From the NCBI RefSeq assembly GCF_905475395.1, contig NC_058341.1:59775501-59839500 (forward strand): a stretch of DNA of 64,000 bases, in the 5' to 3' direction. This DNA is from Chrysoperla carnea (lineage: Eukaryota; Arthropoda; Insecta; Neuroptera; Chrysopidae). The notes under the pieces were generated by a model. The model saw only the letters and a program-made list of their open reading frames with translations. It made no database searches and was not told the DNA's origin. The stretch's first letter is position 1, and each line of letters opens with the position of its first letter. Below are positions 1 through 64,000 of the stretch, piece by piece. The position numbers were made by a program, and so were the translations under genes.

Positions 1-476
1 TTACTTCTAGTACCATGGAGGTTAGAGAGAAGGATAACGATCGCTACGCGCTAAAGCATGGAGGTTATAAAGAAGGAGAATGATCGCTACGCGCATTAGC
101 GTCCGTGAAAATTTGTAGAATTTATAGTTCATTTTTCAGCCACCAGCCGTGCTGTCGTCGGTAAGTAGTATCTGCGAAGTTAACTGTTTATGAGTACAAG
201 TAGATGAAGTTATTACCATTCAAATTTATAAAGTAGTATAGATAAATTTATAAAGTAGAATTTATAATTTATAATTTATTCATCAGTAAATAATAATAAT
301 AATTAATAATAATTTCATTATTTGCTTTTCTTTTATTTTAATTGATATTATATACACGTATATTAAACGTTGATAGATCATTTGAAATTAGCGCACAACA
401 TTTTGCCCATATTTTGGGGACAATATTTGCTATAGCGATCGTTCTCCTTCTTTATAACCTCCATTCTATGTATAAT
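1..476. repeat. Family A MITE, diverged copy with doubled left end
   Basis: This is a diverged copy of the element repeated at 27.6-28.8 kb and 33.8 kb. The left end occurs twice in tandem, near 14-47 and 58-93; each has GGAGGTTA followed by an AACGATCGCTACGCG-like block. The right end at about 433-472 carries the inverted block GCGATCGTTCTCCTTC then TTATAACCTCC. Shared internal blocks include a CATTTGAAATTAGCGCACAAC stretch near 379-400 and TTTGGGGACAATATTTGCTATAG near 413-436. The middle, roughly 200-370, is AT-rich and unique to this copy. No coding capacity is seen. Confidence 0.75.
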
Positions 477-554
477 ATTCTATGGTTTTATGTAAAGCAT
501 TTTGTGATTTTGTGATATGAAAATTTGACATTCAATGTATATTTTTTGATAAAT

Positions 555-793
555 GTAGAGTCCGTACAAAACAAAGTGGCACCGAGCAAGAAAGAGTGTA
601 TGATGTATATGTATCTCAATGTAAAAAAAAAATGCTCTTTTTAAAACATTCTAAGTGTTACTATTATAACATAACATATGATGAGTACGCTTAGAATGTT
701 TTAACTATGGCACTTTTTTTGACAGTGAGTGTATGTTCACTCGTATCTACACTCTCTCTTGTTCAGTGCCACTTTGTTTTGTACGAACTCTAC
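555..793. mobile_element. Short foldback MITE, about 239 bp
   Basis: The two ends are near-perfect inverted repeats. The left end starts GTAGAGTCCGTACAAAACAA and the right end finishes with the complement of almost the same sequence, for about 36 bp. A second, inner pair (AAAACATTCTAAG / CTTAGAATGTTTT) lengthens the hairpin. No convincing target-site duplication was found, so the superfamily is open. It lies about 300 bp upstream of the zinc-transporter start codon. Confidence 0.75.
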
Positions 794-1096
794 CTAACCT
801 TAGATGTTAGTGCAACTCTTATACTGTACGGAAATTAGGTGATGCTCAGTCTATGTACTTAATGGTCTAAGAATATTTCCGATGTCAAGAACTCCCTCTT
901 CAATACATATTACATTATTTGTAAATATCATACGTCAAAACCATATGTAAATTAAATGATTAAATAATTTTTTTTTTTTATAAAATACATAATGAAAGAT
1001 AATAACAGAAATGATAAATATTTTTTTAAAGTATAATTAATCGATGAAGTTAATTTAATAATTTTTAATTCAAGTCAATTAATATATTATTTGAAA

Positions 1097-4000
1097 ATGG
1101 AATGCTATTGTGATATACATTTACAAAATGATGATGAATATTTATTGGATGATAAGAATACTCAACCATTATTACAGAATTTCGAAATAAATGTTGATAA
1201 ACAATGTTCGATATGTAAATATCGTTTACCATCTGAAACAATTCATACAAAACCGAATGGTCCGAAAATATGGTCAAATGAAAATGGCTTCACAAATCAT
1301 ACAGAAATTAATACAATTATACCAAAATATACAACAAATCATAGACCATTTACACCAAATTCATCACGAGATAGTGGTGATTCCACGTTTTTACTAAATG
1401 TATGTATTTAATTTTTAAATAATATAATGATATATTCTTTATAGAAAGAATTCTTAGGGTCCATAAAAGATAAGAGACCCTAAACTATCAACTAATAGCG
1501 CACATAAAATTGTAAACTGTTTGCATTTAATATTATATTATTTTTATTTTGAAAGATTACTTTCAGTTACTTCGCTGGGCCACTTCATTTTTAAGTACAA
1601 AGATTGTGTTAATCTTCATTTCATTTGAAGTCATTATCTCCTTATTGTTCACAATTTCGTTGGTTTTAATTTTTTGGTGTGGAGCCCTAAATTTTTTGAA
1701 AACAGCCCATGGTACTCGCTTATAATGCGTGAAATAATTTTTAAAATCGGTTAAGTAATTTTTCAGTTGATTTGTTATTGTACAGATAAACTTTCATCCT
1801 CTTTTTCTCATCACCTTTAGAGTTAAAAATTTATTATGTACTTGATGAAAATTTGGCGCACAAGTAACGCGAATATTGACTATTTTAAAGTATGTTAATA
1901 TGATTTTTTTTAGGAAATAGATATTTCATCTCCGGACGATTACAAAGAGTATCATTGTCATCATACACCTAAAGAAAGATCACAAAAATGGGTGTTCAGG
2001 CGGTTATTATTAACTTCAATTTTATGCTTTGTATTTATGGTAAGTACTTGATATTTATCGTTTTGAAATCGAAAAAAATTACAAATTAAGTATTTTATTC
2101 CTAATTACGTTTAAAACTCAGTCTGTCCATAATTACTAGATATACTATCACTTCGAATGTTTCCCGAACAGATAATGAAGAAGTAGTCAGTCTTCGGCAG
2201 ATTCATCTGCTGTAAGTTTTCTCTTCCGTATCCTCTTTGTGTTCTTCTCATATTCTTTGATTATTGAAAGTTCCAAACCTTGCTGTTCATTTTTATTAAA
2301 ATTTTCCCTTTATGCGGAAATTATATGAATTCGACCGCATACATTTCAATAACTTTACAAATGTCAATATCAACGGACTATAATTTTTTGCATACTTACA
2401 CAATTAATTTTATGTTTGTTTAAAAACTTCTACGCGCGGTCTCCTTATGCACGTGCTTCTTTGCCTTATGGATAACCCGCCTTTGCTTTGGGAGCAAGTT
2501 TTTAATAAGTAATTGCGTAATCAATCGTCCCTTTTTAATTCCAATAAGAAGATAATTCAATAACAAATACAAAAACCATCTTATCTTACAAAAATTGTAT
2601 TTCAGATAGCAGAATTAGTAGGTGGCTATATTGCTGACAGTTTAGCATTAATGGTGGATTCTGCACATATGTTAATAGACGTACTTGGATGTTTTATGGC
2701 ATTATCAGCCATATTTATTGGTAAAAAGAAACCTACCAAAAAATATTCATTTGGATATTATCGTGCAGGTTTGTATTGACAAAACTATATATTATCTAAC
2801 AATGTTCAATTCAATAAGAGCTTTCCAAAGGATCGTTAATACATATAATTAATATTCATAAGTCATCGAAAATGCATTTTCTAAGGATCATCTTAAAGTA
2901 ATGAATATAAATACTTAATGCAATTTTATTTTTTGGCTATCAAAAGAGGGTTAGTGTAAAGTTAAATCTATGTTTGCCGGGTCGCTATATCGGGCTATCT
3001 TTACAACTTTGGTTTTGTTACTTTTAGCCGTAATACCAAAAATAACAAGCCTGGCAGTAAATCTGGTGCGACCTTTGAGATCTATACGAATAACTTTCCA
3101 ATATATTAAAGAGTTATAAAAAATATAAATATTTGACACATTTTTCGAAAATTTTTTGAAAACGCCTCTACCGAATGTTATGGAATTTTGTTCGGATCGC
3201 ATTATCGGTAATACGCTTCGATCAACACTTCAACGAAGTCAATACGTACGTACACACACACAGATACATTTTCTCCAAATTGTTGTTAATTGCATCCTAA
3301 CCATGAAACGTAAAAATATGTTGAAAAATTCGATTTCAAAAATCGCTGGCAAGTTAACAAATATTCCAAAAATAACATTCATTTATTCCCAATTGAAGTA
3401 TAGAATTCGATGTTTGGGATCCACCAGCCGTTCTCAGAATTGTTTTATTAAACAAAAAATGATCCTTAGTGCACCTTTATTTTTAATTTTAAAATCTTGA
3501 CTTTACCGCCACATTTCATAAATCACACCGCTATTTATAATAAATTTAATGTAAAAAATTTTAATAGAGTCGATGATAGCCACAGATATTTCAGTAGACG
3601 AGGTTTCCAGCTTACTATTCCTCAACATAAATTAAGTACAATAAAAAAAAAAGTATTCAAATTTAAATAAAAATTAAAAGCACACTTATAATGCAATTAA
3701 TCTACCGAAGCCCAATGTTAAATTTGACAAAATTGCTATTAGAAAACAAAAAGTAGGTTGTTATAAAAAATTAAGCCAAAAAACATAGCGTCAATATGTT
3801 TGTCATCCGTTTCGAAGATTAGTTGGATTATTATAGATTTGTGCGTGTATAACTGTGGAATTTTTGGAAAAGTTTGAACTTTTTTAAAAGAGCCACTTCG
3901 CCTATTTCATAATTGTAAATATTATATATTTCTTTTTGTTTACAGAATTAATTGGTGCGTTAATTAGTGTTTTATTTATTTGGGGTTTAACTGGTATTTT

Positions 4001-7000
4001 TGTATTTTGCGCAATTAAAAGAGTTATTACCAATGAATATGAAATACAAAGTCTAACAATGCTTATTGTATCAATAATTGGTCTTATTGTTAACATATTG
4101 TAAGTAAAATAAACAATATTATTCCTTCTAAGAAGAAATTATTATAATATTTGAGCCTTTTTAGTAATCTTAAAAAGCGATTATCACCTATGTGACTTTA
4201 ATATGACGAGCATGCAGTTTTTTGATAAATATATCAAAGCGCATTAATACAGTAGAATCTCGATAAGTTAAAGTCCAAGGGAAACACAAAATATTTTAAG
4301 TTATAGAGGTTTTAAGTTATCAAGTGTCTATGTTAGGTAAAGGTTAATATAGAGGTATGTACATGTTTCTATGTAGTTACTGAGGGCCTATACAGAGATT
4401 ATTTATTTAAGTTATAGAGGTTGCGTCTTTTAAGTTATAGAGGTTTTGGGCTCTGATGGGAAGGGAAAATAGTATTTTTTGAAGTAACAGAGGTTTTTAT
4501 GTTACAGAGGTTTAAGTTATCGAGATTCTACTGTATTAGTTTTTTGTTCTTCTTAATTGAATAAACAATTCCAGATGTCCCAAAGATATAACTAATATCA
4601 AAGAAACCCCATTGAAGTAAAAAATGACGAAAAATGATTGTATGTTACCTATCCTTTGAAGAATTGGCCATTCTTCACTTTTTTCATCGTAAAGAACATT
4701 TTTTCTTATCCAAATAGAGCCAATAAAACACAAGGGGGGTACCGCAAATGAGTCTCTCTCCCTAAAACATATATAAAATTTCTCGAACCCGTCTCCTCCA
4801 TCTTACGTGAGATTCAATCTCGTTTTTCCGAATAATAAAACGTTGTTAGAAAAGGATCAGTTACACTAAAACTCATAGATAGACGTAAATTAAATATTTT
4901 TAGTCTTTAGCACAGAGACTTTAGTTCGCAATGTACATACATTATTTCTGATATTAGATTTAAACTCATAAAATCTTACGTAAGAATGGGTTTAAGCAAC
5001 CCCCTCCCTACATAAGCACATGAATAGATTTTTTTAAACCCACCTCCCACATTAGCACATGAATCGATTTTTGTAACACCCCCGCCCCCCAAATGCTTGC
5101 GTAATTAATGAATGACCTCCTAGCACCTAGACCAAGAAGTCTTCAGTACCCTCCTTGAGAACATCCTGTCACCGGATGTTCCCAAGTCTGCGTATAAGAG
5201 ATGCTATTTTAAGTAGATGAAGCTATAGGATTCTATCGAGGTGAGACGCCACGCAGAAAGTCCACAGCTTCTCTGTCGGAATTCCTCCCAAGATTGATGG
5301 ATTTAAGGTTTCGGACTTACATTCTTAACCTGTCGCCAAATAACATTTATTGAGGTTTTATCGTCTTCCGTGTAGGCCCTGCAAGTGGAATTATCAGAGA
5401 TCCCCATGTTATAAAATTGGTAGTTCAATCAACCCTTCTCAACTGTGCTCTAAATCCAAATAGAGCTACTATAGCAATAAAAATGGAACCGGAATACTTC
5501 AAATTTTCAATTAAGGTGGCAAAACATCCCTGGAAAATTTTTGAGCTTTACAGGCCCTGCTTTATAAAACATACACAAAATAAAACAAATTTTGAAATAA
5601 ATATAACTAGGTGGTAAACATCTCTCAAAATACCCAGGACCCAATAATTATTACCTTTTATTAAAGTTTTTAATTTATTTGACATTTAAAAAAGTATGTG
5701 ATCTGATTTCGTTTTCAGTCAAGTAATTATACTTCATGGATTATGTAGCACAACAAACGACACTTCGCATACTCATATAGAACATGGACATGGACATTCG
5801 CATAATATAAATTTAAGAGCTGCAATGTTACATGTAATTGGAGATTTTTGTCAAAGTATTGGAATTGTTGTTGCTGCAATAATTATAATGTTTTATGTAA
5901 GTTTTAACTCCTTTCAACATACCATCCATACAAATCTTGGTGATTTTTTTTGTTACTAAATATAGGGTGAGAAAGACAAGATTGTCATTTTAAAAGAGTT
6001 GTAAAAATAACACCTTCGATGTTTAGAATTTTTCTTGTATACTACCACAAACTGCATAAAAAATCATTTAAGAAAATTACGATAAAAAAAGAGTCAGTAA
6101 TGGGGACTGTCGGCGGAAGTAAAAACTTAAAACTTGGGAATAACTGTTTTTTTTTTTTTTTAAATGAATTGTAGCATAAATAATTAAAAATTTATAATTT
6201 GTTAATTGAAATTATTAACGCGTGTATAAAAAACGATTATAAATAATAAAAAAGTAACCACACACATTGTTTTCAAGCGGTCACCCATCCTATCGTACCG
6301 GGTGAGAACAGTTTTTTTTCAATGTGGTATATACGAAGCGTGACACGAGTTCCATGTTTTTTGTTCACCCAAAAAATGCCCAACGTTGTCAAATGTTTCT
6401 GAGATGCAGTGCGTTAATTCTATGCTAACTTGAATTTTTTTAAATGCATTATTAAATAAAATAAGTGAAAGTAAACAATTGACAGAGTTAATTGTTGAAA
6501 TACTCTGTATAGATGGTGTTGATTATACAATCGTTTGTGTTTTTGCGTCATGTAAGTAAAGAAAGGTAGCCACTCTTACACATAAAGTAATAAGAGTATC
6601 TTTTTTCTCACTTCCTCAGTGGACATAGTATATGCTATAATCAAGCAAACACATACATAATATTTGTAACGGATGAATTTGTAATATATTTACAATACCT
6701 GTATATACATACTATATGATGTTTCTAACCTAATTTTCACCCTCACGGGTAAACAGTGGTGTTTACGAAAAAAATGTTCTATCTCTAACGTTTTACAAGA
6801 TGAGTCTTTCCGATCCAAGATCCAATTGACCTATGTTGCTCATTTACAAACTCAACTTCACCTTTTACGCCCTGAACACTCTATACAAATTTCAGCTTGA
6901 TATATTTTTTCGTTTTTGAGTTATCGTGATCACAGACGGGTAGACAAGCAGACAGACTACCGGAAATGGACTAATTAGGTGATTTTATGAGAACCTATAC

Positions 7001-10000
7001 CAAAATTTTGTTCGTACCATCAATATTTTTTAGTTTACAAACTTGGGTCTAATCTTAGTATACCTTGATATATTTCATATATGCATGGTATAATTACAAT
7101 ATTTTCTATCTAAAATTTATTAAGTTTACGGAAAAATTTTTGTGGAAAACTTTATTCTCGATGATTTCTAATATTTATTACCTGTAACTGCTTAAAAAAA
7201 TGAGCTTTGGCAAAAAGTATATAAAATGTTTTCAATTTAAAAATGTTCAGGTTTATGAATGCGCTTTTAAATTTTACGCATTAATTCGACTCTGTATATC
7301 CTTGATAATCAAATAATGTAGTAATTTAAATTTTTGTTTTTTTTTCAGCCTCATTTACAAATTGTCGATCCAATTTGTACATTTATATTTTCAATAATAG
7401 TTTTATTTACAACGCGCACAGTATTTCAAGATACATTAAACGCATTAATGGAAGGTTTTCCATTAACATTAAATCATGACCAAATATTTGCATCATTAAT
7501 TCGAATACCTGATGTTAAACATATACATAATTTACAAGCTTGGACATTAACTATGGGTGTGCATAATTTAGCTGTACATTTAGCTGTTGGTAAGTGAATT
7601 TATTTATAATCTTAGAGCAATTCTGGATTAGTACTAAAATTAACTTCCTTTTATAAATAGAAAGTAAACTTCTATATTTAAATATAAACTTTGCTTTTGC
7701 GAAATTATTACCACTAATATTTATCTTCTGCCTATCCTTAATAATAAAATACAAAAATTCTTTGTCTCTTGAAATGCAATCGACTCTCAATTATTCAAAT
7801 TCCAGGAGGAAAGCGAGAAAAATTAGAACTACTTATTATTTACAGTTCATGCTCTAATTTCCCTGCTTCTACAAAGCGTTATTGTCTAAGATAGACTATC
7901 TGATGCATGAAAAAAGGCGACATAATCAAGGAAAATCGATGAACTGATTTTATTAATTTTTAGGACGGTATCCTTATGGTTACTGCAACGCCAAAATAAA
8001 AAAAATGCATCAGAGGTTCCATCTTATGCAATAACGCTTTGAAAAAGCGGTGAAATTAGAGCATAAACATTATCGAGTTGCGTAAATAATCGAAATCTTT
8101 TAAGCATAACAATTTTACATTCTTCAAATTAATTTCAGCTAACTTTTTTCGTATTTTGATCGGTTTCAATTTGCACAATCGAATTTTTTTCAGGCGTAGA
8201 ATACCAAATTTTTATCTATGTATAAATCCTGTAGAGCTCTTTTTTCCCATTTTTTTTTTTCTTACAATTTAAAATATCTCACTAGAAACTGCAGTAAACT
8301 TATTTAGAAGAATAGATAAACTTTAATTTTCCAAGATTTCGGACACTTTTCCAAAGTTAACCGAAATCCATTTTTTTATATACGTTATTAAGTTTCCGGA
8401 AATTGTAGGTTGACGATCAACTTGCAAAAATAGATAGAATTCTTCTCTCGATGGAAAGAGGATGAATAAGAGACAAATCATTTCGTAAAAATAAAGCTTG
8501 AAGCCCCATTTACAAGAATTTTCATATATTGTTAAACTAAGCATAGGTAAGCCGTACCCCGTTCACAAAAATTTGTAGAGGTGTGCATATAAGTCAATGA
8601 CAATGTATGCTGATGGACACCTAAACCGAAAGGCTTCCCAAAGTTTAAAAAAAAAACATCTCCAAACCAATGCATATAGTTCATAAAAAATTTTGTAAGA
8701 AGAGGTGCGAATTTAACGCTATATCGGGCAAAATATTCGTCGAACAGAAAATATGTAAAAAACAAATTTTGTTGAAAATTAAATTCACTAAAATTTTGGT
8801 TTGCAAATTTTAGTCGTAAAATCAGCAGTAACAAAGTTATAAAAAAAAAATTTCTTTTGGTCGTTATAACAGTTTTTCTTTCTTTCATTATAATAAAAAA
8901 TGACATCACATTTTCATTCAAAATTTTAGAAAATTTTTTATTTATTTATTAGGGTTTTACAGCGCTGCGAAACTATGTAATAATTAAGTATATATTAGTA
9001 TAAATGATTAGGCATTATTTTTATAAGAAACATTTTAATGATTGCCATTGCAAGTAAAAAAGCATAAAAATATGCAGCTGTCGAGCTGCCTGTCTCTTTT
9101 CGTTCACTACTATCGTATATATAGGGTGGGCCATTTTAACCCATACGTCTAAATATATCGTTTTGTACTTAACTAAATAAATAAAAATTGCAGAGTTTAA
9201 TGAGGGGAGGGGAGGTATATCATGTTCTAACATCAGATTGGACCTAATTCTTCGGGTTTATTTAATAGCCAATTTAGATTCTATACGGTAAGAGATAGGA
9301 AAACATTTTAAATTAGAAAAATGAATAGATTAAAATAGCCCACCCTGTATATAAGTTGATAATAATAATTTCGTGTACTGTTAATTCAAATAATCAATAA
9401 TAAAGATAATTTTATTGCAAATACGATGGTATATGACTGTGGTAAAAAATGATGCAGGTTTTCAAAGTTTTGATATTTTTAACTTGCCAGTATAGGAAGT
9501 TATTGTAACAGTATTAGAAAGTATTGTTCAAAATTAATTATTGACTACTTTCTCCACCACCTACGTGGTATAATCTGGAGGCGCGTCATAGTAATTATTG
9601 TACAGAATATCAAAATAGATTCCCTAATCTACTGTGTCTGCAGTCTTTTTGTTCAACCCCGATGCGACTCACAATCTAATTGAGCCTCCGATATTGAATT
9701 GTTGAAGAAAGATAGAGAATATGAAGTGGCGTCATTATTGGCAGTTCATCTTAAAAATCATTCTCTTCGTCAAATTTTGTTCATTAAAAACTTTGTTATT
9801 TTTTGTTATAAGACTAAAAGTTGCAGAACCAAAATTGTACAGAATTTAATTTGCAAAAAAAATTTTTTTATAAATTTTCTGTGCGAGGTTTGTCCAATAT
9901 AGCGTAAAAACCATGCACACCCCTGTTTACAAGACTAGAGCCACGGGACAAGAGTTACGACCTCATAAACATGGATTTTACTTTACACTAACCTCTTGAA

Positions 10001-10257
10001 AACCAAGAAATAAAATTGCACCCTCTGACTTTTACATACCCAAAAAAATGTAACATTCCAGTGGACTAAAATGAAAATAAATAAATAATTTTTGTTTGTT
10101 TTGTTTAGATAAATCAGCAGATAAAGAAGCCATTTTAAAGACAGCAACAGTATTGTTAAGGACTGAATATAACATTCATCATTCAACCATACAAGTTGAA
10201 ACATACAATGAACTTGTTATGTTAAACTGCCAGAATTGTCGCGTACCAGACGATTAA
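1097..10257 (+). CDS. SLC30A: SLC30A-family zinc transporter (ZnT2/3/8-like), 7 exons, 437 aa
   Basis: Cation-diffusion-facilitator transporter predicted to export Zn2+ from cytosol into vesicles or out of the cell by proton exchange. Exons: 1097-1399, 1914-2039, 2606-2768, 3946-4099, 5719-5896, 7349-7589, 10109-10257; all introns are GT-AG and the frame stays open. Two HxxxD zinc-site pairs are present: H164/D168 in TM2 (DSAHMLID) and H287/D291 in TM5 (HVIGDFCQS). The TM4-TM5 loop is His-rich (HTHIEHGHGHSH, 266-277). A soluble N-terminus of about 130 residues carries an HCH motif at 115-117, known from the ZnT2/3/8 group. The C-terminal cytosolic domain starts in exon 6. The ATG at 1097 is the first in frame. 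Introns hold a pogo-like MITE, a family B copy and a foldback element. The fold is clear; the exact paralogue (Drosophila ZnT35C-like?) is inferred. Confidence 0.93.
4250..4533. mobile_element. pogo-like MITE with TA target site, 284 bp
   Basis: It lies in intron 4 of the zinc transporter. The ends are inverted repeats: CAGTAGAATCTCGATAAGTT on the left and the complement on the right. Both sides are flanked by TA (4248-4249 and 4534-4535). The interior is degenerate, with several copies of an AAGTTATAGAGGTTT-like word. The TIR type and TA target fit the pogo/Tigger group. No transposase is present. Confidence 0.8.
5040..5420. repeat. Unclassified locally GC-richer segment in intron 4
   Basis: A C-rich stretch near 4995-5100 contains a short direct duplication (ACCC-rich blocks each followed by TANGCACATGAAT). 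It is followed at about 5130-5420 by a GC-richer segment. A piece near 5145-5170 matches, in inverse orientation, the sequence around 41430-41460 (TTCTCAAGGAGGGTAC). This suggests a dispersed repeat, but I could not read a coding frame. Confidence 0.35.
6465..7090 (-). repeat. Family B dispersed repeat, near full length
   Basis: An approximately 620-bp family is found in at least six places here (also 34163, 39735, 50620, 53033, 62464). Hallmarks read on the minus strand: a TATACTAAG...AGACCCAAGTTTGTAAAC-like block, then a block around GTCTGTCTGCTTGTC, then AACTCAAAAACGAAAAA, then a block around AAACACCACTGTTTACCCGTG, and lastly a block around AACAATTAACTCTGTCAATTG. No TIR, poly-A tail or coding frame allows classification. 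This copy lies inside intron 5 of the zinc transporter. Confidence 0.75.
8560..9930. mobile_element. Foldback element with central insertion, intron 6 of ZnT
   Basis: The arms at about 8575-8885 and 9770-9925 are diverged inverted repeats (for example TGTAGAGGTGTGCAT against ATGCACACCCCTGT). They share an AACAAAGTT / AACTTTGTT stretch. The arms are separated by about 900 bp that includes a small MITE at 9122-9347. The outer flank near 9965-9990 also matches, inverted, the start of a repeat near 2946-2975 in intron 3. Confidence 0.5.
9122..9347. mobile_element. Small TIR MITE (AGGGTGGGCCATTTTAA ends)
   Basis: The left end AGGGTGGGCCATTTTAA and right end TTAAAATAGCCCACCCT are inverted repeats. 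Both sit in TATA-rich flanks, compatible with TA target sites as in Tc1/mariner-type MITEs. There is no coding capacity. Confidence 0.65.
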
Positions 10258-11020
10258 CATTTGGCCAATGTTTTAATTTGAGTAGAATTCATTTTTATTT
10301 ATAAAACTTTAAGTAGCAAAATGATTATATATAATAATCGATTACTATCCGAAGTCAACAAACTTGGTACAATTATCTTTAGTAAAAGTTACCAATTTTT
10401 TGTTAATGTGATTTTTTTCATAATCGCCGAAATTTATATGAAAATTCAGCAGAATATAAGAATACATTTATTAATTTTTTTAATTATACTATTTTATATT
10501 TTGTCACTTTGTCAAAAATTTGTATTATTCTTACCAAGGAGAAAAATACTTGATTATAGAGTGTTTTACAAACTAAAAATCATGAAGATATTAAGAAGGG
10601 GCCCTAACTTTTTGGCAATTTTAGATATAATACACCTTCCTCAATGGATTCACAATTACGTTACTATGTATAATTAAGGATGTACGAGCACCATTAATAT
10701 GCATTAATATGCAAATTATTGAGATAAACAAATTTTATGAAAGTGGAACGTACTTCGAGGTCGAAATCCAAGAGAAAAGTTTAGGGCTTTATAAGTTTAT
10801 GTTTTTTTTAGTTTTAGTTTTTAGTAAGAATACCCTGAAAAGGCGTAGCATTTTTCTGAGAGAAGACTAAAATCAGTGAGTATTTGATTTTTTTAAGAAA
10901 TTAAGCGGGTTGTGAATGTATTTAGTTTGTGAAAAAACTTTATTGAATAACCCAAAGTTTTCTCCAAAGATAATTTTTAAGCTAAATTTTAATAATTTTG
11001 AACACTATTATAAGTAAAAA

Positions 11021-11528
11021 AGACGGTATAATTTCACGATTTCACTTTTTATGAAATTTTATTGATTTATAAACACTTCTATCATAGTTTTTCTATCGAA
11101 AAGTGTTTATGGCTATTTTTAATTAAATTAATTTTTTTCATGAACGGTTTTTCCAGGCAAGCCTATACAATTATATTACTTCTGATATCAATTTCGATTG
11201 GCTAACAGATCGGTGTAGATTTGTTCATGCCATATGAACAGGTAAGTCAGTATAACTAAACATACCGATCTGTAAACTAATCGAAATTGGTATCAGAAGA
11301 AAGATATTTTAATTACAAAATGGTGTTCCAAAAGCTTACCTGCAAGAACCCTTTTATAGAAAAAATTGATTAAAATTAATTTAATTAACAATAGCCATGA
11401 ACACTTTTCGATAGAAAAACTATGATTGGCGTGATAATAATAATAAATTAATAAAATTATATAAAAAATTTACCTTATCTGGTTGAATCAGATCATCAGA
11501 TGGATGAAGATCGACCTTATACCGTCTC
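11021..11528. mobile_element. Long foldback element, 508 bp
   Basis: It starts AGACGGTATAA and ends TTATACCGTCT. The two arms pair over most of their length. Examples are the CTATCATAGTTTTTCTATCG block against its complement near 11408-11428, and GATATCAATTTCGATTGG against the complement near 11278-11296. The loop is near 11225-11260. It is non-coding and lies downstream of the zinc-transporter gene. Confidence 0.75.
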
Positions 11529-13090
11529 TTAGACTATATTAATTGTGATTTCAATAAAATGTGTAATATTTATTTTTTTAATTAAAACAACAATTTTAGA
11601 TTTAGAATTTGGTGACGATTTTAAAAAATATATAATTTTGCACAAATTTAGAAAATAATAATATTATTATTATTGTAGAAATAATAATTTATGAATCTAA
11701 ACATTCCATTTAAAAAGCATTACAAGCTTTTATATATATATATATTTTTTATTAAGTACTGATTATGATAAAGATTTAATAGTAGGCCGGTATTTAGCCC
11801 AAAAAAATGAGCGATACTCTGCGATTTAATAATACTTAACGAGTAGATCAGAGTTCTGACACATTTTTCTGAATAGATACCGGTTTATAATTCTTAAATC
11901 CAAATTTTGAATTTGATTCGGTTGCAAAAATAACATCACAAAAATAAGCGAAACAAAAATAACCGCCCATCGATTTACTAGATAATGGCACTATTTTTTA
12001 TTTTAAATTCTCTTAAAAAATTAATAATAATAAATAAAGTGTATAAGAATAAATGTTTGTCACTTTAAGAGATTATTCTTCTAACATGAGACCAAAAACG
12101 GGTCTGTTATAATCCAAAAACTAATCTATTTTAATTAATTTTTGTTACGACAGTGGGGATCGAACCCGAATTGAAAATTTTCCTGAACTTTTCTACAATG
12201 TTTTCTCTTCTTTCAATCAAAATCTGTTTAGCAGAATCAGCCAGTTCGATAGCCTCGCCAAGATCCTGGTTTTCTGTTTGGAGTACTCGACTCAAAGACA
12301 AAGAGAAAGAATGTACCGAGCTCAAAATATGCATGAATATCTTGAAGAACGGACAGTGAAAATGCGTTTCATAACTGCATTTACAGGACTATATTGTTAG
12401 TTCAAATTTTTGTGGAGAGTTTCTCAATGGGTGAGGATGGGGGTTAGGATTACGTTGAATAACTTTTTTTGCAGATGTGGAATCGGTTTGGACTTTTAGG
12501 ATTTTAATAATGTTCCCAAGATCTGCACCAACTTTCAGCTCTATGCGATGTATTGTAAACCTACCACTATTTTTTCGATTGTTTGATCGGGTTATTAATC
12601 TGTGGTGTATTTTGTTTCGCTTATATTAATTTTAAAATTTATACAAAATCTAGTCATTTTTAATTAAATTAGTGTGTGCAATTAAATTTTAATATTGTTT
12701 TTACCAACCATCACATTTTAAAAAAAAATTATGTTTATACTTTAGAATTTTAAACTTTTATTATTTAAATTTAGGGTAGACTATAAATCTGTGGGCAGAC
12801 GAACGTTGATTTAAATGCACGTTTTCTCAAAAACTCTGATTTAAACGACTGCTTTCTAAAATTACACAGTGTTAAGGCCTCTTCGACATCAATAATTCTA
12901 GGAACCTGTATTATAATAATTAAGTTAAAATAACCAATAAGTTTAGCAATTTACGCTTACAAATAACTCGAAAAAATACAAATGAATAAAAAAATGAAGA
13001 CCAGATGTAGAAACTTCTGTAAAAATAAATGTATGTATATGCTAAATTTACATTGGTGATTTTAATTTTTATGTGGTAATGCAGCATATA
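11529..13090. other. Intergenic, mostly unrecognised AT-rich sequence
   Basis: Apart from the possible transposase fragment at 12149-12334 nothing specific is visible. The segment is AT-rich with short low-complexity runs, such as a (TA)n tract near 11734. Confidence 0.4.
12149..12334 (-). pseudogene. Possible hAT (ZMYM1-like) transposase fragment
   Basis: The minus strand reads about 55 residues containing SLSRVLQTENQDLGEAIEL and then AKQILIERRENIVEKFRKIF. This resembles the region of hAT transposases where an LQ...DL..A helix precedes an L..R repeat. The frame closes on both sides and no other part of a transposase is visible, so this is at most a relic. The assignment is from memory of the family pattern. 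Confidence 0.35.
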
Positions 13091-13280
13091 AATGTGTATA
13101 AGAAAGATACTATTATATGTTTGTGTAAACTCTTCAATGACTTCAAATAAGTAGCAAGAAGTCCAATTGAGTTTGTGTGTATAAAATACATTATTTTATA
13201 CACACATATACATACATAGAAAAGTGGGGATTTTGTGTAAATACATACGCTATTGGACTTCTATCTTTCTTATACACATT
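13091..13280. mobile_element. Palindromic element, 190 bp
   Basis: AATGTGTATAAGAAAGATA at the left end is matched by its exact complement at the right end (13262-13280). Further paired blocks include AAGTCCAAT / ATTGGACTT and TGTGTATAAAAT / ATTTTATACACA around the centre near 13190. The longest forward reading frame here only reads across this palindrome and is not taken as a gene. Confidence 0.7.
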
Positions 13281-13928
13281 GCTTTTTGTATATGTACATA
13301 TGAACTCTCCCATAATCATTGATTTAGCATCTCAAATGATGTATCAAACAATTTGTATGCGAATAATAAGTACATTAATTATAACAGCGTTCGTCTTAAT
13401 TTATTTGATAACAGTCAAACTCATTGAAAATAAGTGTACGAAAAATATTGAATTGAAACAAGTTGTTTCTAAAATGAAGTACCTAATTTTTTTGTTAATT
13501 TAACAAAAAAATTATTCCGTGTTGGTATCGGCACAAGTTTCATCCACTTGCGCTGAATCATTTCAGAGAAAATATTTGAAAATAATAAAAAAGTATCGTT
13601 TTAAATCTTTTTCAATAAATATATTTTACGCTTATAAAAATGAGTAAAAGTTCCTTACTCAAATGATTTTGTTTTGTATGTATTATTGATTGAATGAAAT
13701 TCAGCAATATTCTACTAGAGATTTATAATATGATATAAAACAAAATTCCATTTAAACATTTTATCTCATCATCTAGGATCTGATATCAGAAAAATATATC
13801 GTCATCTAAAAAACGTATTTTAACAATTGTCGTGGTTGGGGATACAAAAGATAACATCTAACTCGCTCTTTTAGCATCCTATATATTTTAAGTATTACCG
13901 ACAATAATAAATACGAAGGATTTTTCGA

Positions 13929-14145
13929 ATTAAATTTCGATTTTTTCCCTAATTTCATAAAACAATTTTTGTATTACATAAATGGTCTGCACTGTCACCA
14001 AATTAGTTACGAGTAACACACACTATTTATAAGAGCAATTACGATTAGCTAATTCATACCGATGATAACTACATGGTAGTCTCAATACGTATTTATCTAA
14101 TACAAAAATTGTTCTAGGAAATTGGGGAAAAATTAGAAAATTAAT
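13929..14145. repeat. Inverted repeat around 14.0 kb
   Basis: The arm TTTCCCTAATTTC...AACAATTTTTGTATTA near 13941-13976 pairs with TAATACAAAAATTGTTCTAGG and AAATTGGGGAAAAATTAG near 14098-14136. The spacer of about 120 bp shows nothing. This is probably a degenerate foldback element. Confidence 0.55.
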
Positions 14146-15089
14146 CCTTTGTATTAATAATTTTATTTTCATAATAATTGGGATGCTAAATGAAAAAAAA
14201 TAAAAAATTTAACCAAACTATAGAAAAGTAACTTCTAAGAATCTTGATTAACCATATTTTAGTATTTAGTTTGAGATTGAATGTGATAATTTCTTCTCTC
14301 CATTAAGTTTGTCTAGGTGTGAGACTTTTACAAAATATTAATAACTTCTTTCATATTACCTTATTCCAATAGATAAGGAACGGTATATTTTTCTAATATA
14401 AGAACCTAGGCTCTCATATCGTATAATAAATATTTTTACCTAATTTTTATTATTATTTTTTGTTAATCACGGTGTTATGTATTTGATTGGTTTTTTAGAA
14501 GAAATTTTTTTTAAAATATAATTTAAAATGATTTAATAAATTATTTAATAATTCTTAAGTTTTCTTAATTATGGTGAGTTTCTAATGTTTGCCTTCTTTC
14601 CAGATATTTTTGTATATTTTGATGAGTACCACCTTGCTAAAGTCTACATTATTTAAAAGCAGACGCAAATAACAGAATTTAAGTTTGAATATTCGACCAT
14701 GTTCTGAAAGTATTTGAGTAAAAATTATAAGGAACAAGATGTATTACTCTGATCCGTACACCTGAGACCTTCAAGAATCCACCACTTTTTAGAGGGATAC
14801 AACGACATCATTCTTCTGATTGACCTAAGGATTTGTTAACGTACCCAGGCTTTAGTAATCTACTACCTAGTGTAGTAATCTTCGAATACTTCTTTGATGA
14901 ATTTTTTTATTTTATTAGGTAGATGATGAACTTTTATTTCCTATTAAAGTTTCACTCAGAATTATAATGTAAAAAATCTTCTTTTTTTAACTTTGGGGTC
15001 AAATATTTCGAAAAATACTCAATTTAAAAAAAATCTGCAGGAAACGTTTAGTCTTAACAACTATTATACAAAGGATCTTTCAACTTTTA
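14146..15089. other. Intergenic, no feature recognised
   Basis: AT-rich sequence without a supportable reading frame, repeat match or RNA-like structure. Confidence 0.4.
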
Positions 15090-15430
15090 TATGCAGAAAA
15101 GGTTTCACTCGTGGAATTTCAGTTCCAAAATAATACGATTTTTGGAATACGTGGCAGAATTCGTGTAATCTGACATCGGAAACGTATTCAGTGATCAAAA
15201 ATACTTGATGAAAATTGTAAGCGAAAATAAGCATTTAAAAAAAAATGGGCTACATATGCCCCCACCCTCACTGAAAGGAGCCGTATGTCCTTATGAGTAT
15301 GTTAAGTTGGCTGAATGTTCATTGGGGTCCTATGAACACGTTACAAAAAGTTTCATGAAAATCGGTGCTGGTGTTTCAACTTTTCCTATACATCCTAAAG
15401 TGTCAAAGTTCAAACATACGTTACGCCATT
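15090..15430. repeat. Fragment of the 38.5-kb foldback family
   Basis: The segment with GAATTCGTGTAATCTGACATC, then a CAGTGATCAAAAATACTTGA block and GGGCTACATATG matches the right-hand part of the element at 38466-39359. A short forward reading frame of 75 codons crosses it and is judged fortuitous. Confidence 0.55.
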
Positions 15431-16569
15431 GAAAGCAATTATCACACGTAATATTCGCATGAGGAAGATTTTGATTATATTTTTAAAGATATATATCCAA
15501 AAATAACACATATAATATGTTAATAAACTTAACGATGAAACATATAAACAATGTGGGCATGTGCAATAAAAGGTCGAAAGCGCCCGCAATTAAATATATG
15601 AAAAAGGAGGTAAAAAGTGGAAATTAATAGTAAGGGGGACTAATAACAAATTTTTAATAAATGAATAAACAACGAAGAGACAAATAATTTTAATTGCCTA
15701 ACAATTAGGAACTAACTACAAGCAATTGATTCAAAAAATAAAAATTAATTAAGAAAAAATTTGAGTGGGGCCGGGTTCACTGAACCGGACCCACCTATTT
15801 TAGATGGATCGTTGTGAGCGAAAATAATGATGTCATTAGCGACGTTCTCTTTGGGGCTATCATGTGAAACGGCTGAAGAAATATTTTGAGCGTTGTGAAC
15901 GCTTAGTGGAACGCACCCTCTAGTAAAAAAGACTACAGCATTTTTAAATTTAAATTAATATATTATGAAATATAAAAGTTATATTTTTGCAAAACAAAAA
16001 AAAAAAAAAAAATAATTTATTTAAACTTTAATCTTTTTAAAATCTTTATCAAATTTTCAATTTTATATATTAAAAAATAAATCAAGTCTGCATAAATAAT
16101 TAAGAATTTTTATTCAATTTAAAATTCGCGGACTAAACATACATATGTTACGGAAGTATTTCCACACTTTTTGAAACTTGAAAAATATATGTGAAGAAAT
16201 TGTAAATAAATATAACCTTTTGGAAAAATTCGAAAGTTTCGTTAGATTATATTATTCTACGTTCGGTAGTCGTTTCATTTTCGTTTTTCATAATAAAATA
16301 TGCAACGGTAACTTAAACTGAGTGTTAATATATATTTGATATGTTCTTTCGAGCTTTTTGATTATTACATTGTGCTTATACATTGCACAAATTTCAATTT
16401 AATACTAAAAATTAAAATTAATAGATGATAGCGAATGACATTAATTAATAATCAAGATATTGTAAACAAAAATAATTAGACAATTCGATAGAAAATGTGG
16501 AATAAATGTTAGTTTGGAAGATGAGATGAAGCAAATGACAATAAAAAATTAAAAACAGGTGAATTTATA
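15431..16569. other. Upstream region of the repetitive-protein gene
   Basis: It contains a small GC-richer patch (about 15765-15920) with a hairpin, GGCCGGGTTCACTGAACCGG, and an A-run near 15994. No promoter element can be called with confidence. No in-frame upstream ATG precedes the chosen start of the next gene without a stop. Confidence 0.3.
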
Positions 16570-19272
16570 ATGTCGAATAATATTGATGATGACCCTAATC
16601 AAATCTCAATATCTGAAGATGAATCATCGCAAGACGAGATATTCTTGTCTGCTGACAACAAAGAATCAAAAACATCTAAAGTTGAATCGAAAATGTTGAA
16701 TAAAAAAGATGAAGATGAGCCTAATCAAATCTTAATATCTGAAGACGAATCATCGCAAGACGAGATATTCTTGTCTGCTGACAACAAAGAATCAAAAACA
16801 TCTAAAGTTGAATCGAAAATGTTGAATAAAAAAGATGAAGATGAGCCTAATCAAATCTTAATATCTGAAGACGAATCAACGCAAGACGAGATATTCTTGT
16901 CTGCTGGCAACAAAGAATCAAAAACATCTAAAGTTGAATCGAAAATGTTGAATAAAAAAGATGAAGATGAGCCTAATCAAATCTTAATATCTGAAGACGA
17001 ATCAACGCAAGACGAGATATTCTTGTCTGCTGGCAACAAAGAATCAAAAACATCTAAAGTTGAATCAAAAATGTTGAATAAAAAAGATGAAAATGAACCT
17101 AATAAAATCTTAATATCTGAAGACGATTCACTCCAAGAAGAGATATTTTTGTTAGGTAATAATAGAGAATCAAAAATACATGAAGATGAATCCAATGAGA
17201 AATCAAAAAATTCAACAAAAGCACCGTTAATTCAAGATGAAGCTAATAAGAGTGATTCAGATTTGCTGATATTCAAATCTTCTGGCACTAAAACACTCCA
17301 GGAGAAGTCTAATAAAATATTAATAACAAAAAATTTAACCGGCGAGTCACAGGAAATTAATGATAATACTTCGTTGAATTTTCAAGAATTATCTGGCTCG
17401 GAAGAAACCTACTATTCAACTCCATCACCAAAAGAAATCGAAGTAGAAAAAACATTCGAAGATCAGATGGTTTTAATAAACCCCACTAGTAATTACCCCA
17501 TTGCACAAGATGAAAATACATTATTTGTGCCACTACTATCGAGCTCCCAAAAAATAGGAGTTGTTTGTGAAGGTACTCAGACTGAATCACCATATTTGAA
17601 TCTAAGTGAAGGTTTTGGAAGTTTAGTTATCAACTTTACGCCTGAAATTGAAACTAATAACTGTAACGAATCAAATTCGCAGGAAAATCTACAAAAGAAA
17701 AATGTTGAAGATAAAAATACAGATAAACATAAGTTATTAGTCGATAACTTAGAAGCTGGCGAAGGTACTCATACTGAAGTCAACTTTAATTCACCAGAAT
17801 TTGAAACTAATGATTGTAAAAAATTAAATTCGCACGAAAATCAACAAAAGAAAAAGGTTCTTAAAGAAAAAACTGATAAATATAAGTTATTAGTTGATAA
17901 AAATTATGAAAATAAGGTCAAAGAAAATGTTTTTAATACCTCTTTAGAGGAAGGAGAAGATTTAAATTATTTCCCAATTAAACGTCGAAAAACAAATACT
18001 ACACCGAAAAAAAATAAAAATGAAAAAACAATTGAAGTTATTGGAGAAAAAACTGTGATAAATTTAGAAGCAACACAATCAAAAAATACAAAATTAGTTC
18101 GAGAGGAAAGTACAAATTCGAATAATATGGATAGAAATCAGTCGAAAAATAAAGAAGCAAAAACAGCTGAAGTTATTGAAGAAAAAACTCGGATAAATTT
18201 AGAACCAACGGAATCAAAAAATACAAATATAGTTCGGGAAGAAAGAACAAATTCGAATAATTTGGATAGAAATCAGCCGAAAAATAAAGAAGCAAAAACA
18301 GCTGAAGTTATTGAAGAAAAAACTCGGATAAATTTAGAACCAACGCAATCAAAAAATACAAAATTAGTCCGAGAGGAAAGTACAAATTCGAATAATATGG
18401 ATAGAAATCAGTCGAAAAATAAAGAAGCAAAAACAGCTGAAGTTATTGAAGAAAAAACTCGGATAAATTTAGAACCAACGCAATCAAAAAATACAAAATT
18501 AGTTCGAGAGGAAAGTACAAATTCGAACAATTTGGATAGAAATCAGCCGAAAAATAAAGAAGCAACAACAAATAAAGTCCTTGAAGAAGAAAATGTAGTA
18601 CATTTACAACAAATACAATTGAAAAATACAAAATTAGTCCGAAAAGAGAGTACAAATGCGACAAATTTGGGTCGAAATCTATCGGAAGATACACATGAGT
18701 CAAATTTGGGGCAAACAAAAGTTAAAAAATTATCAGAAAATATTCAGGAGACGAACTCGGAACAAACTCGAACCAAAAATAGAAAGAGATCTTTTGAACA
18801 GACTGAAAATTCTTGTGAGCCTTATTTTAAGAAACAACTAACAGAAAAGTCGAGGATTATTATAAAATTTAATCAGGAATCAGCAAGTGGTTTGAAGGAA
18901 ATTCACTATAATTTGAACAAGGGTGATATTATCGAGCTTAAATCACTAACACAAGAAGCTTCAGCTAGTACAAGTGCATTAAATAATGACTTTAACGTGA
19001 TCCAAATCCAAAAGACTATTAACAATATCGAAAATCAATTGAACAATTTCGATGAAAACGTAATGCAGGGCCCAAGTGGAGAAAATCCAAACGAGTTTGA
19101 ATATCGACGTTTAAAGTTCAAATGCTTAGCTTGTCGACATTTGTGCGTACACGAGATCAAAAAACGTATTGGGAAATCTAAGCATATAGTTGTCTGTTCT
19201 AGTGAATGCAGGAACTTGATAAGATTTAACCAAGAAAATGAATTAGAATCAATTTCTAGAGTTACAAATTGA
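16570..19272 (+). CDS. Single-exon 900-aa acidic repeat protein with SIM-like array and MYM-like finger
   Basis: I do not recognise an orthologue. The 2.7-kb frame is uninterrupted from ATG to TGA. Residues 7-174 are four 42-residue tandem repeats with a decayed fifth (175 to about 215). Repeats 2-5 each carry ILISEDE or ILISEDD: a hydrophobic core followed by acidic/Ser residues, which is the classical SUMO-interacting-motif layout. A basic stretch, PIKRRKTNTTPKKNK (469-483), looks like a nuclear signal. Residues 497-676 are four 45-residue repeats (NLE.TQSKNTKLVREEST type) plus a decayed fifth. The C-terminus has C852-x2-C855-x20-C876-x3-C880, the spacing of MYM/TRASH fingers, and ends ...VVCSSECRNLIRF. 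Inference: a nuclear SUMO-binding scaffold. The bulk is low complexity and likely disordered. Confidence is high that it is a gene and moderate for the role. Confidence 0.8.
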   Translation: MSNNIDDDPNQISISEDESSQDEIFLSADNKESKTSKVESKMLNKKDEDEPNQILISEDESSQDEIFLSADNKESKTSKVESKMLNKKDEDEPNQILISEDESTQDEIFLSAGNKESKTSKVESKMLNKKDEDEPNQILISEDESTQDEIFLSAGNKESKTSKVESKMLNKKDENEPNKILISEDDSLQEEIFLLGNNRESKIHEDESNEKSKNSTKAPLIQDEANKSDSDLLIFKSSGTKTLQEKSNKILITKNLTGESQEINDNTSLNFQELSGSEETYYSTPSPKEIEVEKTFEDQMVLINPTSNYPIAQDENTLFVPLLSSSQKIGVVCEGTQTESPYLNLSEGFGSLVINFTPEIETNNCNESNSQENLQKKNVEDKNTDKHKLLVDNLEAGEGTHTEVNFNSPEFETNDCKKLNSHENQQKKKVLKEKTDKYKLLVDKNYENKVKENVFNTSLEEGEDLNYFPIKRRKTNTTPKKNKNEKTIEVIGEKTVINLEATQSKNTKLVREESTNSNNMDRNQSKNKEAKTAEVIEEKTRINLEPTESKNTNIVREERTNSNNLDRNQPKNKEAKTAEVIEEKTRINLEPTQSKNTKLVREESTNSNNMDRNQSKNKEAKTAEVIEEKTRINLEPTQSKNTKLVREESTNSNNLDRNQPKNKEATTNKVLEEENVVHLQQIQLKNTKLVRKESTNATNLGRNLSEDTHESNLGQTKVKKLSENIQETNSEQTRTKNRKRSFEQTENSCEPYFKKQLTEKSRIIIKFNQESASGLKEIHYNLNKGDIIELKSLTQEASASTSALNNDFNVIQIQKTINNIENQLNNFDENVMQGPSGENPNEFEYRRLKFKCLACRHLCVHEIKKRIGKSKHIVVCSSECRNLIRFNQENELESISRVTN
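16588..17217 (+). repeat. 126-bp in-frame tandem repeat array (5 units)
   Basis: Units begin at 16588, 16714, 16840, 16966 and 17092, all 126 bp. Units 3 and 4 are nearly identical and share the changes S-to-T and D-to-G relative to unit 2, which indicates the most recent duplication. Unit 5 has diverged and loses the pattern after about 30 residues. Confidence 0.9.
18058..18700 (+). repeat. 135-bp in-frame tandem repeat array (4 units plus decayed fifth)
   Basis: Units begin at 18058, 18193, 18328 and 18463, with a degenerate unit from 18598. Units alternate between an M-D-R-N-Q-S and an L-D-R-N-Q-P version. This suggests expansion by duplication of a two-unit block. Confidence 0.88.
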
Positions 19273-22068
19273 ATTTCAATTTTAGATCTTAAATCCCTTT
19301 CAATTTACTTTTAATGGAGCTGTTCAAATCAGTTATATTCATTAGACCTAACTTAAACGACAACATTTCTAACGACATGCGTCTAAAAATATTTTTGCAC
19401 GAAAAAGTCCAAAGATGTAGTTTTCAACGATATAAAGCTGTAAAAAATTTTTTAGCACCGTTGGCCGTCTCTGTTATTTGTTATAAATTTTCAAAGTTCG
19501 ATCGATATTTAACATGTAAAGGATACCAAAAACCAATAATCAAAGATTATTTTTTGCGAATATTTAGTCTAATCCAGAACTGAGTTGTATAAGCGACAAC
19601 GATGTTGAATTTACTTTGTTTGCTGTGATTATAAAATATGCTGATACACAATATAGACTAAAAATGAAATATATGTGTAAATAAATATATCGATGAAAAA
19701 TATCTGAAAATCTTATATCAGTTTTGAATGTATTTATTTTAATCAAACTTTGTCCTCTTTGATGGGCCTGGTTGGTCCAAGATGTCGGCTTTTAATATGT
19801 CGGGAGGGTATTAAAGAATATACAGATGGACAACGACAATTCTTCAATTAGTTTATCTTCGTCTGGCATGTCATCTGTCGATGAGTAATCGTGTAACTTA
19901 AAAAATTGGCCATACTTAGAAAAGCTGTATCTCTGAAACTATCTAAAATGTTACAAAAGAATGAATCTCGACGGACACCGAGCTTTGTTGAATATCGATT
20001 CAAATGATTTTGTATTTATTATTCAATTTTAAGTTAATTTTTCCGGAACTTTTGAAAGAGAAATTGCCGGCTATAGAAATTTTTGAAGAACCGACCTTAA
20101 TAGAAGTATCTCAAATTTCTAACCACTTTCAAATGACTATCAAATAGAACATCTTTTTCTGGACGTGTCAACTCATACATCTAGCTAAGCACACTTATTT
20201 TTTCTCAAATATGCTAAGTTAGGTTAAGCGAACATGAGCTGGTTTGAACGCCTTGAATATAATATTACTCCAGGTGCTGTCCATGAGACCCAAATTCAAA
20301 TCATGCTTAACTCGAGAAGAACAGTGACTTTTTTAGTGCCCTGACCGACTTTTCGGGCCTTCTTTGGCCAAATACGACTTCCTTAAACAGTATGACTTGC
20401 ATACGGGTCTAATGAATCGTACCTGAAGTATATTATCAACTAATAATTACATTATTTAAGATCTCAACGTAGGTCGACCTACCTTCATCGAGTTTCCAAA
20501 TGAAATGTATATTTTATGCAAAATATGCATATTTAAACAAAACGTAACAGGGTTGCCACAAAATTGCCGTAAGTTAAATGTCGCTGTGTATGCTGTTAAA
20601 AAAATTTGGCCCGCTGGTGCCCCATCGGAGTAACTTAGCTTTAAGGCAAATTTAGCTAAATAGACCTATTTTCAGCTGAACTACATGGTAGAGCATTGTG
20701 TCTTTTGGAGCATCTTGTATAATCATGTATAAGAAAACTTGTTCAGAGTAATGAATGAATGTGAGATGGCCATCGTAGCCTGTTCTACGCCATATTTAAA
20801 ATGTTACATTACATTGTACAAAATATTCATTTCATTAGAGTAGGTCTGGTAGGTCGATCTAGATCGAGATGTTTTACTGTTAATTTATGACTGATACTGA
20901 GTGATATTATCTGTTAGAATTTATTATATAATTTATTTTTGATAATTAAATTTTTGTTATAAAAACTATACTTGTTTGAGATTCTTAATTTTTAAGCTAC
21001 ATGAGTTATATTCCTTCATTAGTTGTATTTCCCCGAAAATATAAACTTAAGCATTGTACCGAAGGCCAGCGGGGAATGATGCCCCCTGACCATGGTGTCT
21101 AGAACATGATTTACGGAGATATCTCATCTCTTTTAAGATAATATAAAAGGAGGTATTCCAGCTTTTGACATATTGTCAACTAAATTACTTTCATGTTAAC
21201 TCTCATAATGATCCGTAAGGAAATGAATTTCCCCAAGACATTATCGCGTATTTTCTGGCATTCAAGAAAAATAATGAGTGTTAAACAGCTTCCTGAATAC
21301 TTTTTTTTAACAGCTCATGAACATTCTGCTGATGCAATAATGATCTTCCATAGCTAGTGAAAACTTTTTCGACTTTTTTCAGAAGTTGATGGTTTCGTAA
21401 ATTTTTTTAAGTAACCTTTTTTAGTAAAAAACTCTAAATTTCACATTTATCCTTTATCTCCATTGGGGTAGAAATTTGGGGGGGGGGAGGGTGGTATTAA
21501 AAGAATGATGATATTTTACTTTTATTTATTTTTAATTGTCCCGATCTCTCAGGGGGTTCCAGTGAATAATTTTGGCGATAAAGGAGGCTTTAATGAGTAA
21601 TTTTCATTTGTTTACTTGTAAATGTCAAGTTAAAATTATTTTAAAAAAAAAATAATTAGTTAAACTTGTCGCATTAGAAATTGTGAAGATTTTTTCTGAA
21701 TAAATAAAACGTATTGATTTTTCAATGGATTAGTTTTATTTTCCGTGATTTGAAATCGTAGATGTTGCGATCATCGTCACAAGCCCCATTTTGAGTAATA
21801 ATCAACACATATTTTGAGACAAGATAATGTAATTTTGGTCATTACTGTCTGGTCTGTTTATAGCACAATTAAGAAACAGCTAACTTTTATAAAAAGAAAC
21901 AATTTTTACTTATATATAAATATTATTTATTGTAAAATAATTTATAATTTTCCATTTTAAAAATAAATGTCTTGATATGAAAAATTTTTTTAATATATTT
22001 TATAAAAGAAATAATATTGCATTATAGGTATCATTTTCTTTTATTTTAAAGTAAATTTTTTAAAGCTC
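19273..22068. other. Intergenic, 3' side of repeat protein to STRAD 3' end
   Basis: Likely 3' UTR follows 19272, with an AATAAA at 19679-19684. A forward frame at 19314-19583 has no recognisable domain and is probably UTR. The rest is AT-rich with a G-run near 21479. A segment near 21150-21220 matches sequence near 48660-48725 (TTTGACATATTNNNNGTCAACTA), so dispersed repeats are present but unclassified. Confidence 0.35.
22040..22045 (-). promoter_or_regulatory. Candidate polyadenylation signal of STRAD gene
   Basis: AATAAA on the minus strand, about 24 bases past the TAA stop. Confidence 0.45.
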
Positions 22069-25000
22069 TTAAAAATCCCATTCACATGTGTTTATATCCA
22101 TTTCTTGCATTTTCTCAGCAGCTAATACTGCTTCCCAATCATCTAAAACAACAATTTATCTTATTAATGAACTTAAGAATGCTTATACAAACTTTTAATC
22201 TGTATAGGGAGTCCCATTTTAATATCCCCAATCCGATTTCTCGAAAACTAAGCAAGATAGTAAAAAATGTTTCAATCAAATGTTTTAAGGTTTCTAGATC
22301 TAGAAGGTCAAATAACTGAGACTCTGACTAGGACTTGGAATCCCATTTTCAAGAACAAATTGGAGACAACTTTTTTTTTCATAAAATTTTATTCTCTCCA
22401 TCACTAACCTCTTCTAATGCGACAGTTTTAGGACACTCCATACAGATATCAAAGTTAGAAATTTTTAGATATTAAATTCTCATCGAGATTACTCATTTGA
22501 AAATTATAAAATTGCTACTCAATGAAGAATAATCTAAAAGTAAGACCTTACCCGTTTCACTGGAGATTTGATCATTTATTGGCATTACAGGATGCAATAA
22601 ATCGGGCACAGATTCACCACGTTTACATAATTTAAAAAATGATTGATGCAACAGTTCTGTAGCACTTGGTCTGCGTGTTGGATTCTTTTCTAAACAAATT
22701 TCCGTGAATGAATGAAATGCATCGGTAAATTGTCGACTTGAGTAAATTCGTGCTTTTGATTGTAGATTCGAACTACTTGCACCATTTGAATCACCCATTT
22801 CACCATTTCTAGGTGATTGAGACACTAAAACAAAACAAACGAAGCGATAAACAAGGTTTTTTTTTTGTAACTTAATACAGGCAAATAACTTGAAAAATAA
22901 GTTTTATCTAAACAAATTTTTTCAACCAAATTAATTAATTAATTAGTATATCACAATTTTTTTCTTCGCCCACTTTTATTTTAAACAATACATGTAACAG
23001 ATTTCGGTCTGTGAGTCCATTATCAAATTGTCCTATTTATCTAAACATGAAGACATGGGCATAAAAAAAATTTTAAGTAATAATTGAGAAACAAACAAGT
23101 TGTTCCCTGTTAGTGTGATCAAATTAACTTTTTGAATGATATATTAAATATATTAAAGTTACTAAAATAATTATTTTAAATGACTATTATTTTAAATTAC
23201 TGTTATTTTAAATTACAACATTACCATAGAATGATGAAGTGATGTGACAGTATGTTTAAAATAATAGTAATTTAAAATAATTATTTTAGTAACTTTTACT
23301 AAAGATAAGAGGTTGCAACCTTGGTAGGTATTTCTTTACCTATTGAAGCATATGATCACGTAAAAAAAAGCGCGTTACCGCACCACAACTTTTTTAGGGC
23401 CATTTTACAAGTCCTTTTTTTTGCATTCAGCTGCGGTTTGCAAAATGTATACATTCGATCTTGCTGAAATTGTGTGTGATACTACATGGGAACAAAAGCT
23501 ACAATCTATTTAAATCTCAGCTTTTAATCTTTAAAACCACAAAGTTATGAATTTTGGAAATTTCGAGCAAAATCGATTGTTTTTTGCAATTTGTGGGGAC
23601 ATTGATGGACCAATCAGGTTCATTCGCAGCTCTTTTTTTTTGCCTTTTTACGGTGTCTAAGCTTATTAAAAAGCTTTTTTGTTTTTAACTCAATCCGACG
23701 GTATCTGACGCGAAAGACCGGATTAGGTCACTTTACCATTTTTTTTTTGGATCCTTTCCGATCATCAAAAAATGTTCGATTTTAGTTTCTTCAATTTGTA
23801 TCATAATTGTTTACTTAATTCAATTTTTTTCTCAGAACTCAGAATTATCACTATGTGCCAAAAAAGATTTCTGAAATATATATCAAGGTATACTAAGTTT
23901 AGTCCCAAGTTTGTAACACTTAAAAATATTGATGCTAAAAAAATTGTGATACTTAATAATATTTTTATAGTTATTTGATTGTGTCAACATATTTATGGTA
24001 AAATGTTCGTAGATAATTACATTCTAAATTTCCTAATCCCTGAAATGTTGAACTATCATACAATGGTGGCGGATGACCGCGTACTTTTTCTGTGAGCATT
24101 AAAGTCGTTGGCATGTCGGCAAATGGAACAATACCATTGCCAAGTTCACAGCATGTTATACCTATACTATAAATATCAGACTTTTCATTATATCCTTGTA
24201 AATTCTGGAAAGAAAAAGAATATATTAAGTTTTTAATTTTAACTCAAGTAAATTTCTACAAATATAGAATGAGGTAACATTTATTTCGCCATTATGGGCT
24301 TATTATATTCTCGGCGAACGAACGATGAGTCAATCCATAAAAGACATGGTAATATTACCGAACTAATATTAGAAGCAAAGAAATACCTGTTCCAAAACTT
24401 CTGGACTTAACCAATTTAAATTATTCGCCGTACTATTTGGAAATGAATGTATACGTTTTTGCCATTTTCCATTTTCGACAATTTGACATGCATAACGAAA
24501 TCCAGTCAAACATGCTTGTCCAGTGGATGATACTAAAATATGACTTGCACGAATTGCTCTACAAATATTAAAAAAGGATTATTGATCTGTAAATACAAAA
24601 TCAGAAAAATTTTATTTCTACAAATACCTATGAATGTATCCTTTTTTATGTATATAATCTAATCCTTGAATAACATCCCTAATTATAAATGCTATAGCTA
24701 ATTCTGGCAAGCCTAAATTTAAACAAACAAAAAGAAAATTTTCTAAAAAAATATTGTAAACTGTAATCGTAGAATAATGAAATCTGTTTAACAGATAATG
24801 CAGTCAAATTATTAAAAGACCCTGCAAAAACATAATGGGTTTTGGATTCCGGTCAAAATCGATACATTTCAACATTCGTAAGTAATTTGTAAATATGTTA
24901 TATCTCTAGACATTTTTATCGAAAGGTGACTGCATAGCGTCCAAAATTATCAAGATTCAATGCATCAAGTTCAGAAAGACTTATACAGAACACAATAAAT

Positions 25001-26826
25001 GATAACTTTACCAATGATTTCCAGTATAATTTTCAAGAGAGAGTTGAAGCAAAATTAGCCTCCTACAAGGATTTTGACATTGTCTCTTACTATAATTTCA
25101 AGAATTGCTGTCACTTTAATTTAAAGCCTTCTGTATATGGTGGAGAGGAAAATTTTCTATGTGAAGGGCTGCAGAGAAGTCTAATTTCAATAGCGTAAGA
25201 ACAGACGTCAAAAAAGTGAGATTTAAATTGGATTTGTTCTAAATATAACACTGTCTATACATGGTATTTCAACAATACTAAATTAACAATTTAAAGTTTT
25301 TAAAGTCATACGTGACTGAATGCAAAAAAGAACTCAAACATTTTTACATACAATTTATTTTATTTGGGGGAAAATGTTTAGGAACAAAAAATGTTGTTTC
25401 TTTTATAACTCACAAATTTATAACTCAAAGCGATTTTCTATCTCTTATCAATTACGAATCCGAGATGACTTTTAAATGACCATATAATTCCAAGACAAAT
25501 CAAAGTCAAATTCATTTAAGATGTCCCCTTTTGAGCATAAAAATTTTGGTTTCACAAATTTTTCTCTGAGAATTATAGATTCAAAAATATTTAACGTGGT
25601 TATAGCTAGAGGTTTCCTATAAAACAAAGTTTTATCGAAAATTTTCTTTGTGTCCTCGTTTATGGTTCACTCTTTATTTTTTGGTTAATTCTACCTGACT
25701 CACTTTGTAAAATAAACTAGAAGGGCAGTATAGTTATTAGATAACAACTATATAAATAAGTTTTGAGAATATTTTCGGAGTCTTAGAGTCCCAAGTACTA
25801 GAATTTACAGTTTAAGTTTGGTTTGTATTAAAAAAATTTATTTTTTTTTAATAATTAGACTGCATTTAGAGATATATTTACAAAATATTATTTACACAAC
25901 CTTCAGTAAAATGGTTCTCAATTAAATTTTTGCATGATCCAAAGGCCATTAATGGTGATATTACACAAACTTCTGGACCATTTACGTATGCAGCAAGATA
26001 TGGCAATATATTTGGATGATGAAATTGTCTAGTTAAAACGATTTCATGCTAAAATTTATATCTTTTAGAACTCTTACTGATTTCAAATTCATGAAATTTG
26101 ATTCAAGTCTACATCAAAACATTCATAATTAAGGATTCAAAAAATATCTCTTAAAAAATTTAACAATTTATTTTGTTAACTGTACAATAATTTTCACAAA
26201 AGCAGAAAGCTCCTTAGACTAGTGGACCAATCCACACTCCAATCATTTCTAAATTGAATCAAACGCGAAATCTCTACTTCATTTTAATTTTATTGCATGC
26301 ACATATTACATTTTAATTTCTATTTTAATCAACTATAAAATCCCCAATTTTAATTACTTCATTTTATGTGGCGAATTCTGGTAAAATTCCTGGTCAAATC
26401 TCGTCGCTACAGTTATTATACTCAGTTATTTTAACTTTTAAAATATAAAAACGTGAAATAATTGAAAAAAATTAAAGATTCGAATTTACGATTACCGAGG
26501 TTTATTGTTAACAAATCATATAAATTTGTCGCTATATTTCTGTCTTAACGTTTACTAAATTATTAACAGTCCACTACACGCTGACAATATAAGAAACACT
26601 CGAATGAAATCACTTTCGTTTGATGTAGACTTGAAATAAGTATAAGTACCTCAATTAAAACTGTGTCTTCTTTTGCTTTATCCATATTAAATTTTTTAAT
26701 GGCAACTAGAGTATTTGAAGGAATATGTCTTGATAAATGAATTACGGCTATACCATTACAACAATGTCCTAAGTATGATATACTCTGATAATGTGAATCA
26801 TTTGTATCATAAGAAGATTCCATCAT
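22069..26826 (-). CDS. STRAD: STRAD pseudokinase (STE20-related adaptor), 7 exons, 370 aa
   Basis: STRAD binds and allosterically activates the LKB1 kinase together with MO25, upstream of AMPK. Exons in transcription order: 26650-26826, 25901-26048, 24628-24712, 24387-24558, 24021-24204, 22552-22824, 22069-22142; all introns are GT-AG and phases match. Visible family traits: [12 protein letters not shown] in the N-lobe; [12 protein letters not shown] in place of the HRD loop, so the catalytic Asp is absent; LTGFRY in place of DFG; LSPEVL (APE equivalent); [13 protein letters not shown]. The C-lobe has [16 protein letters not shown] and a tail LLHPVMPI. The extreme C-terminus is EWDF, equivalent to the WEF tail known to bind MO25. 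Unusually the N-lobe keeps VAIKK, the ATP-binding lysine that human STRAD-alpha lacks. The exon 5 donor (GTAATT) is weak. At 370 aa it is somewhat shorter than vertebrate forms. Confidence 0.92.
23155..23305. repeat. AT-rich palindrome in STRAD intron 5
   Basis: AAGTTACTAAAATAATTATT at the left is matched by its complement near 23272-23297. Several TATTTTAAAT-type words lie between. The palindrome abuts the family D copy. Confidence 0.6.
23265..23800 (+). repeat. Family D dispersed repeat (copy 1)
   Basis: About 530 bp, matching 58915-59490 in opposite orientation over nearly its whole length. Shared blocks include GGTAGGTATTTCTTT, GCATATGATCACGTAAAAAA, ATGTATACATTCGATCTTG and AATCCGACGGTATCTGACGC-like sequence. 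It has no coding frame and its class is unknown. Confidence 0.8.
23870..23985 (+). repeat. Family B fragment (5' part)
   Basis: It contains ATCAAGGTATACTAAGTTTA, then GTCCCAAGTTTGTAAC and TTGATGCTA. The match breaks off after about 110 bp, so the copy is truncated. Confidence 0.65.
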
Positions 26827-27049
26827 TATTTTTTTTTATAGTAGTTAATGTCTAATTATTTATTATTTGTTTATAAAAATATTATTTTTGAGTGTATTTT
26901 TTTAATACTTTTATTAATGTCAAAATGACATTTTAAAATGATACCGGGTCATAGAATTATATTTTATTAGACTACATACTACAGACTTCTAAATACTAGG
27001 ACTCTACAAATGTGATTAAGATCAATCACCATTTTTGTGCTAATTCGTC

Positions 27050-27495
27050 CAGGGTTGCCAGAAAGTTTTCATTCAAGTCGCCCCATCTGTGATCGAAAGT
27101 CGCAAAATATTCTGAACAGTCGCCCAATAAAAGTTTGAAAATACCTTAGACATAACAGACTTGAATTTACCAGGTAATTTGAAATTGATTTTTTCTAAAT
27201 AAAAATGCTGAGAAGAACTAAAATAAATTTGTGTATACTCTTTTATAATATAATAATTTTAGAGTCAATGGAAAAACTCACGAATATGAATTTGATATAT
27301 TTATTCACTTATTTAAATAAGTGAAATTTATTACTTTTCACACTAAAAAATACAGAGTACAGCAGATTTTCATGCAGCTGTACTGAGGAATGAAAAGCGC
27401 CTAATTTGCGACTTGTCGCCCAAACTCAAAAAAGGAGCGTATCCATGAAAAAAAAACGTCCAATTCGCGATAAATCGCCCCATCTGGCAACCCTG
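27050..27495. mobile_element. hAT-type MITE with 8-bp TSD, 446 bp
   Basis: The ends are inverted repeats: CAGGGTTGCCAGA on the left and TCTGGCAACCCTG on the right, with inner blocks GTCGCCCCATC / CGCCCCATC. The flanks are exact 8-bp duplications AATTCGTC (27042-27049 and 27496-27503). CAG-type ends with 8-bp TSDs define hAT. It is non-coding and sits about 220 bp upstream of the STRAD start codon. Confidence 0.9.
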
Positions 27496-27581
27496 AATTC
27501 GTCAACGATATTAAAAAAATTATGATAATTATAGTTTAAATAGTTTTTAATGATTTAAGGTGCGATTTTATAATGACTCTT

Positions 27582-27621
27582 GACCATAGAGGTTATAAAT
27601 AAGGAGAACGATCGCTACGTG
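27582..27621. repeat. Family A end fragment
   Basis: ACCATAGAGGTTATAAATAA then GGAGAACGATCGCTACGTG; this is a solitary outer terminus of the doubled-end type seen at the window start. It abuts the first full copy of the array. Confidence 0.7.
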
Positions 27622-28578
27622 CATGAAGAATGTAGAACAGGAGAACGATCGCTATAGAAAATATTGTCCCCAAAATATGTATAAAATAAGTGAGGCGCTG
27701 CGATCAATATGTAGTATCAATAAAAGCGGTCTGTTGTGCGCTAATTTCAAATGATATATCAATTTGTACATTATGCTAACAACAACAGCTAACTTCACAG
27801 ATACTACTTCTTGTTGACAGCGCGACTGGTGGCTGAAAAATGAACTATAAATTCTACAAATTTTTAGGGACAGGTACGCTAATGCTTTAGTACATAGCGA
27901 TCTTTCTCCTGTTCTACATTCTTCATGGCTACGTGCTAAAGCGCACCCATGAAGAATGTAGAACAGGAGAACGATCGCTGTAGAAAATATTGTCCCCAAA
28001 ATATGTATAAAATAAGTGAGGCGCTGCGATCAATATGTAGTATCAATAAAAGCGGTCTGTTGTGCGCTAATTTCAAATGATATATCAATTTGTACATTAT
28101 GCTAACAACAACAGCTAACTTCACAGATACTACTTCTTGTTGACAGCGCGACTGGTGGCTGAAAAATGAACTATAAATTCTACAAATTTTTAGGGACAGG
28201 TACGCTAATGCTTTAGTACATAGCGATCTTTCTCCTGTTCTACATTCTTCATGGCTACGTGCTAAAGCGCACCCATGAAGAATGTAGAACAGGAGAACGA
28301 TCGCTGTAGAAAATATTGTCCCCAAAATATGTATAAAATAAGTGAGGCGCTGCGATCAATATGTAGTATCAATAAAAGCGGGCTGTTGTGCGCTAATTTC
28401 AAATGATATATCAATTTGTACATTATGCTAACAACAACAGCTAACTTCACAGATACTACTTCTTGTTGACAGCGCGACTGGTGGCGAAAAATGAACTATA
28501 AATTCTACAAATTTTTAGGGACAGGTACGCTAATGCTTTAGTACATAGCGATCTTTCTCCTGTTCTACATTCTTCATG
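27622..28578. mobile_element. Family A MITE, three copies in an exact 326-bp tandem array
   Basis: Copies occupy 27622-27927, 27948-28253 and 28274-28578 (306, 306 and 305 bp). They are separated by the same 20-bp spacer GCTACGTGCTAAAGCGCACC. Each copy has inverted ends of about 37 bp: CATGAAGAATGTAGAACAGG then AGAACGATCGCTAT, and the complement. Copies 1 and 2 differ at very few positions (for example CTATAG against CTGTAG near the left end). The long minus-strand frames that span copies recur only because the DNA recurs. Confidence 0.9.
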
Positions 28579-28808
28579 AGCGCACCTATCCCTGAAAATT
28601 GTCACTACAGCTGTCATCAAGAAGTAGTATCTGTGAAGTTAGCTGTTGTTGTTAGCATAATGTACAAATTGATATATCATTTGAAATTAGCGCACAACAG
28701 CCCGCTTTTATTGATACTACGTATTGATCGCAGCGCCTCACTTATTTTATCCATATTTCGGGGACAATATTTTCTATAGCGATCGTTCTCCTGCCCATAT
28801 GCTTCATG
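28579..28808. mobile_element. Family A MITE, truncated inverted copy
   Basis: About 230 bp of the same element in reverse orientation directly follows the third array copy. It ends GCGATCGTTCTCCTGCCCAT then ATGCTTCATG. It lacks its first 70 or so bases. It ends 109 bp upstream of the zinc-finger start codon, so it probably lies in or next to that gene's promoter or 5' UTR. Confidence 0.85.
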
Positions 28809-28917
28809 GTTCAGGCTGTCATTGTAGGTTATGTTTACTGGAGTTGTGACTTAATGCTTGAACCTTTTGATAAATTTTGATAAGTTTTCGTGATAATAAT
28901 ATTAAATATTAAACAAA

Positions 28918-29883
28918 ATGGCAAATAATTATTTGTTTATTAATAAAAATAATATTAAAGTTGAAAAAGAATTACATACAGAACTAATTATTAAAAGTGA
29001 AATATTAGATGAAACTATTTTAATGGAAGGTGGACACATTACAAATGAAGAAGAAGGCAGCAATGATAGTGATAGTGTTGTGAGTGTAAAACATGAACCT
29101 GTTAGTGATGAAAATGATAAACACTTGTACACAATTAATTATGAAAACATTAAACTTGAACAAAAATTACATACAGAACTAATTATTAAAGATGAAACTG
29201 TTTTAGAAGAAAAATCATTTGTATGTGATGTTTGTAATAAAACATTTACTTCTCAACATAATTTAGTTGTACATAAACGTATTCACACCGGAGAAAAACC
29301 ATTTTCATGTGATGTTTGTAATAAAACATTTACTCAGAAAGGTGAATTAGTTAGACATAAACGTATTCACAGCGGAGAGAAACCATTTTCATGTGATGTT
29401 TGTAATAAAACATTTACTCAGAAAAGTAATTTAGTTAAACATAAACGTATTCACACCGGAGAGAAACCATTTTCATGCGATGTTTGTAATAAAACATTTA
29501 CTCAGAAAGTTGAATTAGTTAAACATAAACGTATTCAGTCCGGAGAGAAACCATTTTCATGTGATGTTTGTAATAAAACATTTAATGAGAAAAGTAATTT
29601 AGTTAAACATAAACGTATTCACACCGGAGAGAAACCATTTTCATGTGATGTTTGTAATAAATCATTTACTCAACAACATCATTTAGTTTTACATAAACGT
29701 ATTCACACCGGAGAGAAACCATTTTCATGTGATGTTTGTAATAAAACATTTACTCAGAAAGGTGATTTAGTTAGACATAAACGTATTCACACCGGAGAGA
29801 AACCATTTTCATGTGATATTTGTAATAAAACATTTAATGAGAAAGGTGAATTAGTTAAACATAAACGTATTCACAATCGATAA
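28918..29883 (+). CDS. C2H2 zinc-finger protein, 8 fingers, 321 aa
   Basis: Probable sequence-specific DNA-binding transcriptional regulator in the nucleus. The frame is uninterrupted from ATG to TAA. The N-terminal 95 residues are acidic and contain a diverged duplication: NNIKVEKELHTELIIKSE and ENIKLEQKLHTELIIKDE. Eight consecutive fingers of CDVCNKTF...L..HKRIH type, joined by TGEKPF/SGEKPF linkers, fill residues 100-321. Finger 4 ends HKRIQ instead of HKRIH, so its last zinc ligand is replaced by Gln. Fingers differ mainly at the helix positions that choose DNA bases (QKGE, QKSN, QKVE, EKSN, QQHH, QKGD, EKGE). No BED, KRAB or ZAD domain is seen. It is divergent from STRAD across a MITE-filled spacer. 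No specific orthologue is recognised; it looks like a lineage-expanded family member. Confidence 0.9.
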   Translation: MANNYLFINKNNIKVEKELHTELIIKSEILDETILMEGGHITNEEEGSNDSDSVVSVKHEPVSDENDKHLYTINYENIKLEQKLHTELIIKDETVLEEKSFVCDVCNKTFTSQHNLVVHKRIHTGEKPFSCDVCNKTFTQKGELVRHKRIHSGEKPFSCDVCNKTFTQKSNLVKHKRIHTGEKPFSCDVCNKTFTQKVELVKHKRIQSGEKPFSCDVCNKTFNEKSNLVKHKRIHTGEKPFSCDVCNKSFTQQHHLVLHKRIHTGEKPFSCDVCNKTFTQKGDLVRHKRIHTGEKPFSCDICNKTFNEKGELVKHKRIHNR

Positions 29884-29984
29884 AAAGTAGAAACAAATTT
29901 GTAAAAAAAGAACATCGCCGTTATTTAATTAATGCTCTTATTGCAAAATGTTATAAAATTATTCATGAATTTTTTTTAAATATT

Positions 29985-30205
29985 TATATTAGGAGAACAT
30001 GTTCAACAAACCCTGGTGGAAAAAATATTTGAAGAAAGAATAAGAAATTATGAAAAAGTCTTAGGAACTTTGAATTTCTCAACGTTTTCGGACTAGTCTA
30101 ATTCAGAGTTATTCAGAGTTCCTAATATTTTTTTAAAGTTTCTAAGACTTTTTCAGAGTTTCCTAAGACTTATCTTTTTTTCAAATATTTTTTCCACCAA
30201 GGAAA
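29985..30205. mobile_element. Palindromic element, about 195 bp
   Basis: CCTGGTGGAAAAAATATTTGAA near 30012-30033 is matched by its complement near 30180-30203. Inner words TCTTAGGAACTTTGAA / TTTCTAAGACTTTTTC-like give a second pairing layer. A TAGGAGAACATG word just before it (about 29990) matches the terminal word of the palindromes at 31.4 kb. Confidence 0.6.
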
Positions 30206-30358
30206 TTCAAAATAAAATTTAACAAAGAACTGTTCAAAAAAAATTCAGGATAAAATTATTGAAAATTTAGAAAAAATGAGAACGTTATCCCGAAAAATAA
30301 TTTTATACTGTTTAAAATAACCATTATTATTCATTCATATTTATTTTGGGTGAAATAT

Positions 30359-30566
30359 CCCTTGTGCAATATAAATCTGTTCTGGAAGTCAGAATATTTC
30401 TTCCGAAAGAGTCTCAATCAATTACCATTTACTGTCATTAAATGATTGATTAATAATTTATTTGATATTTTCAGACTTTTTCAGAGATATTTTTACTTTA
30501 CATATTCTTTTTCTGAATTTCAAATTAAATATTCTGACTTCCAGAACAGATTTATTTCTTCAAGGA
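30359..30566. mobile_element. Nested foldback MITE, 208 bp
   Basis: It is present in the first block and absent from the second, which reads straight through (GAAATATGTACAAA), so the boundaries come from the comparison. Ends CCCTTG...CAAGGA are inverted. A perfect inner inverted repeat, AAATCTGTTCTGGAAGTCAG then AATATTT, lies at 30373-30399 and 30527-30553. The flanks suggest a 2-bp AT duplication. Confidence 0.8.
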
Positions 30567-30898
30567 ATGTACAAATAAATATATATAATAAAATATTGTT
30601 TTTATCAATTTTTCTGGTTTAATTATTAATATTCAATATTATACCTACCTTTATCTTTCATCCTTTACATTGATTTCAGGAATATCAAACAGAACCTACA
30701 TTTTTAACAAAATATTACTACAATTATGCATTTATAGGTAAGTTTATTGAAAAAAAGGTAAGTAAAAAGAAATTCATGATGGGTAAGTTTAATATGAGTT
30801 AAATGAAAAAAGGTCAGTGGAAGGAAATAAGTTTATAGTAAAAAGTTGAGTAAAAGTTATTTATAGTACGTTATTGATTAACCTAATATGTCCAAAGT

Positions 30899-32604
30899 GG
30901 AGTAGTGGGTAGCTCAGTCGTCTCCGGTTACAAAGCACGTCGGTTCGTATCTAGGTTTGCCCCGAAATTTTTTTTATTAATTAAGTAAGAGAGTATATTT
31001 TATGTTATTTTAATTTCCACCCCTTGACAGAAGATTGATTTATGACATAAGTAGGAAGGTGGGACTAACATAATTACTTTTTTTCTTATTTTATGAAATA
31101 ACAATTAATTATTCATAGGTAATAGTTTAAGAAAATAAGTTTATTAGAAAAAGGTGAGTAAAAGTTTTATATAATAACATTATTGATTTGTATAAGATGG
31201 GGTAGTGGTTAGCATAATCGGCTTTGGTTATAGAGAACCTCGGTTCGTATCTAGTATTGTGTCGAATAAATTTTTAATTAAATAAGTTATACCGATAAAT
31301 TGTCACTTTTTTAGATAATTGTTGTGATGAACCATAAGCGACAAATAAGTAAGATTTATATTATTTTAATTCCCACCCCTGACAGAAGAGTGAGTTATGA
31401 TATAATTAAGAAAGTGGGACTAAACTAATTCCTTTTTTTTTTGTGAAATATCATGTTCTCCTATTACAAAATCTTCTAAAATTTCATTTAACAAGAATTT
31501 TAACAAACAACAAAAAGCAAGCAAAATAAGTATTTTTTTAATATTTTGTAATAGGAGAATATGATGGAGCTATATGACATGTTCTCCTATTAAAAAGTTT
31601 CAAATTTTAGCGTAAGCAAGCTATTTTTTAATTTTAGTACTACAATTTTAATATTTTGTAATAGGAGAATATGAGTGAGATAAACCTTGTTACATGTTTT
31701 CCTATTCAAAAATGATTTATGATTTTAAAGAATATTTATGATTATTTAAGTTCCCACCCCCTGAAATAATAGTGATTTATGACATATATATAAATGACAT
31801 GATTTATGACAAGAGGGCGGGTTTAACTATAAAAAGAGTGGAAAATTTAAACAACTGTAAAAATTCAATTATTTAAAAGTAAATACAGCACATCTACACC
31901 AGGATACGAACCAGGTTACTCTGGCTTCATAGGCAAGTGCTATATCCACACAGCTAACTGGATTATGTGTTATTTATAATTTTGATAATTTTGTGATTGT
32001 AATTGTGTGATAACAAAATTGATAATTTTTCTGAAATAAAAAATAGGATAGAAAATTTAAAAAATAAAAACAAAATTTAAAATTTATAAAGATTTTTATT
32101 TATTTATATTAATTTAGAAAAAAATGAAAACGTAATCCGGAAAATTGATTTTATACTGTATAAAAATGCCATTTTTATTCATTCATATTTATTTTTTATG
32201 AAATATGTACAAATATATATAATAATAAAATAACGTTTTTATCAATATTTCTGGTTTAATTATTAATATTCAATATTATACCTACCTTTATCTTTTATCC
32301 TTTACATCGATTTCAGGAATATCAAACAGAACCTACATTTTTAACAAAATATTACTACAATTATTCATTTATAGGTAAGTTTATTGATAAAAGATAAGTA
32401 AAAAGAAATATGGAATGGATAAGTTTAATAAAAAAGGTTAGTAAAAGAAAATAAAAACTAAGTTTAAGAAAACAAGTTTACTTAAAATAGGTGAGTAAAA
32501 GGTATGTGTATTACATTATTGATAATTAAAACATGTCAAAGTTGGAATAGTGGGAGAACACTAGTCTTGGGTTACACAGTCCCTCGGTTCGTATCCGGCA
32601 TTGT
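30899..32604 (+). repeat. tRNA-like Pol III promoter relics, plus orientation (3 copies)
   Basis: At 30899-30964, 31196-31262 and 32540-32604. Each has an A-box-like TAGCTCAGTCG or TAGCATAATCGG (weak in the third) and, 35-45 bases on, a B-box-like CGGTTCGTATC. The first reads GTGGGTAGCTCAGTCGTCTC. Stems do not pair as in a functional tRNA, so these are tRNA-derived SINE heads or pseudo-tRNAs. Confidence 0.6.
31442..31702. repeat. Palindromic tandem units with TTCTCCTATTA ends (array 1)
   Basis: Two units of about 110-120 bp: each starts CATGTTCTCCTATTA(C)AAA and ends TTTTGTAATAGGAGAATATG, an inverted repeat. A third start word, ACATGTTTTCCTATTC, follows. The internal sequence contains AAGCAAGC words. 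Confidence 0.75.
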
Positions 32605-33572
32605 CACGATTAATTTTTAATTAATTAAGCAATTATTATGCCAGAGAAATCAATTTTACTAACATAATTAATTTTTTTGTTTTTATGAAATAACATGTTC
32701 TCCTATTACAAAATCTTATGAAATTTCATTTAACAAGAATAAATTTTAGCATGCACAACAAAAAGGCAAGCAAAATACGTATTTTTTTTTAAATTTTGTA
32801 ATAGGAGAATATGAGTGAGATAAACTATAGGACATGTTCTCTTATTAAAAAGTATCAAATTTTAACGTAACCAAGCATTTTTTTTATTTTAGAACTACAA
32901 AATTTAATATTTTGTAATAGGAGAATATGAGTGAGATCAACTATGGGACATGTTCTCCTATTAAAAAGTATCAAATTTTAGCGTACCAAAGCTATTTTTT
33001 AATTTTAGTACTACAATTTGTAATAGGAGAATATGAGTGAGATAAACCTTGTTACATGTTTTCCTATTCAAAAATGATTTATGATTTTAAAGAATATTTA
33101 TGATTATTTAAGTTCCCACCCCCTGAAATAATAGTGATTTATGACATACGTATAATTAACATGATTTATGACAAGAGGGCGGGTTTAACTATAAAAAGAG
33201 TGGAAAATTTAAACAACAGGAAAAATTCAATTATTTTAATGTAAAAATTTAACCACACCAGGATACGAACCGGCGTACCTATGATTCAGACGGAAGTGAT
33301 ATACCCACACAGCCACCCAGCTTATGTTATACCACATAATTAACCTACTACTTACTTACCTTTACTGAATAATTAATTAATTGATAATTTTGTTCTAAAA
33401 TAAAAATTAGGATAGAAAATTTTAAGAATAAAACAAAATTTAAAATATATAACGATTTTCAGAAAAATTTTATTTAATCTAAAAGTAAAAATGTTAATCC
33501 CACCAGGATACGAACTATAGCGTGTTTTAGCTTCATAGTCAAGTGCTATACTCTCTCAGCTAATCGGCTTAT
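31892..33572 (-). repeat. tRNA-like Pol III promoter relics, minus orientation (3 copies)
   Basis: At 31892-31966, 33252-33325 and 33498-33572. On the minus strand each reads a TTAGCTG(T/A)GTGG-like A box, then a CACTTG..TATGAAGC middle. A B box GGTTCGTATCCTGGTG follows in the first two; the third has a weaker one. Acceptor and anticodon stems do not pair properly, so intact tRNA genes are excluded. They face the plus-oriented relics, giving convergent pairs. Confidence 0.6.
32693..33060. repeat. Palindromic tandem units with TTCTCCTATTA ends (array 2)
   Basis: Three units (start words near 32694, 32832 and 32948) are bounded by ACATGTTCTC(C/T)TATTA and TGTAATAGGAGAATATGAGTG. They correspond to array 1 but with one more unit, so unit number has changed since the block duplicated. 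Confidence 0.75.
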
Positions 33573-33772
33573 ATGTAATCTTATAATTAACTTAATACTT
33601 TACATTATAAATATTAATATTGATAAAAATAAATAACATAATTAAACATCAGTTTAAATAGTTTAATAAAAACATAGGTTTTGTAAACCTAAAATAAGAT
33701 AATTCTTTTAAAAGTTCAGAGAAAAAATTATTATTTTGTCGATAATCTCCAAAGCAGAAGTTTTTAAAATTC

Positions 33773-34077
33773 CATGAAGGTTATAGAACAGGAGAAAGAT
33801 CGCTATGTACTAAAGCATTAGCGTACCTGTCCCTAAAAATTTGTAGAATTTATAGTTCATTTTTAAGCCACCAGCCGCACTGTCATCAAGAAGTAGTATC
33901 TGCGAAGTTAGCTGTTGTTGTTAGCATAATGTACAAATTGATATATCATTTGAAATTAGCGCACAACAGCCCGCTTTTATTGATGCTACGTATTGATCGC
34001 AGCGCCTCACTTATTTTATCCATATTTCGGGGACAATATTTTCTATAGCGATCGTTCTCCTGCCTATATGCTTCATG
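33773..34077. mobile_element. Family A MITE, solitary full-length copy, 305 bp
   Basis: It starts CATGAAGGTTATAGAACAGG and ends CTCCTGCCTATATGCTTCATG with the inverted GCGATCGTTCTCC block. It is the best single reference copy for element length. Flanks TTAAAATTC / CTATAAAC show no obvious target-site duplication. Confidence 0.85.
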
Positions 34078-34162
34078 CTATAAACTTATACAGTATTCCT
34101 TATAGGTTCTAGAAGTCGCGAATATACAGCGTGTCTACTTAAGTTGGCTCCATATGGAAAAC

Positions 34163-34460
34163 TTTTTATACCATGCATATATGTAATATGCAAGGTATAC
34201 TAAGTTTAGTCCCAAGTTTGTAACGCTGAAAAATATTGATGCTACGAAAAAATTTTGGTATAGGTGTTCATAGAATCATCTAATTAGTCCATTTTCATTT
34301 GTCCGTCCTTCCGTCCGCCTGTGGGCACGATTACTCACAAGCAAAAGATAATAAGCTGAAATTTTTACAGCGTACTCAGGACGTAAAGACTGAGGACGAG
34401 TTCGTAAATGAGCAACATAATATGTCAATTGAGTGCAGGGTCAATATTTATAAATATATG
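34163..34460 (+). repeat. Family B dispersed repeat, 3'-truncated
   Basis: It runs from ATACCATGCATATATG through TTTAGTCCCAAGTTTGTAAC and CCGTCCTTCCGTCCGCC to GAGTTCGTAAATGAGCAACA, then loses similarity. The 63-codon forward frame inside it is a by-product of the repeat. Confidence 0.75.
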
Positions 34461-35460
34461 GTATACAAAAAATATTTAAGTAGTATTTAATCGATAAGTA
34501 AGTGAAAAAACTGTGTAATAGATAAGGTCAATCGTGAATCCCAGTCTATTATGCGGTTTTTTCCCATAATTATTCATTAAATATTACTTAAATGATTATT
34601 TAATCCTTTATATTTGTAAATATTGACCCAGAACTAAAGTACGTTAAGCTGAGCGCAACACCTTCTGCGCCCTCTATTTCAAAAACGGTTCAACATACAA
34701 AAAAAAGTTTCAGGCGAAATTTGTAGATAATTTTATCCTCTACAACTTTTATAATAAATGCTAATACGATTGAACGCAAAAGAAACGAGATATTTACAAA
34801 AAACTGATTTTCGATACCTTTGACCTTGAATATGTAACGACGGGAACGCATTATCATTTGTGACTTTTGAGACAACATTTATACTATCAAAATAAAGGTT
34901 TGTACAAAAAATTAGCTTATTCCGTTAGATTCCGAGGTTGATTACTTATTTTGACTTTAAGATGATCGGGTTATACTTTTGCATGGAGACCACTATTTTT
35001 CCGAAATGAAATTCTCTGACGTTTCCAGGTTACTAATTCAAAAATTCCCTGACCATAGAAAATCACAAGCGCCATTTGTGTGATAACGAACATAAAAAAT
35101 CATAATACTAAATGTGAATCATATTTACGATCACAAGCGCAATTTTTTGAAATAATTCGAATAGAAAAAAAAAGTTGTAAAAATTATTTTAGAACTTTGC
35201 TACGAAAATAATAAATATTCCTGACTTCTCTTTTTGAACAGAATTTCCTGACTTTTCTAGTATAATTTGAATTCCCTGCCATTTCCAGGTTTTCCAAAAA
35301 TGGGGCCACCATGTTTTGATGACTGTCTATTTAAGACCGTATTCACAACTTAAGTTTCAGCATAAACTTAACAATTTCTTTAAAAAGTCAGCATTCTAGA
35401 CGTGTTGCCTTGGGGGCATTAGACTAAATGATAATCATTAAAATAAAAAACAAACACAAA
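34461..35460. other. Intergenic, no feature recognised
   Basis: AT-rich sequence with no supportable gene or repeat boundary. It contains a loosely repeated word (TTCCTGACTTTTC / TTCCAGGTT) near 35025-35290. Confidence 0.35.
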
Positions 35461-35462
35461 TA

Positions 35463-36409
35463 CAGTAGAGTCTCGATAATCCGAACACAAATCACTTAAA
35501 AATGATATATGTACTTACATATACACTAGTAAAGTATTTTTGACGAATGAACTTTGCGCCATCTAAACTATTCTTTCTAAAACGGTGGTTTAGCAGAAAT
35601 AGTAGGAGAGCTGGTAGACATTTTTGGGTAGGTGTTTGAGGCATTCGACAGATAACTCTCCCATAATATCCTAATACAAAAATGCAGACCCGGCTGGAGG
35701 GCAGTGTTATCTTTAGAACCCCTATATTATCAAACATATACAATTTTTTGTTACCAAAAATATCTTTGAGGCAACTTACAATTTTATTTAATTAAAGTAA
35801 ATTTAAATATTAAGAAAATTTAAACATTTTGGTGGGATTTTCTACCTGTCAGGTGTTCAAGAAAATTTCAAGAAAAGTAGTTTTGCAAGCATCTTGTAGG
35901 GTTAAAATCCCTCGCAAATGGCCTGGCTTGTTTATTTTCTTTATTATTCAATATTTAAAAAAAAATACAAGTTGCCTCAAAATCAGATACCTCTCTTATA
36001 ATATCCTATTATATGGGAGAGGTATCTGACGAACTTTCAGAATGCCTCAAACATCTACCCAAAAATATCTACCAGTGCTCGTGCTTAAACGTCATTGTTA
36101 TATGTTACAAGTGGAATTAAATAATAATTTAATATTCAATAAAATGATTAAAAAAAACGATCGAATCGAAAGTGTTCTGTTGTTAATTGTGAAAACACAC
36201 ACAATAATAATCCAGAATTGCAATTTTAACGTTTTCCTGGATATTCTTATGAATTAGACAGAAAAAATAAATAAATAAAACACGAGATGGCGTTCTACTT
36301 TACTAACGTATATATACACTCATTTTAATATACAATTCGAGTAATCAGAATAAATCCACTAATCCGAAGAACCCTAGTTCTTATTGAATCCCGATTATCT
36401 AGACTACTG
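35463..36409. mobile_element. pogo-like non-autonomous element, 947 bp, TA target site
   Basis: The left end CAGTAGAGTCTCGATAATCC and right end GATTATCTAGACTACTG are inverted repeats flanked by TA (35461-35462, 36410-36411). These are typical pogo/Tigger-type termini. Inside, the segment GGTAGGTGTTTGAGGCATTC (near 35627) recurs inverted near 36040-36060. Both copies lie next to ATATCCTA and a CTCTCCCAT / TGGGAGAGG block, so the interior is itself an inverted duplication. No transposase frame survives. Confidence 0.8.
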
Positions 36410-36780
36410 TAATTTTTTAAAAATATTTCTGTAAATAAAATTTATTTAATAAGAATTAAGGCACACTTTTAAAATGTCATAAATTATGGATTATAACTAA
36501 ACAGATGGAACACTTATTGTACATTGCATCACAGATTGTGTAACAAATATAAAAATGAAAATAATAAAACTCTTGTTCAAAGAATTGATTTTGTTGAATC
36601 ATTTTTAATTAAATTATTGTCATGTAAAATTAAAACACTAACAATTAATAGGAACGCTGTCCATTTTTTCATTCATTTGACACCATCGGAATTGATCTTC
36701 AAAATTTTATATAGAAACTACCTTTTTTTACTGTTTAAATTCATACCCCAAAAGCCAAAGCAAATAAAGTAGTTTCATAA

Positions 36781-37636
36781 TGCAATTTACTGCAGAAATT
36801 TTTTTCATATTGGAACATATTTAGGGGTATCCTCCGAGTGTAAAATCAACTTGGCGGGACGCAGGGACGTGAGCTTCAACCGCCATCTTGGAAAACACGT
36901 TTTAACAAATATCTCGTGAACCGGGCATCGTACAACAAAAATGGATTGGATCATTTTCATACAGAATAACATTATCTATAAATTTTATTCGAAATTTTTT
37001 TCTGTATAATGCATAGGTTCTTATTTATACCGCTCCAAGCTTTTCTTAATATGGTTAATGCTAAATATATAGTTAACGGTTCACGGTATATTAAAAATGG
37101 TAATAAGCAAATTTGTAGAACATATAATTCCCAATAAATTTCATCCACAACTTTTTGCCATAATATTCGTAGTTTAAGGCCAATAACCTGACATTTTTGC
37201 AGTAAATTGTAGAAAAAAAATGATTAATGGCCTATAGTTCTGAAACTACGAATGTTACGACAAAAAGTTTCAAACGAAATTTACTATACCATTTTTCATG
37301 TACGTTGAACCGTTAACGATATATTTAGTAATATCCATATTAAGAAAAGTTTGGAGCGGTATAAATAAAACACCTTGAATTATACAGAAAAAATTTCGAA
37401 TAAACGTTATACAGAAAAAATTTCGAATAAACGTTATAGAAAATGTTATTCTGTATGAAAATGATCCCAATCATTTTTGTTGTACGATACCCGGTTCACG
37501 AGATATTTGATAAAACGTATTTTCCAATATGGCGGCTGAAGCTCATGCCCCTACGTCCCGCCAATTTGGATTTACACTCGGAGGAAACCCCTAAATATGT
37601 TCCAATATGAAAAAAAATTTCTGCAGTAAATTGCAG
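36781..37636. mobile_element. Giant foldback element, arms about 425 bp
   Basis: The left end is TGCAATTTACTGCAG and the right end CTGCAGTAAATTGCA. The arms pair almost throughout: CCTCCGAGTGTAAA / TTTACACTCGGAGG, GCCATCTTGGAAAACACGTT / complement with few changes, TCGTGAACCGGGCATCGTAC / GTACGATACCCGGTTCACGA. The centre is near 37208. A related, rearranged copy is at 47452-48312. It lies just downstream of the canopy gene's stop. Confidence 0.85.
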
Positions 37637-37821
37637 AAAAAAAATTCTCGGTTATTGGCCTATCATGTAAAAGACAAAAATTTATTTAGCTCGGAATATT
37701 TTTTTTATAAACCGAATAGTTACGAATTCGACTCCATCGAATGAACTTATAATAGAACAAAAACAGAAACTGTAGAACAAGAGTACTAGAATAAATTAAG
37801 TACATTAAAATTACATTATAT

Positions 37822-40800
37822 TTAAAGCTCATCATTTCCAGGAAAATAATAATTTTGGTCGTCTTCGCCCTCATCACTGGAGGGACAAATTTGTGATGTT
37901 TTTACACAGACATCTGTTTTCATATCTGATTTATCTTTGATTAAATTTTCTAGTATGATCTCGTCCCATTCTTCGGTAATATTTTCACACTAAAAGATAA
38001 AAAAACATTTTCTATAAATTACAACCTTGAAAAAAAATTATATGAGGAAGTGATAATAAATATTAAAGATTGTTAAGGTGTTAAATGTGTTAAAGCTATG
38101 GTAAAATTTTTTTCGACAGAGAGTTCAGTGAGTTTTACATGTTTTGAATGGGGAAATCGCGAACTTTGCAGCTGCTTATCTCGCGATATAAACGAACATC
38201 TAACATTATTCTAAGTCGGTGAAAAAAAAACCAAATCGGTCGACAAAAGCATTCATGCTGGAAATACCTTAAGAGAATTGGGGGTAATTTTACAAACTAG
38301 TTAATTGCGAGTTGGATTCATGTAGAGAGATTTTTGCCATAAATCATCACATTACCTTTTTTGAATAACTAGTAAACCGGAGCATAGGAAAAGTGAGATA
38401 ACAGCATCGATTTTAATAAAATTTTTTGTAACGTTTTTATAGGACCACAAGGAACATTCAGTCAACTTAACCTAGTCAGAAGGGGGCATAGGGCCTCAGC
38501 GGAGAGCATATAAAGCCCTATTTTTTTTGAAATGCTTATTTTGGCTTATAATTTTCATCTAGTAGGTCGCTGATACGAATCTCATGTCAGATTACACGAA
38601 TTCTGTCACGCATTCCAAAAATCATGCATTTTTGACCCGAAATTCCACTTTTGGTACAAAAACGTAAAAGTATTTATCGTCGAAACTGTTATCTAGGAAA
38701 TATTTTTGGCCGCTGATTAGGAATCTGATGTCAGATTAACGGATTCTGTCACGTATTTCGAAAATCGTGCCATTTTTTGCCAAAAATTTTACTTTTTTCG
38801 TACAAAACCAGGAACTAAATATTTGTCGTCCAAACTTTGCTCTAGGAGGTATTTTTGGCCACTGTTTACGAATCTGATATCCGATTACACGGATTCTATG
38901 ATGTCTTACAAAAATCGTATCATTTTTTATAAGCACTCAGTTCGCCGTTTTTGTGGCAAAATAATTAAATTCTTGGACAAAAATGGCACGATTTTTGAAA
39001 GATGGACAGAATCCGTATAATCGTATAATTTTTATGCTATAAAAATTAAATTCTTGAAAAAAATGCCTCGGTTTTTGGGTTACGTCACAGCATCCGTTTA
39101 TCTGATATTATATTCGTAATCAGCGACAAAAAAATACCTCCTTGATAACAGTTTGAACGATAAATACTCAGTTTTCCGTTTTCGTTTCAAAAAAATGGAA
39201 TTTCGGATCAAAAATGACACCATTTTTAGAATACTTGACAGAATTAGTGTAATTTGACATCGGGTTCATATTCAGCGACCAAAAATACTTAATTTGAATA
39301 AAATTTGGGCTGCATATGGTCCCCGATGGGGCCCTATGCCTTCTTCTGACTAGGTTAAGTAAGATAAATGTACCTTGGGGTAAAACTGACTTTTGAAACT
39401 TTTTTGTAAAATTGACTTAAATTTATGGTAAGTAAAACCACGCATAGTAATGCATGATAAAGGAAATTTGTAAAATATTTTTTTCGTTGTAATACGAATA
39501 TATAGGTTGTTCCTAAATAATTATAAATAATTTAAGAGCAGGCAAAATATTCTTGGACCAATTTTATGAAGAAAGTTCATATAATAGAGGAAATAAAACC
39601 GAAAAAAAAACAGTCTCATCGACTCCTCAACGGTAGATTTTTGCGGATCATACTCATAAGAACTTATGTTTTTTCGATTTGTGCCCATAGGGTGTGACAG
39701 AAGTACCCTACTTTCGGATACCACATTCTCATTATTATACCATGTATATGAAATATACATAGTATATTAAGTTTAATCCCAAGTTTGTAACGCTTAAAAA
39801 TATTGATGCTACGAAAAAAATTTTGCTTTAGGTGTTCGTAGAATTACCTAATTAGTCCATTTCCGTATGTCTGTATGTCTGTCTGTCTGTCGTCTGTCAT
39901 CATGATTACTCAAAAACAAAAAGAGATATCAAGCTGAAATTTTTATAGTGTGCTTAAGACGTAAAAAGTGAGGTCGAGTTCGTAAATGAGAACGTAGGCC
40001 AATTGGGTCTTTTGACCGTAGGACCCATCTTGTAGACCGTTAGAGATAGAATAAATGTTTAAATGTAAAAAATATTCCTTATAAAAAAATAAACAACTTT
40101 TGCTTGAAAGATTTTCTTGTAAACATCACTGTTTACCCACGAGGACGCTAATTATGTGTAAATTTCTTAGTATGTATTAATATAGGAATATCAGTTATAT
40201 GTGTGTGGCTAAATAAGAGTGGAAATCTTTCTTTATTTACGTGACGTCAAAAAACAAACGATTGCGTCTTCAAAACTGTCTTTACATGGTATTTCAACAA
40301 TTAACTCAGTCAATTGTTTGTTTTTATTTGTTTTACCTCTAAAATAACTATTGTTTGGTGAAAAATTAACAGTTTTTCTTTAATTAACAAGAATATAGTC
40401 AACAAATGTTTTAATTTTGATTTTTTTCCTGTCATTCTAGGAGCATTTTTAAGAAAAGTTCCTAAACTGAACTCGAAACGAAACGAAATCTTAAGAACTT
40501 CCGCCGGTTTGGTGTCATTAATTATAAATATTAAAAATATGACAATAACTTACGTAAAAACGTAAACTTTTATTTAAATCAGCATCTTGTATAATTGAAA
40601 TTTGACTCATTTCTGGATTATATCCACCATTTGGTAATACCATTGGTATGATTGTTAACTTATTGTCTTTGGTTCCTCTAACATAATTATCAAATTCTGC
40701 ACAAATTTTATCCATTAATTCAGTTAAATGTACTTCTGATTTATGTAATGGAACTGTTTTTTGATTATTATTTTTGGCATCCAGGTTATATCTACCAACT

Positions 40801-41059
40801 GGTACTTTAATATCTTGGTTTAATTTACCTTTTGCAAGTAATAATTCATCTACTACTGCTTCACATACTAAAAAAAAAATAAAAACAAATTTAAAACTAT
40901 CCACTAAAATCAAGAAAAATGTATATTTTATTTCTTACCTAAACATTTTAATTCAGCTACATCGTATTTAACATCTTGTACAATTTTTTGAGATCGACTT
41001 ATATTTGGTATAGTTGTAAAAAATATCAATAATATTAAATTTTGTAATATTCGATTCAT
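37822..41059 (-). CDS. CNPY2: Canopy-family saposin-like ER protein (CNPY2 / seele type), 3 exons, 200 aa
   Basis: Canopy proteins are ER-resident saposin-B-like cofactors in receptor and secreted-protein maturation; Drosophila seele is needed for dorsoventral signalling. Exons: 40939-41059, 40554-40867, 37822-37989, with GT-AG introns. Residues 1-23 form a signal peptide (MNRILQNLILLIFFTTIP...); an in-frame ATG 78 bases further upstream would spoil it, so the start at 41059 is preferred. The family signature is clear: KCLVCEAVVDEL (CxxC), SEVHLTELMDKIC, YCENITEEWDEIILE, then VC..TSQIC, giving six cysteines in the saposin-like order. The C-terminus is GNDEL, a KDEL-like ER-retrieval signal. 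Intron 2 (2.56 kb) holds a foldback element at 38466-39359 and a family B copy. The CNPY2 rather than CNPY1 assignment is by overall likeness. Confidence 0.9.
38466..39359. mobile_element. Foldback element built of alternating sub-repeats, 894 bp
   Basis: The termini CTTAACCTAGTCAGAA...GGCATAGGGCC and GGCCCTATGCC...TTCTGACTAGGTTAAG are inverted. Inside, a unit of about 148 bp (CGCTGATTA.GAATCTGATGTC... to ...GGAGGTATTTTTGGC) occurs twice head-to-tail (38566, 38712) and begins a third time. It then appears in the opposite orientation up to the right terminus. A fragment of the same family is at 15090-15430. Confidence 0.75.
39735..40335 (+). repeat. Family B dispersed repeat, full length
   Basis: It runs from TATACCATGTATATGAAATA to TTTCAACAATTAACTCAGTC and AATTGTTTG, about 600 bp, and is the best plus-strand reference copy. 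It contains a short GTCT microsatellite (TGTCTGTCTGTC) in the middle. Confidence 0.8.
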
Positions 41060-41139
41060 TTTAAAAATTTGTATAAGTAAAAAAAAAATCATAAATGAAT
41101 TTGAAATCGAAACGACACGTTTAATATACTTTTTCATAC

Positions 41140-42084
41140 TCTCTAATCAACACGTTTTTAATGTTTGATTGGTGTAAATTAAAACTTGTTTAACGAATCA
41201 AATTTCAAATATTTAATTTGCATTTTAATTGTTTCAAATTTCCTACTGTGAATTATAAATAAATTATTAATTATAATATAATAAACAATATAAATTATAA
41301 ACATAGAAAATGACAATAAAAATCTGTTGTAATAATATGTAATAGTAAAGGCATACAGGTTATGTTTTTGTTTTTTATATCCTGCATTTAATAGCGCCTA
41401 TAATCCGAAGACGTATTGTCTTTGGGTGACAGCTCGTTCTCAAGGAGGGTACAGAGGATTCTAGATGTTTATTATGATTATCCTGCATTTATGAAATAAG
41501 TCAGAGATATTTTAAATTTAGTCCAAGGTTTGTAATGTTTGTAAGGAAATATTTATGGTACAAAAAAAATTCGGTACCTATAATTATAGGTACCGAATTT
41601 TTTTGATTATAATCAAAAAATAAATCCATTTCCGTTTTTCCGCCCATCTATCCGATAACGCATAAAGTTTTATCCGATAACGTTCCTAGTTATGGATTCT
41701 ACTGACCCAACTTTTAAATCGTAGGAGATAGAAGAAAAATTTAAATAACAAAGCAAAGTTTTCTGCTTTTCTTCACCTCTCATTAGGAGGTGGTGGCTAT
41801 AAATATAGTGTGCTTTTTAAATCGACATATGCGTGAAACTCGAAAAATAAGTTTAATCGAGGAAAATGCTTCAAACGAAAAATGCTATTTTCAAAGGCAC
41901 ACATTTTATATAGGGATATTGAATTTAATAAGTTTTCCGGTTCAATTAAAATCTCCCTATAATTCATAATTGGCAAACATTAGACAAAAACTTTAAATTA
42001 AAAAGTTGTTCTTTATAAAAAGACAAAAATTTTTTGCTTGAAACATTTGCTTGTAAACCGAATAGTTTTAGACAGTAATTGATA
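41140..42084. other. Intergenic, diverged repeat debris
   Basis: The 41500-41760 stretch retains faint family B words (TTTAGTCCAAGGTTTGTAA, GGTACCGAATTTTTTT palindrome, TCCATTTCCGTTTTTCCGCC). Otherwise nothing is recognisable upstream of the canopy gene. Confidence 0.35.
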
Positions 42085-42605
42085 ACAAAAATACCCTATA
42101 AGAAACTTAATATCAAGGAAACTACCCTATAGGAAACTTATCAAGGAAACTACCCTATAAGAAACTGCATATACAATCTGTATAACAATTTCCAGCTTTA
42201 AAAAATTCATTTAAATAACACGACGTTCATAACAGAATCTTATTCATTTATCTTAATCTTAATCTTAAGTACATAATAATCTTAAGTACAGAATCTTAAG
42301 TACATAAAGGCTGACTGACCAGCCCTTGTTCTAACATTTAACTAACTGACAGTCATAACTCTTATTTATATGCAATATACAATCTGTTTATCAATTTTCA
42401 GCTTTAATAAATTCATTTAAATACCACAGCAATCAAAATTTGAATCTTTTTTATTTATTGTACATACATAAGGGCTGATTCACCAGCCCTGTTCTAACAC
42501 CTAGCTGATTGACAGTCATAACTGTTATTTATATAGAATATACAATCTGTATAACAATTTTCAGCTTTAGTAAATTCATTTGAATATCATACGGAAATCA
42601 TAACT
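42085..42605. repeat. Two adjacent tandem-repeat tracts
   Basis: At 42090-42165 a word of about 30 bp (ACCCTATAAGAAACTTA.TCAAGGAAACT) occurs three times. From 42165 to 42605 a unit of 160-205 bp occurs about two and a half times. It begins ATATACAATCTGTATAACAA and includes CAGCTTTAATAAATTCATTT, GGCTGA.TCACCAGCCC and GACAGTCATAACT. Confidence 0.75.
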
Positions 42606-42865
42606 GTTTCGATAGCATATATTTGACTCTTGTCTATCGTTCGCTTGACTGATCGCAGTATGAGTGTGTACACAACTACTATAACCAATCCTCAAATGAT
42701 CAGCTTTAGTAAATTCAACGAATTTTTATTTGGCCTGGCTCTCCCATTATAAGTAGACTAATATAAACAATAATAATGTAATATGAAAAGGCATCAACAG
42801 ATAATTGTTAATATTGTATGTTTTGCCTGAAGTAGCAATAAAAATTGTAAAACGTTGCGTTAGAC

Positions 42866-43683
42866 CAGGGCTTCTTAAACTATGGGTCGCGACCCCATTT
42901 GGGGTCGCGTAGCAAAATTCTGGGGTCGCGAGAGGTAAAAATACAATTTGACAGAAAATGTTTTTTAACTTGTAGAATTATTGTTATAAAGATAAAATAA
43001 CAATTATCGTAGATAAATATATCATAAAATCTTCTAGTTCGGAAAGATTGTTAGTACCTGCATTTCTATTAAGAGTATTATAATAACTTGAATAACATTT
43101 ACTATGAATTATGAAATGTTATTGGAATTAATAAAAAATATAAATTTATTTTTGTCAATCTCTAAAAGCCGAAATAATCCTGAGAAATAATTATCAACAA
43201 AATTTCTAGGTATTAATGCTGAAGAAACCGCTTTAACACATATTAAATTCCAATATCGTTCAGCGATAAAAAATGTTGAAGAGGCCTTACGTTCAGCAGT
43301 TTCAAACATTCCACCAAGATTTGTTTTGTTACATCACATCCACATCCATCTCATTAAATTTTTAACTTATACTTTAATTTAATACTTACCACGCAACTAC
43401 TTGAATATATTCGAGAGAATTAAGACGGTCAGAATCCACTTTTATTTTTGAAACTATAATAAATACAATTTTATAATTTTTTGTGCAATTTTTAATTTTA
43501 GATTTTTGTATGTTTCAAAACGAATTCTAAACTTATATATTTTCATATGTATATGTATATTGTTACCTAATAAATAAATCATCAAAAAATATTAATTTAT
43601 TTTTCTTTTATATTTGTATGGGGTCGTCAAGAAACTCTCAATCATAAATGGGGTCGTGAATTACAAAAGTTTAAGAAGCCCTG
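42866..43683 (+). mobile_element. hAT deletion derivative with 8-bp TSD, 818 bp
   Basis: The ends CAGGGCTTCTTAAACT and AGTTTAAGAAGCCCTG are inverted and bounded by exact 8-bp duplications CGTTAGAC (42858-42865, 43684-43691). Next to the left end is the GGGTCGCGACCCC palindrome known from many animal hAT elements. A piece of transposase remains inside at about 43198-43322. Confidence 0.9.
43198..43322 (+). pseudogene. hAT transposase C-terminal remnant
   Basis: The plus strand reads KFLGINAEE, then FQYRSAIKNVEEALRSAVSN and IPPRF. This follows the C-terminal pattern of ZBED5/SPIN-like hAT transposases (K.KYR..L..E..LR.ALS.I.PRF). Its position near the 3' end inside a hAT element with intact TSDs supports the reading. 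There is no complete catalytic domain, so it is not functional. Confidence 0.6.
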
Positions 43684-44089
43684 CGTTAGACAAAAAGTAT
43701 TAACTTATTTGCCCGCTCCAACAATTATCCTCTTAATAGTTATCATTATATACTTATGAATAATTTGTTCTTCCTTCTGAGCAAGGAACTAAAATGTTTT
43801 GCGATATTAATGATACCTACGCTCTTTATTTAAAATTGATTTTCTCGCTAGGCTAAAGAATATACTTTAAAGTATTGTTACGAATAAACAATGAGGATAA
43901 TCGATAAAATTCTTTCGGGTCAGAAAAAATTTTTTTTTATTTCAAATATTTGTTTAATGATAAACATTATAAAATTACGTTTAAACAAAACGAAGTAAAA
44001 TTATATTTTTTTTTTTCCTAATAGAAAGTTATTGTTTTTGCTTCGAGAAACGAAATATAAAGTTTTGTCATCATAGTCATAATCAAGCT

Positions 44090-44730
44090 TGAAACAAGTC
44101 AAATTTACAAAATTTAAAAAACCCCCGACAAATGCGATTTAATTTTTGTAAATCGATTTTTGGAAGCTTAGCTATAAAATGTTCTTAAAAAGACGCACAG
44201 ATAAACACTTTAAACTTATAACACTCCTTCTTAAATCAATATCAAAGTGATGGTCAAGGACATCAAATGAGATAAAAAGAATACTTAGGGAGCTATCATT
44301 TTTTGGGACCAATTTTTGGAAATATTTTAATTAAAATTGAGTTTGAGTTGACTTTGTTCTTTTGAATTATTGTTTTGAATTACCTAATTATTTTAACATT
44401 TCACTTTTCGAAGTGAATTGAGCCAGGATTATTTGACCATGATCTGACCATTCATATCCATAGTAATTATTTATATGTTAAAATTATGTCATGCCTTTCC
44501 TATACTGAATTGATTTTGAAGATCATCGATCAATTTTTTAGTTTTTTGTTTGTAACTTAAAGTTCGTACTTGAAACATAGCTAAGAACACTCTCCGTTAA
44601 ATTACCTTTAATATGAGACCAAAAAAATTAAAATTGGTTCTTCCGTTTAGACGCTTCGATATCACAGACACACACACATAGCGGTCATACTTATAACACT
44701 CCTTTTTTTAGTTCGGAGGTTAAAAAAGCA
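44090..44730 (+). repeat. Family C dispersed repeat
   Basis: It runs from AAATTTAAAAAACCCCCGAC through ACTTGAAACATAGCTAAGAA, CTCTCCGTTAAATTACCTTT and AAAATTGGTTCTTCCGTTTA to CACACACATAGCGGTC, TTATAACACTCC and AGTTCGGAGGTTAAAAA. Similar dispersed repeats with a CGGTTCATCCGTTTAGG word are widespread in insects. Other copies here: 49327, 59580, 63712. Confidence 0.7.
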
Positions 44731-45599
44731 ATAATCTATGGAATATCTAGAGTCTAGACAGGGATGGCGAACCAATGACATGTGACACAATATTTTGGGC
44801 AGGCCACCGATCACAAAATTCACTATGGAATTCTATATTATTAGATTCTACGAAAAATGGTTTCCTAAGTTTATTTAAAACAGACGGGGACTTCGTCGCT
44901 TAGCTTTAACCGTTTGACAGATGACTCCAGTTTAACATGCAGTCTGCTAAAAGTAACATCTTACAATCCTAATATAAGTTTTATTCTAACGCAACACAGT
45001 ATTGATGTAAATTACTATGGCTTCTTAACATCAATTTGCTTATGTATTCAATGGTTGCTAAAACCCAATATAAGTCTGTAATCATAGTTTTATTTTAAGG
45101 AAGTATAGTATTGATAAAGTTTATAGTGTGGAGATAACGAGCACAATCTCTGTGTTAAAAAAGTGACCTTAAAATTTTATTAAATTAAGATGGCATTGGT
45201 GTTCCAGAGGATCATGCATATAAATTATAGACACAGGAAAAGTAGGGACGGAGTATAAAGTTGTATAATACATTTGTATACTTAGTCGGATAAAGGAATA
45301 AATAAAATAGCCGTTCTTAGGAGGAGTCCTCAATAACAGCTCCGATTTTGATGATTGTTTTCTTTAAATGATTCTTTTTGAATATTGTTTAAAATCAAAA
45401 ACCTTTCGGAGAAGGGAAATTATCTGAAGGGGAAAAATGCAATGTCTCGACTGGTATATCAACGGCCACCCTAAGGCGCTAATCGTAGAAGTTTGAAATT
45501 TCCAGAGGATATTAATTTTATACTGTAGGTGTCATTTTGTATATGCAAATATATACAAATCTTCATTTTAGAATTCTCTATTTAACCGATTTTCCTTCA
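44731..45599. other. Intergenic, no feature recognised
   Basis: No gene, RNA or clear repeat boundary can be supported in this AT-rich stretch. Confidence 0.35.
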
Positions 45600-45951
45600 C
45601 CTATAGAATGCTTAGAATGCTACATTATCACAAAATAACATGGGTTTAATTTTATTTTCAAAAAATTTAGGGTTCCGTACCAAAAGTTAAAATCAATTTT
45701 TATTGTTTTTAAGTTAAAATACCTTTTTTGTGGAAAAAATCACACAAGAGTGATTTTTTTATATAAGTTGTACAAATATTGTTTTAACAATACAAATAAC
45801 TAGCAGTTATTCACGTTATAGCCTTCAATTCTCTTACCTTCACATTTTTTCACTAATTAATGGATTTTAACTTTTAGTGCAAATCCCTAATTATTTTGAA
45901 AATAAAATACGGCCATGCTACTTGCTAAAAATGTAGCATTCTATAGATGAT
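45600..45951. repeat. Foldback repeat, about 350 bp
   Basis: CTATAGAATGCTTAGAATGC-like outer words pair with TGTAGCATTCTATAG near 45932-45947. ATTTTATTTTCAAAAAATTT then AGGGTTCCGTACCAAAAGTT pair with the complement near 45855-45908. A third half-arm follows at about 46005-46040, in the same orientation as the right arm. Confidence 0.65.
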
Positions 45952-46334
45952 AGTATGTTTAAAATCGATTACGTAGTGAACTCAAAAATGTAGGTTTCAC
46001 TATTGAATGGATTTTTACTTTTGGTGCGGAATCCTAATTAAGTGACAAGTAGGGTCGCGTGCTGTTGTTGCGAAATGGAATAGTATTCCTCAAGGATCAA
46101 TTCGTAGCCCGATTTATTATATCGATGAAAGACTGTAGAAAATCAGGAATTAGAGCAAGATGTAGTAATATTAGTTTTTAAGCGGCATTTAGGTCTTTTT
46201 TGTTTTGCATTTTCTGCGAAATTTAGAGTCAAACTTTTTTTTATTCTGTTAATCGATAAAATTGACTTTTATTAATCTTAATTATAATAACATATACCAG
46301 TCTAATAAAATTAAATAGCATATCATGGTAATAG

Positions 46335-47072
46335 AAAAAATTAATGCATCTTTGAAATTTTCCACAGCTGTTTATTAGGTTGTAAACATTTTGTAAAAAA
46401 GTGGATCTATCAGGGGTGTACCTAACCAGATTTTTTGGAGGGTAGTTGGGGGTTTAATCAGTTTTTTTACAAATTACAAAAAAACTAAGCGTCAAATAAA
46501 AAAAGTTCAATTACAGTTCTAGCTGAAGTTTTTCTGTACATTTTCGTATTTTTTTCGACTTTCTAGCTTCAAATTGACCGAGATATAAAAAGATTTAAAA
46601 TGAAATTTTTTTGCTTATCCAATCAAATGAAAATGTATGCATCTTGTAAACCGTTAGAGATAGATCAAAAATTTAAATGTAAAAGTTATTCCTTATAAAA
46701 AAATTAACAACTTTTATATGAATCATTCTTTCGTAAACAGCACTGTTTACTCTGTCCCTAACGGTTTACAAGATGGATACTTTTTCATTTGATTGAATGA
46801 GCAAAAAAATTCTATTTTAAAACTCTCGGTCAACTTTGAAGCTAGAAAGTCGAAAAAAAAGAAAATGTGCACAAATACTTCAGCCAAAACTTCTAATTGA
46901 ATTTTTTTTTATTTTATACCTAGTTTTTATGCAATTTGTAAAAAAACTGATTAAAACAACTACTCCTCAAAACAGGGAGTTAGGTCCGCCCCTGAGAGGT
47001 CGACTTTTTTTTTACGAAGTGTTTACACCCTAATAAACAACTGTAGAAAATTTCAAAGATGCATTAATTTTT
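46335..47072. mobile_element. Long foldback element with family-B-like core, 738 bp
   Basis: The outer arms AAAAATTAATGCATCTTTGA...CAGCTGTTTATTAGG pair with the complement ending at 47072. Inner blocks around the CTTGTAAACCGTTAGAGATA and AACGGTTTACAAGATG words also pair, with the centre near 46740 at AAACAGCACTGTTTAC. The same inner words occur in family B and at 63100-63480, so a family B segment has become part of a palindrome. Confidence 0.75.
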
Positions 47073-47451
47073 AACAATATTATGACTAAAGAACTCCTTT
47101 GATACATCAGGACTTCAGGAGTCAGAGGTACTTGAGTTTGCAAAATGTGTGAACTCATGTTTTTCAAATGATTGTTGTTAATTTTTTTCAGATAATTTTT
47201 TAGATTAACAATACAGATTTGGGCAGAAACCCCATTGGTCAAATGTTTATTATATTCAGACAATTTATTTTGAGAATTTGTTCTTAATTATAATAATGTT
47301 AAGAAGTCGCAATTAAATTTTATTTTAAATTGTCTGAATATTATGAAAGTTTTTTAGAAAATAAGTTACCGTAAATTAACATTATAAGTTTTTATGGGAG
47401 TTAATAAAAATGATGTTTTTTTGAAATTTTTCCTAAATAATAAATCTATAA

Positions 47452-48312
47452 AAAGGATCCCTAACATATTTGTTGTACGATGCCCGACGAGATATTTGGT
47501 AAAACGTGTTTTTCAAGATGGCGACTGAAGCTCATGCCCCTACGTCCCGCCAATTTGGATTTGCACTCGGAGGATATCCCTTAACATTTTCCAAGACGAA
47601 AAAAATTTCTGCAGTAAATTGCATTATGAGACTATTTTTTTTGTTCTGGCTATTGGGTAGGCCAATAATCGGTATTTTTGACCCGAATTTGCTGCAGAAA
47701 TTCTTTTCATAATGGAATATGTTTAGGGGTATCCTCCGAGCGTAAAGCCAAATTGGCGGGACGGAGGGGCGTGCGCTTCAGCTGCCATCTTGGAAAACAC
47801 GTTTTATCAAATATCTCGTGAACCAGGCATCGTACAACAAAAATGGTAGGGATCTTATTTATAGAGAATAACATTTTTTATGTATAATTGAAGGGGTTTT
47901 ATTTATAAAGCTCCAAACTTTTCTTAATATGGTTATTAATAAATATATAGTTATCGATTCGTCGTACATGAAAAATGGTAATAAACAAATTTATAGAACA
48001 TATAATTTCCAATAAATTTTGTTACAAACTTTTCGTCGTAACATTTGTAGTTTAAGTGCTATAGGCCATTAACCAGGTTTTTTTTTTTCTGCAATTTACT
48101 GCTTTACAAGAAAATGCTATTCTCTATGAAAATGATCCCCAACATTTTTGTTACACGATGCCCGGCTTACGATATATTTGACAAAACATGTTTTCCAAGA
48201 TGGCGGTTGAAGCTCACGCCCCTGCGTCCCGCCAATTTGGAATTAAACTCGGAGGCTATCCCTAAATATGTTCCAAAACGAAACAAATTTCTGCAGTAAA
48301 TTGCAGAAAAAA
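47452..48312. mobile_element. Second copy of the giant foldback family, rearranged
   Basis: It contains about one and a half units of the 36781-37636 element: a right-arm piece (47460-47630), a left arm (47685-48090) and another right arm (48107-48312). Shared words include ACGTCCCGCCAATTTGGA, GCCATCTTGGAAAACACGTT and TTTCTGCAGTAAATTGCAG. Short frames within are products of the repeat. Confidence 0.8.
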
Positions 48313-49254
48313 AATACCCGGTTATTGGCCTAAAATAGTTAAAGCTTAAACTATTAGCTGGAGAGCTCAGCGGCTTTTTTGAGTACCTAAATATTTGAGG
48401 CAGATTGAAAATATTAAAGTTGATAACTTGCAAATGTGTGGATGGTGAAATCGACAACCTCGCTGGAAGATTGGAGGCGTTAGTGAGCTATGCATTATTT
48501 AATTAGCAATTTTTTCTAATTAAAAAATGTTCTTGAGGCATTTTGAAACTTACAACATTTTAAAGTCTAATATTCAATTATACGAATTACCATCGCCTGG
48601 CATGATTTGGTGGGGGCTTAAATAGCCTGGCAGGTGATTAAAAGTATATTTTTTTTGCGCGTCCAGCGTTTGACATATTATATGTCAACTAGTACTTTCA
48701 TGTTAACTCCCATAATAATCATAAATATTTTAATTATATTTTACAGATATCTAAAGTAATCTCAATACTGAGAATAAGTAAATTAGTAATGTAATTTAAA
48801 AAACAGGTTGTTTAATATTATAATATTATTGCAAAAATCTAAATAATTTATTTGCGAAGTCTTTGTAGAAGTACACATATATGCACTTCGAGAACTAAAA
48901 ACAACAAGATTTTGATTCTCTGGTTGCACCGTTAAATCCTTAGATATTCGAATATATTATTATTATTATTATATATATTCGAATATTAGAATATACGTTT
49001 ACCAATCTTATGTTAATTGTTTTAGTCGCTAAATAAGTACTAAAATAAATATTTATTATTATGGGAGTTAGTTGACAGTCAGTTAGTATGCTGGACCCAC
49101 TCGTGAATCATCCCAATTTACGTAAAAATCATCAAAAAATTTATTTTTAGATAAACAATTTTTTTACTTTTCTTTATTTTCCCATGCGTAATGTAAAAGA
49201 GTTATGTTCTTCCAAAATTGAAAGGTTATAAGGAATTCAATAATTAAATTATCA
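48313..49254. other. Intergenic AT-rich stretch with a small microsatellite palindrome
   Basis: Contains TTCGAATATATTATTATTAT then TATTATATATATTCGAATA near 48950-48985, a simple-repeat palindrome. Nothing coding is visible. Confidence 0.4.
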
Positions 49255-49885
49255 AATTCGGCTCAGTAGCCGAGCAAGTAAAGGCATCTTTACTTGCTTT
49301 GAATACTGGTAGTCATGGTAGTGTGAAAAAAAATTTTCAAAATTTAAAAAATCCCCGACAAATTTTTCGGATACGGAACCCTAAACTCACACTTGAAACA
49401 TATCTAAAAACATTCTCCATTAAATTTACCTTTTTCCTTAGAGCCTTCTCCAAATTGAACCCATTTTGAAGATCATCGCCTATTTTTTAAATGTTTCGAG
49501 GACGGAACTCTAAATTCGCACTTGAAACATAGCTAAGATTTAAATTACCTTTCAAACGAAACAAAAAAAAATCAAAATCGGTTCATTCGTTTAGACGTTA
49601 CAATACCACAGACAGACAGACGGGCAGACAGACACACACACAAAGCGGTCAAACTTATAACATGCCTTTTTTGGTTTCGGAGTTAAAATAGTTAATGGGG
49701 CGGTAAATTGATCACACTGCCGTCGCTTGTATAAGAACGGAGTAACCAACTGCACCCACATCATAAATTTAATTGTATATTCGGATATAGTTTAACAAAT
49801 TAATCAAGATTAAAAATAATGATGAGAGTGGCCTCCGTTATAGATGTAATCTGAGAAACGGAGGTTAAACCCCATTATTATTTTT
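49255..49885 (+). repeat. tRNA-derived SINE split by a family C insertion
   Basis: The head (49255-49326) reads GGCTCAGTAGCCGAGCAAGT, matching the tRNA-like head of the SINE at 57025. The tail (49692-49885) matches that SINE's body: GGGGCGGTAAATTGATCACA, CGTCGCTTGTATAAGAACGG and GAGAAACGGAGGTTAAACC. The two parts are separated by a family C copy at 49327-49690. The B box is degraded. Confidence 0.7.
49327..49690 (+). repeat. Family C dispersed repeat inserted in a SINE
   Basis: Carries AATTTAAAAAATCCCCGACA, CGGAACCCTAAACTCACACT, GGTTCATTCGTTTAGACG and a (GACA)n/(ACAC)n stretch ending GGTTTCGGAGTTAAAA. A block around CACTTGAAACATA occurs twice, so the copy is internally duplicated. Confidence 0.7.
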
Positions 49886-50088
49886 AATTAAATTATCCAA
49901 TAGTTATTGGTCTGGCTGCTTAAGATCATATCCACACGGCTTGTTAAAATTAATTTCCAATCTAAATTTAAAAGTTGGATTAGAAAGATTATAACTATCT
50001 TCATTAACAAAGTGATTATTGTGGCACTTGGACACAAAAAACCGCATTTTTATAATTAATAGCGCATCTGATATTTATTGAAATAAAA

Positions 50089-53000
50089 ATGTTTAATTAT
50101 TTATTTGAAGGAACAATTATTCACTGCCCCGAACGTTTAAAATTAGATGTTATTGAAAATGGATTTTTACATGTTCAGGACAGTAAGGTAAGATTTTTTA
50201 ATTTTTAATACATACATTTAAAAAATAAAAACTTAGGGCTGACAAAAAATTTTGAGCCTATAACGTAACAGCATACCTAATTTTTTCAATAATTTTGTAA
50301 ATAGGATGTCTCGTAATGACCTCTTAGGTACATGTGATACAAATTATAAATTCCAAGTAAAAAATTTTTAGAAGCGTTTCTATCCAATTAACCTTCAATG
50401 AGGTGGGTTTGTTAATTATCATTTTTCAATTTGGGAATTTTAAGATTGATATTAGTAAAATTGAAATTATTATGAATAACGAAAAAATTTAATTCAAGTA
50501 TCTTTGAATTCATTTTGCCCACGGGAGCCTGCTTTTAACGCTCCACCTTCTTTTTCCTTAGGGGGTGAAATTTAAAAAAAATAAAATATACGTACATATT
50601 TAATCATTATACTCCGTATATATGAAATATATATCAAGGTATACTAAGTTTAGTCCCAAGTTTGAAACGCTAAAAAATTTTGAAGCTACGAACAAAATTT
50701 TGGTATAGGTGTTCATAAAATCATTTATTAGTCCATTTCCGTTTGTCTGCCCGTCTCACAGTGGAGTGTTTATACCAAATTTCCAGACAAAATATAATCA
50801 AGTGATTTTTTTGCTCAAAATTGATTCAAAAGAGCCATTCTGAGCCACTTTTTTTTTATCGATGCTTCTTTCTTTTGATTCCACGTATTTTGACTTTGGA
50901 ATTAGAAGTTAAAAATTATTACTGGAAAACTGCCTGCTCCTTTTTATCACTCTCGATTTAAGCTATCTTAATCTCCGTCCTTATCTTAGTCTTAAAAGAA
51001 AAGTCGCAACTTCGCGCAAGATTTTTTTTTTCATAAAATGTATAGTGAATATTTAAACTTGCTCTCTTACCCAAAATTTTATCAAGCAAAAAGGGGCACA
51101 TAAACAAAAAGCTATGAGTTTGATAAATTTAATGAAAAAAGTTACTTTTTAACAGCAAATATGAATCACAAATATTTAAGCATATTAATAGAAACGTTAC
51201 CATTAAATAAATAAAGCATAAACCTTATAATATAAAAAAATCCTTACTTAATTTCACTAACAAACACAGTAAACTTAAATTGAATGATACGGTATATGGA
51301 GAGCAACAACAATAATAACATGCATTCGTAACTAGATTGCGGCTTACCAAACAGGCGGGGGCGAGTTTAAGGTAACTAAAGTGACCTGATTGTGATGAAG
51401 TGGTTATCTAATTACACCAAAAAACAATTTTCAATGCAAAACAAAAGAGTTGAGTTTTCTGACTTTTGGTATAAATATTCCACTGTGCGTCTGTCCGTAA
51501 GGATAACTCAAAAACGAAAAGAACTATCAATAATTTATCATTATTATCATAATTTATTATAAATAATGCAAGCACTGACATTCACCACTTTCTATATAAG
51601 GTATTTCAACAATTAACTCAGTCAGATGATTGTTTTCACTTTTATAATCTAGTTTATTTTAAACGGAAATAATTTTTTTGGTTTTATCATCTTAGTAGAT
51701 TCAGCATCCAACTTTTAATTTTTCAAATTTTCCACTATATAAAACGGCTCCCGAAAACAACAAAAAATTGTTTGCCAAAAAATCCCTTATGTTTTTCGAA
51801 AGTTATGGCACTTTTAAATAAAAAAAATATTCAAACTTAACTCAGCTTCATGCCAAAATTACCGTATTTTGTTAAATAATCTGTCCAAACTGAGCTTTAT
51901 CTACGTTTAGGCAAGCCCTAGGCCAAGACTATCACGTTCAATTTGTAGTAGGAAGAAATTTCCAAGGAAGGTAGTTGGTAAGACTACCTTCCTTCAACTT
52001 ATTAGCCACCTCGGTCTCAGGACTTGACTGCAATGGGCTATTTTTTATGGGGATGTGTAAAAATACGGAATCAATAGAAGATAGCACTACAAATAAATCA
52101 AGCTTTTATAGATTTTGATGAGGCCAAATCTAAGGTTTGCTCAAGTGAGGTGGGGAGGAAAAACTCAGTTTGAACAGATACTTTTGAAAACTTTTTTTAT
52201 ACATAAATATAAATTTATATTTTTCTGATTTCATAGCCTCAATAATACCGGACCGGTTTTTGTGAAATTAAGCACACATATTGTTATTTGGTCTTCGTTC
52301 TGATGTCGATTTCAATGTATCTTTCGTTAAAATTTGAAAATGAGTGAGAATAGATGACAAGATCTGAAATCAAAATTAAAATCGATAAATAAACATGAAA
52401 GATATAAGCAATGAAATAATTTTATCTATCTTTTTCTGGGAAAACAACTTTTGATACGTAGTCTTTTGTGGCTGTCGCAAGTTATGACATCAGCGCGTGC
52501 AATTTTTCTCCCTTTCTATTTATACATTTAAATCCTTCATATATTCTTAGTTTATGATGCTATCAAAAAATTGATATTCACACGTTGTTTTGGCTCTATA
52601 ACGAACGTCGATTGAGGCATGATAAAATTTTCGGACAAGGCCTTTTGTTTCTGTTTTTACATTTAAATACATGCCAGCGTGCTGCATCGCATGACTCAAA
52701 TTTCAAGCTCGAAATTTTAAAGCATGTTTTTAGCCTGTTATTACATTGTACTAAATTTTGAGTTTTCTTTCAGGTAAAATATATTGGAAACATAAAGCCT
52801 GAGAATATACCATCAAATACGGTTTATTATAAATTGAATAGATATCAATTTTTAATACCAGGTTTTATTGATACACATATCCATGCACCACAATATCCAA
52901 ATGTTGGATTAGGTTACGATGCTGAATTATTGGATTGGTTGAAAAAATATACATTTCCAACGGAAGTACATTTTAAAAATGAAAACTATGCTAAACGTAT

Positions 53001-56000
53001 TTATACGTACATTGTGGTAAGGCATGATTTTTGTACTATATATATATGAAATATACCATTGTATACTAAGTTTAGCCCCAAGTTTGTAACGCTGCCTTGG
53101 ATTAAATGTAAAAAATGTTCCTTATAAAAAATAAACAACCTTTGTTTTAAACATTTTTTCGTAAGCTCTTTATCCGTGAGAGTGTAAATTATATAGTATG
53201 TATTATATAATTTACGCTCTCACGGGAATATCAGTTAAGTGTGTGTGACATGTCTGTATGATGTATATTTGGTTATCTTTCTTTACTTGTATGACGTACA
53301 AAAACAAACGATTGCATAATCAACACTGTCTTTACATGGTATTTCAACAATTAACTCAGTCAAATGTTTGTTTTCACTTGTTTATAAAAACATTTTTTTT
53401 CCATTTTGATTATAAAATTTTCCATTATGATTTATCATAGTAAATAAGTAAACAATTGTGTCAATAATTTCTTTGTGAGTAATTTATTGATACCAGTATT
53501 TATTAATGTAATTCATTAGTTTACATATAGTACAGTATGATAAATCATAAGTAACTAAATAAATTTTCCCTTTACATTTTTTGAGATGGCCACATTATTT
53601 TACTTGTTAACCGATTTGACAGGAGACAGTTGATTTGCGTTTGGTTTGGTTTTGAGGTCAGGACTGCCGATAAATGTTTGAGCGCCCGTGTGAAATACAG
53701 ATTGTGGCACCCCTTCTTCAACTTCGTCTCTACGATCATGTAAATTAAACTTACTGGCGTATTTTGCATTTGAATTTATTTTTGTTAAAATAGGGCATAA
53801 ATTAGGGAAAAAAAAAGTTGCCAAATATTTTAGCTATTTTATTGCATCCCGCGTAGAAACGTTTTTGAACTTTAAAAACATCTATTCGTAAACTTTGAAA
53901 GCAAAAAATTTTGAATGAGATGTTTATGATACAAATTCGGTCAATTTTCGTAAAGTAGCAGCTTTTTAGAATTTCGAAAACAGATTGAATTTGTCGCTGT
54001 GGTGTGGATTTTTCGATGACAACTGTATTTAACTAACTAATCTTTCTTTTTATAAGTTTAGTGTTTTACGTTCAACGTTTTATAAAAATTTATAAAATTA
54101 TTTGTTTATAGAGTAGAACTTTAAAAAATGGAACAACCACAGCTGCTTATTATGCAACTATACATCTAAAAAGCACCATTATTTTGGCTGATATAGCTGA
54201 GGAAAAAGGCCAACGATCATTTATTGGTTTCAATAATATAACAGATTGTGCACCACCTGAATTATTACAGGAAAGCAATGACGTATCTATAGAGGAAACA
54301 GAAAAGTTTATTCAAACAATTTTAGATAAAAATGTAAGTTTAAGTATTATAGAATGGTAATTCAATCTACCCGGTGCCAATGTTTGTCGTATGGGCAAAA
54401 AGAATGACTTTTTTTCGTATATTTATAATAAAAAAGGTTTCCATATGTAGCCAACTTAAGTACGCACCCTGTATATTGAAAGAAAATAATAAACATTTTT
54501 GTCCTCTTGTAAGCTTTGTGGGTTTTGGTTCCCAAACTTTCTTCAAAATAAATTAAATTTTAATGTTAATTATAATATTTATGTTTTAATTTTTAGAATA
54601 AACTTGTCCAACCAATAGTTACACCACGTTCGGCACTTCGCTGTAATGAAGATTTACTAAAACGTTTGGGAGATTTGGCAGAAAAATACCAACTCAATAT
54701 TCAAGTAAGTATGTAATTAAGTTTAAGTTTAGACCGAATTGCCTATACTGATAGTTTTCAAATTCTTGATCGATTTTGTAAAATATTCTGTAAAATAATA
54801 GTATTACCACTCGCCAATAGATGGCAGTAAGAGTCACATTTTTCAGTTTGTTTTAGTTCTTCCGGAAAACACGGATAAAATAACATTTTTAAAAATGAAA
54901 CCAAGCTAGATCGATTTTTCGCCCCAAAAAACAAACCATTGCATACTAATTTTTATGAAAATTTTTGGAGCAGTTTACGAGATGGCTGAGTAATCTGATA
55001 ATTTATTATATTTTGTGATAAATTAATGGCCAAACAATTTTATAAATTTAACATAATTTTGTCATATTTAACAAACTAAATAAGTGGTAAGTCCATAACC
55101 AGGGTGGGCAGACACCTTGACCTACCCACCTTCCCCCGTACGTCCATGGTTGAAGCGGTCACACCAACTTTTAAAATTGACTGTAGCCGTAAAGAAAAAT
55201 TGTTGAAAATATTGCCCCTGGTACAATCGATGGGAATGACTCAAGGTATACTAGAGTTTATTTATGATCTATACTACATTCATTTTTCGATTATCATTGC
55301 AGTTCCTCCACCCCTTCAAAATTATTTTTCTGAGAAACATTAATTAATTTTTTTTTCAAGAATATCATGTGGGCTGCTCCAATTAATAAGAATGTAGTTT
55401 TTAAGTCATGCTTATAATGAAAGCAATCTTTTTGTTTTTTTTCTAGACACATATTAGTGAAAATAAAAAAGAAGTTGAAGCGGCATTGGAAGCATATCCT
55501 GGATATAAAAATTTTGCTGACATCTTTGATAGAAACAATCTGTTAACAAAAAAGGTACTTCATATAAAAAATTTCATACAAATTTAATAAATTTCAAGTG
55601 GTCACGAATAAAAAAATACACGTTCATTTTGCAAGATGTACGTTATGTATGAATATATAATATATTACACATATAAGGAGAAAAAGTAAAGAATGTCTCA
55701 GAAGCCATGTTCACTTTTCCTGAAGCGAAACCTCGGGTGACAAACATTAAATCTGTAACATTCTTTACTTGCTCCCGTGGTATGTATACTATTTTCCTGC
55801 TCGACAGAGGCGGAAAGCACAAACTTTGTTTAGCACAGCGGAACGAAAATTAACACTTTCCGCTCGGAGGAGAGAAAAAAACATTCTCTATAGTATATTT
55901 ATGGACTCTTTTTGATATATTTATTTTACACACGGGGTGCTACACCAGGACAAAGGAACAAACCTATTTGAATTCGGGATCGTACCAAGGGGATCACATT

Positions 56001-58731
56001 TTTAAAGAAAATAAACCAACAACGTGAAACTATCTACAAATCAAATTCAGAATCTGTAATCTCTAAGGTGCATTTGCATGCTAACGCGTGACACTGAGTT
56101 TGAGTGCCAAATTAGTTCACTTGGACAGTTTAGACAGTGCTGTCATCTCGAAATAAACTTAGCAGCGTTAGATCGTAAAGCTAAACATATTTTAGCTTTT
56201 TATTCTCAGGATTGATTTTGATAGTTTCTGAAAAAATCGAAGAAATATAAATTGAGTGCGATACGCCAGACAGAATTATTTTCTATTTTATAATTCTACG
56301 TGGTTTGAAAACAAGCATCTCGTGACAGGCTAAACTAGGATGTCGATACCAACTGTGATTTAATCAAATGTTACTAGATTTAAATTTAATATGATTTAAT
56401 TTTACTTCACGTTACTCAATTGATTACGTTTATATAATATCGTTTACGATAATATTTCGCTTTCGGTAAGTGTCCCACTTTGAACGCAAGTGTTTAAAAC
56501 TGCAGACCCCAACCAAATCCTCTATAGCAGACAAACTCAACCCAACCAACTCGTAATTACAACAAAAGTGATTACAACTACATATGCTAATAAATTAAAA
56601 ATTAACAAAAAATGGTTTTTAAAAAAATTTAGGCTACTGCTGGATTCGAACTAAGTAATCACTAAAATAACATATTAAATAGCCACGCCTCTACTGACTG
56701 AGCTTTCCGAACTTCAAAGTGATAGTCATCCTTTCGTGCGAAGCTCTAGATTTAAATGCAATTCAATTCCTGTCATTGTAATATCTTGTCAATGAAAACG
56801 GCTACAGATAAAACTTTAAAGAAATACCAGGCAATTTTAGATGGCTTTTTTTTGGGCGGGAAATTATTATTTTTGTTACCGCGTACAATTAGTACCTAAA
56901 ATTAAAATTTTGTAGACGGACTCATTCAAACTTTAATCATTAAACATGCGGTATGGATATTTCAAACTGAAATGAGACTGATCGAAAGAGAGTGCACGTT
57001 TCATTCTAAATATTTACTAGATAATAGCCTAATTAGCCGAGCGGTCTTAAGCGATAGACTTTAACTGTTTGCCTACTTAGACTTAGGTTGCGGGTTCGAA
57101 TCCAGGTAGCGGCAGTGTGAGCAATTATAATAAATGGGCGGCAGAATTGATCATATTGTCGTCGCTTGGATAAGAACGAAGTAACCGACTCCACCCACAT
57201 CAATGACGTGGGTTATGGGCATATATGTCAGAGAAACGGAGGATAAACCACATTATTATATTTAGATAAATACATATTGACCAAAATGGAAGCATAAAAT
57301 CTGAATCACCGCCATTTAAATCCAATCAAACGGTGGCGCAGTTCGGCAATTTTTTGAAGAATTTTTTATAAGACGTCCACGGGGACACGAGTAATCGTTT
57401 ATTCCAATAATATATTCGTATAGAAAATTAAAAATTAAAAAATAAAAGTGGGCTTCTCGGTGCTGTCAAATACTAGATTGATGTAGAAAAACTTGTTTGA
57501 AAAATTGAAATTTTCATTTTTGCGAATCGGGATTTAAATCTATTTTTTTTTTCCACAAGAATATACTATTGGCAGTTTCTAACCAAAAATATAAACATCT
57601 TCCCATAAAAAGTAATAGCCCGCAGCCCTGTGGACGTATTATAAAAAAAACTCCTCATTATAAAGCCGATCAGCAGCACCGTTCGATGAGGTTGAAGTGG
57701 CGGTGATTCTAATTTTCCACTACCTTTTTGGTCAGCAGCTCTTTGTCTAATTCATCCATACAGTCTATTATTGGTCGATCTCATTTAAGTTTGAATGATC
57801 TATAATTCGATTTTCCAATAACTGTCCATAAAATTCAAAATCTAAATTTTTTACATATAATTTTATGATAGGTAATGTGTTTTAGACAGTTTTAGGGCAC
57901 GGTATACATTTAGATGAGAATGAAAAAAGGACAATTCTGGAACGAGGTTCCTCAATTGCCCATTGTCCAAATTCAAATGTTTGTTTACATAGTGGATTCT
58001 GTGATGTACGTGATTTGCTAAATCGTGGAATAAATGTTGGATTGGGTACTGATATATCCGGTGGTTGTAATCCAACAATACTTGATGCAATAAGATTATC
58101 CTTAATAACTTCTAACGGTGTGTCATTTTCGAAGCCAGAGGAGGATAATTATAAACCTATTAATTACGTGGAAGCATTTTATTTGGGTACTCTTGGCGGA
58201 GCTGAAGGTAAGTTTTTATGAAATAGTGACATGAAAATAAAGTAAAATTATCATAATGAAGACAAACACGATAGTAAACTGTGCAAGAAATGCGGCAAAT
58301 TTTCAATTGCACATGAGTGCAATTTAGCAGGAACGAATGCTTTTACACCTTGATTATGTAAAGGACAATCCGCACGAGTTTCACAAACCATATTTTTTTG
58401 CAAATGTGGGATTAATTCTCTCTTTTTTCTCAATTTTCCGCACAGTGACAAAAATCTAATTTCCCAATGAGTGAAAAAAAAGTTATACTTACATTTCGTT
58501 TTGATTTTAGCATTAAGAATTGATGATCGTGTTGGAAATTTTAATGTGGGCAAAGAATTTGATGCGTTGCTCATCGATTTAAACAGTAAAGACTCTCCAA
58601 TTGATCTTGATTTAAAATGTGAAGACGATTTTACAACGAAAGAATTATTTCAAAAATTTATTTACTTAGGTGATGATCATAACATAGATAAAGTTTTTGT
58701 AGCAGGTCGATGCGTTGTAGAAGACAGGTGA
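50089..58731 (+). CDS. GDA: Guanine deaminase, 7 exons, 440 aa
   Basis: Cytosolic zinc amidohydrolase converting guanine to xanthine and ammonia in purine catabolism. Exons: 50089-50187, 52774-53016, 54112-54333, 54597-54704, 55447-55554, 57886-58207, 58511-58731; all introns are GT-AG. Metal and active-site residues are present: H68 and H70 in PGFIDTHIHAPQYPN, H226 with E229 in THISENKKEVEAAL, H265 in VLGHGIHL, D316 in GLGTDISGG. Other family hallmarks: LLDWLKKYTFPTE, NGTTTACYFATI-equivalent NGTTTAAYYATIH, SSIAHCPNSN, YLGTLGGAEALRI, VGKEFDALLID, KFIYLGDD. Length is close to the usual 450 residues. Introns contain a Transib-like element, family B copies, SINEs and a foldback element, yet every exon is intact. 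Confidence in identity is very high. Confidence 0.96.
50620..51640 (+). repeat. Family B copy interrupted by the Transib-like element
   Basis: The left part (50620-50756) reads TATACTAAGTTTAGTCCCAA through TTTCCGTTTGTCTGCCCGTCT. The right part (51488-51640) resumes CGTCTGTCCGTAAGGATAAC and runs to AATTAACTCAGTCAGATG, with an internal deletion. It lies in intron 1 of the guanine deaminase gene. Confidence 0.85.
50757..51487. mobile_element. Transib-like non-autonomous element, 731 bp, 5-bp TSD
   Basis: The left end CACAGTGGAGTGTTTATACC and right end GGTATAAATATTCCACTGTG are inverted repeats of about 23 bp with two mismatches. The element is flanked by the exact 5-bp duplication CGTCT (50752-50756, 51488-51492). 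CAC(A/T)(A/G)TG-type ends and 5-bp GC-rich TSDs are the known hallmarks of Transib, the superfamily ancestral to RAG1. No transposase frame is present. Confidence 0.8.
53033..53385 (+). repeat. Family B copy with internal deletion
   Basis: It starts ACTATATATATATGAAATAT, reaches GCCCCAAGTTTGTAACGCTG, then jumps directly to AAATGTAAAAAATGTTCCTT and continues to TTTCAACAATTAACTCAGTC. About 250 bp of the middle is missing. It begins right after the donor site of guanine deaminase exon 2. Confidence 0.75.
56630..56718 (-). repeat. tRNA-derived SINE head
   Basis: The minus strand reads GAAAGCTCAGTCAGTAGAGG (A box) and, further on, TAGTTCGAATCCAGCAGTAG (B box). The A-to-B spacing is longer than in a canonical tRNA and the stems are imperfect. 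It is in intron 5 of guanine deaminase. Confidence 0.6.
57025..57265 (+). repeat. tRNA-derived SINE, near complete
   Basis: The head AATTAGCCGAGCGGTCTTAA...GGTTGCGGGTTCGAATCCAG has clear A and B boxes of a Leu/Ser-type long-variable-arm tRNA ancestor. The body continues through GGGCGGCAGAATTGATCATA, GTCGTCGCTTGGATAAGAAC, ACTCCACCCACATCA and GAGAAACGGAGGATAAACC to an AT-rich tail. It matches the split copy at 49255-49885. Confidence 0.8.
57277..57745. repeat. Foldback element in GDA intron 5
   Basis: GACCAAAATGGAAGCATAAAATCTGAATCACCGCC at the left (57278-57312) pairs with GGCGGTGATTCTAATTTTCC then TTTTTGGTC on the right. Further pairing of ATAAGACGTCCAC with GTGGACGTATTAT places the loop between 57400 and 57620. 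A possible outer pair (GACTCATTCAAACTTTAATC / TTAAGTTTGAATGATC) lies near 56930 and 57785. Confidence 0.6.
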
Positions 58732-58795
58732 CGTGTAAAAGTAGGTCCATGTAATAGAAGGCAAATATACAATTAAATGTAGTTATTTGTAGTTA

Positions 58796-58831
58796 AATAA
58801 ATCAAAACTTTTAATTAAATAAACGAATAAA
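58796..58831 (+). promoter_or_regulatory. Cluster of AATAAA signals after GDA
   Basis: Three AATAAA hexamers (58796, 58818, 58826) lie 65-100 bases past the TGA stop and are likely polyadenylation signals. Confidence 0.55.
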
Positions 58832-58914
58832 TTGTATTACTAGTCTTGACTTCCCTTTACTTAGACTTAGTGTGATCAAATAAAAAAAAAATGGCGTCAA
58901 TTTTTAGATAATTC

Positions 58915-59490
58915 TGAGTTCGGAGAAAAAAATTGAATTAAGTAGATAATTATGATACAAAATGAAGAAACTAAAATCGAACATTTTTTGATGGTCGGAA
59001 AGGGTCCAAAAAAAATGATAAAGTGGCCTAATCCGGTCTTTTGCGTCAGACACCGTCGGATTGACTTAAAAATAAAAAAGCTTTTAATAAGCTTAGGCAC
59101 CGTTAAAAGGCAAAAAAAATGAGCTGCGAATGAACCCGATTGGTTCATCGATATCCCCACAAATTGCAAAAAAATCATCGATTTCGTTCGAAATTTCAAA
59201 TATTCATAACTCTTGTTATTTTAAAGATTAAAAGCTGATATTTAAATAGATTGTAGCTTTTGTTCCCATGAAGTATCACACACAATTTCATCAAGATCGA
59301 ATGTATACTTTTTGCAAACCGCTGCTGAATGCAAAAAAGGACTTTTGTAAAATGGCGCTAAAAAAGTTGTGGTGCGGTAACGCGGTATTTTTTTTTACGT
59401 GATCATATGCTTCAATAGTCAAAGAAATACCTACCAAAGTTCCAACCTCTTATCTTTAGTAAAAGTTACTAAAATAATTATTTTAAATTA
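58915..59490 (-). repeat. Family D dispersed repeat (copy 2)
   Basis: Inverse-orientation counterpart of 23265-23800, ending at the same AGTTACTAAAATAATTATTT word that begins the palindrome next to copy 1. The shared ends show this word belongs to the element. Confidence 0.8.
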
Positions 59491-59579
59491 CTATTATAAG
59501 TGATATAGCTATATGCACTGTTATAGTAATATCAATTAGAATGGTAAAAACCATGCATATTTTGTGACGATGAGTATGC

Positions 59580-59818
59580 AGAATTGACAAAAGAAATTTA
59601 CAAAATTTAAAAAACCACCGACAAATTTTTCGGCTACGGATTTCTAAACTCGCATTTGAAACATATCTAAGAACACTCTCCATTAAATTTCCCTTCAAAC
59701 AAAACCAAAAAAATCAAAATCGGTTCATCCGTTCGTGTGGCGCTACGATGCTACAGGCAGACACACACACATAGCGATCAAACTTATAGCACCTCTTTTT
59801 TTTAGTTCGGGGGTTAAA
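59580..59818 (+). repeat. Family C dispersed repeat
   Basis: A compact copy: AAAATTTAAAAAACCACCGA, CTCTCCATTAAATTTCCCTT, CAAAATCGGTTCATCCGTTC, ACACACACACATAGCGATC and GTTCGGGGGTTAAAAA. Confidence 0.75.
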
Positions 59819-62463
59819 AATTAGTCATAACAGCCACCTTTACGCCAAAATTATCCACTGCAAACGCCGGCGTCGATTTGATTGTCCTTAACATGACTAC
59901 ACACCAACGGATATATGTAAGTAAACAGTGTACATATGTAAGTTATGTACACTGAACGATAGAAAAATATTTTTACTTGTATTACAACTTCAGTGATGTA
60001 CGTAGCGTACTTATACATATTATGATGATTGCAACTTTTCGAACTTTTGAATCGTTATATCTTAGAAACGATAGCTCTTAGGAAAAAAGTATTAAAACAT
60101 TTTTATATTTATTTATCTGATCTACAATTTTCGCCTGAGCTAATTTTATGATAAAACTTGCCGTTTTGCTGAAAATCACGAAAAACCCGTGTTTGTGAAC
60201 TCTGACCCATCGTAAACTTTTTTCCACGTCTCGGATCGATGAGGAATTTTTATAGATTTCATTTATTATGGTGTTTTGAACAATCCTACAAAATTTCAGC
60301 CGGGTGCGAATTTTTGTTCTTTCCTTCATTTTTTTAAATTTGACTGTATAAGTAATAAATGCGTTCATAAAATCAAGCAATTAGTTCATTTCCGTTTGAA
60401 TATCTGTGAGCACGATAGCTCAAAAATGAAAAAAATATAGAGATGATGAAATTTTTATAGTGTATTCAAAATGAAATCAGTGGCTTTAAGTTTGTAAACG
60501 AGTAACAAACATAAGTCAATATGGGTAATGCATCCATAAAACCCATCTTTTAATTCTTAAAAAATAGAAGAAAAGTTTAAATACAAAAAATGTTTTTGAT
60601 GAAAAATAGCTTTTTTTGAAACAGTTTTCGTAAAAATCATGGTTCCCCAGTGAGCTCAAATTAGGACAAAACTTTTATTCTCATTTCTCCAAAACTACAC
60701 AAAATAGAAGGTTGAAAATTTGTAAAGTAGCTTCAAACAGTGAGTATATTGATTTTATTGTCATATCAAACGCATCGGATAATTTTAACGGAGACAAAAT
60801 TTTTTGTTTAAAAATTATTTTGGAAACATGGATAGATTCAAAAAACGAGACAAAATTTTTATAGAAAATATTTCGAAATAAAAAATATTAAGTTTATAAA
60901 AATTCGTAATAAACAAGTACGAATAATAGGAAAAAGCTTGGGCTGAAAAAGGCGCACTGAATATGATGCGAATCTCCTATTTCCGCTGTATACTAGAGAT
61001 TATATTTCCGCTGTATAATATTATATAGCGATAAAATTATTTAAAACAAGTATTGTTTTTTGCGCAAAATTTTTACTTGATTCAACTTTCTTTCTGAGTA
61101 CTTCCATCATATTTCTATACTTGCATAATATTATATTGTCATTCAATCACACAGGTTCTGTAATTTTCAATTAACAAAATTAAGAACTGTACATAAAAAT
61201 GAAAAACTTTTTTTGGTAAAAATACTGACTGATAGTTAATTTCTCCTAAATCGGACAGAGAATATATGAATTTTTCACAAGATGCATAAAAGTATGATTA
61301 ATTGATCAATAAAATTTCAAATTTATTGGATCATTTTCCTTTGGGTATCGAAATACCACAAAAGATCTGAATCGGAAATATCAGCTCACATAAAAGCTTG
61401 TAATAATAATAATAGTTTGTACCTACCTATTTATAATTTGATGCCTTCTAGGGGTATTTTCTTGGATAGGAATGTTGTTGAGTTACATAAAATCGATGAG
61501 TAATACTGAAAAACAACCATTTTCCTGCAATATTTGAGATTAAAAAATACACTCGCAAATATTGCATGAAAATGGTCACTCTCTAATATAAATTAGTGAA
61601 GATTTCAAAATTTGAATTTCAGACTTCAAGTAATACATTGAAACTACTTTTTTGACTCTACGTTCTCTAGCTAGTGCTAATGTTTTTAATTAGTATTTAA
61701 TTTGAGATATAAATTGATTTAATTTATAATTCCCACTACTATATTTTATAACGTGTAATATTTTACAAAATGTCAGACATTTCTTTATTCGGACCAGTCT
61801 ATATAAATTCTCTATGGAGAACTGTTGGTTGTAGTTCTTTATAACCTTCATGGTTGTAGTTATAGTCAAACAACAAAATATAAAAATTCCCTAAAAATTA
61901 TATTCATGTCTCCATCATAGACTGTAGAGTAAATTTACGTACAGGTCTCTATGTACGCCAGTTAGTCCTTTGAAAATAAACTAACTAGAATTGGCAACAG
62001 AGTGAGAATCACCTCTCCAAGATGATTGAGAAGGATAATAAATGACGAAGAATGATTAATAATGCGCATGTCTTAATATACAATATAATATCCTGGCGCG
62101 TATTTACAACATAATATTTGCCATTCAAATATTGTTTAATATTTAATCTTTAATAACCTGTGATACATGTCTACTTTACCACATTCTTTGTAAATAAAAC
62201 AATATTTAACCATTTATTTAGAACTTTAACTATTTTTTAGAATTTATTAAATAAACATTAATTATTGAAGCAGCTGATACCATACTCTGCTGTTGTGTTT
62301 CTCTGTAAGCTGTTTGAATCTTTGAAAATACACTACTGGAATCGTCATCAGAATGAGAACCACATCTCCAAGTAGATTGACAAGGATAATAAATGCGGAA
62401 GCATGGTTATTAATGCGCATTAACTAAAATTAAAACAGTATATTTTGAACAAATTACTTCTAA
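59819..62463. other. Intergenic, repeat debris without genes
   Basis: A diverged family B copy is visible at about 60360-60670 (ATTAGTTCATTTCCGTTTGA, ATAGCTCAAAAATGAAAAAA). A word around CAGA(A/G)TGAGAA.CAC.TCTCCAAG continuing to GGATAATAAATG occurs at 61995-62090 and again at 62345-62425, a local duplication. A family A-like terminus (TTATAACCTTCATGG) is at about 61838. No coding frame is supportable. Confidence 0.4.
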
Positions 62464-63500
62464 TTTTTATACCATGTATATATGAAATATACATAGTATA
62501 TTAAGTTTTTATACCATGTATATATAAAAATACATAGTATATTAAGTTTAGTCCCAAGTTTATAACGCTTAAAAATAATGATGCTAGGAAAAAAATTTTG
62601 CCATAGGTGTTTACTAAATCACCTTATTAGTCCATTTCCGGTTGTCCGTCCGTCCGTCTGTGGACACAATAACTCAAAAACGAAAAAAGATATCGAGCTG
62701 AAATTTTTACAGCGTATTCAGGACCTAAAAAGTGAGGTCAAGTTCGTAAATGAGCATCATAGGTCAATTGGGTCTTGGGTCCGTAGGACCCATCTTGTAA
62801 ACCGTTAGAGATATAACAAAAGTTTAAATATAAAAAATGTTCCTTATCAAAAAATAAACAATTTTTGTTTGAAACATTTTTTCGTAAACACCACTGTTTA
62901 CCCGTGAAGGAGCAAATTAGGTCAAAACTTTAGTTTTCATATTCTGCAAAACTATTAAAGATAGGGAGTTGAAAATTTGCAGGTAGAATCAACTAGTAGT
63001 TTTGTATAACACTCTCAAAAAAAAAAAAAAAAAAAAAACATTAGAGAATACTATCGAAAATTTCGAAATTTTCATAATTTTTGAAAGTATCTTCTAGGCG
63101 TTTTCACAGGTAAACAGTGATGTTTACAAAAAAATATTTCAAACCAGAGTTGTTTATTTTTTTATTAGAAACATTTTTTACATTGATATTACTGTTCTAT
63201 CTCTAAAGGCTTACAAGATAGGATCTTTTCCATTTGATTGAATGAGAAAAAATTTTTGAAGGTATTTTCTAGATCTGTTCACTGGTAAACGGTGATGTTT
63301 ACGAAAAAATATTTCAAGCAAAAGTTGTTTAAAAATATTTCAAACAATAGTTGTTAATTTTTTTATAAGAAATAACTTTTACAATTAAACTTTTGTTCTA
63401 TCTCCAACGGCTTACAAGATAGATTCTTTTTCATTTGATTGAATGAGCAGTTAATCAATTTGGAAGCTAGAAAGTCGAAAAAAAAATTTACCAAAATCAA
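62464..63500 (+). repeat. Family B copy extended into an inverted, duplicated 3' part
   Basis: The plus-strand family B sequence runs from the doubled start ATACCATGTATATATGAAAT (62469, 62511) to about 62960. After an A-run (63019-63040), minus-strand family B words follow twice: a block around GGTAAACAGTGATGTTTAC, one around AACATTTTTTACATTGATA and one around GGCTTACAAGATAG. The two occurrences, near 63110 and 63285, are a tandem copy of the inverted segment. Confidence 0.65.
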
Positions 63501-63711
63501 TTAAAAGGCAGGGGCCATAATTGTGTTGGTAATTTAAACATTTCTAATTTTAAACCTTAGGTTAGGTTTATCATTTAAACGTTAGTTCTACTCTTTTTTA
63601 TCATTTCAACCATTTTGCAGGCTCTTTTATTAATCTATCGTTCTTTAGAAATTCCCACCTCTATATTTAGCTATAACATGTGTTCGATTATTTAAATTAT
63701 TAATTCTCAAA

Positions 63712-64000
63712 TGATATTTACGAAATTTAAAAAAAAAAAAAAACCGACAAATGTTTTGGGTACGGAACCCTAATCTCACACTTGAAACATAGCTAAGAAC
63801 ACTCCCTTAAATTACATGTTTCCTTATTGTTCTCTCCAAACTGAACCGATTTGGATTATAATCGCCTCTTTTCTAGTTGTTTCAGGTACGTAACCCTAAC
63901 CCACACTTGAAACATAACTAAGAACGCTCTCTGTTAAATTACCTTTCAAACAAAAAAAGAAAAATCAAAATCGGTTCATCCGTTTAGGAGCTACGATGCC
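63712..64000 (+). repeat. Family C dispersed repeat, cut by window edge
   Basis: Begins ATTTACGAAATTTAAAAAAA and shows ACTTGAAACATAGCTAAGAA twice. It reaches AAAATCGGTTCATCCGTTTA followed by GGAGCTACGATGCC at the last base, so it continues beyond the window. Confidence 0.75.

Follow-up and report, generated by a model that had tools for sequence, protein, structure and literature searches.

The feature at positions 50757-51487 of the window (the whole stretch of DNA analyzed, 64,000 nucleotides, C5:59775501-59839500) is almost certainly a MITE-type, non-autonomous Transib element that inserted long ago and was presumably mobilized by an enzyme supplied in trans. The host is probably an insect. 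We assign it to a non-autonomous Transib family because its copies have CACAGTG ends and 5-bp CGNYG target-site duplications and because Transib transposases are encoded in the same genome, of which 559,487,470 bases in 337 contigs were searched. The features of the insertion are as follows.

50752-50756, no strand: left target-site duplication CGTCT (from the sequence and the multi-copy duplication count)
50757-51487, forward strand: 731-bp MITE-like, non-autonomous element of Transib type, in which no Transib coding match was found
50757-50763, forward strand: left heptamer CACAGTG
50787-50795, forward strand: nonamer-like box of the left end, ACAAAATAT, separated from the heptamer by 23 bp
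51465-51487, reverse strand: right terminal inverted repeat, with the heptamer CACAGTG on the reverse strand and an A-rich box CCAAAAGTC 11 bp from it
51488-51492, no strand: right target-site duplication CGTCT (from the sequence and the multi-copy duplication count)

The element and its insertion site

The original prediction placed an element with inverted ends and an exact 5-bp CGTCT duplication at these positions, and its coordinates proved exact. With slashes marking the boundaries, the junctions read ...CCCGTCT / CACAGTGGAGTGTTTATACCAAATTTCCAG ... CTTTTGGTATAAATATTCCACTGTG / CGTCTGTCCG..., and 21 of the 23 bp of the inverted arms are paired. When all candidate end pairs in the window were scanned (525 CAC starts and 504 GTG ends, at a spacing of 100-3000 bp), three pairs scored above the element's own ends, each with 22 of 23 bp paired. 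All three have a common right end, their left ends are spaced by 326 bp at 27.8-28.6 kb, and their flanking 5-mers are not identical. A tandem array with 2.9 copies of a 326-bp unit (99% matches) occupies positions 27622-28578 there.

As predicted, the element carries no transposase: no Transib coding match was found in the window at E 0.01. Rfam gave no match in the window at gathering thresholds. Two stretches downstream match the amidohydrolase family (52762-53046 and 57886-58218), the nearer one starting approximately 1.3 kb from the element. Elsewhere in the window, a 900-codon frame (16570-19272) contains tandem arrays of 126-bp and 135-bp units at 16584-18679; Pfam gave no match to it at E 0.001.

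In the window copy, 12 bp present at the right end of other family members are missing. With these bases gone, 11 bp separate the A-rich box from the right heptamer, and the 23-bp inverted repeat of the window copy is a shortened version of the ~36-bp terminal repeat of the family. The resulting 23 bp/11 bp spacing is close to a 23/12 arrangement; the 23/11 state probably reflects accidental loss.

Removal of the element together with one duplication had been predicted to restore a repeat found elsewhere in the window (family B), and the joined flanks indeed align to four such repeats. All four alignments run through the junction, the best being that to 34213-34317 (86.8%); those to 7045-6897, 62555-62694 and 39780-39932 have gaps in or near it. 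Genome-wide, 39 of 40 scored matches (the best 40 of 3,921 first-look candidates) cross the junction at 84-89%, the fortieth being the window's own left flank. Taking out the element and one CGTCT leaves an uninterrupted host repeat like its paralogues. The empty site is therefore real but paralogous, and is no empty allele.

The host repeat occupies 50640-50756 and 51488-51520, with relatives at 7094-6897, 34166-34317, 39731-39932 and 62482-62694. It is abundant, as the number of first-look candidates from which the best 40 were scored indicates, and it contains a TCYG-type stretch, after which comes a conserved tail resembling ACTCAAAAACGAAAA. Since the insertion target is a low-complexity stretch of the CCGTCTGTCCG type, the duplication in the window is weak proof by itself, and the proof is supplied by the other copies. 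If the window copy is taken alone, a chance inverted repeat in AT-rich DNA could be imagined beside a chance CGTCT repeat, as a 5-bp repeat is cheap in a TCYG-type flank. The end and duplication counts described below refute this explanation, to which we give almost no credence: hundreds of ends were found against none in the reversed control, and 12 of 32 elements have exact duplications where 0.56 would be expected.

Copies and target-site duplications

A genome search for the 23-base end, allowing up to two mismatches, returned at least 589 matches (309 forward, 280 reverse), and the reversed control returned 0. At least 39 relatives were recovered with the whole element as query (among the best 40 of 963 first-look candidates, the window's own copy included). 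The loci examined contain 74 distinct end sequences (up to five substitutions), nearly all of which belong to two types. Both types begin with the same ~36 bases, CACAGTGGAGTATTTATACCAAATTTCCGGACAAAA (a majority reading made by eye), after which the left type continues TATAATGAAGGG and the right type GTCAGAAAACTC. Many single ends are parts of partial or rearranged copies.

Thirteen of 15 measured copies are 0.70-0.89 kb long, and the longer copies (1.20-1.27 kb; L038, L048 and L055) gave no Transib coding match. The family is thus typical of MITEs in being short, gene-less and present in many copies, with inverted ends and a constant duplication length. The mean K2P divergence of 15 copies from their majority sequence is 0.112 (range 0.063-0.150; 0.099 for the window copy), and pairwise divergence among the 15 is 0.123-0.244. 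As copies lie approximately 11% from the majority, the family is old and, judging from sequence divergence, probably inactive.

Among 32 elements for which both ends could be placed, 5-bp duplications were exact in 12 and matched at four of five positions in nine; the remaining 11 matched at three positions or fewer. Shuffling the pairing of flanks (2000 shuffles) gave a mean of 0.56 exact duplications and a maximum of 4. At other lengths, one exact duplication was found at 2 bp and none at 3, 4, 6, 7, 8 or 9 bp. In eight of the nine single-mismatch duplications the difference is a transition, as decay would produce. Eight loci with an eroded or unplaced end were left out of the count (L002, L003, L008, L034, L036, L037, L053 and L058), as was L014, of which only one end was examined. 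L006 and L013 were kept, elements that fell in two loci were counted once and single ends were excluded. One element (L073/74) was counted as a miss, although CGCTG is present on both sides if a 7-bp remnant at its left end is skipped. This remnant, TGGAATA, lies between the CGCTG duplication and the left end at C6:38226155 (L073) and is perhaps the trace of an earlier end.

The exact duplications are CGTCT, CGATG, AGCCG, CGCTG, AGTCG, GATCG, TTTCG, CGTTG (twice), CACCG, CGTAG and CCGTG. Over 64 flank readings, the target consensus is CGNYG (position 1, C in 29; position 2, G in 34; position 4, C in 33 and T in 26; position 5, G in 45). The expectation of GC-rich 5-bp duplications of the Transib kind is thereby borne out, and a duplication length other than 5 bp, which would have spoken against the assignment, did not emerge from the 32 copies. 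For comparison, a Transib target of CGNCG (PMC4735498) and a 5-bp Hztransib duplication of GCTCG (PMC1852546) are given in published accounts.

Transib transposases and the search for a source

To find transposases we used a 61-amino-acid Transib C-terminal motif, checked against HzTransib (6pqn_A, E 6.5e-20). The motif matched the genome at 35 places at E ≤1, 31 of them at ≤0.002 (best 1.4e-21). Most belong to what we call lineage A: an CACAGTGTTTCG end lies within 2.5 kb of 25 of the 35 places, and 26 of 34 CACAGTGTTTCG ends are equally close to a transposase match. Lineage A ends begin with CACAGTG, the same heptamer as in the window family, and a short lineage A derivative (L105) is flanked by ATGCG on both sides. 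In copies such as C2:75129984-75130657 and C2:42962439-42963097, the start of the N-terminal match is only ~0.5 kb from that of the C-terminal match, so many lineage A copies look internally deleted, as would result from amplification of a single deleted form.

Of the other ten motif places, three form a sub-lineage ending in CACAGTGTTTCGTTTATATG, six could be assigned no end and one is lineage E, a nearly full-length element of 3333 bp at C1:16226211-16229543 (L085, L089 and L090). Lineage E has CACATAGGACGAT ends with the heptamer CACATAG and is flanked on both sides by CGTCG duplications. Its transposase is broken into pieces that match HzTransib at E 1.9e-64 and 3.4e-21, with 52% identity over 214 residues. 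The 227-amino-acid N-terminal piece contains GRPSK and had no match in the PDB at E ≤1, and at ten other places in the genome, each with a stop, only the first ~64 residues of lineage E were matched. The match of lineage E to the Pfam RAG1 model (PF12940) has an E value of 0.0019 and is below the model's cut-off; a genome search with PF12940 yielded no matches, but neither did its control, so this negative carries no weight. Both Transib subgroups are described as having a domain equivalent to the RAG1 nonamer-binding domain, with the GRP positions kept (PMC9435367).

Is the source of the window family among these elements? A source copy elsewhere in the genome had been foreseen. Transib transposases are present in the genome, but none was found near the 127 ends examined. 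These 127 distinct ends, among at least 589, are the union of two listings (100 of the 589 ends and the best 40 of 636 candidates), and none has a transposase match within 29 kb. The best 40 left-end matches of the 636 candidates were likewise not near a transposase match, and no transposase was found in 20 eight-kb stretches behind single ends. The source may therefore lie among the remaining ends, or it may have been lost.

A narrower version of our explanation is that the family derives from lineage A or E, or was mobilized by the enzyme of one of them, so that the source is already in hand. The lineage A heptamer is identical, five of six lineage A ends have an ACAAAAT box that is shifted inward by a single base, and many lineage A copies, judged from match positions, look internally deleted. 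Nevertheless, the window family's ends are unlike those of A or E beyond the heptamer and box, and the window element has no Transib coding match. We consider a source in either lineage unlikely, although mobilization in trans by such an enzyme may have occurred.

It could also be proposed that the family belongs to another cut-and-paste superfamily whose CAC ends and 5-bp duplications arose by convergence. Consistent with this proposal, neither the surroundings of the 127 ends nor the 20 eight-kb stretches yielded a cognate transposase, and the end spacer differs from those of both transposase-bearing lineages. However, the window family has 5-bp CGNYG duplications, its CACAGTG heptamer and ACAAAA box recur in transposase-bearing Transibs of the same genome, and we know of no other superfamily in which CACAGTG, an ACAAAA box and 5-bp CGNYG duplications are combined. 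An unrelated transposase flanked by these ends, which would have argued for such a family, was not found in the stretches searched. We regard convergence as very improbable.

We therefore favor membership in the Transib superfamily. As the spacer is unlike that of lineages A and E, the link rests on the heptamer, the box, the duplication length and the target rather than on overall similarity. The Transib-like identity first proposed gains support from the CACAGTG heptamer and ACAAAA box, which also close transposase-encoding elements in this genome.

How might the insertion have arisen? A Transib transposase would have bound both ends through the heptamer and the ACAAAA box, contacting the box perhaps through the GRP-bearing N-terminal domain reportedly common to Transibs and RAG1. 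Cutting at the heptamer would proceed by a nick and then a hairpin on the flank; hairpin formation on flanking DNA at excision is described for Hztransib (PMC6941560). The ends would then be joined to the target with a 5-bp stagger, and fill-in by the host would produce the CGTCT duplication. The element itself would contribute only its ends, with the enzyme acting in trans from an autonomous relative, possibly one since lost.

End layout and relation to known systems

At both majority ends of the window family, an ACAAAA box lies 23 bp from the heptamer, giving a symmetric 23/23 layout. Lineage E has a CCAAAA box at 23 bp at both ends, and five of the six lineage A ends examined have an ACAAAAT box at 24 bp; at the sixth, the right end of L105, the box is at 29 bp, which goes against the 23-24 bp layout. 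The sequence of the spacer between heptamer and box differs among the window family and lineages A and E.

We compared these ends with ACAAAAACC, the canonical RSS nonamer. For seven of eight end sequences the position of best agreement is 23 or 24 bp, with 22 scoring equally well in one lineage E end, and the eighth, the L105 right end, has a three-way tie at 5, 9 and 29 bp; these eight ends come from three lineages and are not independent. Taken singly, the matches at the seven ends are modest, with shuffle P values from 0.003 to 0.10. At the majority ends, the best match within the terminal 60 bp is at 23 bp for both the left (6 of 9 bases, P 0.048) and the right (7 of 9, P 0.012). When box-bearing ends were picked by a pattern that requires a TATTTAT or GTTTAT spacer and so misses some ends, 16 of 23 had the box at 23 bp and three, all from lineage A, at 24 bp. 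The others were at 18, 20 and 11 bp, the last in two readings, of which that in L072 is an artefact without a deletion.

Given that all three lineages retain the box at this spacing, in every end examined but one, and the spacer sequence is not conserved, the layout may be under selection. A joint reading would take both ends as working analogues of the 23-RSS: the heptamer-23-ACAAAA layout would be selected in this genome's Transibs, read by the GRP-bearing N-terminal domain of the transposase as RAG1 reads the nonamer, and the ends would be cuttable by vertebrate RAG as 23-signals. We hold this reading possible, though doubtful. If it is true, the family offers an ancestral-type 23/23 pair with which the origin of 12/23 from a symmetric state could be tested. 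More generally, this Transib family is well replicated, its ends agree with the 23-RSS in the heptamer, the spacing and part of the nonamer, and two lineages of the same genome have a similar layout; together they form a data set for asking which bases of a Transib end are constrained and how a 23/23 pair stands to the 12/23 rule. Unless the ends are read by RAG the gain is incremental, as a general connection of Transib with V(D)J recombination has been published before.

The family's ends have CACAGTG, a 23-bp spacer and an ACAAAA nonamer start in common with the 23-RSS. They differ in that the signals bound a transposon on either side and lack a 12-bp partner, the family ends being 23/23 and the window copy 23/11, and in the last three nonamer bases, which are TAT (left) and GTC (right) instead of ACC.

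The Transib superfamily includes the enzyme that shuffles human antibody genes, and the N in names such as Transib N1 denotes a non-autonomous element. With described members of the superfamily (HzTransib and those of Drosophila and Anopheles), the window family has in common a CAC-type heptamer, inverted ends and 5-bp CGN(C/T)G duplications (PMC1852546, PMC4735498, PMC8355894), as well as an A-rich box ~23 bp from the heptamer (PMC8355894). Unlike them, the window element has no transposase, and the family has symmetric 23-bp spacers, whereas the nonamer-like sequences of Transib ends are reported to have symmetric spacers of 20-22 bp or asymmetric 12/23 spacers (PMC8355894). Anopheles gambiae Transib N1, N2 and N3 are also named as having RSS-like ends (Figure 2 legend, PMC8355894); by their description, the only basis of this comparison, those elements are 12/23 asymmetric and the window family is 23/23 (PMC8355894).

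RAGL transposons (ProtoRAG and protostome RAG-like elements) likewise combine CAC ends with 5-bp duplications (PMC7204232), and a bipartite conserved structure is described for RAGL ends and RSSs (PMC9435367). RAGL transposons carry a RAG1L-RAG2L gene pair, whereas the window has no Transib-type coding match; this difference is no bar to a RAGL derivative, as a non-autonomous derivative would carry no genes. The terminal sequences also differ. The protostome RAGL TIR consensus is given as CACTWMCAAACKTYKBB, with AAA at positions 8-10 (PMC7204232), where the window family ends, CACAGTGGAG, have GAG; in place of the initial CACTWMCAAAC, the family has CACAGTGGAGT.

Some Transib ends are reported to carry the very heptamers and nonamers of RSSs (PMC6941560, PMC8355894). 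The identity of the window heptamer to the RSS consensus, stressed in the original prediction, therefore holds but is less remarkable than it seemed, being published for other Transibs and present in a second lineage here. Among the titles and abstract openings listed in literature searches, none describes the window family; repeat databases were outside their scope, and we do not claim absence from print. The 23/23 form is a variation on a published theme of Transib ends. Since earlier papers have noted that Transib ends resemble RSSs, the window family is a new family of a known superfamily, a new member and no new kind.
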